Of a stretch of DNA of 59,896 bases, positions 1-59,896 are shown one piece after another (position 1 is the first letter of the stretch; each line of letters opens with the position of its first letter). The notes beneath the pieces were generated by a model. It was not told the origin of the DNA and made no database searches. It worked only from the letters and a program-made list of their open reading frames with translations. This DNA comes from Chloroflexota bacterium (GTDB lineage Bacteria > Chloroflexota > Dehalococcoidia > GIF9 > UBA5629), in contig VGOP01000012.1 in the NCBI GenBank assembly GCA_016875875.1, positions 1-59,896 of the forward strand, read 5' to 3'. Made by a program: the position numbers and the translations under genes.

Positions 1-163
1 GCCGGCAGGCAATCTGATTGGCGGGGCAACCTGAGTTCCCCAATGAATTGTGCACCTCACCGGAACCCGTCAGGCTCTATTCTATCCTATTTTGAGGGTA
101 CAGCCTGAAAGTAATATACACGATGAAAAGTTCACCGCAAAATATATGGTTTCTTTACTCGCA

Positions 164-193
164 TTGATTAAGAATAAAGTACAGGCGTAGAAT
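164..193 (+). promoter_or_regulatory. putative sigma-70-like promoter of the first lipoprotein gene
   Basis: TTGATT (164-169), an 18-base spacer and TAGAAT (188-193) lie 22 bases before the ATG at 216. The match is fair. The rest of bases 1-215 shows no gene that I recognise. Confidence 0.3.
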
Positions 194-215
194 ATTGTCA
201 GATTAGGAAGTTGCG

Positions 216-1430
216 ATGAGAAAGTGTAATTGGCTTTTGGCTATCTTTGCGGTATTAACTCTTCTTGTGTCAATTCCTATAGCAGCTTGTGCTAAACCAG
301 CCCAGTTTGAGGTCCTCTCTCTGGATGTTACACCGCAAGTGGTCCTTGCTGGTGACATGATTAGTGTTGCAACCCAGGTGAAGAACATCGGACAACGTGA
401 GGGTAGCTATTCCGCTGTCCTGAATGTTGATGGTGTTGCAGCAGCGACCCAAACTATTACACTATTGCCAGAAGCATCTCAAAAGTTAGTCTTCTCTTTA
501 ACCGAGGATAAAGCTGGCTCATATCAGGTTTCTGTAGGGGAACTTAGTGCAAGCTTCAAAATAAAAGAACCTACATTAGAGCAGTTGAAGGTTGATTATC
601 CGGAGTTATACCAAGAACTACTCAAATTACCTGAACTGACGGAAATTGATGAAAAAGATAATGAGGCAATTAGGGAAATCGCATACCTAGCCCTGCGGCC
701 AGAATACAAGGTGGCTTTTGAGTCTATACTTAATGAGGGTGTAAAGGACAAGAGGAAATATTGTTCGCCTTTGGAGGCATTACTGTGGGTTGCATACGAC
801 AAGGAGTTGGATGATGAGCATAATCTGCTGGAGAAGTACTCACTTACTGAGCTGCTGAAAGAAGCGTGGGTGATGTCTGCTGAGTCGAACTACTACTCCG
901 ATAAATGGAAGGATTTCGATACCGTGATAAGCAGGCTGAGTACGCCACAATTAGTGAGTATGTATATGATACAGAATATACAGTATGACTACGAGAAGTT
1001 CCCAAAAGTGGTGGAAACGGGCACAGTCGTCTATAGAAAGCCAAATCAGACTTTTAGAGACAAGAGAGGCGTCTGTGGGGAGCAATCCAGCTTTGCATTG
1101 TATTGTCTATTGCATAATGGTTACTATTACGATGACTTTGAGAATCACACGGATAGAGCGGCGTGCATTTTACGCATTAAAAATGCCGAAATGTTACACG
1201 TTACAGATGCCAAAGGGCCTATATCGGAATGGATTATTTATCATGAAGTCTGTTTATACTCGGACGAAGGCCAATTCTATTACATAGAAGGCGGCTCCAT
1301 AAAAGGTCCCTTTGCTACTATTGAAGAAGCAGCATATTCCGTAATTAGCGCCCAGGGCTTTAAAGGCGTGAGAGCTTATACCTTCCTTGATGTAGATCAG
1401 GAGGAAACTAAATCTGTACCTGTAAAGTGA
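216..1430 (+). CDS. secreted lipoprotein, CARDB domain plus transglutaminase-like domain
   Basis: The protein has 404 residues. It starts with a basic, hydrophobic signal peptide and the lipobox IAAC (Cys25), so it should be exported and lipid-anchored. Residues about 30-118 form one CARDB-like beta-sandwich (VTPQVVLAGDMISV, then KNIG). The second half resembles the transglutaminase-like fold: Cys287 in GVCGEQSS, His343 in YHEVCLYSDEG, and an acidic residue about 15 further on. The canonical Asp appears as Glu or is shifted, so activity is uncertain. The start follows AGGAAG. A CARDB protein with similar repeats lies at 41302-42588. The substrate is unknown. Confidence 0.6.
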   Translation: MRKCNWLLAIFAVLTLLVSIPIAACAKPAQFEVLSLDVTPQVVLAGDMISVATQVKNIGQREGSYSAVLNVDGVAAATQTITLLPEASQKLVFSLTEDKAGSYQVSVGELSASFKIKEPTLEQLKVDYPELYQELLKLPELTEIDEKDNEAIREIAYLALRPEYKVAFESILNEGVKDKRKYCSPLEALLWVAYDKELDDEHNLLEKYSLTELLKEAWVMSAESNYYSDKWKDFDTVISRLSTPQLVSMYMIQNIQYDYEKFPKVVETGTVVYRKPNQTFRDKRGVCGEQSSFALYCLLHNGYYYDDFENHTDRAACILRIKNAEMLHVTDAKGPISEWIIYHEVCLYSDEGQFYYIEGGSIKGPFATIEEAAYSVISAQGFKGVRAYTFLDVDQEETKSVPVK

Positions 1431-1590
1431 CTCGCTCAGGGAGATAGCGTTTTTCTTAAGGCTCTTGTGTTAATTTTCCTGTTCGGTTATTATTGTCACT
1501 GGATTATGTTTTTGTACGTTTGATAACTTCAGTGCGAATCTGAGGCTAGCTTCAAACATGGCATAGATCAAATTCAATAGGAGGTAGCAA

Positions 1591-2799
1591 ATGTCGAAAA
1601 CAATATCAACAATTGCGCTGACGATTCTCTTTGCAATTGCTTTGACACTCGGGACAGGATGTCGTTCTCAGCAAGCTGCATCTCCAACTACTACTGTTAC
1701 TTCCGTTGCTCCAATTCCTGCAGCTCCAGTATTGATTGCCCCGGTTAACGAGAGCACGACATCAGGATTAGCCGTCAAGCTGGAATGGCAACCATCCACT
1801 GGCGCAACCACTTATAGTTTGCAAGTAGCCACCGACTCTGCCTTCACTAAGTTGGTCGTAGAAAAGCCTAGCCTAGCTAGTACATATTATGAAATGGCTT
1901 CGGAGCTTAGCTGGAATACTGGCTACTACTGGAGGATGAGTGCTTCAAATGCCAGTGGTACATCATCTTGGTCAATGCCTCGGACGTTCAGCACGCCGAT
2001 TTTCCAATTGGGAAAGATCGCATTCTCCAAACGTGAAGATGGAGCTGGTACCGAGGAAATCTACGTCATGAGCGCGGATGGCAACAACCAAACTCGGCTC
2101 ACTAATAACAATGCGACTGACTGCTGGCCGACATGGTCACCGGACGGCAGCAAAATTGCGTTTCAATCGATACGCACTGGTCAAAATCAAGTCTACGTTA
2201 TGAATGCAGACGGCAGCAACCAGACCAATCTCACTGATAGTCCTGGGAACTCTGCCATGCCGGCATGGGCGCCAGATGGCACCAGGATTGCTTTTTCTTC
2301 CGACCGGGGCGGCAACAACGGAATCTACGTTATGAATACTGAAGGTAATAATCAGACGAGACTTACAGATAATGTCGATGGCTTACCATCGTGGTCCCCG
2401 GATAGTGCCCAAATTGTCTTTGCAAGAGAGGTGTCTTCCGGCAAGAATCAGATCTACATTATGAATGCAGACGGCAGCAATCAGACACGAATTACAAACA
2501 ATGCGGCAAATGACTGGGCCCCTGTTTGGTCTCCTAAAGGTACGCAAATTGCATTCATGTCTAACCGAGATGGCAATTGGGAAATTTATGTTATGAACAC
2601 AGATGGTAGCAGCCAGACGAGACTTACTAACAATCCTGCGATGGATGGGTTACCAGCTTGGTCACCAGATGGAACCAAAATTGCCTTCCTTAACATTCAA
2701 GGCGCAAAATCTGATGTTTATACCATGGATGCCAATGGTAATAACCAAGTTTGCATTGCACCAGATATTCAGCACGATATGCCTTTGGCATGGCGGTGA
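1591..2799 (+). CDS. lipoprotein with fibronectin-III-like domain and TolB-type beta-propeller
   Basis: The 402-residue protein has a signal peptide with lipobox LGTGC (Cys24) and a Thr/Pro/Ala-rich linker. A fibronectin type III-like domain follows (about 50-135, ATTYSLQVATDSAFTKL). From about 145 to the end there are seven PD40/TolB-like blades, each with WSPDGTKIAF and IYVMNADGSNQTRLT motifs. It is probably a surface-exposed binding or scaffold protein; nothing suggests an enzyme. The start follows a strong AGGAGG. It is separated from the preceding lipoprotein by 160 bases. The repeat-rich coding sequence could recombine internally. Confidence 0.65.
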   Translation: MSKTISTIALTILFAIALTLGTGCRSQQAASPTTTVTSVAPIPAAPVLIAPVNESTTSGLAVKLEWQPSTGATTYSLQVATDSAFTKLVVEKPSLASTYYEMASELSWNTGYYWRMSASNASGTSSWSMPRTFSTPIFQLGKIAFSKREDGAGTEEIYVMSADGNNQTRLTNNNATDCWPTWSPDGSKIAFQSIRTGQNQVYVMNADGSNQTNLTDSPGNSAMPAWAPDGTRIAFSSDRGGNNGIYVMNTEGNNQTRLTDNVDGLPSWSPDSAQIVFAREVSSGKNQIYIMNADGSNQTRITNNAANDWAPVWSPKGTQIAFMSNRDGNWEIYVMNTDGSSQTRLTNNPAMDGLPAWSPDGTKIAFLNIQGAKSDVYTMDANGNNQVCIAPDIQHDMPLAWR

Positions 2800-2888
2800 T
2801 TTTTCGTTTAAGTCAGAGTGATCAGAGTATGAACTGACATTGAGGCAAGGTACGCCTACACGAAATGGCTTTCTGTTCACAGAGCCCA

Positions 2889-2910
2889 GAAAATGCCGCC
2901 GAGCATTTTC
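2889..2910. terminator. hairpin between convergent genes
   Basis: GAAAATGC (2889-2896) and GCATTTTC (2903-2910) form a perfect 8-bp stem with a 6-base loop. It overlaps the stop of the minus-strand SMR gene. It sits where a bidirectional terminator for the two convergent genes is expected, but there is no long T run. Confidence 0.35.
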
Positions 2911-3235
2911 ATGAATGAATTGCCATACTACTATATAACCCCACCACGCCAGCCACTATTAAGACCATCGAAGTGATCTTCAAAGCAGTTATAGGTTCTT
3001 TGAAGTACAACACGCCAATGACACCTATAAGCAGGACTCCTAGTCCCGCCCAGACTGCGTAGGAGAGACTCAAATCTATATACTTCAACGCAAAAGTGAA
3101 GGCAGTAAAAGAGAGTCCATAGAAAACGAAAATAAGAATGGACGGCAATAACCTTGAAAATCCCTGGGATAACTTCATGCACGTAGTACCGCAGACCTCT
3201 AAAATGATAGCTATAGATAGAAACAGCCAACCCAT
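2909..3235 (-). CDS. small multidrug resistance (SMR) family transporter
   Basis: The protein has 108 residues and four hydrophobic helices. The membrane-embedded glutamate of EmrE-type proteins is at position 13 (IILEVCGTTCMKLS), and the family motif YAVWAGLGVLLIG is present. SMR proteins act as antiparallel dimers that exchange protons for cationic drugs or guanidinium. A longer reading frame extends upstream, but the ATG at 3235 is preceded by a perfect AGGAGG at the right distance, and the protein then starts like EmrE. The sequence is closer to EmrE/QacE than to SugE, but the substrate cannot be set from sequence. Confidence 0.85.
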   Translation of the reverse strand: MGWLFLSIAIILEVCGTTCMKLSQGFSRLLPSILIFVFYGLSFTAFTFALKYIDLSLSYAVWAGLGVLLIGVIGVLYFKEPITALKITSMVLIVAGVVGLYSSMAIHS

Positions 3236-3496
3236 AATATCGTGCCTCCTTAGAACTTGATTCAGATAACTGGTCTCACGTGTTGCTTCATCTCGTCGCC
3301 AGAGCAACAGATGAAGAGTGAGACTGTTCAATGCATGAAAGCGTCAGGAAAGTGTTCATATTTTACTCTGCTAGCTGCTCGGATTATAGCTGCCCGCTAA
3401 GTCTCAAGCAACTAATGCGTGAAATTCAAAACGAACAATGGAGCTGCACGTTCTGACGGACTGTGCAGCAAAAAGATAACCGCCTTCCTAAAAAGG

Positions 3497-3525
3497 TTGA
3501 CTATTATGACAGCTAGAGATAGGAT
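3497..3525 (+). promoter_or_regulatory. putative promoter of the helicase-NYN-methylase locus
   Basis: TTGACT (3497-3502), a 17-base spacer and TAGGAT (3520-3525) lie about 60 bases before the helicase start. The intergenic stretch 3332-3586 holds no other recognised feature. Confidence 0.4.
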
Positions 3526-3586
3526 AGTAGCAAACACATTCCGACAGCTTGGTTGAAAACCTAGCTCCCTATTAGGGCGGCGGAAA

Positions 3587-6500
3587 TTGATAAGCACTGA
3601 TAGAACCTTCATAACCAATGAAGAGGGGAATACCCTTCAAGACAGGTTCCGCATTCTTCTAAAAGACACCAGCTTCTTCGATGTTCTGGTTGGGTACTTT
3701 TATACCAGCGGCTTCTATACCCTTTATCAATCATTAGAAAATACCCAGAAAATCAGGGTTCTGATTGGTATCAATACTAATAAGCAAACCGCAGACCTAA
3801 TTCAGCAGTCTCAGACTCCAACTCAGGGAACATTCCAATTCTCCCACTCTGAGGCAAAAGAGGAATTCTCCAGAACTCTTTCTGGCGAAATAGCGACCTC
3901 CGAAGACAATAAAAACGTTGAAGACGGTGTCAGCAAGTTTCAAGAATGGCTCCAAAATGGCAAACTGGAGATTAAAGCCTACCCCTCAGAAAACATTCAC
4001 GCCAAGCTGTATATTATGACTTTTGCTGAGGGCGGAAGGGATGTCGGCAGAGTCATAACCGGCTCCAGTAACTTTACCCAATCTGGCTTGATAAGCAACC
4101 TTGAATTTAATATTGAACTTAAGAATAGGAGCGACTACGAATTTGCCTTAGCCAAATTCGACGAACTTTGGGGAAATGCGGTGGATGTCAAAGACGAATA
4201 TCTTGAAACCATCCAAACTAAAACCTGGCTTAACAACACCATCACTCCTTACGAACTATACCTTAAGTTTCTCTACGAATACTTTAAGGAGAAGATTAAC
4301 ATCGACCAGGACATTGCAGATTCGCAGTATCAGCCCGAAGACTTTTTGGATTTGAAATATCAAAGGGAGGCAGTAATAGATGCCAAATCAAAACTGGAAG
4401 AATATGGTGGTGTATTCCTTTCCGATGTAGTCGGCTTGGGAAAAACCTACATCTCAGCGCTGCTGGCAAATCAGCTTGATGGCAGAAATTTGGTCATTGC
4501 TCCCCCCGTTCTTCTGGATGAGGACAGTCCTGGTTCCTGGCCCAACGTTTTCCATGACTTTAAAGAAGCAGCCAAATTCGAATCACTGGGCAAGCTTGAC
4601 CATCTCATAAAACAGGGGACAGAAAGATATACGAACATATTCATAGATGAGTCTCATCGCTTCAGAACTGAAACCACCGCAACATACGAGCAGTTGGCTC
4701 AAATATGCCGCGGCAAGCGCGTAATACTGGTTACAGCAACCCCGTTAAATAACTATCCAAAAGACATTCTCAGCCAGATTAAATTGTTCCAAAAAGCGCG
4801 GAAAGGCACCATTCCCAACCTTCCTGATTTAGAAGGCTTCTTTTCAGCTCTTGCCCGGAGACTCAAAGGATTGGACAGACAGTTAGATAGCGATGAATAC
4901 GTAAGAATTGTCAAGGAAAACGCCAAGGAAATCAGAGAAAAGGTTCTCAAACACATAATGGTACGTCGTACCCGCTCCGAGATCGTTAAATATTTCACTG
5001 AGGATCTGAAAAAGCAGGGATTCAAATTCCCCGAAGTGGCTGACCCTGAGCCTATTTATTATCAGTTCAATGAGAATGAAGACAGTGTTTTCACCAAGAC
5101 TATGGAGCTTATCATCAAAAAGTTTCAATATGCCCGCTATGTTCCCTTGCTTTACCTAAAGGAGGATATCCCCCAACCCGAAGAGTTGGCCCAGAAAAAC
5201 ATGAGAAAGTTTATGAGGAATCTCTTGGTAAAACGGCTGGAAAGCAGCTTTTTTGCCTTCAGAAACAGCCTCGCCAGATTCATTAAATCATATGAACAGT
5301 TTCTGGCCGAGTTCGATAAGGGAAATGTTTATGTCAGCAAAAAATATGCCAATAAAATCTTTGAGTTTCTGGAAAAGGATGATGATGAGTCAATCCAGAT
5401 GCTGATTGATGAGGATAAAGCCCAAAGATTTAATGCCAGTGATTTTGAGGATAATTTCAGAAAAGACTTGGAGAGTGACCTGAAAACGTTGAAAGAGATG
5501 GATAAACTCTGGAAAACAATAGATAGGGACCCCAAATTATTAACTATCCTTGACATTCTTAAACAGAGGACAATTCTGAAAGAGAGCAAACTCATCATCT
5601 TTACAGAATCACGGGAGACAGCGGAGTATCTTGGAGGTCACCTTGCTAAAGCATATCTGGGCAAAGTGCTGATTTACACTGGCGCCTCTGGCGCCGCCAC
5701 ACGCCAGAGCGTAATTCAAAATTTCGACCGCAGGGCAAAACAACCTCGCAACGATTATCGGATTCTTGTCAGCACTGAGGTCCTCTCCGAAGGCGTTAAT
5801 TTGCATCAATCGAACGTTGTTATCAATTACGATATACCCTGGAATCCTACCCGCCTGATGCAGAGAGTAGGCCGTATCAACCGCGTCGATACCAAATTCG
5901 ATACAATCTACACCTTCACTTTCTTCCCCACCACGCAATCGAACGACGTAATTAAGCTGAAGGAAGCTGCCGAATATAAAATTCAAGCCTTTATCGAGAT
6001 GCTTGGCAATGATGCCAGACTGCTAACAGAAGGTGAAGAAATCAAGTCGCATGACCTGTTCACTCGCTTAACCTCAAAGAAAACCATCACCGGTGAGGAT
6101 GAAGATGAGGAGAGTGAGCTCAAGTATTTGCAGGTTATCCGAAGCATCAGGGATAACGAACCTGACTTATTTGAAAAGATTAAGCGCCTGCCTAAGAAAG
6201 CCCGCACTGCCAGGATAGACGAAAGCGAAGGCAATTCTTTGTTGACCTATTTCCGTAAAGGTAAGCTACAGAAGTTCTATCTGGCTCAAGATCAGTCAAC
6301 TCAAGAATTAGACTTCTTTTCCGCTGCCAGACAGCTTGAGGTGAATGAAGACACTAAACGCCAGCCTATTCCCCAGGATTATTACGACTTACTAGAGATT
6401 AATAAAAAGGCGTTTCAGGTGGCAACAACCGAAGAGGTGCCGGAAGCGAAAATGAGAGGCGGGCGTGATACTGCTACCTTCGTGCTCAGGGTCTTGAAAT

Positions 6501-6772
6501 CAAATCAAATCAGGCATTTCCATGGCTATACCGAGGATGATGAGCTCTATATTAAGCAGGTTATTAAGCTTGTCGAAGAGGGTGGGCTGCCCAAACAGAC
6601 CACCAAAACGCTGCAAAAGGAATTAAGCAAAGAGCTAAATCCTGTAAAGATACTGGGCATATTGAAGAAGAACATCCCCTCAGAGTTTTTTAAAGAGACG
6701 GCGGCTGAAAGCGCTGCTCAGACTTCCGGTCCCAGAGAGGTCATCCTTTCTGAGTACCTTGCAGGCAAATAG
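3587..6772 (+). CDS. PLD nuclease-like / SNF2-type helicase fusion, probable phage-defence component
   Basis: The protein has 1061 residues. An N-terminal phospholipase D-like domain (about 1-200) carries HAK at 138-140 and GSSNFT at about 160. A superfamily 2 helicase core follows: Walker A DVVGLGKT (280-287), DESH box (354-357), TATPLNN, then the C-terminal lobe with FTESRETAEYL, STEVLSEGVNL and the arginine-finger motif QRVGRINRV. Such helicases translocate on DNA, and PLD domains often act as nucleases. No ATG fits, so a TTG at 3587 is the likely start. The NYN gene begins 2 bases after its stop, which suggests one transcript with the methylase. It differs from DISARM because drmA and drmB are absent. 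Confidence 0.75.
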   Translation: MISTDRTFITNEEGNTLQDRFRILLKDTSFFDVLVGYFYTSGFYTLYQSLENTQKIRVLIGINTNKQTADLIQQSQTPTQGTFQFSHSEAKEEFSRTLSGEIATSEDNKNVEDGVSKFQEWLQNGKLEIKAYPSENIHAKLYIMTFAEGGRDVGRVITGSSNFTQSGLISNLEFNIELKNRSDYEFALAKFDELWGNAVDVKDEYLETIQTKTWLNNTITPYELYLKFLYEYFKEKINIDQDIADSQYQPEDFLDLKYQREAVIDAKSKLEEYGGVFLSDVVGLGKTYISALLANQLDGRNLVIAPPVLLDEDSPGSWPNVFHDFKEAAKFESLGKLDHLIKQGTERYTNIFIDESHRFRTETTATYEQLAQICRGKRVILVTATPLNNYPKDILSQIKLFQKARKGTIPNLPDLEGFFSALARRLKGLDRQLDSDEYVRIVKENAKEIREKVLKHIMVRRTRSEIVKYFTEDLKKQGFKFPEVADPEPIYYQFNENEDSVFTKTMELIIKKFQYARYVPLLYLKEDIPQPEELAQKNMRKFMRNLLVKRLESSFFAFRNSLARFIKSYEQFLAEFDKGNVYVSKKYANKIFEFLEKDDDESIQMLIDEDKAQRFNASDFEDNFRKDLESDLKTLKEMDKLWKTIDRDPKLLTILDILKQRTILKESKLIIFTESRETAEYLGGHLAKAYLGKVLIYTGASGAATRQSVIQNFDRRAKQPRNDYRILVSTEVLSEGVNLHQSNVVINYDIPWNPTRLMQRVGRINRVDTKFDTIYTFTFFPTTQSNDVIKLKEAAEYKIQAFIEMLGNDARLLTEGEEIKSHDLFTRLTSKKTITGEDEDEESELKYLQVIRSIRDNEPDLFEKIKRLPKKARTARIDESEGNSLLTYFRKGKLQKFYLAQDQSTQELDFFSAARQLEVNEDTKRQPIPQDYYDLLEINKKAFQVATTEEVPEAKMRGGRDTATFVLRVLKSNQIRHFHGYTEDDELYIKQVIKLVEEGGLPKQTTKTLQKELSKELNPVKILGILKKNIPSEFFKETAAESAAQTSGPREVILSEYLAGK

Positions 6773-6774
6773 AT

Positions 6775-7272
6775 ATGGCAAAACCACAAAATAACTACAC
6801 TTTTATCGACAGCCAGAACCTTAACCTCTCAATTCGTAGTCAGGGATGGACTCTAGACTTTAAACGATTCAGGCAATATCTACGTGACAAATACGGCATA
6901 GCCAAAGCCTTTCTCTTTATCGGCTATGTCTATGAAAACCAAGCCCTGTATACTAGCTTGCAGAAGGCCGGCTATATTTTAGTCTTCAAGCCAACGCTCA
7001 AACTGCCAAGCGGTAAGGTAAAAGGAAATGTAGATGCAGAACTGGTGCTTCATGCCATGATTGAGTACAAGAACTATGATAAGACGCTTATCGTTACCGG
7101 AGATGGCGACCTTTACTGCCTGGTAGACTATCTTGTAAAGAACGGTAAACTGTTAAAGCTAATGATTCCGAACAGAGACAGCTATTCTTCGCTATTCAGG
7201 AGGTTGAGACCTCATATTGTATTTATGAATGAGCTCAAAGGTAAACTGGACTATGATAAGAAAAACAAATAA
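6775..7272 (+). CDS. NYN/LabA-like (DUF88) PIN-fold nuclease
   Basis: The 165-residue protein shows the conserved acidic pattern of NYN domains: Asp12 (FIDSQNL), Asp87 (GNVDAEL) and Asp110/Asp112 (VTGDGDLYCLV). These residues bind metal in PIN-fold ribonucleases. It starts 2 bases after the helicase stop with no clear ribosome site, so translation is probably coupled. Its place between a helicase and a DNA methylase suggests an effector or RNA-processing nuclease of the same defence locus. That role is inference. All expected acidic residues are present, so it is probably active. Confidence 0.8.
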   Translation: MAKPQNNYTFIDSQNLNLSIRSQGWTLDFKRFRQYLRDKYGIAKAFLFIGYVYENQALYTSLQKAGYILVFKPTLKLPSGKVKGNVDAELVLHAMIEYKNYDKTLIVTGDGDLYCLVDYLVKNGKLLKLMIPNRDSYSSLFRRLRPHIVFMNELKGKLDYDKKNK

Positions 7273-7276
7273 AAAA

Positions 7277-7318
7277 GAGAGGCATTACCGCGGGACGAAA
7301 CCCTTTGGTTGGCCTCTC
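7277..7318 (+). promoter_or_regulatory. structured intergenic element after the NYN gene
   Basis: GAGAGGC (7277-7283) pairs with GCCTCTC (7312-7318). Inside lie the palindrome CCGCGG (7288-7293) and a small hairpin AACC/GGTT (7299-7302, 7307-7310). The element is preceded by an A run (7271-7276) and starts five bases after the NYN stop. It may be a terminator or attenuator, or a small structured RNA. There is no T run on the plus strand. Confidence 0.4.
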
Positions 7319-7324
7319 ATCGTG

Positions 7325-7348
7325 ATTATGCTAGAAATTTAGCATAAT
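7325..7348. promoter_or_regulatory. 9-bp perfect inverted repeat, operator-like, before the methylase gene
   Basis: ATTATGCTA (7325-7333) and TAGCATAAT (7340-7348) are perfect inverted repeats around GAAATT. TATACT (7348-7353) just downstream could be a -10 box. The repeat would then sit between -35 and -10, a usual place for a repressor or control-protein operator. The methylase ATG follows 36 bases after the repeat. Confidence 0.4.
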
Positions 7349-7383
7349 ATACTATATTTGTCAAGTGCCAGATGGGTGGTTAG

Positions 7384-10300
7384 ATGGATAAACAGACTGC
7401 GATAAGAATAATCAGGGATACCTTTGAAAGCCCATTCGATAAAGCCAGATTTATCTATTTCACCAAGAATCTCCTCAACAAAATTGACGAGACCAAGGCA
7501 TTCCATATCCAGGGGCATTATATCCCTGAGAGCTTCCGGGACTACGTAAAAGCCTATGAGCGAATCGGTACCTACACCGACCACGAAAACAATAAGATTG
7601 ATATTCTAATTGTCTACCTACAGAAAGAGACCTCTCTGGAACGTGCTCGCACATCTCAGAGGAATTTTGTTGCCAGATACCTCAAAGAACGTGATGAGAA
7701 AGAGGCAGGATTGGTTGCCTTTGTGTCGCCAGATGAGGAAGATTGGCGCTTTTCGCTGGTGAAAATGGATTACCTGTTGGAAGAGTCGCCAAGCGGAAAG
7801 ACGAAAGTAAGAACAGAACTCACCCCGGCACGGCGTTTTTCCTTCATTGTGGGCGTGAACGAAAGCAGCCATACCGCTCAGAGCCAGTTGGTTCCCATTC
7901 TGCAGGATGACGCATATAATCCCATACTCAAACAGTTAGAAGCCGCATTTAACATTGAGAAGGTCACTAAGGAGTTCTTCGAAAAATACCGTGAGCTTTA
8001 TCATAAAGTTCATGAAGCCCTTGAAGATATTGTTAGCAAAGACCAGAAAGTCCGAGATGATTTTGCGACTAAAGCTGTAAGTACCGTTGATTTCTCTAAG
8101 AAACTTCTCGGCCAGATTGTATTTTTGTATTTTCTTCAGAAAAAGGGCTGGTTTGGCGTCGGGCGGGATAAAAACTGGGGGACCGGTCCCAAGAACTTCC
8201 TTAGGCTATTGTTCGACAAGAAGAATGTTAGCTACGACAATTTCTTTAACGACGTTTTAGAGTCATTGTTCTATGAGGCGCTAGCCGTAGAAAGAACCGA
8301 CGACTTTTACAGCCGTTTCAACTGCAAGATTCCCTTCTTGAACGGCGGCTTGTTCGACCCCATCAACAATTACGATTGGGTGCATGCCGACATTCTATTG
8401 CCGAATGAGCTATTCTCCAACACGTTCAAAACCAAAGAAGGCGATATTGGCACTGGCGTTCTTGACGTATTTGACAGATACAACTTCACTGTAAAAGAAG
8501 ACGAGCCTCTGGAAAAAGAAGTTGCCATTGACCCTGAGATGCTGGGCAAGGTGTTTGAGAACCTGCTTGAGGTTAAAGACCGTAAATCTAAAGGCACTTA
8601 CTATACCCCACGCGAGATTGTCCACTATATGTGCCAGGAGAGTCTCATTAATTATCTAGACACTGCTATTAACACAGGTGATGTACCACTGGTGGCGACG
8701 CCGCCACCTCAGGGTAAACTGTTCGGCAAGCCTGACCCAGAGCAAGGCACCCTGAAAGCGCCGGCCTATCGAGCGATTATACCGCGTGAGGACATTGAAG
8801 CCTTCATTCGTATGGGAGAGCTGGCGATTGAGCATGATGCAAGAGTGGAAGGCGCCGGAAGAGAAACAAGAGACTATTCCTACAAGCTCCCCGAGAGTAT
8901 CCGACAGAATGCGGGCTTGATCGACGAAAAGCTTGCAACTATTCGTATCTGTGACCCAGCCATCGGCTCCGGTGCCTTCCCTGTAGGCATGATGCATGAA
9001 ATTGTCCGCGCCAGAAATACGCTCACAACTTACCTGCCAAAGGACGAGAGCAGAAATAATTACAACTTCAAGCGCCATGCTATCAGGAACTGCCTCTACG
9101 GTGTGGACATCGACCCCGGCGCTGTGGAGATTGCCAAGCTCCGCCTCTGGCTCTCCCTGGTGGTTGATGAGGAGGATATCAAGCAGATTCAGCCGCTACC
9201 CAATCTCGATTACAAGATTGTCTGTGGCAACTCGCTTTTGGGTGTGGAAAAGAACCTGTTTAATGTTGACCTGTTTAACGAATTGGAGAAGCTTAAGTCA
9301 TTCTACTTCAATGAAACGAACGCTAAGAAGAAGCAGGAATACAGGAAGCAGATTGACCAGCTAATCAAAAACCTCACGAATAATAAAGAGATGTTTGACT
9401 TCGAGGTATATTTCTCAGAGGTCTTCCATGAAAAAGGCGGCTTTGACGTAGTGATTGGCAACCCGCCATATGAAACATCAAGAGGTAAAGGCATAGAGAG
9501 TACCTTTAAGGATTATCTTCGCAGAAGCTATGAGACTGCCGAAGACAAATATGACTTTTACACTTTTTTCATTGAGAAATCTTCAAACATAGCTAAAGAA
9601 AAAGGTCATGTATGCCTTATCACAGCAAACACATACCTTACGAAACCTCTATCCAGAAAAATAAGGAGGTATCTGCTAAGTAAATGTGAAGTTATCAGTA
9701 TCGATGAGTTCAAAGGCTTCGTTTTTGAAACTGTCGTTCCCACGGCAATTATCTTATTCGGGAACAAGCCTGCTAATGATAATCATGTAATAAACGTTAG
9801 ATATGACATAAATAGTGTCGCGGACTTCTTGAATGACAACTTCTCGCAAAGATGCATACATCAGCAAATTTTTGTGAAGGAACCAGATTTTTATATTAAT
9901 GTCTATGCGGATGAGTGGTTTTTCGACTTTTTTGACAATTTATGCAAACAAGACAATATTATGAAGCTCGGAGTATTAGCAGAGATTTACAATGGCATTC
10001 AGACTGGCAATGATAAGAAGTTTGTAAGTTATGAGAGGAGATCTGCCAAATGGGAGAGGGTTATTACAGGTTCGGATATACAAGCCTATTACAAGAGTTG
10101 GGGTGGTAAATATATATATTATGTGCCAGAGCTACTACATAGCAATACAAGAAAAACTATCTTCAAAACAAGTAAGAAGATAATCATAAGGCAAACTGCT
10201 GATAGGATTATTGGAGCTTATGACGATGAGGGTTATTTTACTTTGGCGAGTACATTTGTAATAAAACAGTTCAAAGAGATGATTTCTCATAAAGTGCTAT

Positions 10301-10611
10301 TGGCAATACTCAATTCTAATCTATTCTTATATCTATATCGGAGCTTAAATAATGAGGAGGGTAGGGTCTTGCCACAGATAAAGAAAAAGCACATTTTTGG
10401 CTTACCTATCAAGATTCAATTCCAAGAGAAACCGTTAAATGATTTAGTTGATATTATTCTGTCCATAACCAAAGATGAGGACTATCTCACTAATCCAGCC
10501 AAGCAAGCCCAAGTCAAAGAATACGAGCGCCAGATTGACCTGTTGGTATATGAGCTTTACGGCTTAACGTCTGAAGAGATTGCGGTGATGGAAGGCTCCA
10601 ATAGGAAATAG
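7384..10611 (+). CDS. Eco57I/TaqI-type DNA methyltransferase with N-terminal extension (type IIG/ISP-like)
   Basis: The 1075-residue protein carries a gamma-class N6-adenine methylase core: DPAIGSGAFP (motif I, Asp524), YGVDIDPGAVEIAKLRLWLS, and the catalytic NPPY (693-696). A TaqI-like target-recognition region follows and ends with YELYGLT. The first 180 residues contain KIDILIVYLQKE, which could be a PD-(D/E)XK nuclease remnant or a binding domain; this is unproven. It probably modifies host DNA and, with the upstream helicase and NYN protein, forms a restriction or defence system. The ATG has only a weak ribosome site (GGTGG). The last third is richer in A and T, as in many recognition domains. 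Confidence 0.8.
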   Translation: MDKQTAIRIIRDTFESPFDKARFIYFTKNLLNKIDETKAFHIQGHYIPESFRDYVKAYERIGTYTDHENNKIDILIVYLQKETSLERARTSQRNFVARYLKERDEKEAGLVAFVSPDEEDWRFSLVKMDYLLEESPSGKTKVRTELTPARRFSFIVGVNESSHTAQSQLVPILQDDAYNPILKQLEAAFNIEKVTKEFFEKYRELYHKVHEALEDIVSKDQKVRDDFATKAVSTVDFSKKLLGQIVFLYFLQKKGWFGVGRDKNWGTGPKNFLRLLFDKKNVSYDNFFNDVLESLFYEALAVERTDDFYSRFNCKIPFLNGGLFDPINNYDWVHADILLPNELFSNTFKTKEGDIGTGVLDVFDRYNFTVKEDEPLEKEVAIDPEMLGKVFENLLEVKDRKSKGTYYTPREIVHYMCQESLINYLDTAINTGDVPLVATPPPQGKLFGKPDPEQGTLKAPAYRAIIPREDIEAFIRMGELAIEHDARVEGAGRETRDYSYKLPESIRQNAGLIDEKLATIRICDPAIGSGAFPVGMMHEIVRARNTLTTYLPKDESRNNYNFKRHAIRNCLYGVDIDPGAVEIAKLRLWLSLVVDEEDIKQIQPLPNLDYKIVCGNSLLGVEKNLFNVDLFNELEKLKSFYFNETNAKKKQEYRKQIDQLIKNLTNNKEMFDFEVYFSEVFHEKGGFDVVIGNPPYETSRGKGIESTFKDYLRRSYETAEDKYDFYTFFIEKSSNIAKEKGHVCLITANTYLTKPLSRKIRRYLLSKCEVISIDEFKGFVFETVVPTAIILFGNKPANDNHVINVRYDINSVADFLNDNFSQRCIHQQIFVKEPDFYINVYADEWFFDFFDNLCKQDNIMKLGVLAEIYNGIQTGNDKKFVSYERRSAKWERVITGSDIQAYYKSWGGKYIYYVPELLHSNTRKTIFKTSKKIIIRQTADRIIGAYDDEGYFTLASTFVIKQFKEMISHKVLLAILNSNLFLYLYRSLNNEEGRVLPQIKKKHIFGLPIKIQFQEKPLNDLVDIILSITKDEDYLTNPAKQAQVKEYERQIDLLVYELYGLTSEEIAVMEGSNRK

Positions 10612-10772
10612 ACCGGTAGCTCCAACAAGATAGCCCTCCGGGTGATGCGCCGAGTTGCCATTGAACATTCCTGACTTCTGTGTAACTAGCTGCTTATGCG
10701 ACTAACTTAACAAGTGGTATAATTGTTGGAGGCAGGTCAAAGAACTATTTGTATTTCTCTTTAAGGGATTGT

Positions 10773-11768
10773 ATGCCTGATTCTTGGAAAAAGGCTGCAG
10801 TTAATATTGGCTTGGCTACGGCTGTTGGACTAGGTGGTGTTGCATGCATTCCAAAGGATGAGAATCCACCAATTCCTATAACTGTTACAGGCATTGTTTA
10901 TCATGACTATAATGGGGATGGTGCAAAAGAAGAAAATGAGCCAGTTATAAATGGTGTTGAATTGAAGTTTTTTAGCGATGTAGGAAAAAAACAATATGTT
11001 ACTAAATCAAATCAAGATGGGAGTTATAGCATTGCATTGAAGAAAGGTAAGTATACTTTGGACATCGGTGGGACTGTCGTTGGGTACAACAATCAACATT
11101 TCACATATCTCAATATTTCTAAAGAAGAATTCAAATATGCCTCTTTGCCTGTTGAGGTAGTAAATAACATGAATCTTGATGTGAAACTTATGCAGGGGTG
11201 GTTGACACTCCCTTTTGACAGAAACACAAAATTTCTAGGAGACAATCCACTCGGTATAATGGACTACGTGGATATGGATGGAAGAGAGGGTTTTACAATG
11301 ACCTGGAAAAGCACTAAATACGAAGATGATACGTATGATAACCATAATGGAATAGACTTCTACATGGAAGAGAACACTCCAATATTGGCAGCTGCCCCAG
11401 GAATTGTAGTTAAACCTTCAAAACCATACAAACCAGAGATGAAATATACCCTTCTAGTAAGTCATGAAAATGTTTATCTTTATCCTCCTTATAAGACTGC
11501 AATAACTGAATATTGCCATTTAAATGAGGTAAAGGTGAAACCAGGAGACAAGGTGAAAAGAGGAGATGTTATAGGCCTATCTGGAGGTATCCTAAGAGGA
11601 AAAAAGTTAGAAGGTAAACATCTACATTTTGGATTTCTCATCTCAATCTCATTAGATCCTCCTTATAATGAACCTAACACACATTATACAGATCCTTACA
11701 GAAATATTGAGACATATTCGCCAGCGACAAATCAATGGACAGTTGACAACAACCCCCAGTATCCATAA
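10773..11768 (+). CDS. lipoprotein with SdrD-B-like domain and M23 (LytM) peptidase domain
   Basis: From the ATG at 10773 the protein has 331 residues. The signal peptide ends in lipobox GVAC (Cys25). A carboxypeptidase-like or SdrD-B-like beta domain follows (GIVYHDYNGDGAKEENEP, about 40-120). The C-terminal half is an M23 zinc metallopeptidase with NHNGID (H-x-x-x-D), AAAPGIVV and the HLHFG motif, so the metal ligands are present. M23 enzymes usually cut peptidoglycan cross-links or act as activators. In a cell that may lack murein, the target could be a competitor or an S-layer protein. A TTG at 10749 is a possible longer start. The gene is visibly richer in A and T than its neighbours, which suggests transfer. 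Confidence 0.7.
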   Translation: MPDSWKKAAVNIGLATAVGLGGVACIPKDENPPIPITVTGIVYHDYNGDGAKEENEPVINGVELKFFSDVGKKQYVTKSNQDGSYSIALKKGKYTLDIGGTVVGYNNQHFTYLNISKEEFKYASLPVEVVNNMNLDVKLMQGWLTLPFDRNTKFLGDNPLGIMDYVDMDGREGFTMTWKSTKYEDDTYDNHNGIDFYMEENTPILAAAPGIVVKPSKPYKPEMKYTLLVSHENVYLYPPYKTAITEYCHLNEVKVKPGDKVKRGDVIGLSGGILRGKKLEGKHLHFGFLISISLDPPYNEPNTHYTDPYRNIETYSPATNQWTVDNNPQYP

Positions 11769-11788
11769 TTTATTTTTGCTTGAGTTTT

Positions 11789-11806
11789 TGACCTGCCCCC
11801 CGAAAA
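11789..11806 (+). repeat. 18-bp IS-terminus repeat, three copies
   Basis: TGACCTGCCCCCCGAAAA occurs here, again directly at 12974-12991, and inverted at 14230-14247. The outer two copies form perfect inverted repeats around both IS3 elements, while the middle copy lies at their junction. A shorter related copy (TGACCTGCCCCCA) is at 11808-11820. Confidence 0.7.
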
Positions 11807-11836
11807 GTGACCTGCCCCCAATAGTTGTACCACTTC

Positions 11837-12649
11837 TTAAGTTAGTCCCACAAGCACAATAGCCTCAGGAGCAGGCGGCCGGTAGTTAAGTGCACTATGG
11901 GGTCGTTCTTGATTATATTCTTTTCTCCAGCCTTCTATCAATACTCTGGCTTCAGCCAGTGTAGTGAATATCTCACGATTCAGAAGTTCATCCCTTAACT
12001 TGCCATTGAATGATTCTATGTAGCCGTTCTCCCAGGGGCTTCCCCTCTCGATGAACAGAGTCTTCACTCCTAATCGGTTCAGCCAGGCGCGTATCTCCCT
12101 GGCAGTGAATTCAGTTCCATTATCGGATCGAATATGCTCTGGTACTCCCCTGAAAACAAAGAGCTGGAATAACTTGCCGGCGACATCCTGAGAAGTGATG
12201 CGACGACCTACCAGCATCGCTAGACACTCTATGGTGTATTCATCGATTATGGTCAGTATACGAAATGTTCTGCTGTCAGCTGTTCTATCAACCATGAAAT
12301 CATAGCTCCACACATGGTCTTTATGCTCTGGTCTGAGCCTAATACATGAGCCGTCATTCAACCACAATCGTCCCCGCTTAGGTTGTCTCCTTGGCACCTT
12401 TAGTCCTTCCTGCCTCCAGATACGTTCCACGCGTTTATGATTCACCTGCCAGCCCTCGTGCTTAAGCATCGCTGTTATCCGCCGGTAGCCATACCGCCCG
12501 TACCTGGTAGCCAGTTCAACGATACGACTCCTCAATTGCTCCTCATCAGAGGGAATCTGCGGTACATGCCGTTGTGTTGCCCTTGCCTGGCTCAGCACCT
12601 TACATGCCCGCCGCTCTGAGACTGATAGTACCTGACATACCAGTTCCAC
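11837..12649 (-). CDS. IS3-family transposase OrfB (DDE integrase domain)
   Basis: The protein has 270 residues from a GTG start. An N-terminal HTH_21-like segment (YGRYGYRRITAMLKHEGW) precedes the rve integrase core. The DDE triad is visible: Asp in WSYDFM, Asp in IRSDNGTEF, and Glu in ESFNGKLRDELLN. It lies in the -1 frame relative to orfA and is probably made mainly as an OrfAB fusion by frameshifting at 12685-12679. All catalytic residues are present, so the element may be active. Confidence 0.85.
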   Translation of the reverse strand: MELVCQVLSVSERRACKVLSQARATQRHVPQIPSDEEQLRSRIVELATRYGRYGYRRITAMLKHEGWQVNHKRVERIWRQEGLKVPRRQPKRGRLWLNDGSCIRLRPEHKDHVWSYDFMVDRTADSRTFRILTIIDEYTIECLAMLVGRRITSQDVAGKLFQLFVFRGVPEHIRSDNGTEFTAREIRAWLNRLGVKTLFIERGSPWENGYIESFNGKLRDELLNREIFTTLAEARVLIEGWRKEYNQERPHSALNYRPPAPEAIVLVGLT

Positions 12650-12672
12650 TATCCTGCGTCTCTTCGACGGGC

Positions 12673-12951
12673 TCAGGAGTTTCCCCGGGCAGCCTCCTTG
12701 AGTATGGCATTATCTAGAGAAAGATCAGCCACCAGCCTCTTCAGCCTGGTGTTTTCCCTCTCCAGCTCTTTGAGGCGCTTCGCCTGCTCCACATGCATGC
12801 CACCGTACTCTCTGCGCCAGCGGTAGTAGGTTTGTTCGGTAACTCCGATCTTTCTGCTGGCTTCGCCGATGGTAGCTCCCTGGCTGATTAGTACTTCAGC
12901 CTCGCGGAGCTTGTTAATGATTTGCTCCGGTTTGAACATTCTTCTGGCCAA
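12673..12951 (-). CDS. IS3-family transposase OrfA (HTH_Tnp_1)
   Basis: The 92-residue protein has the helix-turn-helix EASRKIGVTEQTYYRWRREYGG, then a leucine-zipper-like segment (LKELERENTRLKRLVADLSLDNAIL). OrfA binds the terminal repeats and dimerises. Just before its stop lies G_GGA_AAC (minus strand, 12685-12679), a canonical -1 slippery heptamer. The -1 frame is open into OrfB. Confidence 0.85.
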   Translation of the reverse strand: MARRMFKPEQIINKLREAEVLISQGATIGEASRKIGVTEQTYYRWRREYGGMHVEQAKRLKELERENTRLKRLVADLSLDNAILKEAARGNS

Positions 12952-13052
12952 TGAAATAGCCCCCCTTTCTCAATGACCTGCCCCCCGAAAACTGAGCCAG
13001 ACAAAATGCTGGTTTTGTGGGATGATTAACAATGATGAAGGAGGATCATCCC

Positions 13053-13319
13053 ATGAAGAAGTCCCGGTACACAGCGGAGCAAATTGCCTTTGCCCTGAGG
13101 CAGGCAGAGTCAGGGACAGCAGTTCCTGAGGTTTGCAGGAAGATGGGCATCAGTGAGCAGACCTTCTACCGGTGGAAGAAGAAATATGTCGGCATGGGTG
13201 TGGCAGAAGTGAGGAGATTGAGAGTCCTGGAGGAAGAAAACAGAAAGCTGAAACAGCTGGTAGCAGACTTGAGCCTTGATAAGCAGATGCTTCAGGATGT
13301 GCTACGAAAAAAGTCCTGA
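13053..13319 (+). CDS. IS3-family transposase OrfA
   Basis: The ATG at 13053 gives 88 residues and follows AAGGAGG (13038-13044) at 8 bases; an upstream in-frame ATG at 13032 has no ribosome site. The helix-turn-helix VPEVCRKMGISEQTFYRWKKKY is followed by a zipper (LEEENRKLKQLVADLSLDKQML). The stop is preceded by A_AAA_AAG (13307-13313), a canonical -1 slippery heptamer, after which the orfB frame is open. Confidence 0.85.
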   Translation: MKKSRYTAEQIAFALRQAESGTAVPEVCRKMGISEQTFYRWKKKYVGMGVAEVRRLRVLEEENRKLKQLVADLSLDKQMLQDVLRKKS

Positions 13320-13351
13320 AGCCTGCTCAACTGCGGGAACATGTTGAGGCA

Positions 13352-14146
13352 TTGCGGGTTTGTTACGGCACAAGCAAGCGGAGAGCATGTAGTGTGTTGA
13401 TGTTTCAGAGATCTACGTACTACTACCGGAGTGTAGCAGATGAGCAGGCTGCCCTGAGGTTAAGAATTTGTGATCTGGCGCAGGCGAGGGTAAGTTACGG
13501 TTACAGGAGAATTCATGTGCTCCTTGAGAGAGAAGGCTGGGAAGTGAATCACAAGCGGGTATACAGGCTCTACAAGCAGGAAGGCCTTACCATGCGTGCC
13601 AAGAGACCAAGGAGACATGTTACGGCATGCAGGCGAGAGGAAATCCCTGCGGCCCAAAGTCCGGATGAGAGCTGGTCAATGGACTTCATGAGCGATGAGA
13701 TATTTAACGGCCAGAGAATCAGGCTGTTAACGTTAGTGGATAACTTTACCCGTGAGAGTCTGGCAATAGAGGTAGACAGGAGCATAGGTGGTCAACGTGT
13801 TGTGGAGGTATTAATGAATATAGCCAAGCAAAGAAGCTTACCCAAAACCATCAGAGTAGACAACGGGCCGGAATTTACCTCGAAGCGGCTGGATCAATGG
13901 GCATATTTGAACGGCGTGGAGCTAGACTTCATCCGTCCAGGGAAACCCACAGATAATGCCTTCATTGAATCGTTCAACGGCCGGTTCCGGCAGGAATGTC
14001 TGAACGAAAACTGGTTTCTATCATTGGAAGACGCACGGGAAAAAGTCGAGGAGTGGCGTTTGTACTATAATAGAGAACGGCCACATGGCGCCCTGGGTAA
14101 TCTACCCCCAAGAGAGTTTGCATTGTCTGGGGAGGTAGTTAATTGA
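13352..14146 (+). CDS. IS3-family transposase OrfB (DDE integrase domain)
   Basis: The protein has 264 residues as an independent frame. If it is made by -1 frameshifting at 13307-13313, the OrfAB product is longer (VLKPAQLREHVEALRV joins the two). The HTH_21 segment (VSYGYRRIHVLLEREGW) precedes the rve core with Asp in WSMDFM, Asp in IRVDNGPEF and Glu in AFIESFNGRFRQECLN. The GKPTDNAFIESFNG stretch is typical of the IS2/IS407 branch. It appears intact. Confidence 0.87.
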   Translation: MRVCYGTSKRRACSVLMFQRSTYYYRSVADEQAALRLRICDLAQARVSYGYRRIHVLLEREGWEVNHKRVYRLYKQEGLTMRAKRPRRHVTACRREEIPAAQSPDESWSMDFMSDEIFNGQRIRLLTLVDNFTRESLAIEVDRSIGGQRVVEVLMNIAKQRSLPKTIRVDNGPEFTSKRLDQWAYLNGVELDFIRPGKPTDNAFIESFNGRFRQECLNENWFLSLEDAREKVEEWRLYYNRERPHGALGNLPPREFALSGEVVN

Positions 14147-14364
14147 AAAACCACGAAACTAGCATTATGGGTGGTACAGAAAAGGGGGCATCTCCATCAA
14201 TTTCCAGTCTAACATTAATACTGGACTCATTTTCGGGGGGCAGGTCATATTTCCTGAACGGTGACTATCCTTGTGGGAATAACCTTGCCCGCCGAGAGCT
14301 GCCAGCGTACAATAAAAGCTAGTAGTCGAATGTAGTGCTCTCTAGATGCGGACGACAAGTGAAG

Positions 14365-15030
14365 ATGACCAATCAGCAAGACCATTCAAATGAGATTTTA
14401 TGGGTGTATCCATCGAGGACGGAATCTGAAAGCTGGTGGTGCCGCCAATATGGGAACATCGAGATACCACAGGGGTGGGAGTTCCTGTCAACCGGCGATG
14501 CCTTCATAACTAGGCAGGTAAAATCCAAGGGGCCATATTGGGTCGGAAAGAAGCCCGCAAAAAGGTACACCAGAACGCTGGGTATATGGGCACCAAAGGA
14601 GAATATCGAAACTGCCAAGAAGCTAGCAGAGGAGACAATAGCTCGGAGACAGGTCAAAAGAATTATTTCACGAAAACAACGTGAGAGACAGGAAGCGAAG
14701 TATAGGGAGCGATTTGCAAAGGCTGTCTACGAGTATCTCAGTTTTGCTCCTAAGTACGAAAAGCTAGCTTGTGATATCGCTGAGGCTGTTTCGGGGCACG
14801 CAACAGAAGTTGGCAGTGAGCGAGTAGGACGAACACGGAAATTATCTCTTGAAGAAAAGGCGATGCTGGCAGCACGAGCGTATATTCGACATAACTATAC
14901 GTCCTATGATGATCAACTGCTTGAGTTTGGATTCGCACTAGAGCGGGGGGACTTCCTATACCAAGAGGTTAAGGGTGAGGCACAAGAAGCCGTAGATGAG
15001 TTCTTGATCCGTCATAGAGAAGGCAGATAA
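14365..15030 (+). CDS. DUF2293 domain protein
   Basis: From ATG 14365 the protein has 221 residues; an earlier GTG at 14335 has no ribosome site. A basic, helical middle (about 90-125) precedes the C-terminal DUF2293-like region (AARAYIRHNYTSYDDQLLEFG, then EAQEAVDEFLIRH). DUF2293 has no known function. The N-terminal part is rich in Trp (LWVYPSR, SWWCRQYGN) and includes AFITRQVKSKGPYWV. It sits just downstream of the insertion sequences, and I see no operon partner. Family assignment is from memory of the motif. Confidence 0.6.
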   Translation: MTNQQDHSNEILWVYPSRTESESWWCRQYGNIEIPQGWEFLSTGDAFITRQVKSKGPYWVGKKPAKRYTRTLGIWAPKENIETAKKLAEETIARRQVKRIISRKQRERQEAKYRERFAKAVYEYLSFAPKYEKLACDIAEAVSGHATEVGSERVGRTRKLSLEEKAMLAARAYIRHNYTSYDDQLLEFGFALERGDFLYQEVKGEAQEAVDEFLIRHREGR

Positions 15031-15183
15031 GACAGATACTTGCTTTGTTACCTAATTGAACTTTAGCCTATGTAGTTTTGTGGAAAAAGCTATGGGGAGG
15101 TAGGAAACTGGTATCCCGGTGGTTTAGAGGGCTTTCCTGTGGGTTTGGGTGAGATTTGAGAGGAAGGCGTAGATTTTGAGCAC

Positions 15184-15219
15184 AAAAAAGGGGTAGTCGG
15201 AGATTTCCAACTACCCCTT
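15184..15219 (-). terminator. rho-independent terminator (minus strand)
   Basis: AAGGGGTAGT (15188-15197) pairs perfectly with ACTACCCCTT (15210-15219). Read on the minus strand, the stem is followed by a run of T (complement of 15184-15189). It would end transcripts of the sigma-like gene at 15620-16078. Confidence 0.6.
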
Positions 15220-15230
15220 AAAAAAGGCAT

Positions 15231-15275
15231 AAAAAAAGGCAAAAGAACCCCTACACTTCAGAGGCTCTTTTGCCT
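15231..15275 (-). terminator. second minus-strand terminator in tandem
   Basis: AGGCAAAAGA (15237-15246) and TCTTTTGCCT (15266-15275) form a perfect 10-bp stem. The minus-strand product would run into seven T residues (complement of 15231-15237). Confidence 0.5.
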
Positions 15276-15519
15276 GTGATTGTCTATAGTCAAACTATTC
15301 AGTTTTTTGGCAAGGCTTTCCCTATCATTCGTGATAATTATTACTTTGTTTTTTGCTCTTGCTCTCTCATTGTCCCTTTGCCTGTTTATCGGTAGCCTGC
15401 AACCGCTAGCACTACCGCTTGAGCTAGTCTCAAAAAGCTAGAGACAAGACGAGTAAGCAAGGCAAGGCTTTAAGCCCAAAGCAAGCCTTGTCCCGAAAGT
15501 CGGTTAGCCTTATTCAGTT

Positions 15520-16159
15520 GTCCAGAGCCTTGCCGACCCGCAATCCGCTGGCATCGGTTAGACGCTCCGCAAGAGGCTTTAGCCTCTCACTAATATAATG
15601 CCAAAACAGGCTTAAAATCTTACACTAAAGCTAAACTTTTTTGCCTTTGCCTATTCAAATAGGTATGCTCGGCACTGGCGAGAGGCAATCCGCTTACCTT
15701 TTTGTAGGCTATCTTAACCAGCCTTGCTGGTGCTCTATGCAGCCACAATTTGGCATCAAGCCAAGCCTCAACGTCTATCGCCTTATCATCGGCTAGCATC
15801 TGGCAAAGCTCTGTCTCGTTGCCTTCGCCATCATCTACAGTCCCGTTGAGACTTGTTATCTTTGGCAGTCTCATTATGTTTCGCCAATACTCCAACACAA
15901 CATAGCTGGCTACTCTTACCATGCCGCCTTCGGTTAAGCTGTTGCCGTTGCCGTTATACTTTACCTCTATTTCGGCAAGCCTTAAGATAATGTCCTGCCT
16001 TAAGTCCTGTCTATCCTCTGGCTTCGCCTTGTATTGAAATTTATCGGCAATCTCGATATACTTTTGCCAATCTAGCATTGTGGTTGACCCCCTATGTTAG
16101 ATTTGCTCTAGCTATACCCAGCTAGGGCATTTTATTGACCACAAGGCAAGGCTCTGGAC
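15520..16159. repeat. 15-bp inverted repeat flanking the sigma-like gene
   Basis: GTCCAGAGCCTTGCC (15520-15534) and its exact reverse complement (16145-16159) enclose the gene at 15620-16078, giving a 640-bp unit. There is no transposase inside, so it could be a small non-autonomous cassette or a remnant. Confidence 0.45.
15620..16078 (-). CDS. sigma-factor region-2-like small protein
   Basis: The protein has 152 residues. Its N-terminal 70 residues (YIEIADKFQYKAKPEDRQDLRQDIILRLAEI, then VASYVVLEYWRNIMR) resemble the helices of sigma-70 region 2 in phage and mobile-element sigma-like proteins. An acidic linker (VDDGEGNETEL) and a basic tail follow. There is no convincing region 4, so it may be truncated or diverged. 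The ATG follows AGGGGG. The role may be element-specific transcription, but that is inference. Confidence 0.5.
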   Translation of the reverse strand: MLDWQKYIEIADKFQYKAKPEDRQDLRQDIILRLAEIEVKYNGNGNSLTEGGMVRVASYVVLEYWRNIMRLPKITSLNGTVDDGEGNETELCQMLADDKAIDVEAWLDAKLWLHRAPARLVKIAYKKVSGLPLASAEHTYLNRQRQKSLALV

Positions 16160-16392
16160 TTCTGATATTCAATTCTTAAAGTGCATTCAGCTTTTACCTT
16201 TTCGTCTAAATAGAAAAGTAAAAGTTTATCCTATATGATTATGGTACTTTACAAAAGAGGCTTTTGAAAAGGATAAGAAGTAATTACTTTTTATGTTCAG
16301 ATATGAATAATAGGGTCAAACTTGATGCCAGCAAACTAGCGCTGATTGCAGCTAGCCAGCATACCCGTTAGGTCTGCGTGCTGGTCAACAAG
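16079..16392. other. 314-bp intergenic region
   Basis: I see no gene. CTAGCT/AGCTAG near 16111-16128 and a bulged stem CTTTTAC-TTTTC with GAAAA-GTAAAAG (about 16190-16224) are the only structures noticed, besides the right arm of the 15-bp inverted repeat. Confidence 0.4.
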
Positions 16393-16650
16393 TCAGGCAG
16401 GTTTTTGATAGCAGAAGGCTCTGACGCGGCACAGGGGACACCAGAGGGTGAAACCTCGCTTACACGCCTTCCACTCTGGTTTATGCAGGCATACTGTGTC
16501 TGTGTGCTCCAGCCTGGCTAAGAGTGCAGCCGGTCCAAACATGTGGAGGCCGCAGCCATAGCAGTGGCTTGAAAAGCGTTTGTCCTGCTTCACCAGTTGC
16601 ACCGGCATCTGAGCTCCGCATTCAGGGCAAGCCATGTTGAGTTTGCTCAT
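16393..16650 (-). CDS. small zinc-ribbon protein
   Basis: The protein has 85 residues. It has CPECG near residue 8 and CYGCG near 30, then a second set of cysteines ending with CPLC near 70, suggesting one or two zinc ribbons. The start (MSKLNMACPEC) follows AGGGAAAG. Short zinc-ribbon proteins of this kind are frequent in integrative elements, and the specific role is unknown. Confidence 0.55.
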   Translation of the reverse strand: MSKLNMACPECGAQMPVQLVKQDKRFSSHCYGCGLHMFGPAALLARLEHTDTVCLHKPEWKACKRGFTLWCPLCRVRAFCYQKPA

Positions 16651-16670
16651 AATCTTTCCCTCATCAGTCA

Positions 16671-16687
16671 GACAGTTCAGAACTGTC
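16671..16687. promoter_or_regulatory. 17-bp palindrome upstream of the zinc-ribbon gene
   Basis: GACAGTTC-A-GAACTGTC is a perfect 8-bp inverted repeat around a central A, 20 bases before the start at 16650. GACAGACAGACC follows it. It could be an operator. Confidence 0.4.
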
Positions 16688-16750
16688 AGACAGACAGACC
16701 GTTCAGTATATGTGAACTACCCAATTTACTATGTAAGTTCGTTAGCACTT

Positions 16751-18343
16751 TCATGAGATATGGTCTTTGTAGTTCCGTAGAGCCAGTCTTATGGCATCGT
16801 TCAGCGGTATATTTGTCGGCGTGACTGCGAATAATTCCTCTGCGTCTTTCCTTGGAATGCCCAGACCGGTCAAAGCGGAGACGAACTCTTCCTTCTCAAA
16901 ACACGAAGCATCGCCACCTAGGAGTAAGGGGGGAGCTGGGAGTGCTTGCGGTTTTTCTAGACGTTTTCTTATAACTGAGGCCACCTTATCGCCTATAACA
17001 CCCGCATCAACCATACCCTCGATTCCACCCAGTTCCTTGAGATACTCGATGAATCTCTCGAGAATGACGACTTCGTCATCAAGGCCATCTACTGAATAAG
17101 TTGTATAGTTTTCGCTCAATTCGATAATCGAGGTCCCCTCGGGTTCCATTTCACCAGACATCAGGCCTATGACGAGATCCAGGGGTAGGCTTCTCCAAAA
17201 GAAGTGACCCAGGTCGGAGGGTGTTAGGAGCAGGTATTGATAACCCAGCAGTTGAGTCTTCGGTGCCATCTCTAAGTACATTCCGTAATCGGTCTTGTGC
17301 TCTATCCAGGGAAAGGTGAAAATGAAACCATCAATAGTGCCCTCCCCCGGTTCCAGCCAGACCTCGACTTCTACCACAGCATATACATTGAAGAAAAATT
17401 TGAGATGAAGAACATCGTCGGCACAAAACTCGGCAAATGGAATAAGAAAATAGCTCGTCCTATGTCGAGTAGTTATGATATTGTCAAACTGCCGATTGAA
17501 AATTTCAGCCACCTTCTGCTCGACGATGGCATCTCGTCTTTGCTCCCCCTGAGCAGATGATACGAAGGCAGAGGTGAGGGGCAGGTAAAGCAAATCCCCG
17601 ACATGAGCCTTGAAGTAGCTCTCAGTGTCCTGTTGCTCTTTGAGAAGCTCAGCTTTGAGCCTGGCCAATTCCTTGTTGAAAGCACGGTTATACTGCTTAG
17701 CCTTCTCTCCAGCCCTCTTCCTTCGTTCTTCTTTGTCTTGTCTCGCCTTTATCTCTTCAACCCATCTAAGATATGGTAGTGATTGTGGGTCGCTGAGGTA
17801 GTTTTCACCATGAGTGGTGTAAGATATTAATGCTCGGGCAGCACTGTCATTGAATTGCCGATACTCATTTTTATCCAGGTATCTCTGGGCTTTTTCTTCA
17901 GGTGGATTCAGTCCTTTCATTGCAGTCTGGATTCTACGCTGCATGTTCCTTTCCTGTTCTTCTTCGGCGAGTTTGGCTTCCTGTGCCCTCCGTTCCTCCT
18001 CCGCCTCCTTTGCCTTACGGTCATAGGTCTGCCTTATCAACCGCTTGATTTCAGATTTAGGGAGATAAATCAAAGGCAGACTCATGAAGAAAGGAATATT
18101 TTGATTCCTGGTGCAATGCCATAGCCATTCGGCTATCTCTTTTGAGTATCTTTGGAGGCCTGCTTTTTCTGAGTCTGTCAGGTACTTGTGTAAGTCGGCC
18201 TCGGCCTCATCTTTGCTTAATTGACTCAACTCGGGTACGTCTTTTAGGATTTCAGCTCGCCATTCGTTCAAGTGCTCTAAAGCTTCCGGGCGGAATTGCT
18301 TCTCGAGGTCAGGTTTTAATGGGAATATATCAGCTAGTTCCAT
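16751..18343 (-). CDS. hypothetical 530-aa protein with coiled coil and C-terminal UBA/RuvA-C-like helices
   Basis: I do not recognise the family. Residues about 105-150 are strongly charged and helical (KAKEAEEERRAQEAKLAEEEQE), and a second charged helix runs from about 195 to 245. The middle (about 270-400) is rich in aromatic residues and may be a folded beta domain. The last 50 residues (FVSALTGLGIPRKDAEELFAV) look like the three-helix RuvA C-terminal/UBA fold. There is no signal peptide or membrane segment. It is the largest gene of the mobile-element module and lies next to the split recombinase and RepA-like gene. Confidence 0.55.
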   Translation of the reverse strand: MELADIFPLKPDLEKQFRPEALEHLNEWRAEILKDVPELSQLSKDEAEADLHKYLTDSEKAGLQRYSKEIAEWLWHCTRNQNIPFFMSLPLIYLPKSEIKRLIRQTYDRKAKEAEEERRAQEAKLAEEEQERNMQRRIQTAMKGLNPPEEKAQRYLDKNEYRQFNDSAARALISYTTHGENYLSDPQSLPYLRWVEEIKARQDKEERRKRAGEKAKQYNRAFNKELARLKAELLKEQQDTESYFKAHVGDLLYLPLTSAFVSSAQGEQRRDAIVEQKVAEIFNRQFDNIITTRHRTSYFLIPFAEFCADDVLHLKFFFNVYAVVEVEVWLEPGEGTIDGFIFTFPWIEHKTDYGMYLEMAPKTQLLGYQYLLLTPSDLGHFFWRSLPLDLVIGLMSGEMEPEGTSIIELSENYTTYSVDGLDDEVVILERFIEYLKELGGIEGMVDAGVIGDKVASVIRKRLEKPQALPAPPLLLGGDASCFEKEEFVSALTGLGIPRKDAEELFAVTPTNIPLNDAIRLALRNYKDHIS

Positions 18344-18396
18344 AATGTTCCCTGCATCTTTTCGATCACATCGTCTGGGGGAAGTGCATTCGCTCG

Positions 18397-18855
18397 TTAC
18401 CTAAACTCAGGGTGTGCTGCCCTAATTGGGTCGTTCCATCCGATTTCTTCACCTACTCCAGCCGCGGATAGTCGGTAATATCGTTTGTCCTCCAGAAAGT
18501 CGTAGCACGCCGGCTCAGATCGGCCTGTAGGTTCAATAAGTCCTAGTTTTTTAAACCAGTGCCAATACTTCGCAAACGAATTGTAGGTGCATCCTTTAAT
18601 CGGTTTATCGCCTATCTCAACCCTTTCTTGGTTAATCCGCTTGAGGTCCTGCTTCAGGGCATAGAAGACATCGGCACAGCAGGCCTCATCATGTTGCGTA
18701 AGGTATATGTGGATAAACTCGCCGGGCCGGTATGCACTGCCTGCTCTACCCCAGGGCACTCCAGTCTTTCGCGATGCCTTTTCCGTCTTCTTGTTCCGGG
18801 GCGACTTTGCCCGCTTACCTTTCTCCGGTTGCGTCATCTTCCCAAACCTTGTCAT
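18397..18855 (-). CDS. hypothetical basic protein, possible winged helix
   Basis: The 152-residue protein has a lysine/arginine-rich N-terminus, then a helical domain with FAKYWHWFKKLGLIEPTG and YYRLSAAG, a pattern seen in winged-helix DNA-binding proteins. It overlaps the upstream recombinase half by 41 bases. An alternative start at ATG 18837 follows GGGAAG. I cannot assign a function. Confidence 0.5.
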   Translation of the reverse strand: MTRFGKMTQPEKGKRAKSPRNKKTEKASRKTGVPWGRAGSAYRPGEFIHIYLTQHDEACCADVFYALKQDLKRINQERVEIGDKPIKGCTYNSFAKYWHWFKKLGLIEPTGRSEPACYDFLEDKRYYRLSAAGVGEEIGWNDPIRAAHPEFR

Positions 18856-19144
18856 AATCCTCGTGTAGGTCTTTTAAGGAGTACTGTAAATATATTGAAG
18901 TCGTAGCAGGCGACTGATGGCCCAGAATTTTCTGCAACCTATCGATACTCATTCCACGCTTAATGCAGTGGATCGCAAAGCTGTGCCTCAGATGATGCGG
19001 ATGCAGTTTGCACCTGCGGGAAACAGCAGGGTCGCCGACTTCTCTTATGCCGACTTTCCGTGCCAACTTCGACAGAATCTGATTAACCCTTTGCCTTGTG
19101 ATTGGAAAGAGTAAGTCATCCTCTACAGGTAATTTTTTCGCCAT
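18815..19144 (-). CDS. tyrosine recombinase, C-terminal half (split gene)
   Basis: The 109 residues contain HHLRHSFA, LGHQSPATT and the nucleophile region TSIYLQYS, which are the second catalytic Arg, both His residues and the Tyr of the lambda-integrase fold. The first Arg lies in the preceding frame (19440-19123). The two frames overlap at AAAAAAT (minus strand, 19138-19132). A -1 slip there joins them into one protein of about 205 residues without loss. Its own ATG (19144) is internal to the overlap. It may be a programmed frameshift, a real mutation or a sequencing error. Confidence 0.7.
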   Translation of the reverse strand: MAKKLPVEDDLLFPITRQRVNQILSKLARKVGIREVGDPAVSRRCKLHPHHLRHSFAIHCIKRGMSIDRLQKILGHQSPATTSIYLQYSLKDLHEDYDKVWEDDATGER

Positions 19145-19440
19145 ACTAGATACTCCTTAATCATGGCCAGCGTGCCCCGATCGATGGGCACGACTCTTCT
19201 TCGTTCAATCGGCTTGCCACTTCTCTTTCTTAACTTCTGCACCTTAATAATAATAGCGCGGTTAGCAAAGTCTATGTCCTGAACACGAAGTCCAATCAAT
19301 TCAGAGACTCTGATGCCGGTACGCCATAATATCCTCACTAACAGCTTGTCTCTGAGGTTAGTGGCAGCGGCAATCAGCCGTTCCACTTGCTCAAGCTCCA
19401 AATACGCCTTTAAATCCCTTATAGGGCTAACAAGTGTCAT
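19123..19440 (-). CDS. tyrosine recombinase, N-terminal part of catalytic domain (split gene)
   Basis: The 105 residues begin in the linker to the catalytic domain (YLELEQVERLIAAA) and carry the first catalytic Arg in TGIRVSELIGLR, plus the lysine strand (KRSGKPIERRRVVPID). The frame stops at WRKNYL just after A_AAA_AAT. The usual N-terminal core-binding domain (about 80-90 residues) is absent, so even the joined protein would be a short XerC/D-like recombinase. Confidence 0.7.
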   Translation of the reverse strand: MTLVSPIRDLKAYLELEQVERLIAAATNLRDKLLVRILWRTGIRVSELIGLRVQDIDFANRAIIIKVQKLRKRSGKPIERRRVVPIDRGTLAMIKEYLVWRKNYL

Positions 19441-19606
19441 TTAGTCTTGCCACCTCAACTTATCTATGCCGAATGGTCGTAGCCAAGACTTTCTCTGCCA
19501 GCAGAAGGCCAAATCCTCGTAGCAGTACATAGTCACATCTCCTCTTTGTCTGATCACTTTTGTTCATGTTTACCTCAAATCAATGCCATCGACGCAATTA
19601 GGAAGG

Positions 19607-20938
19607 TCAATTTGACTTATCCTTGCCTAGGGACTTAAACATACCTACTGGTAATACATCAGGTGCTACCTCTTTGCTGTTTACCTCGGAGATAGGGGTA
19701 TCTTCTTTTTCTTCTTTATCAGAGTTATCTCTTAGACTATTATCATCTTTTTCTTTCTTATCATCTTTATCTTCTTTTTCAGTGTTCAGAGGTGATAAAG
19801 TTGATAAAGGTGATACATCTGTTTCCGGCAAAGAATATAGAATCTTATTAGTTCTGGTCTTGCCTGTAGGTACCGACCTAAAGTCCAGAAGTCTGTACTT
19901 TCGCATTCTTTGGCAAGTATGTTGTACCGCCATACGAGTCAGGCCAAGCTCGGTAGCAATCATGGCGGCATCTGCCTCTCCGCCAAGTGCCTCGATGGCC
20001 TCTAGTATGTTCAATTCCGCATCTCTACGTCTTTCGTCTTTGCTGTCTCCTTTCAGTTGAAATGTCATGGTCTCAACGTCGAATTGGAGTCGTAGTTCGG
20101 TATCGGGTAAGTCTCGGCCTTCGATTCTCAGATCATAGCTTCTGTCAGAGTTACGATAAATACCCATATTGACATCGGAAGCCGAAGGTGTTGCGCTGCT
20201 GCCGCGAAGGTCGTAACCAACATCATTGAAGGAACGCTTGCCATGATGAGCAATTACAAGAATCGTTGTGCCATAGACTAATGCCAGGCTGTGCAATTGC
20301 TTCATTAATTCAGACATGTCACCGGCTCTATTCTCATCTAGTTCTCGGTCCGTGGCGGAGGCTAATGTGTCAATAACAACCAGCGCCGGGCTTTCTGTCT
20401 TAATCATAGACTCAAAGTCACTCATGCCCTCCTCGGTGTTTAGCGGCTTGAATTCGGTGATATATAGAATTGGAAGGGAATGGTCACTGTTTAGCTTATG
20501 TAATCGTTCTTGTAACCGAATCACGCCGTCCTCCAGCGCCAAGTAGACGACTTTACCTTGTTTAACTCGCTTTCCCAACCATGGCGCCCCACCCGCTATT
20601 CGTTGGGAACCATCAAGAATGAACCATGATTTGCCGGCTTTCTTTCGACCACCAAAAACACAGAGGCCGGGGCTGATGAGTAGACCTTCGACCAGAAATT
20701 CCAAAGGCTTTAGTTTTGCATTGACTAGGTCCCCTTGAGTTATTGCATGAGCCCGCCAATTACAAGGTTCTCTATCAGCGCCGGTATTCTTTGCATCCAG
20801 CTCTTGGTATATTTGGTCGCGAATCGTTTTCCTTTCCGAAGGGGTGAGGATTTTGCCAAGCTCCCTAGAGCGATCTCTATAAGCTAGATTCAGCATATTC
20901 TGGCGCTCAAGCTCATCAGTTTTATTTGTCATTCCCAT
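19607..20938 (-). CDS. RepA-like AAA ATPase/helicase with winged-helix region and charged tail
   Basis: The 443-residue protein resembles RSF1010 RepA-like hexameric ATPases. Walker A is GGRKKAGKSW (about 96-105), Walker B is ALVVIDTLA, and ILVIAHHGKRS follows as the sensor. A winged-helix segment (DAAMIATELGLTRMAVQHTCQRMRK) spans about 320-345. The last 75 residues are a low-complexity run of Lys, Asp, Glu and Ser. RepA proteins unwind DNA at replication origins, so the element may replicate after excision. HTH and AbrB-like genes follow upstream in the same direction. Confidence 0.75.
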   Translation of the reverse strand: MGMTNKTDELERQNMLNLAYRDRSRELGKILTPSERKTIRDQIYQELDAKNTGADREPCNWRAHAITQGDLVNAKLKPLEFLVEGLLISPGLCVFGGRKKAGKSWFILDGSQRIAGGAPWLGKRVKQGKVVYLALEDGVIRLQERLHKLNSDHSLPILYITEFKPLNTEEGMSDFESMIKTESPALVVIDTLASATDRELDENRAGDMSELMKQLHSLALVYGTTILVIAHHGKRSFNDVGYDLRGSSATPSASDVNMGIYRNSDRSYDLRIEGRDLPDTELRLQFDVETMTFQLKGDSKDERRRDAELNILEAIEALGGEADAAMIATELGLTRMAVQHTCQRMRKYRLLDFRSVPTGKTRTNKILYSLPETDVSPLSTLSPLNTEKEDKDDKKEKDDNSLRDNSDKEEKEDTPISEVNSKEVAPDVLPVGMFKSLGKDKSN

Positions 20939-20978
20939 CGCAATATGAGCTAGCTCCCTATTCGTCTCTCTGCAATAT

Positions 20979-21194
20979 TTATTTTTCGACTACTTGTGTA
21001 TTGCCTAGATTACAATTTGCTAGGAGTTTATCCAGTGCGGCCCGTGGAATTAAAATTTTCCGTCCAAAGCGGATGCTAGGGATGGCCCCCAAGCGAAGCT
21101 GTTCATAAACAGTAGCTCTGCCGATGCGCAACAACCTCGCTGTCTCGGTTGGAGTCAGCACCAATGGGTCACTCACATTGCCTTGATTGTTCAT
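20979..21194 (-). CDS. excisionase-like helix-turn-helix protein (HTH_17)
   Basis: The 71 residues are almost only a MerR/excisionase-type domain: LTPTETARLLRIGRATVYEQLRLGAIPSIRFGRKILIP, with the wing RFGRKILIP. Such proteins bend DNA to favour excision by a tyrosine integrase or act as small regulators. It lies next to the RepA-like gene and not far from two tyrosine recombinases, which fits an Xis role. Confidence 0.75.
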   Translation of the reverse strand: MNNQGNVSDPLVLTPTETARLLRIGRATVYEQLRLGAIPSIRFGRKILIPRAALDKLLANCNLGNTQVVEK

Positions 21195-21218
21195 CTTTCC
21201 TACCTGGGCCGTTTGGTT

Positions 21219-21422
21219 TCAATCTCTTTCCTCGGACATTGGTATTATCTTGAGGATATGGTTTGCCGCAGTTGGCAACCAATCGCCCGCTTTGATCTTG
21301 TGAACTTGGATAAACTCCGGAGGAATCGAAATGTAGTGGCTATTGCCTATCCGTATGACCTGGCGAGGTTCAGCAATTATTCCCCCTCTGTCCACTTGCC
21401 TGTGTCTCTTGCTCTTTTGCAT
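21219..21422 (-). CDS. AbrB/MazE-like DNA-binding protein
   Basis: The 67-residue protein has a swapped-hairpin AbrB-like domain, VIRIGNSHYISIPPEFIQVHKIKAGDW. Members are transition regulators or antitoxins. No toxin gene is adjacent: the neighbours are an excisionase-like gene and, divergently, a gene of unknown function. It may control the divergent promoter at 21545-21573. Confidence 0.65.
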   Translation of the reverse strand: MQKSKRHRQVDRGGIIAEPRQVIRIGNSHYISIPPEFIQVHKIKAGDWLPTAANHILKIIPMSEERD

Positions 21423-21544
21423 AGTTTAAAATCTCTTTTGGTTGAACTTTGACATGAGTAATTAAATTTAGTATTATTGTAAATAAATGTCAGGTAGCTG
21501 TCAAGTCATATTAAGAAACAATGACAAATATTATGGGTTGTTAC

Positions 21545-21573
21545 TTGACAAATCATGGCGGATGGTATATAGT
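21545..21573 (+). promoter_or_regulatory. near-consensus sigma-70 promoter
   Basis: TTGACA (21545-21550), exactly 17 bases and TATAGT (21568-21573) precede the gene at 21608. This is one of the best promoter matches in the window. Confidence 0.65.
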
Positions 21574-21607
21574 GTGTATATCGAGTAAGAAGCAAGGGGA
21601 TGTCAAA

Positions 21608-22567
21608 ATGAAAAAAAAGGAACTTTCTTCTATAGAGCTAAAAAAGGTGGTAGAACTAAGACACTTTGGTACGAAATGGACGGAAATCGAAAAGGAAACC
21701 GGAGTTGAGAGACGTGCTGCAAAACGTGCCTACGATGAGTGGGAGAAAGACCAGAAGATGAGGGAGCAAGAAACCGTTCGCTTTCGTGTTGCAGCAGAAG
21801 CCTTCCATGAACATCTGAGCGACCTCACCAGACTGGCAGAGTCCTTAATTAGTGTTGTCCACGTGCCAGAAAAGCTGCGAGGGCTGGATAATGCCGAGGC
21901 AGCTCTCGGCCGGTTATTGATGGGAACTGTGCAAGGAGGACTCGAAACGTCCCCAACATCAAGTCAAGAAAGCGCCCGTCTAGTCTGGAGAAATACGAAG
22001 CTTCTTAATTCTCTCCAGGACCACACACGAGAAAAAGTAAGGTGGGAAGCTTTGGAAGAATGGAAAAAGGCGCGCACCAATGCGGCAGAGTATTCCCAAG
22101 AACTGCTGTTGCAAGCTAAAGAGGGTATCGAGGATATTCTAAACAAACAACCAGGCTTAACGGAAAAGATTAAAACTGCAATAGGGGTCAATATCGGCGC
22201 GGCCGATATCTCGCGTGGATTGGGAGAGACTATATGGCGAGGCATCGTAACTGGTAAGTTAGAGGAGGTGCACTCTTGGAAGGGAGGAGGTGACGTAACT
22301 AAGGATAACGTGTGGCTAGAGTTCTATGAGGGAGATTCTGATACAAGACTTTACCTGAATGATAATGAGCTTGCTAAAGAGATCAAAAGTATGTGTCAGC
22401 TGGTGGTTAGCAATTTGCAGGAGGGGACCAAATCTGATGTGGTGGAGAAGCTGACTAAAGAGGTTCGCTTGATGCAGGATACAACTAGGGAGCTTGAAGA
22501 AGGTTTGGACGAGCTGGTACTGCGCCCGTTGCTACTTCGCACGAGGTGTGATTTGTGTCCCGCGTAG
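21608..22567 (+). CDS. hypothetical 319-aa protein with N-terminal helix-turn-helix
   Basis: The start is the ATG at 21608, 7 bases after AAGGGGA and about 28 bases after the predicted transcription start; an open frame extends upstream but crosses the promoter. Residues 5-45 (IELKKVVELRHFGTKWTEIEKETGVERRAAKRAYDEWEK) look like a resolvase-type HTH. The rest is helical, with coiled-coil tendency near the end (LTKEVRLMQDTTRELEEG). It is followed closely by the integrase gene. I do not recognise the family. Confidence 0.55.
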   Translation: MKKKELSSIELKKVVELRHFGTKWTEIEKETGVERRAAKRAYDEWEKDQKMREQETVRFRVAAEAFHEHLSDLTRLAESLISVVHVPEKLRGLDNAEAALGRLLMGTVQGGLETSPTSSQESARLVWRNTKLLNSLQDHTREKVRWEALEEWKKARTNAAEYSQELLLQAKEGIEDILNKQPGLTEKIKTAIGVNIGAADISRGLGETIWRGIVTGKLEEVHSWKGGGDVTKDNVWLEFYEGDSDTRLYLNDNELAKEIKSMCQLVVSNLQEGTKSDVVEKLTKEVRLMQDTTRELEEGLDELVLRPLLLRTRCDLCPA

Positions 22568-22613
22568 TGGTATAGGAAGACCATATTCCAATAGCTGGAG
22601 AAGGGGGAACAAG

Positions 22614-23882
22614 ATGAAAGGATCGATTAGACAACGAAGCAGTGCTTCGTGGGAAATTTGCGTTGATACGGGCAGAGACCCGGTATCGGGCAAACGCCTA
22701 AGACATTTTGCAACTGTAAGAGGCCGCAAAAGAGATGCGGAGAAGGAGTTACGCAGATTATTGCTTAGTGTTGAACAGGGCACCTACATCAAACAGTCTA
22801 AGCAGTTAACAGTGGCTATGTGGCTGCAGCATTGGTTTGGTAGCTACGCAGTAAGCAACCTGGCGTCCAAGACTGCTGAAAGTTATAAACGTGAAATCGA
22901 TAAATACATAATTCCGCACTTGGGAGGAGTGAGACTCGCGGAACTGCGCCCGCATCATGTTCAAGACTACATCGGTTGGGCATTATCAAAAGGGCGCAGA
23001 CTTAGGAATGGTGGTCTAAGCCACAGGACTGTGCAGTATCATTATCGCATTTTAAGTAAAGCTTTAGGTGACGCTGTAAAAATGGGGTTGATTGTAGTCA
23101 ATCCATGCAAGGGAGTTGCTTCGCCGAAGCCACCACATAATGATATTCCCGCAATTGGCCCGAATGAGTTATCAAAACTACTAGATGCCATACGCCATAG
23201 TACTTACTACATCTACTACCACACACTTCTCCTCACCGGTATGCGTAGAAACGAGCTGATAGCGTCGAAGTGGAGAGATTTGGACCTTGAGTTGGCTTGT
23301 TTCTATATATCACATAGCCTATATAGACTTGATGACGGTACCGTAATCCTCAAAGAGCCCAAGACTGCCCGCAGCCGGCGTGCTATAGACCTGCCGTTAT
23401 CCTTGGTAACACTACTGCGTCAATATAGGTCAGACCAAGAAAGCCAGAGGCTAATGCTGGGGAAAGATTTAACCGAAGATGATTTCGTGTTCTGTCATAT
23501 AGATGGCAGTCCACTTAACCCGAATACGGTTACCCACACCTTTGCTAAAGTTGCAGTCAGGGCTGGTCTACCTCACCTCCGGCTCCATGACCTACGCCAT
23601 ATCCATGCTACTATGTTGCTGAAGGCGGGGGTGCATCCCAGGGTAGTGCAAGAGCGTCTGGGACATAGCAGTATTGCTACGACCCTGGACATTTACTCCC
23701 ATACCATACCCGGCTTGCAGAAAGCGGCTGCGGAGCGGCTTGATGCGTTATTACCAGTAGGTGAACCTGAAGAAAATGTCGGCAAAATGTCGGCAAGGAA
23801 AGATGAGGTTGAATGTAGGCCGTACAGGATTCGAACCTGTGACACCCTGATTAAAAGTCAGGTGCTCTGCCAACTGAGCTAA
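22614..23882 (+). CDS. site-specific tyrosine integrase of the tRNA-Lys element
   Basis: The protein has 422 residues. An AP2-like arm-binding domain (SIRQRSSASWEICVDTGRDP) and a SAM-like core-binding domain (about 60-150) precede the catalytic domain with Arg in GMRRNELIASKW, LHDLRHIHATMLL, LGHSSIATTL and the nucleophile in IYSHTIPG. The start at 22614 follows AAGGGGG. Its last 20 or so codons (PYRIRTCDTLIKS) run through the tRNA-Lys gene on the other strand, the usual signature of an integrase beside its attachment site. Confidence 0.9.
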   Translation: MKGSIRQRSSASWEICVDTGRDPVSGKRLRHFATVRGRKRDAEKELRRLLLSVEQGTYIKQSKQLTVAMWLQHWFGSYAVSNLASKTAESYKREIDKYIIPHLGGVRLAELRPHHVQDYIGWALSKGRRLRNGGLSHRTVQYHYRILSKALGDAVKMGLIVVNPCKGVASPKPPHNDIPAIGPNELSKLLDAIRHSTYYIYYHTLLLTGMRRNELIASKWRDLDLELACFYISHSLYRLDDGTVILKEPKTARSRRAIDLPLSLVTLLRQYRSDQESQRLMLGKDLTEDDFVFCHIDGSPLNPNTVTHTFAKVAVRAGLPHLRLHDLRHIHATMLLKAGVHPRVVQERLGHSSIATTLDIYSHTIPGLQKAAAERLDALLPVGEPEENVGKMSARKDEVECRPYRIRTCDTLIKSQVLCQLS

Positions 23883-23888
23883 CGGCCC
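23816..23888 (-). tRNA. tRNA-Lys (anticodon TTT), integration target
   Basis: The cloverleaf is complete: acceptor GGGCCGT/ACGGCCT, anticodon loop CTTTTAA, T-arm ACAGG-TTCGAAT-CCTGT. The bases after the discriminator are CAT, so CCA is not encoded, unlike the other three tRNAs here. The 3' end faces the integrase gene and was probably supplied by the element. Confidence 0.93.
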
Positions 23889-23997
23889 ATCGGGCGCCAT
23901 TATTATACGGTCGTTAATGTAAAATATTCAAACAAATGAATTGCTGCTACTTTTGCAACCCTGTAGTTCTACCAGTTAGAGTGGGTCCACAGATGAC

Positions 23998-24270
23998 CTA
24001 TTCGGAGGACAGAAGAGTGTGGATGTACTGGGCTAGAGCCGGATGAATGTCACAAATATAACCATCCTTGGCCTCTTCCACGGAGAAAGTCAATCTTACC
24101 GGCCGCCTTGGCGAGTTATCGAATTTGTTAAGCCCGGTTTCATTCCAGGGAATTTCTTTTCCAAGTACCTCCAACATGCCACGTATGTCTCGCGGCTGTT
24201 GCAGCATGACCTCAAAGCGGAGACGTTTTGCCAATATTTCCAGTTGTTCGCTTTTAAGTTTTATTCTCAT
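23998..24270 (-). CDS. hypothetical protein, 90 aa
   Basis: The start MRIKLKSEQLEILAKRLR follows AAGTGGGACC. The protein looks like a small alpha/beta fold (RPVRLTFSVEEAKDGYICDIHPALAQYI) with no membrane or signal segment and no motif I recognise. It is the first gene outside the tRNA-Lys element. Codon use looks ordinary for the window. Confidence 0.45.
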   Translation of the reverse strand: MRIKLKSEQLEILAKRLRFEVMLQQPRDIRGMLEVLGKEIPWNETGLNKFDNSPRRPVRLTFSVEEAKDGYICDIHPALAQYIHTLLSSE

Positions 24271-24910
24271 GGTCCCACTTCTTACCCCTCGGATGCCTTG
24301 AATTTATATGTGTTTCCCTGGTGTTAGCACCGGATATACAGTAACCCCGCAGGTTTACAAGTCTAACACATCTTTTGCTTATAATCAATATCACGAATTG
24401 CCAGTAGAAAGCAGCTTAAACCCGTCTGTAACTCTTTAGGATAGTATGAATGTTCTACGAACGATTGTTATAATAATGACCAGGAAAGTCCTGAAATTGC
24501 ACCATTGTCGATAGGGGGTCTACTTTTGTCTTCATTATTCGTATAATAGAGGTGGAGGGAACATTCGGGTAAAGGAAGGGGCGAATGCCATGCCTAGCGT
24601 AAGAGGCTTTTTCACCAACATGTCAATGCCCATGCCGTGACACAGAAAGCTGTATCTCTTATTCCGCAACAATGCTATCAAGGTGTGGAGGAGACAAAGC
24701 TGCTGTGGGCATCATGGCGAGCCGGGGTGTTGACAGGTCGCGAAATGCCCTCCTGGTTTGGGAGGGATTAACAGCAGATTGATAATCATCTGCGGCTAAT
24801 CATGTTCTGTCGTATTTTTTCTCGAAACATGACTAGAGGGTATGTATTGACTTTTGAAAGGTGTAGCCTATAATATTGGGTTATAGAAGACTTCAGGAAA
24901 GGGGGGCAAA
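24271..24910. other. 640-bp region without a gene, possible structured RNA
   Basis: No convincing gene is present. TATAAT at 24542-24547 is followed by hairpin-forming words: CATTCG with CGAATG near 24560-24590, CCCTCC with GGGAGG near 24750-24768, and GCAGAT with ATCTGC near 24773-24792. A T run is near 24818. The stretch 24545-24830 could be an RNA gene, but no known family was recognised. Confidence 0.3.
24847..24874 (+). promoter_or_regulatory. promoter of the dodecin gene
   Basis: TTGACT (24847-24852), 16 bases and TATAAT (24869-24874) precede the dodecin ATG at 24911. Confidence 0.6.
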
Positions 24911-25129
24911 ATGGCTGACAGCGTATACAAGGTTATCACACTAGTAGGAACCAGCACCAAATCCTGGGAGGAAGCGGCGGCATCTGCTGTACAGACAGCG
25001 GCAAAAACTCTGCGGGACCTCCGTATCGCAGAGGTAGAAGAGCTGGATATGCAGATCGAAAACGGCAAGGTTACCAACTACCGAGCCAAGGTAAGGGTCT
25101 CCTTTAAGTACATGGGTAAGGAAAAGTAG
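24911..25129 (+). CDS. dodecin, flavin-binding storage protein
   Basis: The 72-residue length is typical. MADSVYKVITLVGTSTKSWEEAA gives the first strand and helix with the conserved Trp that stacks on flavin, and EVEELDMQIENGKVTNYRAKVRVSFKY gives the two long strands. Dodecins form dodecameric shells that sequester riboflavin, FMN or other flavins and protect against photo-oxidation. The gene is monocistronic with its own promoter and a GGGGGG ribosome site. Confidence 0.9.
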   Translation: MADSVYKVITLVGTSTKSWEEAAASAVQTAAKTLRDLRIAEVEELDMQIENGKVTNYRAKVRVSFKYMGKEK

Positions 25130-25231
25130 TCACCGCCCTGTGCGGACAACCCGGTTATAACACCCTCGTGCAAGGCGCCTAGGCATTTCGAGCGGTGTAA
25201 CACGCTCCGGGTGTAATTTTGAATTTATGCT

Positions 25232-25307
25232 TGGAGCGGGTGAGCAGATTCGAACTGCCGACGTCTTGCTTGGGAAGCAAGCATTCTGACCACTGAATTA
25301 CACCCGC
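25232..25307 (-). tRNA. tRNA-Gly (anticodon TCC)
   Basis: Acceptor GCGGGTG/CACCCGC, anticodon loop TTCCCAA closed by CTTGC/GCAAG, T-arm with TTCGAAT. The 3' CCA is encoded (complement of 25232-25234). Confidence 0.94.
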
Positions 25308-25374
25308 GCTGGTGGTTATATTACCGCTGTAAAAACCTGGTGTCAATCAGCCAGAGACGTGCCTCGGGGAATAA

Positions 25375-25812
25375 TTATTTTGTTAGCCAGTTGGGTGTTT
25401 TAATCTCTGAGGCAGAATCGTGGTTGGGGATGTAGGGCTTGATGTCCAGCACCGGCGTTTTATCTATGGCGTCAAGGCCGGTGACTTTGAGAACATTATC
25501 CCGACGTTCCAGCAGTTTGACGGTAGTTATGCCTATTGGATTGGGGCGTGCCGGGCTGTGGCTGGCAAAGACACCGACGAGGGGCAGGTTCTGGTTGCCT
25601 TTGGGATGTACTTTCATAACCGAGCGCTGTGATGGCGGTAGCTTGTGCATCCAGTAGATGACGATGATGTGCGAGAATTCGTCTATTCGGCTCAGGGCCT
25701 CTTTCAAATCCTCTTTGATTATTATCTCGGAGGCAACCTCTTCCCAATCCTCTCTCTTAGGCTCTGTGATGTTGTTTTTGACGAAGCCGATTGGTGTTAA
25801 ATTTATTTCCAT
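25375..25812 (-). CDS. trmO: tRNA (t6A37)-N6-methyltransferase TrmO family
   Basis: The 145-residue protein matches the beta-barrel TrmO/YaeB (UPF0066) family. It has IGFVKNNITEP at the start, FASHSPARPNPIGITTVKLL in the SAM-binding region, and GLDAIDKTPVLDIKPYIP near the end. TrmO methylates N6-threonylcarbamoyladenosine at position 37 of tRNA-Thr. It lacks the C-terminal extension of the longer E. coli protein, as is common in bacteria and archaea with the short form. It lies between tRNA-Gly and the citrate/homocitrate synthase-like gene on the same strand. Confidence 0.85.
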   Translation of the reverse strand: MEINLTPIGFVKNNITEPKREDWEEVASEIIIKEDLKEALSRIDEFSHIIVIYWMHKLPPSQRSVMKVHPKGNQNLPLVGVFASHSPARPNPIGITTVKLLERRDNVLKVTGLDAIDKTPVLDIKPYIPNHDSASEIKTPNWLTK

Positions 25813-25884
25813 GGCTGCATGTGGTTGGGCTGGCTGAAGCCGTCTACATTATGAGTGCATGCCTTTGTTTTAGGGATAGCGAGG

Positions 25885-27171
25885 CTAAGTTAGCGGGGTC
25901 AGTGTTAACAGTTTCTTGGCGATGTCCGGATACTTGGCAATAAAAAGTAACTCATCCTCGACAAGCGGCTTCTGAGCACAGACATTGGCAAATCTTACCA
26001 GTTCCAAAATTTTTTCCGCCTCAGCGGCATCAGCAAACGCTATCTCTATTCGCTCTTCCACCTCCTCTTCTACCTCTCCTCCCATTTTCTCCTGAATCCT
26101 CTTCATTAAATGTCTGAAGCCAGATATGCCGCCATATTCGCCGGAGCATATTTCTCTACCCGTCTCCACGGTGACAGGTTCACCTCTGCCCAGTTCGGCA
26201 TAATCGTACAGCTCATAATTCTGCGGGTCTTTCAAAACGCCATCAGCATGAATGCCGGATGCATGGGCGAAGGCATTAGCACCAACGCCGGGCTGGTTTA
26301 TTGGTATAGGAACGTCAAAAGCATAGCTGGCGAAGTTGGCTATTTTCCATGATTTTGATAGGTCAATCGGTCTTCCCAGTTTATATTTACCAGCGAAACC
26401 TTTTGATTTGGTTAGTGCCAGAGCTGTAGCGACAAGGTCGGCATTGCCAGCTCGTTCTCCGATACCGTTGACAGTTGTATTAATATAGGCGTCTTGCCCA
26501 CCATCTATAGCACCTTTAGCTCCAGAGATGGAAGTGGCTACTGCCATACCCAGGTCGCCGTGACAGTGAATCTCTATGGGCATAACTGCATTTTCGGCTA
26601 AGGCTTTCGCGGTCTGATATATGGTGAAGGGATCATCATAACCAAGGGTATCACAGTACCTAAACCTGTCAGCACCGTGCAACTTGGCTTGTGAGGCAAA
26701 TTTTATTAAGTAATCCAAGTCTGTTCTTGAGGCATCCTCGGCGTTTACACCTATGGATTCAACTCCGTGTGAGCGGGCAGCATCAAGGGCATCGGTCATC
26801 ATCTTCGTAATGTCGTCTCTTGACTTTCTGCCTTGAAATTTGCCCTGAATCATCTGCTCAGAAGTCGAAATGGAAATATTGAGGTGTTTTATCTCCGGTA
26901 CCAGCTTGAAAGTTGTTTGAACATCTTCTACTGTTGCTCTAATCCAACCGCCCAGGCGGATAGGTTTTAGAACGCCCATCTGGACTAACTCAAGATTTGC
27001 CTTGAGGTAATTTGTTTCATGTTTTGTTGTAGGAAAGCCAAACTCTGACTGGAAAACACCTAACTCGTTCAGATAGATGTTTATCATTGTTTTTTCCAGC
27101 TTGGATAAGCCCAGCTTAGCTGTCTGAACGCCGTCTCGATTTGAAACATCAATTATATAAATCTTGCCCAT
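25885..27171 (-). CDS. homocitrate synthase / Re-citrate synthase-like enzyme (LeuA family)
   Basis: The 428-residue protein is a DRE-TIM metallolyase: IIDVSNRDGVQ at the N-terminus gives the metal- and keto-acid-binding Arg-Asp, IEIHCHGDLGMAVA carries the HxH metal ligands, and GIGERAGNADL is the family signature. HASGIHADGVLKD follows. These enzymes condense acetyl-CoA with a 2-oxo acid. Dehalococcoides is known to use a Re-face citrate synthase annotated as homocitrate synthase, so oxaloacetate is a likely substrate here. That is inference: homocitrate or citramalate synthesis cannot be excluded. There is no LeuA-type C-terminal regulatory domain. Confidence 0.8.
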   Translation of the reverse strand: MGKIYIIDVSNRDGVQTAKLGLSKLEKTMINIYLNELGVFQSEFGFPTTKHETNYLKANLELVQMGVLKPIRLGGWIRATVEDVQTTFKLVPEIKHLNISISTSEQMIQGKFQGRKSRDDITKMMTDALDAARSHGVESIGVNAEDASRTDLDYLIKFASQAKLHGADRFRYCDTLGYDDPFTIYQTAKALAENAVMPIEIHCHGDLGMAVATSISGAKGAIDGGQDAYINTTVNGIGERAGNADLVATALALTKSKGFAGKYKLGRPIDLSKSWKIANFASYAFDVPIPINQPGVGANAFAHASGIHADGVLKDPQNYELYDYAELGRGEPVTVETGREICSGEYGGISGFRHLMKRIQEKMGGEVEEEVEERIEIAFADAAEAEKILELVRFANVCAQKPLVEDELLFIAKYPDIAKKLLTLTPLT

Positions 27172-27269
27172 TTGAGTCCTCTAGGGAGATGCCAGGAAAG
27201 AGTTGATAATCTATTGTACCATGATAATGTGACCACTTTAGTAAATTATTATAACTTAATACTGGGGGC

Positions 27270-27298
27270 TTGACAAAGCGCAGGTAATGTGCTATCTT
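27270..27298 (+). promoter_or_regulatory. near-consensus promoter of a small RNA
   Basis: TTGACA (27270-27275), exactly 17 bases and TATCTT (27293-27298). No coding gene follows on this strand, so it should drive the RNA at 27304-27424. Confidence 0.6.
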
Positions 27299-27303
27299 AT
27301 TAA

Positions 27304-27424
27304 AGTCCCAAGTAATTGAGCTAAGACCGGGGAGGCAGGGCGCTGACGCAAGGTAGGCGAAGGCCGAAAAGTGTCAGAGGATGTGGAACCGGGATGGGCA
27401 AGGTTACTTGGGGCATTTTATTTA
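27304..27424 (+). ncRNA. candidate small structured RNA, family unknown
   Basis: It starts just after the promoter. The ends pair perfectly over 9 bp (CCCAAGTAA 27307-27315 with TTACTTGGG 27404-27412), and a T-rich tail follows (27416-27424). Inside, CTGAC/GTCAG closes a purine-rich segment with GGC-GAAG-GCC at its tip. The size of about 115 nt suits an SRP RNA, but I cannot find the conserved SRP domain IV (GGAA loop with AGCAGC). The tail overlaps the end of the convergent HPRT fusion gene. Confidence 0.45.
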
Positions 27425-28902
27425 TTTCCCGCCCCTTCAATTAGTTCAGGAGTAAGTGCACCAATGAAGGGTAGGTTTCTATATTCCCCATGGTAATCCA
27501 ATCCATAACCTACTACGAACTCATCGGGGACCTCGAAGCCTATGTAGTCGAGCTGGACGTCAATAAGGCGGCGAATTCGCTTATCCAGCAAAGTGCAAAC
27601 ATGCAGGCTGGCTGGGTTATGCGACGCCAGGTGGTTAAGGATGTAGTTTAATGTCATTCCTGTGTCTACAATGTCTTCAATCATCAGCACATCAAACCCG
27701 GCTATGCTGATATCGAGGTCTTTGGTTATCTTTACTGCTGACTCGTTGCCAGTGCCATAATATGAGATCGCCATAAAGTCCACGTTAAGCGGTAGGGTAA
27801 TGTGTTGCATTAGGTCAGCCATGAAACAGATGACGCCTTTAAGTATGCCAACCAGGACCAATTTCCTCCCGATATATTCGCGTGAAATGCGTTTTGCCAA
27901 GGCTTTAACTCGCCGTTGAATTTGCGTGTGGCTGAATAAGACATGGTCTACCCCCTCTACCTTTGTTCCTCCCAGACGTCCATAGCCATATTTTGCTAGT
28001 AGTTTGAGGTAATCGCTCTTGTTCAGAAGCTTGATGTTGATATCAGGATAAAGCTCTCTGAGGCGGCGCAATTTGCGATTTTTCTCTGTAATCAAGCTCT
28101 GTCTTAAGGTAGTAAGCTCGATGTAGAGGTCTAGCTCAGGTAGGTAGAAGTCCGGCGTGAACATTTCTACCACTTTGTTATCCTGCCGGGCTAGAGGGAA
28201 TGAGCGAGGTTCGTAGAGCCACTCGATGCGGTAGAAATCAAGCAATTTGGCGAATTCCTCTTCGCTGGAGTGGCCGAAACTGGATGGTCTTAATGAAGAT
28301 GAAGGTAATGTGGGTGTCTCGGCTAATTTTCGTCGTTTGGTCATCGTTTCTTCAAATTCTGTTTTTAACACCTGATACATTTCGGTTTTTTCCAGAGTAA
28401 CGGCGACTACATCAGCCACAGTGGCCAGGAAGTCCCTATCGGCTTGAGAGAATTTTCTTGGTTCGCGGGTGTAGATTCTGATTTCTCCAATTATCTCCCC
28501 TCTCTGTGGGATGGGAGTTGCTAGTACGGAGCTTATCCCCTCCATTTCGGCGGCTTCTGGGTATTGGGCTCGCTTGTCTTGTGCAACATCGAAGATAGCT
28601 ACTATTTTCCCATCCAGTACTTCAGGGAGACTCTTACTGGCTTTCAGTGCTCCTTTTCGGAGATATAAGTCACTAAGGCCATAGGCGGCTATGATGTCTA
28701 AGTGTTCCTTTTGAGGATTCAGAAGCATTATGGAGCATCCGGTAGCCTTCAATGCTTTGGCTGTGCTTTTGGCTGCAGAATTAAGGATATTCTTCAGGGG
28801 TAGAAGCGAGTTAGCGGTCTTGGCTATTTGCTTGAAGGCTTGAGAGTAGCTATGCTCGTGGTTATCCACAACTGCTTCCCTTCCGAGTATGTTTTTTGTC
28901 AC
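27418..28902 (-). CDS. GAF / PD-(D/E)XK-like / hypoxanthine phosphoribosyltransferase fusion
   Basis: The protein has 494 residues. Residues about 20-175 form a GAF sensor domain (STAKALKATGCSIMLLN, VLATPIPQRGEIIGEIRIY). A middle region (about 210-310) with FTPDFYLPELDLYIELTT resembles PD-(D/E)XK folds, but the lysine of ExK appears as Thr. Residues about 320-490 are a purine phosphoribosyltransferase with the PRPP loop LMIEDIVDTGMTLNYIL and VDFMAISYYG. HPRT makes IMP or GMP from hypoxanthine or guanine and PRPP. HPRT proteins are usually about 180 residues, so the fusion is unusual. It ends the nrdR-nrdJ operon, starting at the base after nrdJ stops. Confidence 0.8.
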   Translation of the reverse strand: MTKNILGREAVVDNHEHSYSQAFKQIAKTANSLLPLKNILNSAAKSTAKALKATGCSIMLLNPQKEHLDIIAAYGLSDLYLRKGALKASKSLPEVLDGKIVAIFDVAQDKRAQYPEAAEMEGISSVLATPIPQRGEIIGEIRIYTREPRKFSQADRDFLATVADVVAVTLEKTEMYQVLKTEFEETMTKRRKLAETPTLPSSSLRPSSFGHSSEEEFAKLLDFYRIEWLYEPRSFPLARQDNKVVEMFTPDFYLPELDLYIELTTLRQSLITEKNRKLRRLRELYPDINIKLLNKSDYLKLLAKYGYGRLGGTKVEGVDHVLFSHTQIQRRVKALAKRISREYIGRKLVLVGILKGVICFMADLMQHITLPLNVDFMAISYYGTGNESAVKITKDLDISIAGFDVLMIEDIVDTGMTLNYILNHLASHNPASLHVCTLLDKRIRRLIDVQLDYIGFEVPDEFVVGYGLDYHGEYRNLPFIGALTPELIEGAGNK

Positions 28903-31473
28903 CTACCCGCACTTAGTATAGCCGCAACTGGGGCAAATATGACAACCCTCCTGGTAAATCAGGATGTTGCCACATTCAGGGCATTGCCCAGCCCAGTTCT
29001 TAGCTACGCCGAAGTCCTTGGAGGAATCTGTCTCTTTGTCTTTAATGTGTTTTTCAAGGACGCTGGCGATGGCATCAGCGCAGGAAAGAATAGCACGACC
29101 TTCCTCCCAGGCAACCGATGGACAGCGGGTGCCACGAAGATGTTTAGCTACAGAGCCTAGGTCGATGCCTGATCTTAAGGCTAAGGAGATAAGCCTGCTG
29201 GCAGCTTCAAGTTGGGCCGAAGCACAACCGCCGGCTTTCCCTAGGCTGGAAAAGACTTCACAGATTCCTTTGTCATCGAAGTTTACGGTGACATATATAT
29301 AACCGCAACCGGTAGTTACTCGCTCAGTAGCCCCCTTGGTAACCTTAGGTCGTGGCCTTGGTGTGAGCTTAGCTTCAGGTTTCCCCTCCGTGTGACTAAT
29401 GGTTAGAACTTGGCTTTCGCGGCTGCGGTCCCGATATATGGTTATCCCTTTCAATCCCAGTTTGTAGGCAAGTATGTATACTTCAGCTACATCTTCTATT
29501 GTGGCTTCGTGAGGGAGGTTAACTGTTTTGGAAACAGCACTATCGGTGAACTTTTGGAAAGCTGCCTGCATTCTCACGTGCCACTCGGGCGTTATATCGT
29601 GAGAGGTGACAAAGACGTTTTTTACCCAATCAGGTACATTTTCAGCATCTCGCAGCTTTTTCCCTTCAGCGAGCTGTTGCATCAGTTCCGGGGAATAGAA
29701 CACCTCATTTCTGGCTATTTCTTCGAAGTAAGGATTGACTTCTATTAGTTGTTGTCCATCAAGGATATGGCGGGTGTAACTGAGAGCAAAGAGGGGTTCG
29801 ATGCCGCTGGAACAACCAGCAATTATGCTTAATGTCCCGGTAGGCGCAATGGTAGTTCGCGAGGCATTTCTAGGATTTAAACCGTTGTTTGTATCGTAAA
29901 TACTGCCTTTGAAGGCAGGGAATAGACCTCTATCCTCTCCGAGTTTCACTGACTCTTTGGTTGCTTCTTCAGATATGAAACGCATGACGTTTTCAGCCAC
30001 CTCTAATGCTTTATCGGAGTTGTAGGGGATGCGGAGCTTGAGTAGCATGTCAGCAAAGCCCATAACGCCAAGCCCTATTTTTCTGGTGGCTTTGGTCATT
30101 TTCTCAATCTGGGGCAGCGGGAATTTGTTAACATCTATGACATCATCGAGAAAACGGACGCCCAGTTTAACAGTTTGGCGCAGCTTGACATAATCAAGAT
30201 CGGGTCTGTCAGTCTCGTTTTTGACCATTTTTGACAGATTAATTGAGGCCAGGTTGCAGGATTCAAATGGCAGCAAAGGCTGTTCACCGCAGGGATTGGT
30301 GCTCTCTATTCTGCCAAGTTTTGGGGTAGGATTATTCTTGTTTATATTGTCGATGAAAACAATGCCGGGGTCACCGGTGCGCCAGGCCGTATCTGTGATT
30401 TTTTCGAAGACTTCTCTGGCGTTGAGTTTATCGACAACCTCCTTATTATGTGGGTTTATTAAATTAAATTCCTTGTCTTTTTCTACAGCTTCCATAAACT
30501 CGTTAGTTACGGCGACTGATAGGTTGAAATTGGTGAGCGCTTTCGGGTCTTCTTTGGCCATGATGAAGTCGAGAATATCAGGATGGTCGATGTTGAGGAT
30601 AGCCATATTGGCACCTCGGCGCATACCACCTTGCTTGATAACATCGGTAGCTGTGTCGAAAGCTCGCATGAAAGATACTGGGCCACTGGCAATACCGCCG
30701 GTGGAACCAACCCTGTCTTTCTTGGGTCTGAGACGGGAAAAGGAGAAGCCGGTGCCGCCGCCACTTTTGTGGATTAGAGCGGTGTATTTTACAGCGTCGA
30801 AAATGGATTCCATGGAATCGTCCACAGGTATAACAAAACAAGCTGATAGTTGTCCCAGGTCTCGTCCGGCGTTCATTAGAGTCGGGGAATTGGGGAGAAA
30901 CTCGAGTGATGTCATGAGCCGATAGAACTTCTCTTCCCATCCGGTAATGTCTGCCTTTTGGTTATAGAGAAGTTCAGCCGAAGCAATGTATTTGGCGACG
31001 CGTCGGAACATCTCCTCAGGTGTTTCAACGATCTGTCCCTGACTGTCTTTTTTCAGGTATCTTTTCTCCAGGACAGTAAGAGCGTTTTGATTTAGTTCTA
31101 CTCCCGATTTGGTTTTGGTCCTCATTTTGGGTGGTTGTTTCTCTGTTGTTTTAGCCTTCTTGACTTCTGGTTCGACTTCCGTCTCTATTTTTGTCATTGA
31201 TGGCTCCGCTATCTTGTTTTTTTCAGCTAGGATTTCTTTCACTGCTACTTCGATTTGGGAGTCAGAAGGAATCTCCATCTCCTGTTTTGGGATCAAATGC
31301 TCCATTCCTGGTAAGGTTGGCCTTGGCTCTAGTCTTTGAATTATTTGACCGGCGAGTTCCTCGAGCAATTTTCTGTCAGTTATACCCATAGACTCAGCAG
31401 CTGCAAATGTAGCTCGGGCGATACGGTTATGGTTGTTGCCTCCGGATTGATTTTTACTTTGACGAGCAGTCAT
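28903..31473 (-). CDS. nrdJ: adenosylcobalamin-dependent ribonucleoside-diphosphate reductase (class II)
   Basis: The 856-residue protein has the class II core: PNSPTLMNAG, SGGGTGFSFSRLRP, GMRRGANMAIL, the active-site motif ESTNPCGEQPLL, and APTGTLSIIAGCSSGIEP. The C-terminus carries TGCGYIYVTVNFDD and a zinc ribbon with redox cysteines (CPECG, CPSCGYTKCG). It converts ribonucleotides to deoxyribonucleotides using a cobalamin radical and needs no oxygen. The first 110 residues are a poorly conserved charged extension. It abuts nrdR (stop 31474) and the HPRT fusion, so nucleotide synthesis genes are co-transcribed. Confidence 0.95.
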   Translation of the reverse strand: MTARQSKNQSGGNNHNRIARATFAAAESMGITDRKLLEELAGQIIQRLEPRPTLPGMEHLIPKQEMEIPSDSQIEVAVKEILAEKNKIAEPSMTKIETEVEPEVKKAKTTEKQPPKMRTKTKSGVELNQNALTVLEKRYLKKDSQGQIVETPEEMFRRVAKYIASAELLYNQKADITGWEEKFYRLMTSLEFLPNSPTLMNAGRDLGQLSACFVIPVDDSMESIFDAVKYTALIHKSGGGTGFSFSRLRPKKDRVGSTGGIASGPVSFMRAFDTATDVIKQGGMRRGANMAILNIDHPDILDFIMAKEDPKALTNFNLSVAVTNEFMEAVEKDKEFNLINPHNKEVVDKLNAREVFEKITDTAWRTGDPGIVFIDNINKNNPTPKLGRIESTNPCGEQPLLPFESCNLASINLSKMVKNETDRPDLDYVKLRQTVKLGVRFLDDVIDVNKFPLPQIEKMTKATRKIGLGVMGFADMLLKLRIPYNSDKALEVAENVMRFISEEATKESVKLGEDRGLFPAFKGSIYDTNNGLNPRNASRTTIAPTGTLSIIAGCSSGIEPLFALSYTRHILDGQQLIEVNPYFEEIARNEVFYSPELMQQLAEGKKLRDAENVPDWVKNVFVTSHDITPEWHVRMQAAFQKFTDSAVSKTVNLPHEATIEDVAEVYILAYKLGLKGITIYRDRSRESQVLTISHTEGKPEAKLTPRPRPKVTKGATERVTTGCGYIYVTVNFDDKGICEVFSSLGKAGGCASAQLEAASRLISLALRSGIDLGSVAKHLRGTRCPSVAWEEGRAILSCADAIASVLEKHIKDKETDSSKDFGVAKNWAGQCPECGNILIYQEGCHICPSCGYTKCG

Positions 31474-32007
31474 TTATTTCCGTCTCCTATGTCGTTGTCC
31501 TAAGACGGTTAGCTCTTCCTGGGATAAAAGTGGCAGCTGGCCGGCCGGAGGTGTATTCGATTCCGTGTCTACCAGAGTATCTACTGCCTGTTTTAATGCG
31601 GCGATGTCAGTAAACTCGCGGTAGACACTGGCAAAACGAATATAGGCTATGTGGTCCAGCTCTTGCAGCCTTTCCATCACCATGTCGCCAATGACGGAAC
31701 TGGAAACTTCAGTTTTGCCGAGGCGATAAAGATCGACTTCAATATTGTCCACGAGCTTATCAATAGTGCCGGTTGGAAGCGGACGTTTTTCGCAGGCTTT
31801 GCGAATGCCGGCTAGCAGCTTGTCCCTGTTGAACTCCTCCCGCCTGTCGTCTTTTTTAATCACAAAAAGATTTCTGGACTGTAAATGTTCGTAGGTTGTG
31901 AAGCGAGTTCCACAATGAAGACACTGCCGGCGACGCCTGATTCCATCGCCTATGCCTCTGGAGTCGATCACCTTTGATTCAATGTCACCGCAATAGGGAC
32001 ATTTCAT
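31474..32007 (-). CDS. nrdR: transcriptional repressor NrdR
   Basis: The 177 residues start with the zinc ribbon MKCPYCGDIESKVIDSR, then CLHCGTRFTTYE, followed by an ATP-cone (FVIKKDDRREEFNRDKL). NrdR senses dATP/ATP through the cone and represses ribonucleotide reductase genes. The C-terminal 25 residues (about 150-177) are an extension rich in Pro and Gln. It lies directly upstream of nrdJ, so autoregulation of the pair is likely. Confidence 0.95.
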   Translation of the reverse strand: MKCPYCGDIESKVIDSRGIGDGIRRRRQCLHCGTRFTTYEHLQSRNLFVIKKDDRREEFNRDKLLAGIRKACEKRPLPTGTIDKLVDNIEVDLYRLGKTEVSSSVIGDMVMERLQELDHIAYIRFASVYREFTDIAALKQAVDTLVDTESNTPPAGQLPLLSQEELTVLGQRHRRRK

Positions 32008-32040
32008 CAGACCACCCCCTACAAAGTGTGGTGCAAAACT

Positions 32041-32069
32041 ATTTTAGCCCAATATATAGGTGGTGTCAA
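32041..32069 (-). promoter_or_regulatory. promoter of nrdR-nrdJ
   Basis: On the minus strand TTGACA (32069-32064), 17 bases and TAAAAT (32046-32041) precede the nrdR start at 32007. I looked for paired NrdR boxes but saw no convincing pair. Confidence 0.6.
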
Positions 32070-32102
32070 GCAGGGTGTAGACATAAGATGAATAATAAAG
32101 GG

Positions 32103-32137
32103 CAAAAACAGAGCGGCAATTTGGGTTGCCGCTCTGT
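32103..32137 (-). terminator. rho-independent terminator after ftsZ
   Basis: A perfect 12-bp stem (32108-32119 with 32126-32137), 6-base loop, then TTTTT on the minus strand. It separates the division genes from the nrd operon. Confidence 0.85.
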
Positions 32138-32164
32138 CGGGGAGGGTGGGGGGTTGGTGAAGGG

Positions 32165-33268
32165 TTAGCGGGCCATTTTGGCTTGGGATGGGGGCACTGT
32201 TTGGGCAGTGGAGTAATGCGACGTACGACGGAGGAATGAGGGGACATCGAGGCTATCTTCGGCAACACCTCGTAGCAGGCGCCGCAACTCGGCTTCGGTT
32301 GGTACTCCGACTCCGTATTGAGCGGTGAAGCCGGTGGCGATAATGGTAATTTGAACTTCGGACTCCATCTGTGAGTTGAAGACGACTCCAAAGATGATGT
32401 TTGCATCCGGATCAACTGCTTGAGCAATGACTTCAGCAGCTTCGTTGCACTCGAAGAGGGTAAGGTCGCTGCCACCGGTGACGTTGAACAGTACCCCTTT
32501 GGAGCCGTTTATTGAAACATCGAGTAATGGGCTGGCAAGTGCAGCCCTGGCAGCCTCGACAGCGCGGTTCTGGCCGCTGCCTCTGCCTACTGACATCCAG
32601 GCGGGCCCGGCGTTCTTCATTATCGACCTTATATCAGCAAAATCAAGGTTGATTAATCCGGGAACAGTCACCACTTCAGCGATAGCCTGAACTGCCAGCC
32701 GGAGAACATCATCAGCTAATCTGAAGGCATTGTCCACGGTGGTTTTAGCGTCACAAAGCTCAATAAGGCGGTCGTTGGGAATTATAACCAGGGTATCCAC
32801 TTTATCACACAGCTGTAGTACGCCTTCCTCGGCCACTTTGTTTCGTCGAGTACCTTCAAAGCTAAATGGCTTGGTTACAATGCCAATTGTTAAAGCACCA
32901 CTCTGTCGGGATACATCAGCGACAATCGGGATGCCGCCGGTGCCAGTGCCACCACCCATTCCAGCGGTGACAAAAATCATGTCGGCACCTGAGATTACCT
33001 CTTGAATTGTCTGGCGGCTCTCTTCGGCTGCTCCAGCACCGACGGTGTGGTCACCGCCGGCACCTAACCCACGTGTCAGCTTCTCACCTAGCTGGACACG
33101 CACAGGGGCTTCAGACAACGCCAAAGCTTGGGCATCAGTGTTCATGGTGATGAATTCCACCCCTTTAATATCCTCACGGACCATCCTGGTAATAGCATTG
33201 GAACCACCACCGCCAATGCCTATAGCCTTGATCCGGGCTGGTGCATTGGAAAATGTTGACTTCGCCAT
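32165..33268 (-). CDS. ftsZ: cell division protein FtsZ
   Basis: The 367-residue tubulin-like GTPase has IGIGGGGSNA, the tubulin signature GGGTGTG (about 107-113), NDRLIELCD, and the T7 region GLINLDFADI. The C-terminal tail ends with DVPSFLRR, the peptide that docks FtsA and other partners, followed by 18 residues. It polymerises into the division ring at mid-cell. A strong AAGGAGG precedes the ATG. It follows ftsA with a 39-base gap and is closed by a strong terminator. Confidence 0.97.
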   Translation of the reverse strand: MAKSTFSNAPARIKAIGIGGGGSNAITRMVREDIKGVEFITMNTDAQALALSEAPVRVQLGEKLTRGLGAGGDHTVGAGAAEESRQTIQEVISGADMIFVTAGMGGGTGTGGIPIVADVSRQSGALTIGIVTKPFSFEGTRRNKVAEEGVLQLCDKVDTLVIIPNDRLIELCDAKTTVDNAFRLADDVLRLAVQAIAEVVTVPGLINLDFADIRSIMKNAGPAWMSVGRGSGQNRAVEAARAALASPLLDVSINGSKGVLFNVTGGSDLTLFECNEAAEVIAQAVDPDANIIFGVVFNSQMESEVQITIIATGFTAQYGVGVPTEAELRRLLRGVAEDSLDVPSFLRRTSHYSTAQTVPPSQAKMAR

Positions 33269-33307
33269 TTTTAAATCGCCTCCTTTATATTATATTTTGT
33301 CTATCCT

Positions 33308-34522
33308 TTACACACCAAAGAATTTTTTCAGTACTGTCATAAAACCGTCGAAGACACCGTTTCTCTTTTTGGTTTCCCAGGCTGGTCTGCCATGATTTCT
33401 TGTTCCCCAGAGAAGAAGTCCAACTCCAGTGGAGTGAGCCGGGTCATGGAGTATGTCGGTAATGCCATAAACTCCCATAGGCTCGCCAATCCGCGTCTGG
33501 ATGCGGAGTGTTTGTCGAGCCAGGGCTTCGAGACCGGCTAAGTTAGAACAGCCGCCAGTGAGCACAAGACCGCCTGGAGCTAATGAGGCATAGTTAGAGT
33601 CAGGCATTTCGAGGAGGATGAGCCTTAGCAATTCCTCCATGCGTACATTGATGATATTGCACAAATCACGGTAGGAAACACTGTGCCCGTCTTCGACGCT
33701 CAGTGTAGAGTCTTGGTTTTTAGTGAGTACCTCGGGATAAACGTTCCCGTATTTCTTTTTCATAGCCTCGGCGATCTCAAATGGTAGGCCCAGACCGATA
33801 GAAAGATCACTGGTGACTTGATATCCAGCCACTGGAATAATTGAGGTGTGGTAGATACTGCCGTCTTTGAATACGGCTATATCAGTGGTGCCGCCACCGA
33901 CATCAGCCAGGATGACTCCTACTTCTCTTTCTTCTGGTGTCAGTACCGCCTCACCACTGGCTAGTGGCTCAAGAATGAGGTCTTGTATTTCAACTCCAAC
34001 GCTCCGAATACACTTGACCAGATTCTGGACTGAGGATATGGCAGCGGTGATAATGTGGGTTTCCACGTCTAGCCTGAAGCCGTGCATACCTACCGGATTC
34101 TTAATTCTTTCCTGACTGTCTAATGCATAACTGCGAGGTATGGCATGTAGTATTTTTCTGTCATCTGGGACGTTAACCTGCTGGGCGGAAGATAGGACTC
34201 GCTTTAAGTCATCGTGTCGAACCAGCCGGTCATTACGTGGTATAGCCACTACCCCATGGCTGTTGTGCGAGCTTATGTGCCTACCTGTGACACCCACATA
34301 TGCAGACTCCACTTTTAGCCCGCTTGCTTGCTCAGCTCGTCTTATCGACTCAGCAACTGATTCTCTGGCTTCTTCTACGTTGACTACCATACCTTTATGC
34401 ATACCATGCGATGGCACGAGACCGACCCCTAAGACTTGTATATTGCCTCCGGAATCCAATGTGCCAATAATGGTACATATTTTGGTAGTGCCAACATCGA
34501 TAGCTGAAATAAGCTTTTTCAT
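33308..34522 (-). CDS. ftsA: cell division protein FtsA
   Basis: The 404-residue actin-like ATPase has the phosphate-1 motif SAIDVGTTKICTIIG, the 1C/SHS2 domain region (MVVNVEEARESVAESIRRAE), ILADVGGGTTDIAVF and LVLTGGCSNLAGL. FtsA anchors FtsZ to the membrane through a C-terminal amphipathic helix; the end here (FDGFMTVLKKFFGV) fits. AAGGAGGG precedes the start. It is directly downstream of rsmH, without ftsL, ftsI, mur or ftsQ genes between. Confidence 0.95.
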   Translation of the reverse strand: MKKLISAIDVGTTKICTIIGTLDSGGNIQVLGVGLVPSHGMHKGMVVNVEEARESVAESIRRAEQASGLKVESAYVGVTGRHISSHNSHGVVAIPRNDRLVRHDDLKRVLSSAQQVNVPDDRKILHAIPRSYALDSQERIKNPVGMHGFRLDVETHIITAAISSVQNLVKCIRSVGVEIQDLILEPLASGEAVLTPEEREVGVILADVGGGTTDIAVFKDGSIYHTSIIPVAGYQVTSDLSIGLGLPFEIAEAMKKKYGNVYPEVLTKNQDSTLSVEDGHSVSYRDLCNIINVRMEELLRLILLEMPDSNYASLAPGGLVLTGGCSNLAGLEALARQTLRIQTRIGEPMGVYGITDILHDPAHSTGVGLLLWGTRNHGRPAWETKKRNGVFDGFMTVLKKFFGV

Positions 34523-34587
34523 CGTGGTTTTGCCCTCCTTTGATTTTGTTTAGGTTTAATTTGCCTCCCGTGAATATTTTTCTCTTA

Positions 34588-35523
34588 TTAAAGGCGCTCT
34601 GCTACTCTGAGCTTGGCGCTACGACTGCGAGGATTTGATTTTATTTCAGTTAGAGATGGCGTGATAACCTTCTTTGAGATTATCCTAAGGCTGGGCATAT
34701 GCCCACATTTACAGACAGGAGTACTCGGTGGGCAAAGGCATCCTTTGCTTTCCCTTAGCATAAATTGCTTGACTATGCGGTCTTCCAAGGAGTGGTAGCT
34801 GATAACTACCAGTCTACCTTGATGCTTGAGGCAAACAATGGTTTGCTTCAGGGCTGTGGCTAGATTATCCAGCTCTCTGTTAACAGCGATGCGCAGTGCC
34901 ATAAAAGTCCTGGTGGCTGGGTGGATCTTGCCGCGACGGATGCCGATAGCTTTCTCTACTATGTTGGCTAGTTGTAGCGTGTTGTTGACAGGGCGGCTTT
35001 TTATAATATGCCGGGCGATCTGTTTGTTGTGACGCTCTTCACCATAAGTTTTGAGGATTTGACTTAGCTTGTCTTCGGGGAGAATATTGACGATATCAGC
35101 CGCAGTTAATTCCTGGGCTGGGCTAAAACGCATATCTAGAGGGCCATCATCCTGGAAGCTAAAACCGCGTTCGGAAGTCTCGAGCTGTGTGGAGGAGAGA
35201 CCAAGGTCAAAAAGAATTCCATGCACTGGTAAGAAATTGCTTTCTGTGCAAATGGTCTCGAGATTAGCAAAATTATCATTTATTATGATGGTTGATTCAA
35301 TGTAGTTGGCTAGCCTGGTCTTAGCTATCTCGATAGCTTTGGGGTCGGCATCAATGCCCAAAAGTTGTCCATCAGGCATAATCTCTTTCAGAATCGTTTT
35401 AGCGTGCCCACCTGAACCTAAAGTGCAGTCGATATAGCGTTTCCCAGGTTGAGCTTGTAACGCTTCTACGGCTTCACAAAGCAGCACTGGTTTATGAATA
35501 GGTATAGCCATGGTCAGACTCAT
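34588..35523 (-). CDS. rsmH: 16S rRNA (cytosine-1402-N4)-methyltransferase RsmH
   Basis: From ATG 35523 the protein has 311 residues. It has HKPVLLCEAVEAL, the SAM motif YIDCTLGSGGHAKTIL, LFDLGLSSTQLE and RLVVISYHSLEDRIVKQFM, all characteristic of RsmH (MraW). It methylates N4 of C1402 in the ribosomal P site. The ATG overlaps the mraZ stop (ATGA), with GAGGA 7 bases upstream, so translation is coupled. A longer frame to 35556 exists but overlaps mraZ more and lacks a better ribosome site. Confidence 0.95.
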   Translation of the reverse strand: MSLTMAIPIHKPVLLCEAVEALQAQPGKRYIDCTLGSGGHAKTILKEIMPDGQLLGIDADPKAIEIAKTRLANYIESTIIINDNFANLETICTESNFLPVHGILFDLGLSSTQLETSERGFSFQDDGPLDMRFSPAQELTAADIVNILPEDKLSQILKTYGEERHNKQIARHIIKSRPVNNTLQLANIVEKAIGIRRGKIHPATRTFMALRIAVNRELDNLATALKQTIVCLKHQGRLVVISYHSLEDRIVKQFMLRESKGCLCPPSTPVCKCGHMPSLRIISKKVITPSLTEIKSNPRSRSAKLRVAERL

Positions 35524-35948
35524 CGTTGTTCCTCGAGGCTTTCTATGATTTGCCACAGTTGCTCTTCAGCTGTTGTCTTTTCTGAGTCCCATAAAATTGG
35601 GTTCCATATTTCGATGCAATTGTTAGCACCGACTACAACGGCAGTATCGCCTATTTCAACGCGATTACGTAACGTAGATGGTAGGGCTATTCTTCCCTGA
35701 CCATCGAGCGAAAGGCCGTAAGCTGTACCGAACATAGCCCTGTTCATCGTCCTGAATTTACTTGATGGCACAGCCTGAGCTGACAAAGTGTCCGCCACCT
35801 TGTGCCATTCATCTGCTGGATAAATGACGATGCACCTTTCTAGCCCTTTGGTCAAAACTAGTTCACCCCTCAGTTCCTCTCTGAACTTAGGGGGCAAAGG
35901 CAATCTACCTTTATTATCAACTTTATATTCGTATTCGCCGAGAAACAT
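35520..35948 (-). CDS. mraZ: transcriptional regulator MraZ
   Basis: The 142-residue protein has two AbrB-like half domains, each with the DxxGR pattern: FLGEYEYKVDNKGRLPLPPKFR and YGLSLDGQGRIALPSTLR. MraZ binds repeated TGGGN boxes and represses the division cluster. Candidate GTGGG boxes lie upstream of the preceding winged-helix gene at 36350-36415. It is translationally coupled to rsmH. Confidence 0.95.
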   Translation of the reverse strand: MFLGEYEYKVDNKGRLPLPPKFREELRGELVLTKGLERCIVIYPADEWHKVADTLSAQAVPSSKFRTMNRAMFGTAYGLSLDGQGRIALPSTLRNRVEIGDTAVVVGANNCIEIWNPILWDSEKTTAEEQLWQIIESLEEQR

Positions 35949-35967
35949 GTCTACCTCGAACTAGTTT

Positions 35968-36333
35968 TTAGGCTAGTACAACCTCTCCTTCTAGTTGCTT
36001 TTCCAGGATTTTTATTTCATGCCAGTCTAATTTAGCTAGTTCATCGATGTATTCCTGTGTCTGAGGGTCACTGACTAGCGAGTAAGTGATGAGGCCATTA
36101 CCATCTTGTTGTTCTTGCAGTACACCTTTGTCGATTAAAGACTTTATTGCTTCCCTCAAGTTGATCTTTGCAGTGTCTAGTGCACTAGCGATTGTGTAGA
36201 GGCTTAACTTTGCTCGGGGATGTCGTGCCCAAAAACGGATAAGCTGAACCTCAAGGTTGGTGTTACTGTTCTCTTTTAAAAAATGGAACAGCCCGCTATT
36301 GGCTACTCGATATTGAATACAATCAATTACCAT
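35968..36333 (-). CDS. winged-helix protein heading the division operon
   Basis: From ATG 36333 the protein has 121 residues, with AAGGAG 8 bases upstream. The frame extends to 36384, but that ATG would sit inside the promoter. LYTIASALDTAKINLREAIKSLIDKGVLQEQ (about 55-85) looks like a winged helix. The C-terminal helix is charged (YIDELAKLDWHEIKILEKQLEGE). It is probably a regulator co-transcribed with mraZ; the target is unknown. Confidence 0.6.
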   Translation of the reverse strand: MVIDCIQYRVANSGLFHFLKENSNTNLEVQLIRFWARHPRAKLSLYTIASALDTAKINLREAIKSLIDKGVLQEQQDGNGLITYSLVSDPQTQEYIDELAKLDWHEIKILEKQLEGEVVLA

Positions 36334-36349
36334 GGCGATCTCTCCTTTT

Positions 36350-36415
36350 ACCACTTTTTCCCACTGTTTACCATTATAGAACATTATTAACCCACTTTGT
36401 CAATACCTTTCCCAC
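36350..36415 (-). promoter_or_regulatory. division-operon promoter with candidate MraZ boxes
   Basis: On the minus strand TTGACA (36403-36398) and TATAAT (36378-36373) are 19 bases apart. GTGGG occurs at 36415-36411, 36395-36391 and 36364-36360, and GTGGT at 36354-36350. Two of the gaps are 20 and 10 bases, the periodicity known for MraZ binding sites. Confidence 0.5.
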
Positions 36416-36582
36416 TAAATTTCACACCATTTTTATAAACTTTTCTGATTTGCTGATTTCAACCAGTTTGCGTTATCCAATAAATAGTGGCCATGACCTA
36501 ATTAACCTCAATATCTTGTGTCATCGTGGCTTGTCCTGTTCTTTCTGTGGTAGTACTAAAGTATCAGTCGATTTTTGCGGTT

Positions 36583-36610
36583 TTGAGCTTTAGCTGTGGT
36601 ATGGTAAAAT
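36583..36610 (+). promoter_or_regulatory. promoter of mogA-trmD-rplS-priA-def
   Basis: TTGAGC (36583-36588), 16 bases and TAAAAT (36605-36610) end 6 bases before the mogA ATG, which suggests a leaderless or nearly leaderless transcript. Confidence 0.4.
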
Positions 36611-36616
36611 AGGCAG

Positions 36617-37105
36617 ATGTTAGCTGGTATACTTGTCATCAGTGATAGAGGGTGGCGTGGTGAACGACTCGACAAAAGCGGGCAAGTTGCTCACAAAATT
36701 GTCAGTAAGCTTGTTATTGACATTGCCAAATATGAGGTTGTGCCTGATGAGGTGGAGACAATTTCAGCGAAGCTTAAAGAGTGGTCTGATGAGGTTGGGC
36801 TTGACCTTATCTTGACTAGTGGTGGGACTGGGTTATCTCCCAGAGATGTCACACCGGAGGCCACACTAGCGGTGATCGACAAAGTTATTCCTGGTTTGGC
36901 TGAGGCTATGAGAATGGATACGATGAACAGAAAACCTGAGGCGATACTTAGTCGAGCTGTCGCAGGTAGTCGTGGTAAGTGTCTGATTGTTAATCTTCCA
37001 GGTAGTCCCAAGGCAGTGAAAGAATGCCTTGAGGTTATCATGCCTGTTCTGCCTCACGCCATGGAGATTCTTGGTGGCAAAATATCTGAATGTGGCCATG
37101 GTTAG
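36617..37105 (+). CDS. mogA: molybdopterin adenylyltransferase MogA/MoaB family
   Basis: The 162-residue protein has GILVISDRGWRGERLDKSG and LILTSGGTGLSPRDVTPEAT, the MogA/MoaB substrate-binding motifs, then IVNLPGSPKAVKECLE. It activates molybdopterin with AMP before metal insertion. The strain probably makes molybdo- or tungsto-enzymes, such as a formate dehydrogenase, which also fits the selenium genes. No other moa gene is here. There is no ribosome site, in line with a leaderless message. Confidence 0.9.
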   Translation: MLAGILVISDRGWRGERLDKSGQVAHKIVSKLVIDIAKYEVVPDEVETISAKLKEWSDEVGLDLILTSGGTGLSPRDVTPEATLAVIDKVIPGLAEAMRMDTMNRKPEAILSRAVAGSRGKCLIVNLPGSPKAVKECLEVIMPVLPHAMEILGGKISECGHG

Positions 37106-37114
37106 GCTAGTTAA

Positions 37115-37855
37115 ATGCGTATTGATATCTTAACATTGTTTCCCCAAATGTTTGATGGTTTGCTGAGTTGCAGCATTATTGAAAGAGCCAGAGAGCGTGG
37201 TCTGGTTGATATCAGGCTTCATGATATCCGTGCCTATACACATGACAAACATCATGTTGTGGATGATTATCCCTATGGTGGTGGAGCTGGGATGGTGCTC
37301 AAGCCAGAGCCTATTTTTGAAGCGGTGGAGGTCATCAAGAAGGAACTCGGATTGTCATCCGTGCCGACTATTTTACTCAGTCCACAAGGTAGGCTTTTCA
37401 ATCAGGAGATTGCTCGGGAATTAGCTGATTATCAGCATCTCGTTCTTATCTGTGGCCGTTATGAGGGGGTTGATGAGAGAGTGGCCGAGCATTTAGCCAG
37501 TAACGAGATCAGCATTGGGGACTATTTGCTTAGTGGTGGTGAAGTAGCAGCTATGGCGGTGATGGACTGTGTAGTCAGGTTGTTGCCTGGAGTGCTTGGC
37601 TCTGAGGCATCTTTAGCGGAGGATTCGCATGTTGGAGGTCTGTTGGAATATCCCCAGTATACTCGTCCGGCGGTATATCGTGGCTGGGCAGCGCCGTCAG
37701 TCTTGCTCTCTGGAGATCATGGTGAAATTGCTCGATGGCGACGGCAGCAAAGCCTACTTCGGACTGCAAAGCGGCGTCCGGACCTTATAGAAAAGGCGGT
37801 GCTTTCCCGGGAAGATAAGATTCTTCTCAGTGAATCCTTTGAAATCAAGTCGTAG
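37115..37855 (+). CDS. trmD: tRNA (guanine-37-N1)-methyltransferase TrmD
   Basis: The 246-residue SPOUT methylase has [32 protein letters not shown] and [13 protein letters not shown], then [12 protein letters not shown], which form the trefoil-knot SAM site. TrmD makes m1G37 and prevents +1 frameshifts. It starts 9 bases after mogA and is followed by rplS, the usual order. The C-terminal region ([15 protein letters not shown], then [16 protein letters not shown]) matches full-length TrmD. Confidence 0.97.
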
Positions 37856-37873
37856 AAGGGATGTAACTAGAAA

Positions 37874-38350
37874 ATGAAAGCCAACCCGATCAGCAAAATT
37901 AAGGTAAATCCTAATATACCTCAACTCAGCCCCGGTGATACAGTGAGGGTTAGTTTTAAGGTTAAGGAAGCTAGTAGGGAGCGTGTTCAGACCTTACTTG
38001 GACTGGTGGTGCGGGTTAGAACGGGGGCTGGTGGTGGCAACTTCACGGTCAGGCGAGTCACTTACGGAGTTGGTGTGGAACACACCTTTCCTTTTGCCTC
38101 TCCGTTTTTGGAGAAAGTTGAGGTGGTGCGACACGGCAAAGTCCGGCGTGCAAAACTTTATTACATACGCCGACTGAGTGCTAGAGAGGCGCGTCTCAAG
38201 GAAAGGCGGGAGAAGATGGAGGAAAAAGCTGCTGTTATTGGGGCTGTGGGTGATGAGGGCGAAGTTATAGAGATTGCGGCTGAGGAGGGTGTGGTTGGGG
38301 AACCTGCAGTCGAGGAAGTTGCAGTTGAAAAAACTGAAGAAGCGGAATGA
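37874..38350 (+). CDS. rplS: 50S ribosomal protein L19 with acidic C-terminal extension
   Basis: Residues 1-115 match L19 ([30 protein letters not shown], then [25 protein letters not shown] and [18 protein letters not shown]). L19 lies at the subunit interface. The usual length is about 115-120 residues; here about 40 extra residues rich in Glu, Val and Ala follow. The stop overlaps the priA start (ATGA). Confidence 0.95.
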
Positions 38351-40782
38351 ATTATGTGGAAGTGGCGGTCAACTCGCCTATTGCTCAACGTCGTAGCTTT
38401 TCCTATTCAGTACCTCCTGAGCTAAAAGTTGATGCTGGGCAAGCAGTCTGGGTGCCTTTTGGTTCTAAAACTCTTCAAGGCATTGTCGTAAAGGTAAGTG
38501 ATTATCCCTCATTTGAGGTAACTAAGGAAATCGAAGGTGTTATCACCCCTCTCCCCTTACTATCTTCAGCACGACTTGAGGTTGCCCTGTGGTTAAGTAA
38601 GCATTACCTTACACCTCTTTTTGATGCTGTAGCCTTGATGTTGCCTCCTGGTTTTGAACGACGACTGGTCACCTTTCTGCAACTTCTGCAAGATTCTGTC
38701 GATTTATCGCAGCTTAATCCTGAACAAAGACAGTTCATAAGTCTTCTTGAAGCTAAAGATAAAGTTAACTTAAGAGCATTAGAGCGGAAATTTGGAAAAA
38801 AGAAAGCCGAGTCGATTACACAACAGCTTTTGCGATACCGCCTGGTGATCAAAAGCCAGCAGCTAGAAGAAACTAAAGTAAAGCCAAAGCTAGTTGCTCA
38901 TTTAAAGCTACAGATTGACTCAGATGAGGCTGGGGTAGAAGTTATTCGGCTGAGAACAGCCAGAGCTCATAAACAAGCAGCAGTTCTCGAATTTCTGATT
39001 AAGCAACTTAACCTCGTCCCTTTATCTGAACTTAGGAAGTCTATCGCTTGTGAGAAAGGGGTCATCGAGTCTTTGAAGAATCGCGGTTTGGTTTCCTTGG
39101 TCGAGGTTGAGGTAAGGCGTGACCCTTTGGCTCATCTTAGAATTGCTCCGACGTCGCCGCCGAAACTTACTCCGTCTCAGGAGGTGGCATGGCAAAGTAT
39201 TCAAAGCTGTATAGCGCAGCAGCACCTGAACAACTCGCCGTTAGTTTTCCTGCTTCATGGCGTCACAGGTAGCGGCAAGACTGAGATTTATCTTCGAGTT
39301 CTGGGCGAATCTGTGGCTCAAGGCAAACGAGGCATCTGTCTCGTTCCAGAAATTGCGCTCACCCCACAGACGATAGAGCGCTTTGCTTCCCGGTTCCAAG
39401 GTCGTGTGGCTGTGATTCACAGTGGATTATCTTTAGGGGAGCAGTTTGATGAGTGGTATCGGATAAAAGAAGGTGGATTTGATGTAGTCATCGGTCCGAG
39501 GAGTGCTCTTTTTGCACCTCAGCCAGACCTGGGATTGATTGTTATGGATGAAGAGCATGAGTGGAACTACAAACAGTCTGATAAGTCACCCCGATACCAT
39601 GCGAGGGATGTGGCTATTAAACTGGCTGAACTCAGCGGCGCTGTAGTTATCTTGGGCAGTGCTACACCTGATGTGGAGACTTTTTACAGGGCGCAGCAAG
39701 GGGAGTATCAACTCGTTGAACTCAAAGAGCGTATCACACCTTATGGCCCATCGTCCTTGCCTGAAGTTGAGGTTGTGGATTTAAGAGAGGAACTTAAAGC
39801 TGGGAACCGGAGCATTTTCAGTCGCTCTTTGATTGGGGCGATGACTGAGGCTTTGGCACATCATGAGCAGGTAATCTTGTTTCTAAATCGGCGTGGTACG
39901 GCAACCTTCATTCAATGTCGGGGCTGTGGCTTTGTTTTTCGCTGCTCGCGTTGTACAGCAGCTCTTACCTATCACGCAGCAATAAAAGAGTTGGTCTGCC
40001 ATCATTGTCGTTACTCTGGCCCTTTGCCTGTGGAATGTCCTCAGTGTTTTGAGCATAGCCTCAGATTCTTGGGCATTGGTACCCAACGAGTGGAAGAGGA
40101 GGTCAGGCATTTTTTCCCGCAAGCTTGTACTCTCCGTTGGGATAGGGATGTGACCTATGGTCGGCGAGCTCATGAGGAACTTTTTACTAAGGTTCGAGCC
40201 CATGAGGTCGACATACTTATCGGCACTCAAATGGTGGCCAAGGGACTGGACTTGCCGCAGGTAACATTGGCTGGCGTAATAAGCGCTGATACTGGTTTGA
40301 ACTTACCTGACTTTAGGGCTGGTGAACGCACGTTCCAACTGTTGTGCCAGGTAGCTGGTAGAGCAGGGCGTGGATTTACACCGGGAAGGGTTATCATCCA
40401 GACTTATAGTCCAGAGCATTATGCCGTCCATGCAGCGTCAAGACACGATTATTTAGCTTTTTATACTCAAGAGATAGAGTACCGTCGTAAGTTTGGTTAT
40501 CCTCCTTTCAGCCAGTTGGCTTGTCTCACTTTTAGCCATACTAACGAGATAGCTTGTCGTAAAGAAGCGCAGAGAATGAGCTGCTTACTTGCTGCCGAAA
40601 AAGATAGGAGAGGCATGTCGTACTTAAGGTTAATTGGCCCTGTGCCGGCTTTCGTGCCTCGCGTCAGAGGACATTATCGATGGCAACTGGTTCTTTGTGG
40701 GGCTGACTTAGATGACTTCTTGACAGAAATATCATTTCCTCGAGGGTGGGTTGTGGACATCGATCCAGTAGGTATGGTTTAA
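38347..40782 (+). CDS. priA: primosomal helicase PriA
   Basis: The 811-residue protein has the N-terminal 3'-DNA-binding domain ([20 protein letters not shown]), Walker [21 protein letters not shown] box [12 protein letters not shown], and [11 protein letters not shown]. The zinc-binding segment has [18 protein letters not shown] and CPQC. The C-terminal helicase motifs end with QVAGRAGRG. PriA restarts stalled replication forks. It overlaps rplS by 4 bases and ends 11 bases before def. Confidence 0.96.
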
Positions 40783-40793
40783 TGAGGTGCAAA

Positions 40794-41285
40794 ATGGCAG
40801 TTCGTGTTATTCATGTTTTACCGGACCCTGTACTTAGACAAAAAGCCAAAAAGGTGAGCAAAATTGATAAGTCTGTCCAGCGGCTTATCGATGACATGAT
40901 AGAGACGATGAGGGCGGCTTCTGGAGTTGGGTTGGCTGCACCTCAGGTTGGTGTACCGCTTAGAGTAGCTGTGATTGAGGTACCAGGCAATGAAGCTATG
41001 GTCTTGATTAATCCAGAGATAGTCAAGAGAAAAGGCGAACGCTTGCTGCAAGAAGGCTGTTTGAGTATTCCTGGGTATCAAGGGGAGATCAAGCGTTCAG
41101 TTTGGGTTAAAGTCAAAGCGCAGGACAGACAGTGGCGGAACATCCGTCTCAAAGGAGAGGAGCTACTGGCTCAAGTTTTGGAGCATGAAATAGACCATCT
41201 AAACGGGGTATTATATATTGATCGTGTGGAAGGGACGGATAAGTTGTGGAAGTTGGCATCTGGGTTAGGCCAGGAAGGACTTTAA
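40794..41285 (+). CDS. def: peptide deformylase
   Basis: From ATG 40794 the protein has 163 residues. The three motifs are present: GVGLAAPQVG, EGCLSIPG (metal-binding Cys) and HEIDHLNG (the HExxH-type helix with both His and catalytic Glu). It removes N-formyl groups from nascent proteins. A start at 40782 overlapping the priA stop is possible, but GAGGT lies just before 40794. Confidence 0.95.
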   Translation: MAVRVIHVLPDPVLRQKAKKVSKIDKSVQRLIDDMIETMRAASGVGLAAPQVGVPLRVAVIEVPGNEAMVLINPEIVKRKGERLLQEGCLSIPGYQGEIKRSVWVKVKAQDRQWRNIRLKGEELLAQVLEHEIDHLNGVLYIDRVEGTDKLWKLASGLGQEGL

Positions 41286-41301
41286 TTTTCACCTTCGCGG
41301 T

Positions 41302-42588
41302 TTATCTTTGCCATTCCATTTCGACAACAAATCTGCCAGTTAGGCCTTCCAGTTCCACATTATAGAAGCCAGGTGCGCTTTTGTTTATTTTAAAGGCTAC
41401 CTTCCGGCTTTCACCTGGATTAAGGTCGACCTCTTCGGTACTTTCGACGGAATCCTTTAATTTAAGCGTCATACTGTAAGTGCCGGCAAGTTCTCCGTTG
41501 TTGGTTACTATGGCACTGATGACAACATCTTCTCCCTGTTTGACGCGATCTGGAACTATGACCAAATTGCTCACAGAAAAAGTTGCTGGCACTAGTGGTA
41601 TAACAGTAAATGCACCGCCCCAGCCATCTATCTCTGCGTAATAATCACCTCCGGTATCCTTGGTTACCATGAAAGTAGTGACTTGGCTTGCTCCGGGTGA
41701 CAACGTTAGATCAATTATATTCTCGACCATGCCGTTGATTCGCAATACCACGCTATATGTGCTTGCTTCTGCTCCATTATTGTATACAATGGCGCTGATG
41801 GTTATTTGCTCCCCGGCTCTTACTTGGTTTGGTGTGATGGTCAGATTGCTCACTGAGAAGACAGGTCTTCCGGCATATTGTTGATACGGGCCAGCCATTG
41901 GCCCTGGTGCTGGAAATGGTCCGGGGGTGGAGACTGTCCGGGGCATTTGAAACTGTTCCGGCATTGGAAATGCTCCTGGAGTCTGGGTTGGCATTGCTGT
42001 TGGATGTCCAATTGGTGGGCTGGCTGAGCCAGGGCCTGACATTGGAGTTGGAATTGGCATTGTTGCTTGTGTGCCTGGTGGTCCTTGCATACCTTGCATG
42101 CCTTTAATCGCTGCTGAAGGTTGCTTCTTGCGGGAAGGCATGGCGATAATAGCTATGACGAGTATGATCAATACGACGATTATGGCGCCAATAGTCCACA
42201 ATACCCATGGTTCGAAAATAGTCCAGAATGATGCTTGCCCAGTTACAGTGAAGACATTGCTTGCGTCACCCAGTTCTACAAGGTTGTCACCGGGCTTATC
42301 AGCGGTGATTGTAAAACTTACATTGTCGCTCTGTCCTGCATTTAGGGTTAATTCCTGGCTATCTTTGACTTCACCATTTAACTTCAGCTCTATGGGGAAA
42401 GTTGCCTCTGTGTCTTTGGTGTTCGTTATCTTAGCAGTTATGGTAACGGGTTCCCCCACTGCTACAGAATTAGGGCTGATGATTAAGTCTGTCACCTCAA
42501 AATCATCCTGGGCATTAACTGAAACAGTAAGGGCCAAGACAAGGAGTAGTATCAATGTTACTGGCAGCACACGAAGCGGTTTTCTCAT
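41302..42588 (-). CDS. membrane-anchored protein with three CARDB domains
   Basis: From ATG 42588 (CAGGAG upstream) the protein has 428 residues. A signal peptide (VLPVTLILLLVLALTVSVNA) precedes CARDB domain 1 (about 25-118, VTDLIISPNSVAVGEPV). A transmembrane helix follows (about 130-150, GAIIVVLIILVIAIIAM), then a Gly/Pro/Met/Thr-rich linker of about 80 residues. Two more CARDB domains close the protein (NLTITPNQVRAGEQITI and NLVIVPDRVKQGEDVVI). The order places domains on both sides of the predicted helix, so the topology is unclear. It is probably a cell-surface adhesion or assembly protein; the function is unknown. Confidence 0.6.
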   Translation of the reverse strand: MRKPLRVLPVTLILLLVLALTVSVNAQDDFEVTDLIISPNSVAVGEPVTITAKITNTKDTEATFPIELKLNGEVKDSQELTLNAGQSDNVSFTITADKPGDNLVELGDASNVFTVTGQASFWTIFEPWVLWTIGAIIVVLIILVIAIIAMPSRKKQPSAAIKGMQGMQGPPGTQATMPIPTPMSGPGSASPPIGHPTAMPTQTPGAFPMPEQFQMPRTVSTPGPFPAPGPMAGPYQQYAGRPVFSVSNLTITPNQVRAGEQITISAIVYNNGAEASTYSVVLRINGMVENIIDLTLSPGASQVTTFMVTKDTGGDYYAEIDGWGGAFTVIPLVPATFSVSNLVIVPDRVKQGEDVVISAIVTNNGELAGTYSMTLKLKDSVESTEEVDLNPGESRKVAFKINKSAPGFYNVELEGLTGRFVVEMEWQR

Positions 42589-42954
42589 GCTTGTCTCCTG
42601 TAGTCCTTCATGGTTCAGATGCCTAATACTGTACGCCAAAACGGGCTATAAATCAATAGGCCATGCAGAAAAGGCTGTGTTTTGGGGGTTATGAGGCTAG
42701 CTATTGTTCGAGGGTAAAGTAAAGGCAAAGATGTGCCATTGTTTTCTTTGTTGGCTGGACCGGTTTTGCATAGGCCTTGGCTAACATTAACTGGGGTATT
42801 TAGGGTGTCAATGCTTATACTAGGGGTGATTTTGTATCTGGTGATGGGCTGTGGGTGCTAAATTCCCATCTAAAACGAGACTATTTGGTCATAGATCTGC
42901 CTGGGACTAAATTCTTAGAATTCTTTTAAGCGGACTTGGCCGGTTCTATGCAGG
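42589..42954. other. 366-bp intergenic region
   Basis: Apart from the ribosome site of the CARDB gene, I see no gene or RNA. Two imperfect copies of a GGCCGGTT-type word occur near 42760 and 42938. Confidence 0.4.
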
Positions 42955-45384
42955 CTATTTATCGTGTTTTACCCATAGCCTATCACCATCGGTTATAAAC
43001 TCTATGGTTCCATGAGTCGAAGTTAGATAGACCCTCTCACTTCCCAGTCGCTCGGTCAATCTATTCACTATTTGGCTGTGAGGGAGACCGAATCTATTGT
43101 CAGCACCTACTGATATGGCTGCTACTTCGGGATTAACTGCGGCCAGGAACTCCGCGGATGTAGAAGTCAGGCTGCCATGGTGGGCAACTTTTAATACTGT
43201 GCTTTGCAGGCTGGCTCGGTTAGCAATTAGATGCCATTCAGCCTCACGGCCGATATCAGCAGTGAACAAGAAACTCACCTTATTCCAGTTCAATCGTAGC
43301 ACCCTACCATTATTGTCAATATTATCCGAAGTGCCTTGGAGCAAATGCAATGGAGGATGAAGTACCTCCAGCTTTATTCCGCCTCCTAGGTCGACCTCTT
43401 GCCCGGCATTACCTACCTCGTGTTTGATTTCTCTGTTGTCAACTAAGCTGAGCCATTGCTGACAAGTGGTTGAGTTACATACTATCCCGGGATCAATAAC
43501 CTGTAGCACCTCGTACTTCTGAAGCACTTCTATAAGGCCGGTCATGTGGTCGGCTTGTGGTTGAGTTAAAATCACTAAATCAATAGTCCTGTCCCAGAAA
43601 GGTAACTTTTTGCCTAACTCTAGACCTATTGCTTGAGGGCTTGGTCCGCCGTCTATAAGAATGTCCTGACGATTTGGCGTTTGGATAAGGATGGCATCCC
43701 CTTGTCCCACATCGAGTATGCTTACATGTAGCTTGTCGTCAGGCATATTTAGAAAGGCAACCCAAACCAAGATAGTGGCAATTAGAAGTGGGTATATGAG
43801 CCATTTCTTGGGGAGTTTTAAGGCAAGTCCGGAGGCTCTGCTTACCGAAGGACTTATTTTGAAAGCTGTCAGGTGGAAAAAGGCGACTAATTGCTTTCGG
43901 CAGTTGATGGCTGCCATGATTACAGCCAGAAAAGCATAGTAAATCCATATTTGCCAGATGTGGATACTGCTCAACTTGGCTGATGAGAATGGCAGGGCAT
44001 TGAAGGCTTGTACGACGAGAATGAAATAGCTGAGAAAAAGCCAGGCTATCCAGCCCAGAGCCTGAGCTAAGAATGGCGCTAAAAGCCCTGCCCCGGCGAC
44101 CAGGGCTGAAGTGATGATTATGCCTGGCAAAGCCAGCAGAGCGAAGAAAGTAGCCGGCAAGCCAACGAAGGAGACAACGTCAAAATAGTAGGTGATGACC
44201 GGCCAGGTGGCTAATATGGCAGCCAAAGTAACTGCAAAGCTATCGGCGATAAAATTACATAAAGACGCTGCAGTTCCTTCTCTTCCTATGGTGACCGCTA
44301 TCCCTTTTCTTGCCCAGGCTTGGAAGTAGGGCGCAAGGAAAATGAGTCCTGCCATAGCCAGGAAGCTCAGTTGGAAGCTGGCATCCCATAGAACTTGAGG
44401 CTCAATTCCTATCATCACCGCTGCAGCAAAGGCAAGGGCGGTCGAGGCGCTACGCTGCCTGCCAAGATATTCAGCTAGCAGGAACATACTTCCCATGACA
44501 GCGCCACGGACTACGGGCGGATGCATGCCTGTAACCAGAGCGTATAGCCAGATGGCTATAAGAGCCAGCCAAATATAAATGTAATAACGTCTGCCGAAAA
44601 GCCAGATACCAGCAGCGACAAGTATGCCTATGACAATGCTGATGTTGAGCCCGGAGATAGCTAGCAGATGGGCAGTTCCGGTTCTCGATAATGCTTGATT
44701 CAGAGAATATGGTATGTTGCCTCTTAAGCCGAGGAGAATGCCTTGGGCTAGCGAGGCTTGTGGTTCGGGTAAGGCAAGGATCAGACTCTGGGAAAGGCGA
44801 TTTCTCAGTGAATAAATCCAGGTCAAAGGCTTAAAACCTTTGCCAGTGTCTAGTATCTCTATTTTGGGATAATTTATAACCGAATAAATTCCTTGACGCG
44901 CTAGATAGCCTTTGTAGTCGAAGTCATCAAATTGCGGTGGTGTTTCCAGCTTGCCGGTTACTTTTAATATATCCCCGTAATCATATTCTTGATATCTGGG
45001 AACGCGTATTAGAGCTTTTCCTGATATTTCTTTTTTTGCGCCGTTTATTTGTATCTCACTGGCTGAGAGCTGGAGGGTAGAAGTTGTGTTCCTGGCCTCA
45101 GGTTCAGTGCACACCATTCCCTCAATTTCTGCCGTTCCCTTGTCGTTGTAGAATTGAAGGTGCTGCTCATTTATTACGGGCAGGCTTGATTGGAGGCGAA
45201 TGCAACCGCCAAGTAAAGCAAAAAGGCAGAATCCCGCTATAAGCAGTTGCTTCTTATACCGCGATAGGAAAGGGATGAGACACAGGGGAAGAAACCCTAT
45301 AAAAACAATACCCCAAGGCAGGGTGATTTTCGAGCCCAAGTATATGCCTGTTACCCAGGCGGTGCTGAGGTAAATAAGAGTCAC
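42955..45384 (-). CDS. comEC: ComEC/Rec2-family DNA uptake channel
   Basis: The 809-residue protein has an N-terminal OB-like DUF4131 region, a polytopic competence domain (SLILALPEPQASLAQGILLGLRG, then GTAHLLAISGLNISIVIG) with about ten hydrophobic segments, and a C-terminal metallo-beta-lactamase domain (ILDVGQGDAILI, DGGPSP, LTQPQADHMTG, KVAHHGS). ComEC moves single-stranded DNA across the inner membrane. In LTQPQADHMTG, a Gln-Ala replaces part of the common HxHxDH motif, as in many ComEC proteins. It follows comEA with a 5-base gap. Confidence 0.92.
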   Translation of the reverse strand: MTLIYLSTAWVTGIYLGSKITLPWGIVFIGFLPLCLIPFLSRYKKQLLIAGFCLFALLGGCIRLQSSLPVINEQHLQFYNDKGTAEIEGMVCTEPEARNTTSTLQLSASEIQINGAKKEISGKALIRVPRYQEYDYGDILKVTGKLETPPQFDDFDYKGYLARQGIYSVINYPKIEILDTGKGFKPLTWIYSLRNRLSQSLILALPEPQASLAQGILLGLRGNIPYSLNQALSRTGTAHLLAISGLNISIVIGILVAAGIWLFGRRYYIYIWLALIAIWLYALVTGMHPPVVRGAVMGSMFLLAEYLGRQRSASTALAFAAAVMIGIEPQVLWDASFQLSFLAMAGLIFLAPYFQAWARKGIAVTIGREGTAASLCNFIADSFAVTLAAILATWPVITYYFDVVSFVGLPATFFALLALPGIIITSALVAGAGLLAPFLAQALGWIAWLFLSYFILVVQAFNALPFSSAKLSSIHIWQIWIYYAFLAVIMAAINCRKQLVAFFHLTAFKISPSVSRASGLALKLPKKWLIYPLLIATILVWVAFLNMPDDKLHVSILDVGQGDAILIQTPNRQDILIDGGPSPQAIGLELGKKLPFWDRTIDLVILTQPQADHMTGLIEVLQKYEVLQVIDPGIVCNSTTCQQWLSLVDNREIKHEVGNAGQEVDLGGGIKLEVLHPPLHLLQGTSDNIDNNGRVLRLNWNKVSFLFTADIGREAEWHLIANRASLQSTVLKVAHHGSLTSTSAEFLAAVNPEVAAISVGADNRFGLPHSQIVNRLTERLGSERVYLTSTHGTIEFITDGDRLWVKHDK

Positions 45385-45389
45385 AGTTT

Positions 45390-45899
45390 TCAGTCCTCTA
45401 CAGTTATGAAATCTCTTATCCTATCTAAGGTGGATTCACCGATACCCTCGACCTTCAATAAGTCTTCGATTCTGCGGAAAGGTCCATGTTGGCTACGGTA
45501 GTCGATAATAGCTTGAGCCCTGTCCGGGCCGATTCCAGGTAAGGCATCCAGCAGCCAGCCTTCAGCCCAGTTTAGGTTTATTCTTTGCGGTTGAGAGCCT
45601 TCGCCAGTCCTGGGCACATAAATCTTGATTTTGCCCGTATCTGCGTCTGATATAAGTCCGGCAGCTTGGACAAGTGCCTCTATGGTGTCATCTTCTTTAA
45701 AGGGATAGAAACCTGGGTTAGCCACGGCGCCGCCGATGTAAATCTCGCCTTTATACTGAATTGGCGCAGTTTGGGACAGGGAAATCTCGACAGGCCTATG
45801 GCTGCTTTGCTTTACTGCAAGCACAATGCCGCCGCTGACGAGGCTGACCAGCAAAAAGGCGATAATGAATAGCCAGTATTTATTTAAATTACTTGACAT
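45390..45899 (-). CDS. comEA: ComEA-family DNA-binding protein
   Basis: The 169-residue protein has an N-terminal membrane anchor (YWLFIIAFLLVSLVSGGIVLAV), an SLBB domain (YIGGAVANPGFYPFKEDDTIEALVQAAG) and a C-terminal double helix-hairpin-helix (LLDALPGIGPDRAQAIIDYR, VEGIGESTLDRI). ComEA binds double-stranded DNA outside the membrane and passes it to ComEC. The pairing with comEC supports natural uptake of DNA, though pilus genes are not in the window. Confidence 0.9.
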   Translation of the reverse strand: MSSNLNKYWLFIIAFLLVSLVSGGIVLAVKQSSHRPVEISLSQTAPIQYKGEIYIGGAVANPGFYPFKEDDTIEALVQAAGLISDADTGKIKIYVPRTGEGSQPQRINLNWAEGWLLDALPGIGPDRAQAIIDYRSQHGPFRRIEDLLKVEGIGESTLDRIRDFITVED

Positions 45900-45954
45900 A
45901 ACAATCTCCTTGTCCTTACCTTATTATTATAATAGTGGTAAAATTTTAGCACAT

Positions 45955-46410
45955 ATGGTGGATTCAAAGTCGATAACAATCAACCGCAAGGCCTATCACG
46001 ATTACCATATTCTGGAGTGCCTGGAAGCTGGCATTGTCCTTACCGGCACCGAGATAAAGTCGATTCGGGCAGGACGGGTGAACATTCGTGATGCCTATGC
46101 TAAACCTGAAGGTGGTGAGTTGTGGCTGGTCAATGCCCATATTGCTGCCTACCAACCTGGTAGTTTCTACAATCACGAACCAAACCGCCCGCGTAAGCTC
46201 TTATTGCATCGCCGCCAAATTGACGAACTGGCAGGCATGGTAAATCAGAAAGGTTTGACTTTAGTGCCTTTGAAGTTATATATTAAAAGAGGAACTGCCA
46301 AGTTAGAGTTGGGTGTGGCTCGGGGCAAGCGGCTTCACGACAAGCGTGAGGCGATGGCCCGTAGGGAGACGGAGAGGGAAATAGGGCGGGCGTTGAAGAG
46401 GAAGGGCTAA
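45955..46410 (+). CDS. smpB: tmRNA-binding protein SmpB
   Basis: From ATG 45955 the protein has 151 residues; an upstream frame extension has no homology-like sequence. It has NRKAYHDYHILECLEAGIVLTGTEIKSIR, NAHIAAYQPGSF, RPRKLLLHR and the basic tail KRLHDKREAMARRETEREIGRALK. SmpB brings tmRNA to stalled ribosomes. A -10 box TATAAT (45928-45933) is close upstream. The tmRNA gene begins 23 bases after its stop. Confidence 0.95.
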   Translation: MVDSKSITINRKAYHDYHILECLEAGIVLTGTEIKSIRAGRVNIRDAYAKPEGGELWLVNAHIAAYQPGSFYNHEPNRPRKLLLHRRQIDELAGMVNQKGLTLVPLKLYIKRGTAKLELGVARGKRLHDKREAMARRETEREIGRALKRKG

Positions 46411-46433
46411 GAGCACTTTAAAAACCTGATTTT

Positions 46434-46780
46434 GGGGGCGTGAGGCTTCGACAGTGGAAGGCCTACAGGATAGCAGGTCGAGGTGCCATCCACCTCGTAA
46501 AACAGGTGGCAAAAGACAACTGCCGAAGCAGTTCCAATTGCAGCCTAATTAGGCTGCACATCCAACCTGACCTCACCCCGATGGGTTGGGATTGGGTGAC
46601 GAAAAGTCGGGGTGCTCCAACCTTGATGTCGATGGAGGTTGGCTAAGATTTATCGACTGGCCTGCCCTGAACTCGGTCAGCAGAGGCTGGCCAGGTGAGA
46701 TAAAAGAGCTGACTAAGCCTGTAGCAAGTTCTGGCAACCTTCTTCTGGACGGGGAGTTCAACCCTCCCCCGCCTCCACCA
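46434..46780 (+). ncRNA. ssrA: tmRNA (ssrA)
   Basis: The 347-nt gene starts GGGGGCGTGAGGCTTCGAC and ends with GTTCAAC, the paired acceptor CGCCTCC and an encoded ACCA. The 5' and 3' strands (GGGGGCG with CGCCTCC) make the alanyl acceptor stem. The tag frame probably ends ...GCA GTT CCA ATT GCA GCC TAA (stop 46546-46548), giving a C-terminal VPIAA. The stop lies in the hairpin GCAGCCTAATTAGGCTGC, a standard layout. The resume codon is not certain. Confidence 0.93.
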
Positions 46781-46790
46781 GATAATTTAG

Positions 46791-46823
46791 CGGGCTCCAG
46801 TATAGACTGGAGCCCGTTTTGTT
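46791..46823 (+). terminator. rho-independent terminator of tmRNA
   Basis: CGGGCTCCAGT (46791-46801) and ACTGGAGCCCG (46806-46816) form an 11-bp stem with loop ATAG, followed by TTTTGTTT. Confidence 0.9.
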
Positions 46824-46862
46824 TCCGAGTAAATGAGAAAGTAGTAAAACCTGTGTTTTCTG

Positions 46863-47912
46863 CTATCCTACAAGTATCTTTCCTTTTGGCTTGCTGATTA
46901 CTTCTCCGACGATGACTGCATCCTGTACACCGGCTTTATGCAGCTTGTTTACCAGTAATTTTGCGGTTTCAGGAGCCAGTACAATCAGTAGACCGCCGGA
47001 GGTTTGAGGGTCAAAGAGTATGTCCTGAATGTAATCAGGTACCTGTTTGGAGAATTCCACCATTTTGCCGTAGAACTCCCTGTTTCTACGCAAGCCACCG
47101 GGACAAAGCCCTGCCCTGGCAAATCCCTCCACCTCTGCGAAGATAGGGACTGAACTTGGATTGATTTTGATGCCTACACGGCTGTTCTGGACTAGCTGGC
47201 AGGCATGGCCGAGAAAGCCGAAGCCGGTTATGTCAGTGCAGGCATGAGCTCCTGTCTCCTGCATCAGTTCCGAGGCCTTCTTGTTTAGAGACGCCATATA
47301 CTTTGTCACCTTGGCTACTGTCTCTTTGCTGGCTTTGCCGGCTTTCAGGGCAGTGCTTATGATCCCAGTGCCTAAGGGCTTGGTGAGTATAATTTTGTCT
47401 CCCACTTTGGCTCCGGAATTAGTTACCATGCGTTCAGGATGCACCGTGCCGGTGACAGAAAGCCCATATTTTAGCTCGGCGTCGTCTATACTGTGTCCAC
47501 CGACAAGTGTCACACCAGCTTCTTTCATCTTGTCTAGTCCACCCTTGAGTATATCTTTCAGTATGGAGATGTCCAGCTTATTTATCGGGAAACAGACTAC
47601 ATTCATGGCGGTCAGAGGCTTGCCGCCCATGGCGTAAACATCGCTCAGCGCATTGGCGACAGCAATCTGGCCGAAATCGTAGGGGTCATCGACAATGGGC
47701 GTGAAGAAATCTATGGTCTGGATGATAGCCAGGTCATCGCTCAATTTGTATACGCCAGCATCATCCAGGCTTTCCATGCCTCGAATCACGTTCTTATCAG
47801 GTATCAGGGGCAAGCCGCATAGGACTTTATCCAGGTCACCCGGACCTAACTTGGAAGCTCAGCCGGCTCCGGTGACACTTTCAGTAAGGCGGGGTGGTAT
47901 CTTTTTGTCCAT
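46863..47912 (-). CDS. selD: selenophosphate synthase SelD, itself a selenoprotein (in-frame TGA)
   Basis: The true start is ATG 47912. After 17 codons ending GAG, a TGA (47861-47859) lies exactly where SelD has its catalytic Cys or Sec, followed by ASKLGPGDL, which matches the SelD active-site loop. Reading TGA as Sec gives 349 residues. Ordinary gene calling starts at 47813 and loses 33 residues. Later motifs include SLDDAGVYKL, NALSDVYAMGG, VGGHSIDD and DITGFGFLGHA. SelD makes selenophosphate from selenide and ATP for Sec synthesis. selA, selB and tRNA-Sec are all within 6 kb, which supports real recoding. Confidence 0.93.
47831..47861 (-). promoter_or_regulatory. UGA codon and bacterial SECIS-like hairpin of selD
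   Basis: Counting U of UGA as 1, AGGUC (15-19) pairs with GACCU (25-29) around loop CGGGU (20-24), with two more U-G pairs below. A G lies in the first two loop positions and GU at 23-24. The loop starts 16 bases after UGA, within the usual bacterial SECIS range. Confidence 0.75.
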
Positions 47913-47978
47913 TTGTGCGTATTGTAGCATTGGCTAGGCGTAGAGGCAATGGAATGTTTTCACCCGCACTTAACCATT

Positions 47979-48557
47979 CTATTTCGGTATACCTATCCAT
48001 CTTGGGGTTCTATTCATGTATTCACGGTAGGAATTGCCATATCTTTCCAAGCAGATTCGTTCCTCAGCAAATGCAAGGAAACGCCACAGAAAAATGAGCA
48101 CAGCAGCAAGCAGTAGGAAGGTCCATGATGCTGAAGCTATGCCTACTCCAATGAGTTGCACGAAAATACCTATATATACTGGATGTCTGGAAAATCGGTA
48201 TGGTCCTTTGGTGATGGGTTCGCGGGATGGGGTATTGGGCCAGGTCGCATAAGCAACCTCATAGATAATCAATCCTACCAAGCAGACGGCAAGACCTGCG
48301 TAAAACCATGCTGTCCCTAGTTGCAGCGGCAAGAAGATGGAGTAGAGTAAGAGGAGACAGCCTACTAGGAACCAGACCCACTTGATTCTCCTATCAGCCG
48401 TGTTATATGTGCCATCAGAGACTTTCTTGAAAACGGCCTTCAAATCATATTCTAGCACCAGCCAAACAAGAATGGCGACCCCATGAAGGAACAGGAATGC
48501 GGGCATGAAAATCCAGGCATTCCATATCCCTATTTTAAAAACTGGCACAAGCGACAT
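47979..48557 (-). CDS. isoprenylcysteine carboxyl methyltransferase (ICMT/PEMT)-family membrane protein
   Basis: The 192-residue protein has five or so hydrophobic helices. The C-terminal half has the family motifs GPYRFSRHPVYIGIFVQLIG and FAEERICLERYGNSYREYMNRTPRWIGIPK, which bind SAM and the lipid-like substrate. Bacterial members methylate lipids or other small molecules, and the substrate here is unknown. It lies between selD and selA without clear functional connection. Confidence 0.75.
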   Translation of the reverse strand: MSLVPVFKIGIWNAWIFMPAFLFLHGVAILVWLVLEYDLKAVFKKVSDGTYNTADRRIKWVWFLVGCLLLLYSIFLPLQLGTAWFYAGLAVCLVGLIIYEVAYATWPNTPSREPITKGPYRFSRHPVYIGIFVQLIGVGIASASWTFLLLAAVLIFLWRFLAFAEERICLERYGNSYREYMNRTPRWIGIPK

Positions 48558-48757
48558 TTTATTCTCTTAGCTTTCTGCGGACACAGATAGAGGCTAGCGC
48601 ATCACTTTGTAGCGTATTCTAACATTGGCCGAACCGAAGAGGCAAAGACCGGGCATGTATGAATACCTGCCCATAAACCCTCTGCCATTCTGAGCAAAAT
48701 GAAGAATCTTTGCTAGCTTTGAAACTCGGTCTGAGTATAGTAGAATATCTGTGCATC

Positions 48758-50137
48758 ATGGAGAGTGAACTTCGTCGCCTTCCCAGCGTGGATAAGGTCA
48801 TTTCTGATGAGCGAATCAAGCAGCTTCGTGAGATTTACCCACATGGCCTGGTTGTGGACTTGGTTCGCCAACGCCTTGAGCAAGACCGCATGGCTATCAC
48901 GCATGGTAATCCATGTCCTTCATTAGATGATATTGTGGACTTTATCTGTTCTCAGGTACGGGCATTGGAACAGCTCAGCCTGCGCCCGGTTATCAACGCC
49001 AGTGGCGTGATACTTCATACCAACTTGGGTCGGGCACCGCTTAGCAAAGAGGCGACAGTTGCTATGGAGATGGTTGCCACAGGCTACTGCAACCTGGAGT
49101 TTGACCTTGATAGTGGGGCACGAGGCTCTCGTGATGTTCATATCGAACAGCTTCTGTGTCAGTTGACCGGAGCCGAGGCGGCACTGGTAGTAAATAACAA
49201 CGCTTCTGCTGTGTTATTGGCCCTCACTGCTCTAGCCAAAAGGAGAGAAGTGGTTGTCTCCCGAGGTCAGGCTGTGGAGATCGGCGGCGGCTTTCGTATC
49301 CCTGATGTGATGAGACAGAGCGGGGCAAAGCTGGTAGAGATTGGCACTACTAACTGTACCTATATTTACGACTATGAGCAAGCGATTAGCCCAAGAACGG
49401 CAGCCCTTCTACGTGTCCACGCCAGCAATTTCAGAGTCGAGGGTTTTACGTATTCGGTTACTATTGAGGAGTTGGTGGCGCTTGGCGATAAACATGACAT
49501 TCCTGTGCTGGATGATGTGGGCAGCGGTTGCTTATTAGACACAACTAGGTTTGGGCTTGGTCCAGAGCCTACGGTGCAGCAGAGCATCTCTCTTGGTATT
49601 GGGATAGCTTGCTTTTCTGGGGATAAGCTCGTGGGTGGTCCTCAAGCCGGGGTTATCGTTGGCAAGAAGAGCCTTGTTAATAAGCTAAAACGGCATCCCT
49701 TGATGCGGGCACTCCGCATTGACAAAATACGACTGGCTGGTTTAGCCGCAACATTGGTTCATTATCTGAAAGACGAAGCATTGGAGAAAATTCCTGTGTG
49801 GCATATGATTTCAACTTCTCTGGATGAGGTGGAAGGACGAGCCAGAGTTTGGGCACAGACTATTGGTGACTTGGCTCAGATGATTGAAGGTGAGACCATG
49901 GTCGGAGGTGGCAGCTTGCCAGGGAGCACACTTCCCACCAGACTTGTTGCCATTGGTGAGAAAGGAAGCCACAGAGACTTAGCCCAATCCTTGGCTCAGA
50001 GGCTGCGGCACCATGACCCACCAGTTATCGGGCATATCAGCGGCGATGTTTTGCTTCTTGATCCGAGGACTGTTCTTCCTGAGGAAGATGATATCGTAAT
50101 GAAGGCACTGAGCAATGCAGTTGCTAGCTTGAAATAG
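48758..50137 (+). CDS. selA: L-seryl-tRNA(Sec) selenium transferase SelA
   Basis: From ATG 48758 the protein has 459 residues. It has the N-terminal tRNA-binding region (LRRLPSVDKVI), RPVINASGVILHTNLGRAPLS, EAALVVNNNASAVLLAL and the PLP-lysine motif FSGDKLVGGPQAG. SelA converts Ser-tRNA(Sec) to Sec-tRNA(Sec) with selenophosphate, as a large ring. It lies 92 bases upstream of selB on the same strand. Confidence 0.95.
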   Translation: MESELRRLPSVDKVISDERIKQLREIYPHGLVVDLVRQRLEQDRMAITHGNPCPSLDDIVDFICSQVRALEQLSLRPVINASGVILHTNLGRAPLSKEATVAMEMVATGYCNLEFDLDSGARGSRDVHIEQLLCQLTGAEAALVVNNNASAVLLALTALAKRREVVVSRGQAVEIGGGFRIPDVMRQSGAKLVEIGTTNCTYIYDYEQAISPRTAALLRVHASNFRVEGFTYSVTIEELVALGDKHDIPVLDDVGSGCLLDTTRFGLGPEPTVQQSISLGIGIACFSGDKLVGGPQAGVIVGKKSLVNKLKRHPLMRALRIDKIRLAGLAATLVHYLKDEALEKIPVWHMISTSLDEVEGRARVWAQTIGDLAQMIEGETMVGGGSLPGSTLPTRLVAIGEKGSHRDLAQSLAQRLRHHDPPVIGHISGDVLLLDPRTVLPEEDDIVMKALSNAVASLK

Positions 50138-50182
50138 TGATAATGTGATTTAGCTCTCTGCTTTTGGCACCAGTTGAACTAC

Positions 50183-50201
50183 GGAAGCTTTTTTAGCTTC
50201 C
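50183..50201 (+). promoter_or_regulatory. hairpin between selA and selB
   Basis: GGAAGCT (50183-50189) and AGCTTCC (50195-50201) form a 7-bp stem with a T5 loop, 28 bases before selB. It may tune selB expression or be a weak terminator. Confidence 0.3.
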
Positions 50202-50229
50202 CGATGAACGCGCGGGAGAAGCAAAAAGG

Positions 50230-52077
50230 ATGTTTGTTATAGGCACTGCTGGACACATAGACCACGGCAAATCGGTTTTGATACAGGCACTAACAGGAAT
50301 AGACCCTGACCGACTTCCAGAAGAGAAGGAACGTGGCATGACCATTGACCTGGGTTTTGCCTGGATGAAATTACCCAGTGGGCAGGAAGTCGGGATTGTT
50401 GATGTGCCCGGGCATGAGCGTTTCGTTAAGAATATGCTGGCTGGTGTAGGTGGCATCGATTTAGCCTTGCTTATCGTTGCTGCTGATGAGGGGATAATGC
50501 CCCAGACCAGAGAGCATTTAGCTATACTCGACTTACTTGACATAAGAAAAGGTATTGTTGTTATCACCAAGAAGGACCTGGTTGATGAAGAATTGTTGAG
50601 CCTGGTCAGGCTTGAGGTTGAGGAATTGATAAAGTCGACGGCTTTGGCTGAAGCTCCCGTCCTTGCTGTTTCTGCGGTGATTGGTGAGGGGCTACCAGAC
50701 CTAGTCGCAACTATCGACCGGATTTTAATATCTGCTGAGCCAAGGAAAGATATCGGTAGGCCTAGGCTTATAATAGATCGTGCCTTCACTATAGCTGGCT
50801 CCGGCACTGTAGTCACTGGAACATTGGTTGATGGCTCGCTGTCGGTGGGGCAGGAAGTTGAGGTAGTCCCTCCGGGGCTCAAAGCCAGGCTGCGAGGACT
50901 GCAAACTCACAAGACTCGCATTGATGTTGCTAAACCGGGCAGTCGTGTAGCAGCCAACTTAGCTGGAGTGGCTATTTCTCAGTTGGAGCGTGGTGATGTG
51001 CTCACCTCTCCAGGCTGGTTAATGCCGACAGCGAGAGTGGATGTAAAGCTTCGCATGCTCTCAGGCCTCAAACATACTCTGCGTCATGGTTCTGCTGTTA
51101 GCTTTTTTACAGGTGCTGCCGAGATTATAGCCAAAGTTCACCTGCTGGAGAAAGAGAAACTAGATTCTGGAGACATTTCCTGGGCTCAACTCGCCTTGGC
51201 TAAACCAGTGGCATTGGTTAAGGGTGACCGTTTCATTATCCGTTCACCCATGGATACCTTGGGAGGTGGTCAGATTGTTAATTCGCACGCTCCGAGACAT
51301 CGTCGATTCCGCCCAGCAATTATCCAGAGCCTGAAGGTTAGGGGAGAGGGTGCGGTAGAAGATGTCATAGTTGCTACTCTGGAGGCGAATCGACCCCTAG
51401 AATTAGAGAAACTGACAGTTCAATGTAATCTGGCAAATGACGAAGCCCATAAGGTTGTTGATGAGCTCATTAAAAAAGGAAGGATTGTGGCGGTAGGGCA
51501 TGGAGGACAAAATCTTCTTTTTACCAGTTCTGGTTGGGAACGATTGACTAGAAAAGCAGAAGCTGTAGTAGAAAGTTATCATCGCAAATTCCCGACTCGT
51601 TCAGGCATGTCTAAGGGCGAGCTTAGCAGTAAGTTAAAGCTATCGCCAAATTCCCCAGCTTTACAAAGGCTTTTCGATGACGGTGTTCTAGTTGAAGAGG
51701 GGGCAGCTGCCCACCTTCCTTCTTACCGAGTTAAACTTTCCCCGCAGCAGCAGGCAAAAATTGATGCTTTCCTTCTTGTTCTAGGCCAGAATCCTTATTC
51801 TCCGCCTGGTGATATAACACTCGAACCTGACCTGCTCAATTTGCTTATCGAACAGCAACAGGTGTTAAAGGTAAGCGATGGTGTGGTCTTTTCTGTCTCT
51901 GCCTATAACGAAATGGTGGATAAAGTTATCGCTTATGCCAAGGCAAAAGGTAAAGTGACCCTCGCCGAAGTACGGGATATGCTGGGCACCAGCCGTAAGT
52001 ATGCCCAAGCACTTCTAGAATATATGGACGAGAAAAAGCTCACGCGCCGGGTCGGTGACGAGCGGATACTAAGGTAA
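50230..52077 (+). CDS. selB: selenocysteine-specific elongation factor SelB
   Basis: The 615-residue protein has an EF-Tu-like G domain ([40 protein letters not shown]). Beta-barrel domains follow ([15 protein letters not shown]), and then C-terminal winged helices (about 360-615, [14 protein letters not shown] and [32 protein letters not shown]). The winged helices bind SECIS hairpins. AGCAAAAAGG precedes the ATG. Its stop nearly meets the end of the readthrough frame of the convergent zinc-ribbon gene. Confidence 0.96.
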
Positions 52078-52245
52078 CTAATACTGTTTTATTAGTTGAT
52101 CGTTGTCCTCAAAGAAATACCAGGAGCCATTATATTCTGAGTTTATAGGGCAGGTTTTAATGACGCTCCACATCCCATTGCCTATATACTGAGCGGTAAA
52201 AGTCGGTTGGGCGTCCTCATACTGAGGACAACTTGGGCTAACTCA
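52078..52245 (-). other. in-frame readthrough extension and SECIS-like hairpin after a TGA (candidate Sec codon)
   Basis: The zinc-ribbon gene stops at TGA (52245-52243). The same frame stays open for 54 codons to TAG (52080-52078) and reads like protein (QPTFTAQYIGNG, then WSVIKTCP and WYFFEDNDQLIKQY). GUCCUC (52229-52224) pairs with GAGGAC (52218-52213) around AGUAU, a 6-bp stem whose loop starts 19 bases after UGA and has G in its second position. This geometry fits a bacterial SECIS. A nonsense mutation remains possible. Confidence 0.5.
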
Positions 52246-52779
52246 GCCGGTTCGCCTGGTGGGCACTCGACAATAGGGGCTAATCTTCTTTGCTGCAGCT
52301 ATCACTTGGTCCATCGTGTAGTGTGGTGAATCGGAGGCTGGTTTCAGCTGCTGTTGAGCATCTGTGCTTGGTGGTGTTGAAGGTGGAGATGCTCCCCCAA
52401 AGATAAAGCTGCTGCCAAACCAGTTAGATGTTTGCCCTTGCAGACCTGTACCAATAGTGTAGAGGATTGCTCCGATGAAAATGATAGTGGCTATGAAGAT
52501 AAGATAGCGACCAATCTGACCTGCAGGTTGTGGCACCATCCTTTCCCTTCTGGCTCTTTCCTTTTGGCGGGCTTCTTTGACTTTGTTAGCTGAAGGCTTT
52601 GTCAAATGTGTTTGCTGGTATAGCTTTCCGCCGCAATTGGTGCAAAAGCCGGATAAGTCTCTAGTAGCAGCACCGCAGTGGTGACATCTGTATTCGAAAC
52701 GTTGGCCACAAGTGTTGCAGAGCTGTTGCCCTACGGGAATTTGTGCGCCACATTTTGGACATGGGAACGCTTGTTGCAA
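52243..52779 (-). CDS. double zinc-ribbon membrane protein (possibly extended by Sec readthrough)
   Basis: The 178 residues begin with two zinc ribbons (CPKCGAQIPVGQQLCNTCG, about 7-25, and CHHCG...CTNCG, about 33-50). A basic linker, one transmembrane helix (YLIFIATIIFIGAILYTIGTG, about 92-112) and a Ser/Pro-rich segment follow. The frame ends KKISPYCRVPTRRTG-TGA, which cuts the protein in what looks like a domain. With the 54 further codons it would have 233 residues. The function is unknown. Confidence 0.6.
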   Translation of the reverse strand: MQQAFPCPKCGAQIPVGQQLCNTCGQRFEYRCHHCGAATRDLSGFCTNCGGKLYQQTHLTKPSANKVKEARQKERARRERMVPQPAGQIGRYLIFIATIIFIGAILYTIGTGLQGQTSNWFGSSFIFGGASPPSTPPSTDAQQQLKPASDSPHYTMDQVIAAAKKISPYCRVPTRRTG

Positions 52780-53098
52780 CTTATACTCCGTTTCTCCTTG
52801 TTTAGATGTTACCGCGTCATCTGAGTCTGATGCAAGTGCATCTGAAATTAATTATATACCTAGCCGAAGTGAAATAGAAAAACATTGTGTGTCTGCAACA
52901 TTTTAAAAGCCATTTCCTGTTACTTGTATAGCGATATGCAATGAGGTGCGTATGGTACTTATGTCTCTTAGGTTCGTGGTACCTAAGTGTCTCGTTGAAA
53001 CAGTACCAATTCATCATGTTTTGTTGAGGATGCTATGTGAAAATAAGGATGTAGATGCCGAGCCAACGGGAACAACAATTTATGGTAAGGAGGGAGAC
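52780..53098. other. 319-bp intergenic region
   Basis: No gene is supported. CTTAGGT/ACCTAAG (52967-52973, 52981-52987) makes a 7-bp hairpin, and AGGAGG (53088-53093) is the ribosome site of the next small gene. Confidence 0.4.
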
Positions 53099-53233
53099 AT
53101 GAGCAAAAGTAAGAAATTCTTGGCTATCCTCAAAGGTGACAAGAAACTGTTGGGGATGTTCGGTGGCATCGTTATTGATGCCGCTGTTCTTACCGCCATT
53201 CTAGTCACGGCCTGTGTTTGGTATTTGCCGTAA
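53099..53233 (+). CDS. small single-pass membrane protein (44 aa)
   Basis: The start MSKSKKFLAIL follows a perfect AGGAGG at 5 bases; the longer upstream frame is not credible. A basic N-terminus (KGDKK) is followed by one hydrophobic helix (MFGGIVIDAAVLTAILVTACVWYLP). A second tiny membrane gene follows 32 bases later. It may be an accessory subunit of a larger complex; no partner is adjacent. Confidence 0.5.
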   Translation: MSKSKKFLAILKGDKKLLGMFGGIVIDAAVLTAILVTACVWYLP

Positions 53234-53265
53234 CTCCCAGATGCCGGTAAATTCGGAACTACAAA

Positions 53266-53349
53266 ATGGGCAAAGAACTTATCAGTGTTATCAGCGGCTT
53301 CTTATTCGTAGCTCTGCTTTTTTGGGCTTTTGCCTGGTATTTGCTTTAG
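53266..53349 (+). CDS. very small membrane protein (27 aa)
   Basis: MGKELISVISGFLF then a hydrophobic segment ending WAFAWYLL. It shares the WYL ending with the 44-residue protein just upstream, which suggests a related pair. There is no obvious ribosome site, so translation may be coupled. Confidence 0.35.
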   Translation: MGKELISVISGFLFVALLFWAFAWYLL

Positions 53350-53382
53350 TGGCTGTTTAAGCCAGGAATGCTAGCTGTTTCA

Positions 53383-53808
53383 TTACCCTGTGTCCTCGAA
53401 GGCAAAAGCTCGTTTCAAACTATCCTGTAACTCTGCTGGAATCTTCTCTGGAACCACCTGGAATATTTCCAAGAGTATGTTGTCGGGGGCCATGGCCATA
53501 ATATATTTCATGAAGCTATAGTCTTTGGCCTGCCCTTGGAACTGGAACCCCTTATTCTTCATATGTTCTATCAGCGCATCAAGGTTATCGGTCTGGATGC
53601 CCAGGTGGTGATAGGGCCCACCTCTGCCCTCCCGTGGCGGCTGGTCGTAGATATTTAGCCTGCCTGTGCCAATGGCGAGCATCATATTTCGGGCGCCAGC
53701 TATCACTGTATCGAACAGTATCTGGGCATTGAACATCTCCTGCCAGAATCTAAGCGTGGCCTTAATGTCCGAGGCAAAGATGTGAGTGTGTTGGAGTTGT
53801 ACCTTCAT
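53383..53808 (-). CDS. VOC (glyoxalase/bleomycin-resistance) family protein
   Basis: The 141-residue protein has the paired beta-alpha-beta-beta-beta modules: LQHTHIFASDIKATLRFWQEMF at the start, GPYHHLGIQTDNLDALIEHM in the middle, and DNILLEIFQVVPE near the end. The metal ligands His (HTHIF, YHHLG) and Glu (LLEIF) are present. VOC proteins include epimerases, dioxygenases and lyases, so the reaction cannot be named. Confidence 0.75.
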   Translation of the reverse strand: MKVQLQHTHIFASDIKATLRFWQEMFNAQILFDTVIAGARNMMLAIGTGRLNIYDQPPREGRGGPYHHLGIQTDNLDALIEHMKNKGFQFQGQAKDYSFMKYIMAMAPDNILLEIFQVVPEKIPAELQDSLKRAFAFEDTG

Positions 53809-53851
53809 AAGTCTCCTCTCGTACGCTTGCTGTCAGTGTATGTTGAAAAGG

Positions 53852-53948
53852 TGGCGGGAGCGTATGGGAGTCGAACCCACCAGAGACATTTCTGATGCCT
53901 CTCGACGGATTTGAAGTCCGCGAAGCCCACCGGGACCCAAACGCTCCC
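53852..53948 (-). tRNA. selC: tRNA-Sec (anticodon TCA)
   Basis: It has the 8-bp acceptor GGGAGCGT/ACGCTCCC with discriminator G and encoded CCA, anticodon loop CTTCAAA (TCA), and a long variable arm (GAGAGGCATCAGAAATGTCTC). The total is 97 nt, typical of bacterial selC. It supplies the UGA decoder for selD and any other selenoprotein here. Confidence 0.95.
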
Positions 53949-54277
53949 CAATCCGTATATAGGTTACCACTTGAGGCAGAAACTGCCCTCTTTTGTGCTA
54001 GCAGATAACATAATACCAAATTCACGCAAAACACGGAATCGCCGTCAGACTCGCAAAATCAAATTTGCTATAATTGCATTGCTTTGGAGCTGAAGTTTAG
54101 GTACAGGTCTTTAAGTCTGCCCTTAATGACACCGAAAACAGTCATTTCCTTTTGAGGGGAAAGGTGTAGGAGAGGGTTGCTAGACAAATTGTTAGCAGAT
54201 GCGGATGGGATTAATGCAGTGACATAGCTTTGGGGATGATGTAAAATTGAGCTTGGAGCTGGAGCTAAGGGGGGAAG
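53949..54277. other. 329-bp intergenic region
   Basis: No gene or clear RNA is seen. GGGGGGAAG before 54278 is the ribosome site of the next gene. Confidence 0.4.
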
Positions 54278-54511
54278 ATGGAGCTATATATTTTAACTGG
54301 GTCAGGAACAAAGGCGATACCAGTGCTTAGGAAGGCAGGTAGATGGGTTGAAGCTAGTATGCTTGAATATCTGGGTATGGCAGAGGGAGCAACGGTGGAA
54401 CAAGTTGCTGCTGCCATGAATTTTGAGCAAAAGACAGCATATGACAAGTTAAGGTCATTGAGTGCCAACAGATGGGTCTGGCGTAAGACAACCAAACTGG
54501 TGCAGTTCTAA
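54278..54511 (+). CDS. small winged-helix-like protein
   Basis: The 77 residues include YLGMAEGATVEQVAAAMNFEQKTAYDKLRSLSANRWVWRK, a helix-turn-helix followed by a wing, so it probably binds DNA. It has a strong GGGGGG ribosome site. The N-terminus (ELYILTGSGTKAIPVLRKAG) is a short strand-loop. The target is unknown; it is on the same strand as the zinc-finger and exonuclease genes. Confidence 0.5.
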   Translation: MELYILTGSGTKAIPVLRKAGRWVEASMLEYLGMAEGATVEQVAAAMNFEQKTAYDKLRSLSANRWVWRKTTKLVQF

Positions 54512-54566
54512 TTCAGTCGAGAGTGATTTTTGAATTGATGACGATTATGGTTCAGGGAGTACGCAG

Positions 54567-54797
54567 ATGATGGTGAGAAGGCGTTGCCCTTATTGTCGGG
54601 GGCAGGGTGCGGTGCCAGGGCCTGCTGGGCCTTCTGCTCCAGCCGAGCCATGCCCGGTATGTAATCAGAGGGGCTACAATCTGGTGCCGGGTGATGCTGC
54701 GCTCTGCAGTTGCTGTCACGGCAGTGGACGTGTGCCCGCTGGTGGCGGGAACTGGCAGCCATGTCCTGATTGCAGTGGCATTGGCTCCATGTGGTGA
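54567..54797 (+). CDS. stand-alone DnaJ-type zinc finger protein
   Basis: The 76 residues hold four CxxCxGxG-like repeats: CPYCRGQG, CPVCNQRG, CSCCHGSG and CPDCSGIG. These are the layout of the cysteine-rich domain of DnaJ, which binds two zinc ions, but no J domain is present. It could be a thiol-active chaperone-like factor. The ATG follows GGGAG. Confidence 0.6.
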   Translation: MMVRRRCPYCRGQGAVPGPAGPSAPAEPCPVCNQRGYNLVPGDAALCSCCHGSGRVPAGGGNWQPCPDCSGIGSMW

Positions 54798-54825
54798 TAA
54801 CACTAGATGGATTAGCTGGGGAATC

Positions 54826-55605
54826 ATGGTTATGGCGGCAGTGAAGATTTTGTGCTGGAATGTCAATGGAATCAGGGCAGTAAGGGGTAGAGGGTTTTTA
54901 GAGTGGCTGTATAGGGAATCGCCAGATATTCTTTGTCTTCAGGAAACGAAAGCACATCTTGAACAGCTCGATAAGGATTTGCGTGAACCATACGGCTATC
55001 ACACCTACTGGAATTATCCGGAGAGAAAAGGCTATGGTGGGGTTGCCACCTTTACAAAGACTAAGCCTGCCAATGTGAAATATGGCTTTGAAGGCGTGGG
55101 TGTCGATTTGGAGGGAAGGGCCATAATAACTGAATATGCTGATTTCCTTCTAATGAATGTGTATTTCCCGAACGGGAAAATGGGTGAGGAGCGGTTGAAG
55201 TACAAGATGGATTTCTACGAGGCTTTTCTCAGGTTTGCGGATTCTCTGAAAGCAAATGGCACCAGACTCATTATTTGCGGTGACTTCAACACCGCTCATA
55301 AGGAGATAGATTTGGCCAGGCCGAAAGAGAATGCGCATGTCTCGGGATTTTTGCCTGTGGAGAGGGCCTGGATGGATAAATTTGCGGCTCATGGTTATGC
55401 TGATACGTTTCGCTATTTCAATAACGAGCCTAATCAATATACATGGTGGGATATGAAGACTAGAGCTCGGGAGAGAAACGTGGGTTGGAGAATCGACTAC
55501 TTCTTTGTAACAGAAAACCTATTGCCCGCGGTTTCAGATGCATTTATAATGCCTGAAGTAACAGGCTCCGACCATTGTCCTGTCGGAATAATATTAAAGC
55601 AGTAA
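54826..55605 (+). CDS. xth: exodeoxyribonuclease III family AP endonuclease
   Basis: From ATG 54826 (or 54832) the protein has about 259 residues. It has ILCWNVNGIRAVRGRGF, DILCLQETKAHLEQLD (catalytic Glu), GYGGVATFTK, LIICGDFNTAHKEIDLARP (Asp-Asn), RIDYFFVTENL and GSDHCPVGIIL (catalytic Asp-His). It nicks abasic sites and removes 3' blocks during base-excision repair. The frame is open further upstream but overlaps the zinc-finger gene. Confidence 0.92.
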   Translation: MVMAAVKILCWNVNGIRAVRGRGFLEWLYRESPDILCLQETKAHLEQLDKDLREPYGYHTYWNYPERKGYGGVATFTKTKPANVKYGFEGVGVDLEGRAIITEYADFLLMNVYFPNGKMGEERLKYKMDFYEAFLRFADSLKANGTRLIICGDFNTAHKEIDLARPKENAHVSGFLPVERAWMDKFAAHGYADTFRYFNNEPNQYTWWDMKTRARERNVGWRIDYFFVTENLLPAVSDAFIMPEVTGSDHCPVGIILKQ

Positions 55606-55674
55606 TCTAAAGTAGGTGGCACATAAACCTTAGCGTTGGTGTGCCTGCAATCGTTGTGGTGCTGGTTGTTTCGG

Positions 55675-56445
55675 CTAAGTTGTCAATGTTCCGCCGTCGA
55701 CAACAATGGTTTCTCCGGTCACGTAGCTAGACGCATCGGATGCCAGATAAAGCATGGCCCCGACGATTTCATCAGGGTCACCTATGCGTCGCATCGGTAC
55801 TCTCTGCAAAAGCTCTTCTTTATACTCCGGCACTACTTCAAAGATAGAGTCGCCAAGGCGCGTGTGTATGTGGCCGGGAGCTATAGCGTTCACCCTTATA
55901 TTATATTCGGCCAATTCCTGGGCCATAATCTTCGTTGCCATGATTAAAGCAGCTTTGCTTATGGAATATACACCTATATTAGGTTCATGCCTGAAGCCAG
56001 CCACAGAGGCAACGTTAATAATCGTACCGCCGCCATGCTCCTTCATTACCCTAGCCACTGCTTGACTGAGAAATATCACCCCTTTCAGATTTAGATTCAT
56101 TATTGAATCCCAGAGCCGTTCCTCTAGTTCCAGCATCGGACTCATGGCTGGGCTTGTACCGGCATTGTTCACCAGGATGTCAATTTTGCCGAACTCCTGG
56201 CAAACTGTGGTGACCAGGTTCTTTATTTCCTTTAGCCTACCTACGTGTGCTGATACTGGTAGGGCTTTTCTTCCTAATCCTCTTATCTCGGCAGCTACAA
56301 TCTCAAGATCGGGTAATTTCCGGCTGGCAATGGCAATGTCTGCACCAGCATTGGCAAAGCCAAGAGCGGTGGCTTTACCTATGCCACGGCTGCCTCCAGT
56401 TACCAAGGCCACTTTACCTTCCAAAGAAAAATTTGGTTTTGTCAT
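55675..56445 (-). CDS. SDR-family oxidoreductase (3-oxoacyl-ACP reductase-like)
   Basis: The 256-residue protein has the NAD(P) motif TGGSRGIGKA, NNAGTSPAMS, the catalytic Ser in NVASVAG, and YSISK (Tyr and Lys). The end SDASSYVTGETIVVDGG is typical of classical SDRs. The Ala-Ser-Arg after the second strand (IAIASRK) suggests NADP(H). The substrate is unknown: beta-ketoacyl reduction or another alcohol is possible. It is convergent with the exonuclease gene. Confidence 0.85.
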   Translation of the reverse strand: MTKPNFSLEGKVALVTGGSRGIGKATALGFANAGADIAIASRKLPDLEIVAAEIRGLGRKALPVSAHVGRLKEIKNLVTTVCQEFGKIDILVNNAGTSPAMSPMLELEERLWDSIMNLNLKGVIFLSQAVARVMKEHGGGTIINVASVAGFRHEPNIGVYSISKAALIMATKIMAQELAEYNIRVNAIAPGHIHTRLGDSIFEVVPEYKEELLQRVPMRRIGDPDEIVGAMLYLASDASSYVTGETIVVDGGTLTT

Positions 56446-56630
56446 TCTTTTACCTCGCTTATAGATTCAGAGCATGCCTTGCCTAGGTCTGATGCGGTCA
56501 TCAATAGCCATTATTGAAGGTCATAAGAACAGGAATAGACTGATATCAACAAACGATTGTATCAAGTTTCAGGTAAAGAGGGCAATTGTTATCACAGGCT
56601 ATATTCAGGCTAGCTTATTACGGCTGGACT

Positions 56631-57056
56631 TTATTTGACAACGACGGTGAGGTTGAATGTCCACTCGCCCTTCTCGCCGCCTTCCCAAGGTCGGCTATAT
56701 TCCAAAGATAGTGTGCTGGTGCCCTTTTTTAGCGCTTTGAAAGTCCATACCTCTTTGCCTGGTGCGCCTACAAGCCCCTTGGCGTCAGGAGCTACAAACT
56801 CGTGGCCTGTTTGTTGTACTACTGTTTGGTCACTGATTTGCGCTGATTCAGACCACTTGAAGCCGGTTGTAGCATTGGAGCATAGTGTTACTGTAAATGT
56901 ATCTCCAGCAGCAACATTTACTTCTTGGCTGATGTCCTGTTGTTTCCCGAAGTCGTCACAGGAAACCTCTATTGATGTTCCTGTGGATGGAGCGCAAGAT
57001 GCCAGCCACAATGATATGGTGAGCAAGGCAAATGATGCAATTATTCTTAGCTTCAC
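56631..57056 (-). CDS. chagasin-like (I42) protease inhibitor lipoprotein
   Basis: The 141-residue protein has a signal peptide with lipobox LASC (Cys21). It has the three loops of family I42: NATTGFKW (usual NPTTGF), GAPGKEVWTFKALKKG, and the RPW of EYSRPWEGG. These block papain-like cysteine proteases. Being lipid-anchored, it probably guards against external proteases. Pro is replaced by Ala in the first loop, which occurs in relatives. Confidence 0.85.
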   Translation of the reverse strand: MKLRIIASFALLTISLWLASCAPSTGTSIEVSCDDFGKQQDISQEVNVAAGDTFTVTLCSNATTGFKWSESAQISDQTVVQQTGHEFVAPDAKGLVGAPGKEVWTFKALKKGTSTLSLEYSRPWEGGEKGEWTFNLTVVVK

Positions 57057-57245
57057 TTTGTTTTACCTCCTGCTTTTGTTTAGTCTGTTGACGCTCTGCT
57101 ATATTATAACCCAGATAGTCTCACTTTGTTTAGTCACGGGTCATCGGCCGGTTTCCTCCTTCAGTTTACTAGATTATAAGCCCAGCCAAGCCAGAATAGA
57201 ATAAACGTTAGGCGAAATGTTACAATATTTGTCGGTTTCATATCT

Positions 57246-57330
57246 GGGGGAGTGTCGGAATTGGCAGACGAGCATGACTTAGGATCATGTGCCGCAAGGC
57301 GTAGGGGTTCGAGTCCCCTCTTCCCCACCA
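57246..57330 (+). tRNA. tRNA-Leu (anticodon TAG), integration target
   Basis: It has acceptor GGGGGAG/CTTCCCC, anticodon loop CTTAGGA, a variable arm, T-arm with TTCGAGT and encoded CCA (57328-57330). The recombinase gene on the other strand ends inside it (57285), so its 3' half is probably the attachment core. Confidence 0.93.
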
Positions 57331-58883
57331 ATCGTATCAATAGGTAGAACTCTTAATTTATCTTCGTATTTCCCGTTTGGCGCTAACGGCAACGTGTAAT
57401 TGATCACTATTTCCCGCCCGTTAACTACTATGCTCTCTATGAAGGTCTTTAGAAAGCCTTTCACCCTACTCACCTCAGTATCTTGCAAAATCCACCTTAA
57501 ATCAGTTACGTAGGACTTCACCATCTCAATATCGACCTGTGTCGCTCCCTCAGCGGATATTTCAGCCTCTATTAATACCCTTGATTTGGAGAGTTCATCC
57601 TGCCTGGTTTTTAACTCTCTAATCCTAGGTGCCAGTTCATCCAAGCCAAGCTTTCCGGTCTCCAGAACATCGTAGAGCCGCGCTAACCTGTTCTGAACAT
57701 CCTTTAGCTGCGAATCAATAGTTTTTAACTTATCTCCTAGCTCGCCTGCTTGAAGTTTCAAAACATCGTTCATGGTTTCAACCATATCTTCAATGCTGGC
57801 ATCAGACAATATTCTTGTGAGTATTTGATCAACTACCGCCTCTTCAAGCTTGTCCTTGGGCAACATTATTTGGGCGCAAGCATCCTTTCCCTGCCTGTAG
57901 CTTCTAGAGCACATATAGTAAAAATATTTGCCTGACTTGGCGCTATGGCCGGTCATCGCACTGCCACAAGCACATCGCAAGACCCCGCTCAAAAGATAGA
58001 AGCTCGAGACTTTCCTGGGATGGGTCATTTTGGGGCCGCGTTCCTTCATCTGGCTCTGTATGAAATTGAAGGCCACTTCATCAATTATGGCTGGCCATGC
58101 ATTCTCTATTCTTACAGGTTTATCACCACGTTTAGCAGCGGCGAAACCATTTTTACCTCCCCATACTAGCGTTCCGCAATAAACCTCGTTGGTGAGGATT
58201 TTATATACTGTGGTTCTGCTCCAGCGCTTCATCGTCATTGTCCTGAATCCATCGCTGTTCAATGACTTGGCAATTTCCTTGCAGCCTTTCCCAAATTGAG
58301 CCATTTTAAAGATCGAGCGTACAACTTTGATAGGTGCAGAATCATCTGGCTCAGGCTCAAGCTTTTTTCTTGTCTTGCCTTTATCATTCACCTCTACCGC
58401 TCTGAATCCATAAGGCGGTATGCTCCCATTATAAAAGCCGCGTGTGGCATTTTCCCTCATGCCTCTTCTAATGTCCTGTCCCATATTTGCGCTATAGAAC
58501 TCATCCATACACTCAATTATTCCCTCCAGCAACTGTCCTTGAGGGCTATCACCGGTTGGCTCATTGATAGATATTACCTGAATGCCTTTGTTTCTGAGCA
58601 AGGCCTTATACGTTACTGAATCCATTCGGTTCCTGGCAAAGCGATTAAGTTTCCATACCAGGATAGCCTGAAAAGGCGGCTGTTTCATCTTGGCGAGAGC
58701 AATCATCTCTCTAAACGCAGGTCTGTCACAACTTCTCCCGCTTTCAGCCTCATCGACGAATTCTCGCACGACCTCGTGACCGCTTTTCGCTGCATATTCT
58801 CTCAACGACCTCAATTGAGCAGACAGCGACAGGTCCACATCTTGTGCGTCTGAGCTGACTCGCGCATAGATAACTACTTTCAT
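57285..58883 (-). CDS. large serine recombinase (phage/ICE integrase)
   Basis: From ATG 58883 (AAGGAGG upstream) the protein has 532 residues. The catalytic domain has VIYARVSSDAQD (nucleophile Ser9 region), VWKLNRFARNR and EPTGDSPQGQLLEGI. A recombinase domain (YGFRAVEV, YKILTNEVYCGTLVWGG), a zinc-ribbon region (LLSGVLRCACGSAM, then CSRSY and CAQI) and a coiled coil (about 395-460) follow. The last residues (EEGTRTPTP) are translated from tRNA-Leu, a signature of an integrase beside its att site. The element extends to the right, beyond the window. Confidence 0.92.
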   Translation of the reverse strand: MKVVIYARVSSDAQDVDLSLSAQLRSLREYAAKSGHEVVREFVDEAESGRSCDRPAFREMIALAKMKQPPFQAILVWKLNRFARNRMDSVTYKALLRNKGIQVISINEPTGDSPQGQLLEGIIECMDEFYSANMGQDIRRGMRENATRGFYNGSIPPYGFRAVEVNDKGKTRKKLEPEPDDSAPIKVVRSIFKMAQFGKGCKEIAKSLNSDGFRTMTMKRWSRTTVYKILTNEVYCGTLVWGGKNGFAAAKRGDKPVRIENAWPAIIDEVAFNFIQSQMKERGPKMTHPRKVSSFYLLSGVLRCACGSAMTGHSAKSGKYFYYMCSRSYRQGKDACAQIMLPKDKLEEAVVDQILTRILSDASIEDMVETMNDVLKLQAGELGDKLKTIDSQLKDVQNRLARLYDVLETGKLGLDELAPRIRELKTRQDELSKSRVLIEAEISAEGATQVDIEMVKSYVTDLRWILQDTEVSRVKGFLKTFIESIVVNGREIVINYTLPLAPNGKYEDKLRVLPIDTIGGEEGTRTPTPCGT

Positions 58884-59075
58884 TTTGTGGCCTCCTTGTA
58901 AAGATTGTAACCAACACAAATATTATATCAAAAATTAATGCTACTATCACAGAGGAAATACTAATACGAATAATCGATGCATCGAAAATGCTCTATATAA
59001 TAGTATTCATCTGTGGACACCTGGGGCTAGATAAATTTTGGGGTATTTTGAAATATGGTAAGACTCAGGCATTGC

Positions 59076-59585
59076 CTAAGTGCGTTTCAACATATCTCGC
59101 GTTTGCTGCTCTATTCTAGTTTTCGCATCGCTAAGCGTACGAATTCCGCGATCATTCGCAATGTCAACTAATAGTTGAGAAATGAATTGCATCTGGTCGC
59201 TATTTAATGTCTCAAGATACTCTCTTAGTTCCTCACGGTTCCTTGGGATATCAATGCGTTCTACCACTACTGGTTGCACCACTTGTATCACCTCAGTCTT
59301 CTTCCGTTCTATTTCAGCTTCAAGCTCACGCTTTTGCCTTAGCAATGTACTATTCCGTTTCTCCAATTGAGCCAGCTCTTGCCGTCCTTGGGTAATTCTG
59401 TTTTCCAGAACACCAATATCTTTCTCCCTACGCTCTTTTTCGCGCTCCAAAGCGCCGATATCAATGCCTTCTTGCTCTCTCACACGGTGAATATCCCGGA
59501 GGCTGACTCTGAGTATACGTGCAATTTCACGTGTTGTCTTGCCCTCAGCTAGCAGTTTCTTTATCTCTGACGTCTTGTGAATCAT
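59076..59585 (-). CDS. HTH plus coiled-coil DNA-binding protein
   Basis: The 169 residues start with a helix-turn-helix (IKKLLAEGKTTREIARILRVSLRDIHRVREQEG, about 8-40). A long coiled coil follows (about 48-98) and then a helical tail (EELREYLETLNSDQMQFISQLLVDIANDRG). It is probably a dimeric regulator or partition-like protein of the tRNA-Leu element. Five TGATACC repeats lie directly upstream and may be its binding sites. Confidence 0.6.
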   Translation of the reverse strand: MIHKTSEIKKLLAEGKTTREIARILRVSLRDIHRVREQEGIDIGALEREKERREKDIGVLENRITQGRQELAQLEKRNSTLLRQKRELEAEIERKKTEVIQVVQPVVVERIDIPRNREELREYLETLNSDQMQFISQLLVDIANDRGIRTLSDAKTRIEQQTRDMLKRT

Positions 59586-59597
59586 TTTCTATTATAC

Positions 59598-59688
59598 TGA
59601 TACCATTGATACCGTCTCATATCTGCTGTCTTATCTGTGTCGTCTTACCTATGATTTCTACGTTGATACCATTGATACCGTTGATACC
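59598..59688. repeat. TGATACC direct repeats (two clusters, 9-bp period)
   Basis: TGATACC occurs at 59598, 59607, 59664, 59673 and 59682, each spaced 9 bases within its cluster and separated by ATT or GTT. The first cluster overlaps a TATAAT-like box on the minus strand near the gene start at 59585. They may be operators or replication iterons. The rest, to 59896, shows no gene. Confidence 0.65.
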
Positions 59689-59896
59689 ATTATATAGTTA
59701 TTGAATTAAAAATCCTACTTAGATTTACACTATGCTGCCATTTATTAGTAGATTTGTATGCTGAACAAAAAGATTTCCTAATAGATGTCAATGGCCATTC
59801 ATTTGACCTCCTTGTGACTCTGAGATAGACTATTTCTGGGAGATGGCCATGGCTTCTACAGGCTGAGGAGCTTTGGCTGCCTCGTTCGTCCTGTAA

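Follow-up and report, generated by a model that had tools for sequence, protein, structure and literature searches.

A putative selenoprotein with an apparently Sec-only C-terminal domain, encoded beside selB in a Chloroflexota bacterium

The window analyzed here, meaning the whole stretch of 59,896 nucleotides taken from contig VGOP01000012.1 of a Chloroflexota bacterium, holds selA, selB, selC and selD, the last with an in-frame TGA of its own, as the first-pass annotation of this DNA had claimed. The Sec machinery by which candidate bacterial selenoproteins are commonly judged is thus complete within the window, and a candidate selenoprotein gene lies in its midst (Table 1). The reading frame of that gene stays open past the TGA at 52245–52243 for 54 codons up to the TAG at 52080–52078, and when the coordinates of this continuation and of the 233-residue readthrough product were re-derived they agreed with those given previously. 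The zinc-ribbon match (PF12773, 34.9 bits against a cut-off of 27.3) covers the N-terminal part of the product only, and by the positive-inside rule this part is probably cytoplasmic. Two further features of the window may be mentioned. A small, divergent protein of about 44 residues with one transmembrane segment (MSKSKKFLAILKGDKKLLGMFGGIV...TACVWYLP) is encoded at 53099–53233 (+), with counterparts at L090:4664-4915 (-) and L092:1324-1572 (+); it adjoins the selenoprotein gene in three genomes and is a possible partner of its product. At 57246–58919, a large serine recombinase gene adjoins a tRNA-Leu gene with a slight overlap, an arrangement like that of an integrated element.

Table 1. Features of the candidate selenoprotein gene and of the surrounding sel locus (positions in the window).
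Feature	Position	Strand	Details
Candidate selenoprotein gene	52078..52779	-	TTG start 52779, putative Sec-UGA, TAG stop 52080-52078; 233 aa
Putative Sec-encoding UGA, residue 179	52243..52245	-	TGA aligned in 24/24 homologues
Predicted bacterial SECIS hairpin GUCCUC[AGUAU]GAGGAC	52213..52229	-	Apical G at 52222 (+24)
Double zinc ribbon, residues 7-53	52621..52761	-	Pfam PF12773 E 1.7e-8 and PF13240 E 1.7e-8, both above cut-off
Transmembrane segment, about residues 91-110	52450..52509	-	Read from sequence; Lys/Arg-rich stretch just N-terminal
Putative Sec domain, residues 151-233: helix, Sec loop, four beta strands	52081..52329	-	Family alignment and AlphaFold2 model
selB	50230..52077	+	TIGR00475 360 bits, above cut-off; tail to tail with the candidate selenoprotein gene
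selA	48710..50137	+	TIGR00474 562 bits, above cut-off
selC, tRNA-Sec, anticodon TCA	53852..53948	-	ARAGORN; RF01852 74.2 bits
selD, in-frame TGA 47861-47859 (GAGU-A-S-K)	46863..47861	-	Start slightly upstream

The search for homologues covered 30 genomes, all from the GTDB family of Chloroflexota to which the window belongs; nearly all sequences are apparently metagenome-assembled. The search yielded 24 copies of the C-terminal domain in 15 genomes, one of them a second copy in the window's own genome (contig C3), and every one of the 24 had TGA at the aligned position, with Cys or any other codon in none; a 25th copy (L082) ends at a contig end and nonetheless has the TGA. Full-length or near full-length relatives, of 73%, 72%, 50%, 48%, 47% and 40% identity, have exactly one internal TGA each, the two closest spanning 233 residues through it, and there were numerous additional copies of the C-terminal domain by itself. 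The TGA lies inside a conserved domain of about 85 residues, in which SPxC, W, KTC and WxF are invariant or nearly so in the alignment; these motifs are all outside the Sec loop, and conservation is poor on either side of Sec. One zinc-ribbon copy in the data (in G003) is without a Sec domain solely owing to an N gap in the assembly, and a zinc-ribbon match recorded with one TGA (G000:C1:197876) was discarded, as the TGA there is an ordinary stop.

The first-pass annotation had proposed that Cys or Sec at the aligned position of homologues would support recoding, and that homologues ending at this point or carrying an unrelated residue would speak against it. Such dissenting homologues were looked for, and none of the 24 was of that kind. 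The expectation of Sec was borne out in all 24, that of Cys was not, and the family so far appears to be Sec-only. Beyond the GTDB family, neither a copy of the domain nor a Cys homologue at the Sec site was found in 84 genomes of the order, 393 of the class (sampled) or 400 of the phylum (sampled). The sole match outside the family, a distant, partial and stop-free one from another family of the class (L085, G390:C43:16807-16956), is related to the half of that domain which forms the sheet and has neither the Cys nor the Sec loop; a search among close relatives of G390 gave nothing further.

Across 12 pairs of relatives, dN/dS beyond the TGA was 0.05–0.56, similar to that of the upstream part, and on this comparison the codons 3′ of the TGA are judged to be under purifying selection in the same frame. 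The UGA accordingly has conserved coding sequence before as well as after it in a single frame, another mark of bacterial selenoprotein genes. That the TGA would be a true stop, with decay, sequencing error or compensated frameshifts behind what follows it, we regard as having next to no probability: compensating frameshifts were considered first because another frame, reading VECPPGEPAELAQ, stays open over some 38 codons spanning the site, but 24 homologues, taken from independent assemblies, align in frame 0 through the TGA without any shift and purifying selection is seen beyond it, and the aligned TGA in 24 of 24 also makes a sequencing error untenable. A reassignment of TGA throughout the genome was likewise rejected, since TGA serves as an ordinary stop elsewhere, ending other genes of the window (45390–45899 and 57285–58919) as well as some members of the family.

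Downstream of the UGA, we recovered the hairpin that had been described earlier, having 6 bp, a 5-nt loop (AGUAU) starting 19 nt past the UGA and a G at loop position 2. Its stem starts 13 nt past the UGA and comprises 6–7 bp, counting a possible extra U-G pair, with a folding energy of -10.2 kcal/mol, and when the peptide was recoded synonymously, the native hairpin was better than 99.5% of the resulting sequences (P = 0.005). When this test was made at the observed apex position, P was below 0.05 for 21 of 23 sequences, the two weaker hairpins being those of L015 and L016 (P 0.30 and 0.10 at fixed apex). All 23 distinct sequences have the apical loop N-G-[U/G]-N-N, and the apical G falls on a third codon position in every case, being found at +21 or +24 only as counted from the U of UGA; the hairpin of L055 fits at +24 with one stem mismatch. 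Since the amino acid of the apex codon varies (Gln, Leu, Arg, Pro or Ser) with the third-base G fixed throughout, the constraint is on the RNA. When the hairpins were aligned without gaps, 93.7% of cells were paired, 16 cells were double-changed and five of the six pairs were changed on both sides, with none of 500 shuffles reaching the observed pairing or covariation score and with slid registers pairing at 48–64%.

The published model of bacterial SECIS elements has an N-G-[G/U]-N-N loop located 16–37 nt past the UGA (PMC13188914), and the hairpin of the window agrees with it in loop, G and spacing. The hairpin pointed to earlier is thus supported as a bacterial SECIS element, with regards to both covariation and fit to the model. 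Two other genes of the same genome with an in-frame Sec codon offer a comparison, with selD having the hairpin AGGUC[CGGGU]GACCU with its apical G at +21, and the Sec-containing formate dehydrogenase having its apical G at +22/23. The latter gene (G000:C6, L105:1876; VDHCARLUHSPT) has its own hairpin, and another formate dehydrogenase-like gene, without TGA, is found at G000:C1:190395-192353.

We also compared the distribution of the domain with that of the Sec machinery, scoring a genome as Sec-positive on selA, selB or a strong tRNA-Sec match. Sec genes were present in 12 of the 15 genomes with the domain versus 2 of the 15 without it (Fisher p = 0.0007, to be taken only as a guide because of the kinship among the genomes). 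With at least 90% completeness, sel genes were seen in 5/5 genomes having the domain as opposed to 0/7 lacking it, and the three domain-bearing genomes without any sel gene are merely 62–79% complete. The zinc-ribbon form adjoins selB in four genomes of three genera.

Stem-loops conserved 3′ of a stop codon can in principle drive readthrough, and such a structure is indeed present here, so that a near-cognate tRNA, for example that for Trp, might read the UGA with the help of the hairpin and give a C-terminally extended form without any Sec. We find this very improbable, because the loop, the G and the spacing of the hairpin all fit the SelB-type SECIS model, neither UAA nor UAG is ever found in place of UGA, the gene tracks the sel genes and adjoins selB, and the short lipoprotein forms described below would be mere stubs if ended at the UGA. 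The aligned TGA, the same-frame coding beyond it and the covarying SECIS element all favor the reading of this codon as Sec, put forward on the first inspection of the locus. From these sequence data, UGA 179 is in our judgment almost certainly decoded as Sec, and the claim that the gene encodes a selenoprotein is, taken as a whole, highly probable as well.

The earlier description of the site as not being a CxxU motif, with the nearest Cys residues 9 before and 5 after Sec, was correct for the window protein. It can be refined in that Sec is not isolated from Cys either, a Cys being located no more than five residues away in 22 of 23 members. Background Cys frequency would predict this for only about a quarter of the members. 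Relative to Sec, that Cys is most often located at +5 (nine members) or at -2 (CGU; seven members), with four members having it at +1 and two at +2, and L021 has no Cys near Sec; two further Cys residues, those of SPxC before Sec and KTC after it, are invariant in the domain. A nearby Cys that shifts its position and yet is kept is what would be expected of a Sec/Cys redox pair, which suggests that the two residues may form one. An AlphaFold2 model made from two sequences gave a helix and a four-stranded sheet at a mean pLDDT of 71, with the Sec loop at low confidence. Fold searches with it were weak (best structural Z 4.6, best Foldseek E 1.1), and although a PepSY-like fold had been expected, the structure matches listed contained no PepSY entry, only weak NTF2/cystatin-like ones.

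The Sec domain occurs in four architectures, being found together with a zinc ribbon and a transmembrane segment, in a short lipoprotein, in a transmembrane protein, or in a lipoprotein with a helical domain of some 200 residues C-terminal to it. Judging from a lipobox or the positive-inside rule, it is apparently located outside the membrane in all four. Within the window's genus, the lipoprotein form is part of a conserved cluster (L086:5382-9088 and matching parts of L087, L088, L089, L101 and L104), which encodes a zinc-ribbon/fn3 protein, the Sec lipoprotein, a 107-residue Cys-containing protein without a Pfam family, a DUF4389 protein and a 242-residue helical lipoprotein. The last of these shares homology with the helical domain of the fused form (blastp E as low as 1e-10; 97% in a profile comparison), and that this domain is fused to the Sec domain in some genera and a neighbor in others suggests that the two work together.

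We thus envisage that SelB and tRNA-Sec would decode UGA codon 179 as selenocysteine under direction of the SECIS hairpin, giving a product that would begin with a double zinc ribbon, cross the membrane once and end in a small alpha/beta domain on the extracytoplasmic side, in which Sec would sit in a flexible loop between the helix and the sheet. The most likely chemistry would be a reversible selenenylsulfide between Sec and the nearby Cys, at +5 in the window protein, and the protein could thereby serve as a membrane-tethered selenium redox module. We see roughly balanced chances for and against this redox role. Sec might instead serve in binding of metal or selenium or in sensing, outside thiol redox chemistry, as for instance if the zinc-ribbon form would report selenium status at the sel locus; with the gene located next to selB and close to selC in three genera, the zinc ribbon at the opposite end of the protein and the Sec loop variable, such a function is conceivable. 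It is however the less likely possibility, considering that the three remaining architectures are without the zinc ribbon or are encoded elsewhere in the genome, and that a Cys near Sec is kept in 22 of 23 members, as a redox pair predicts. For the family as a whole, we lean slightly towards the redox reading, in which a Sec-only domain forms a membrane-anchored extracytoplasmic module, with a partner Cys at -2, +1, +2 or +5, in four architectures within one Chloroflexota family and with Cys never replacing Sec.

Almost all selenoprotein families have Cys homologues (PMC12013277). Their absence here is therefore unusual and should be counted against the selenoprotein reading, at the same time as it would be, together with the moving partner Cys, a distinctive feature of the family. 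If the Sec-only reading is true, the family would be invisible to homology methods built on Sec/Cys pairs, and a case without Cys homologues implies that further Sec-only families may stand annotated as truncated genes. It also raises the question of why Cys, one base change away, would be excluded. If these Chloroflexota do have membrane-anchored Sec domains at the outside of the cell, a so far undescribed redox function at the surface would be indicated.

With regards to known systems, the Sec domain matched no sequence family in Pfam, NCBIfam or the PDB, and none of the 23 members matched any NCBIfam model (June 2026) at E 0.1. Zinc-ribbon, lipoprotein or equivalent entries are absent from a 2026 catalogue listing 119 families and subfamilies of prokaryotic selenoproteins (PMC13188914), and our literature search, which covered Haft and Tolstoy 2025 through its listing in that catalogue, found no paper describing the family. 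The lack of such matches together with the absence from the catalogue argues for a new selenoprotein family. A Gly near Sec is shared with the YHS domain selenoprotein (NF041384, GxU), but the YHS match is partial and very weak (18 residues, E 0.03), below cut-off and seen in one of 23 members, which does not amount to membership of NF041384. The predicted helix and antiparallel sheet are like those of NTF2/cystatin-like alpha+beta domains, with scores too weak for a claim of homology. Membrane proteins with a PF12773 double zinc ribbon correspond to the N-terminal part, whereas the Sec domain is foreign to that family and occurs elsewhere without the ribbon. Compared with FdhA and SelD, as selenoproteins using SelB and bacterial SECIS elements, the protein differs by its new domain, for which no thioredoxin-like family could be detected, by the lack of a CxxU or UxxC motif and by the absence of Cys homologues from the genomes searched. 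It is like them in its in-frame UGA, in the loop and distance of the SECIS element and in the sel genes of the genome, with an apex spacing like that of SelD and within 1–3 nt of that of formate dehydrogenase, both from the same genome. On this evidence from sequence, we consider the protein to represent a new selenoprotein family, with a new domain that is predicted to be decoded in the textbook way.
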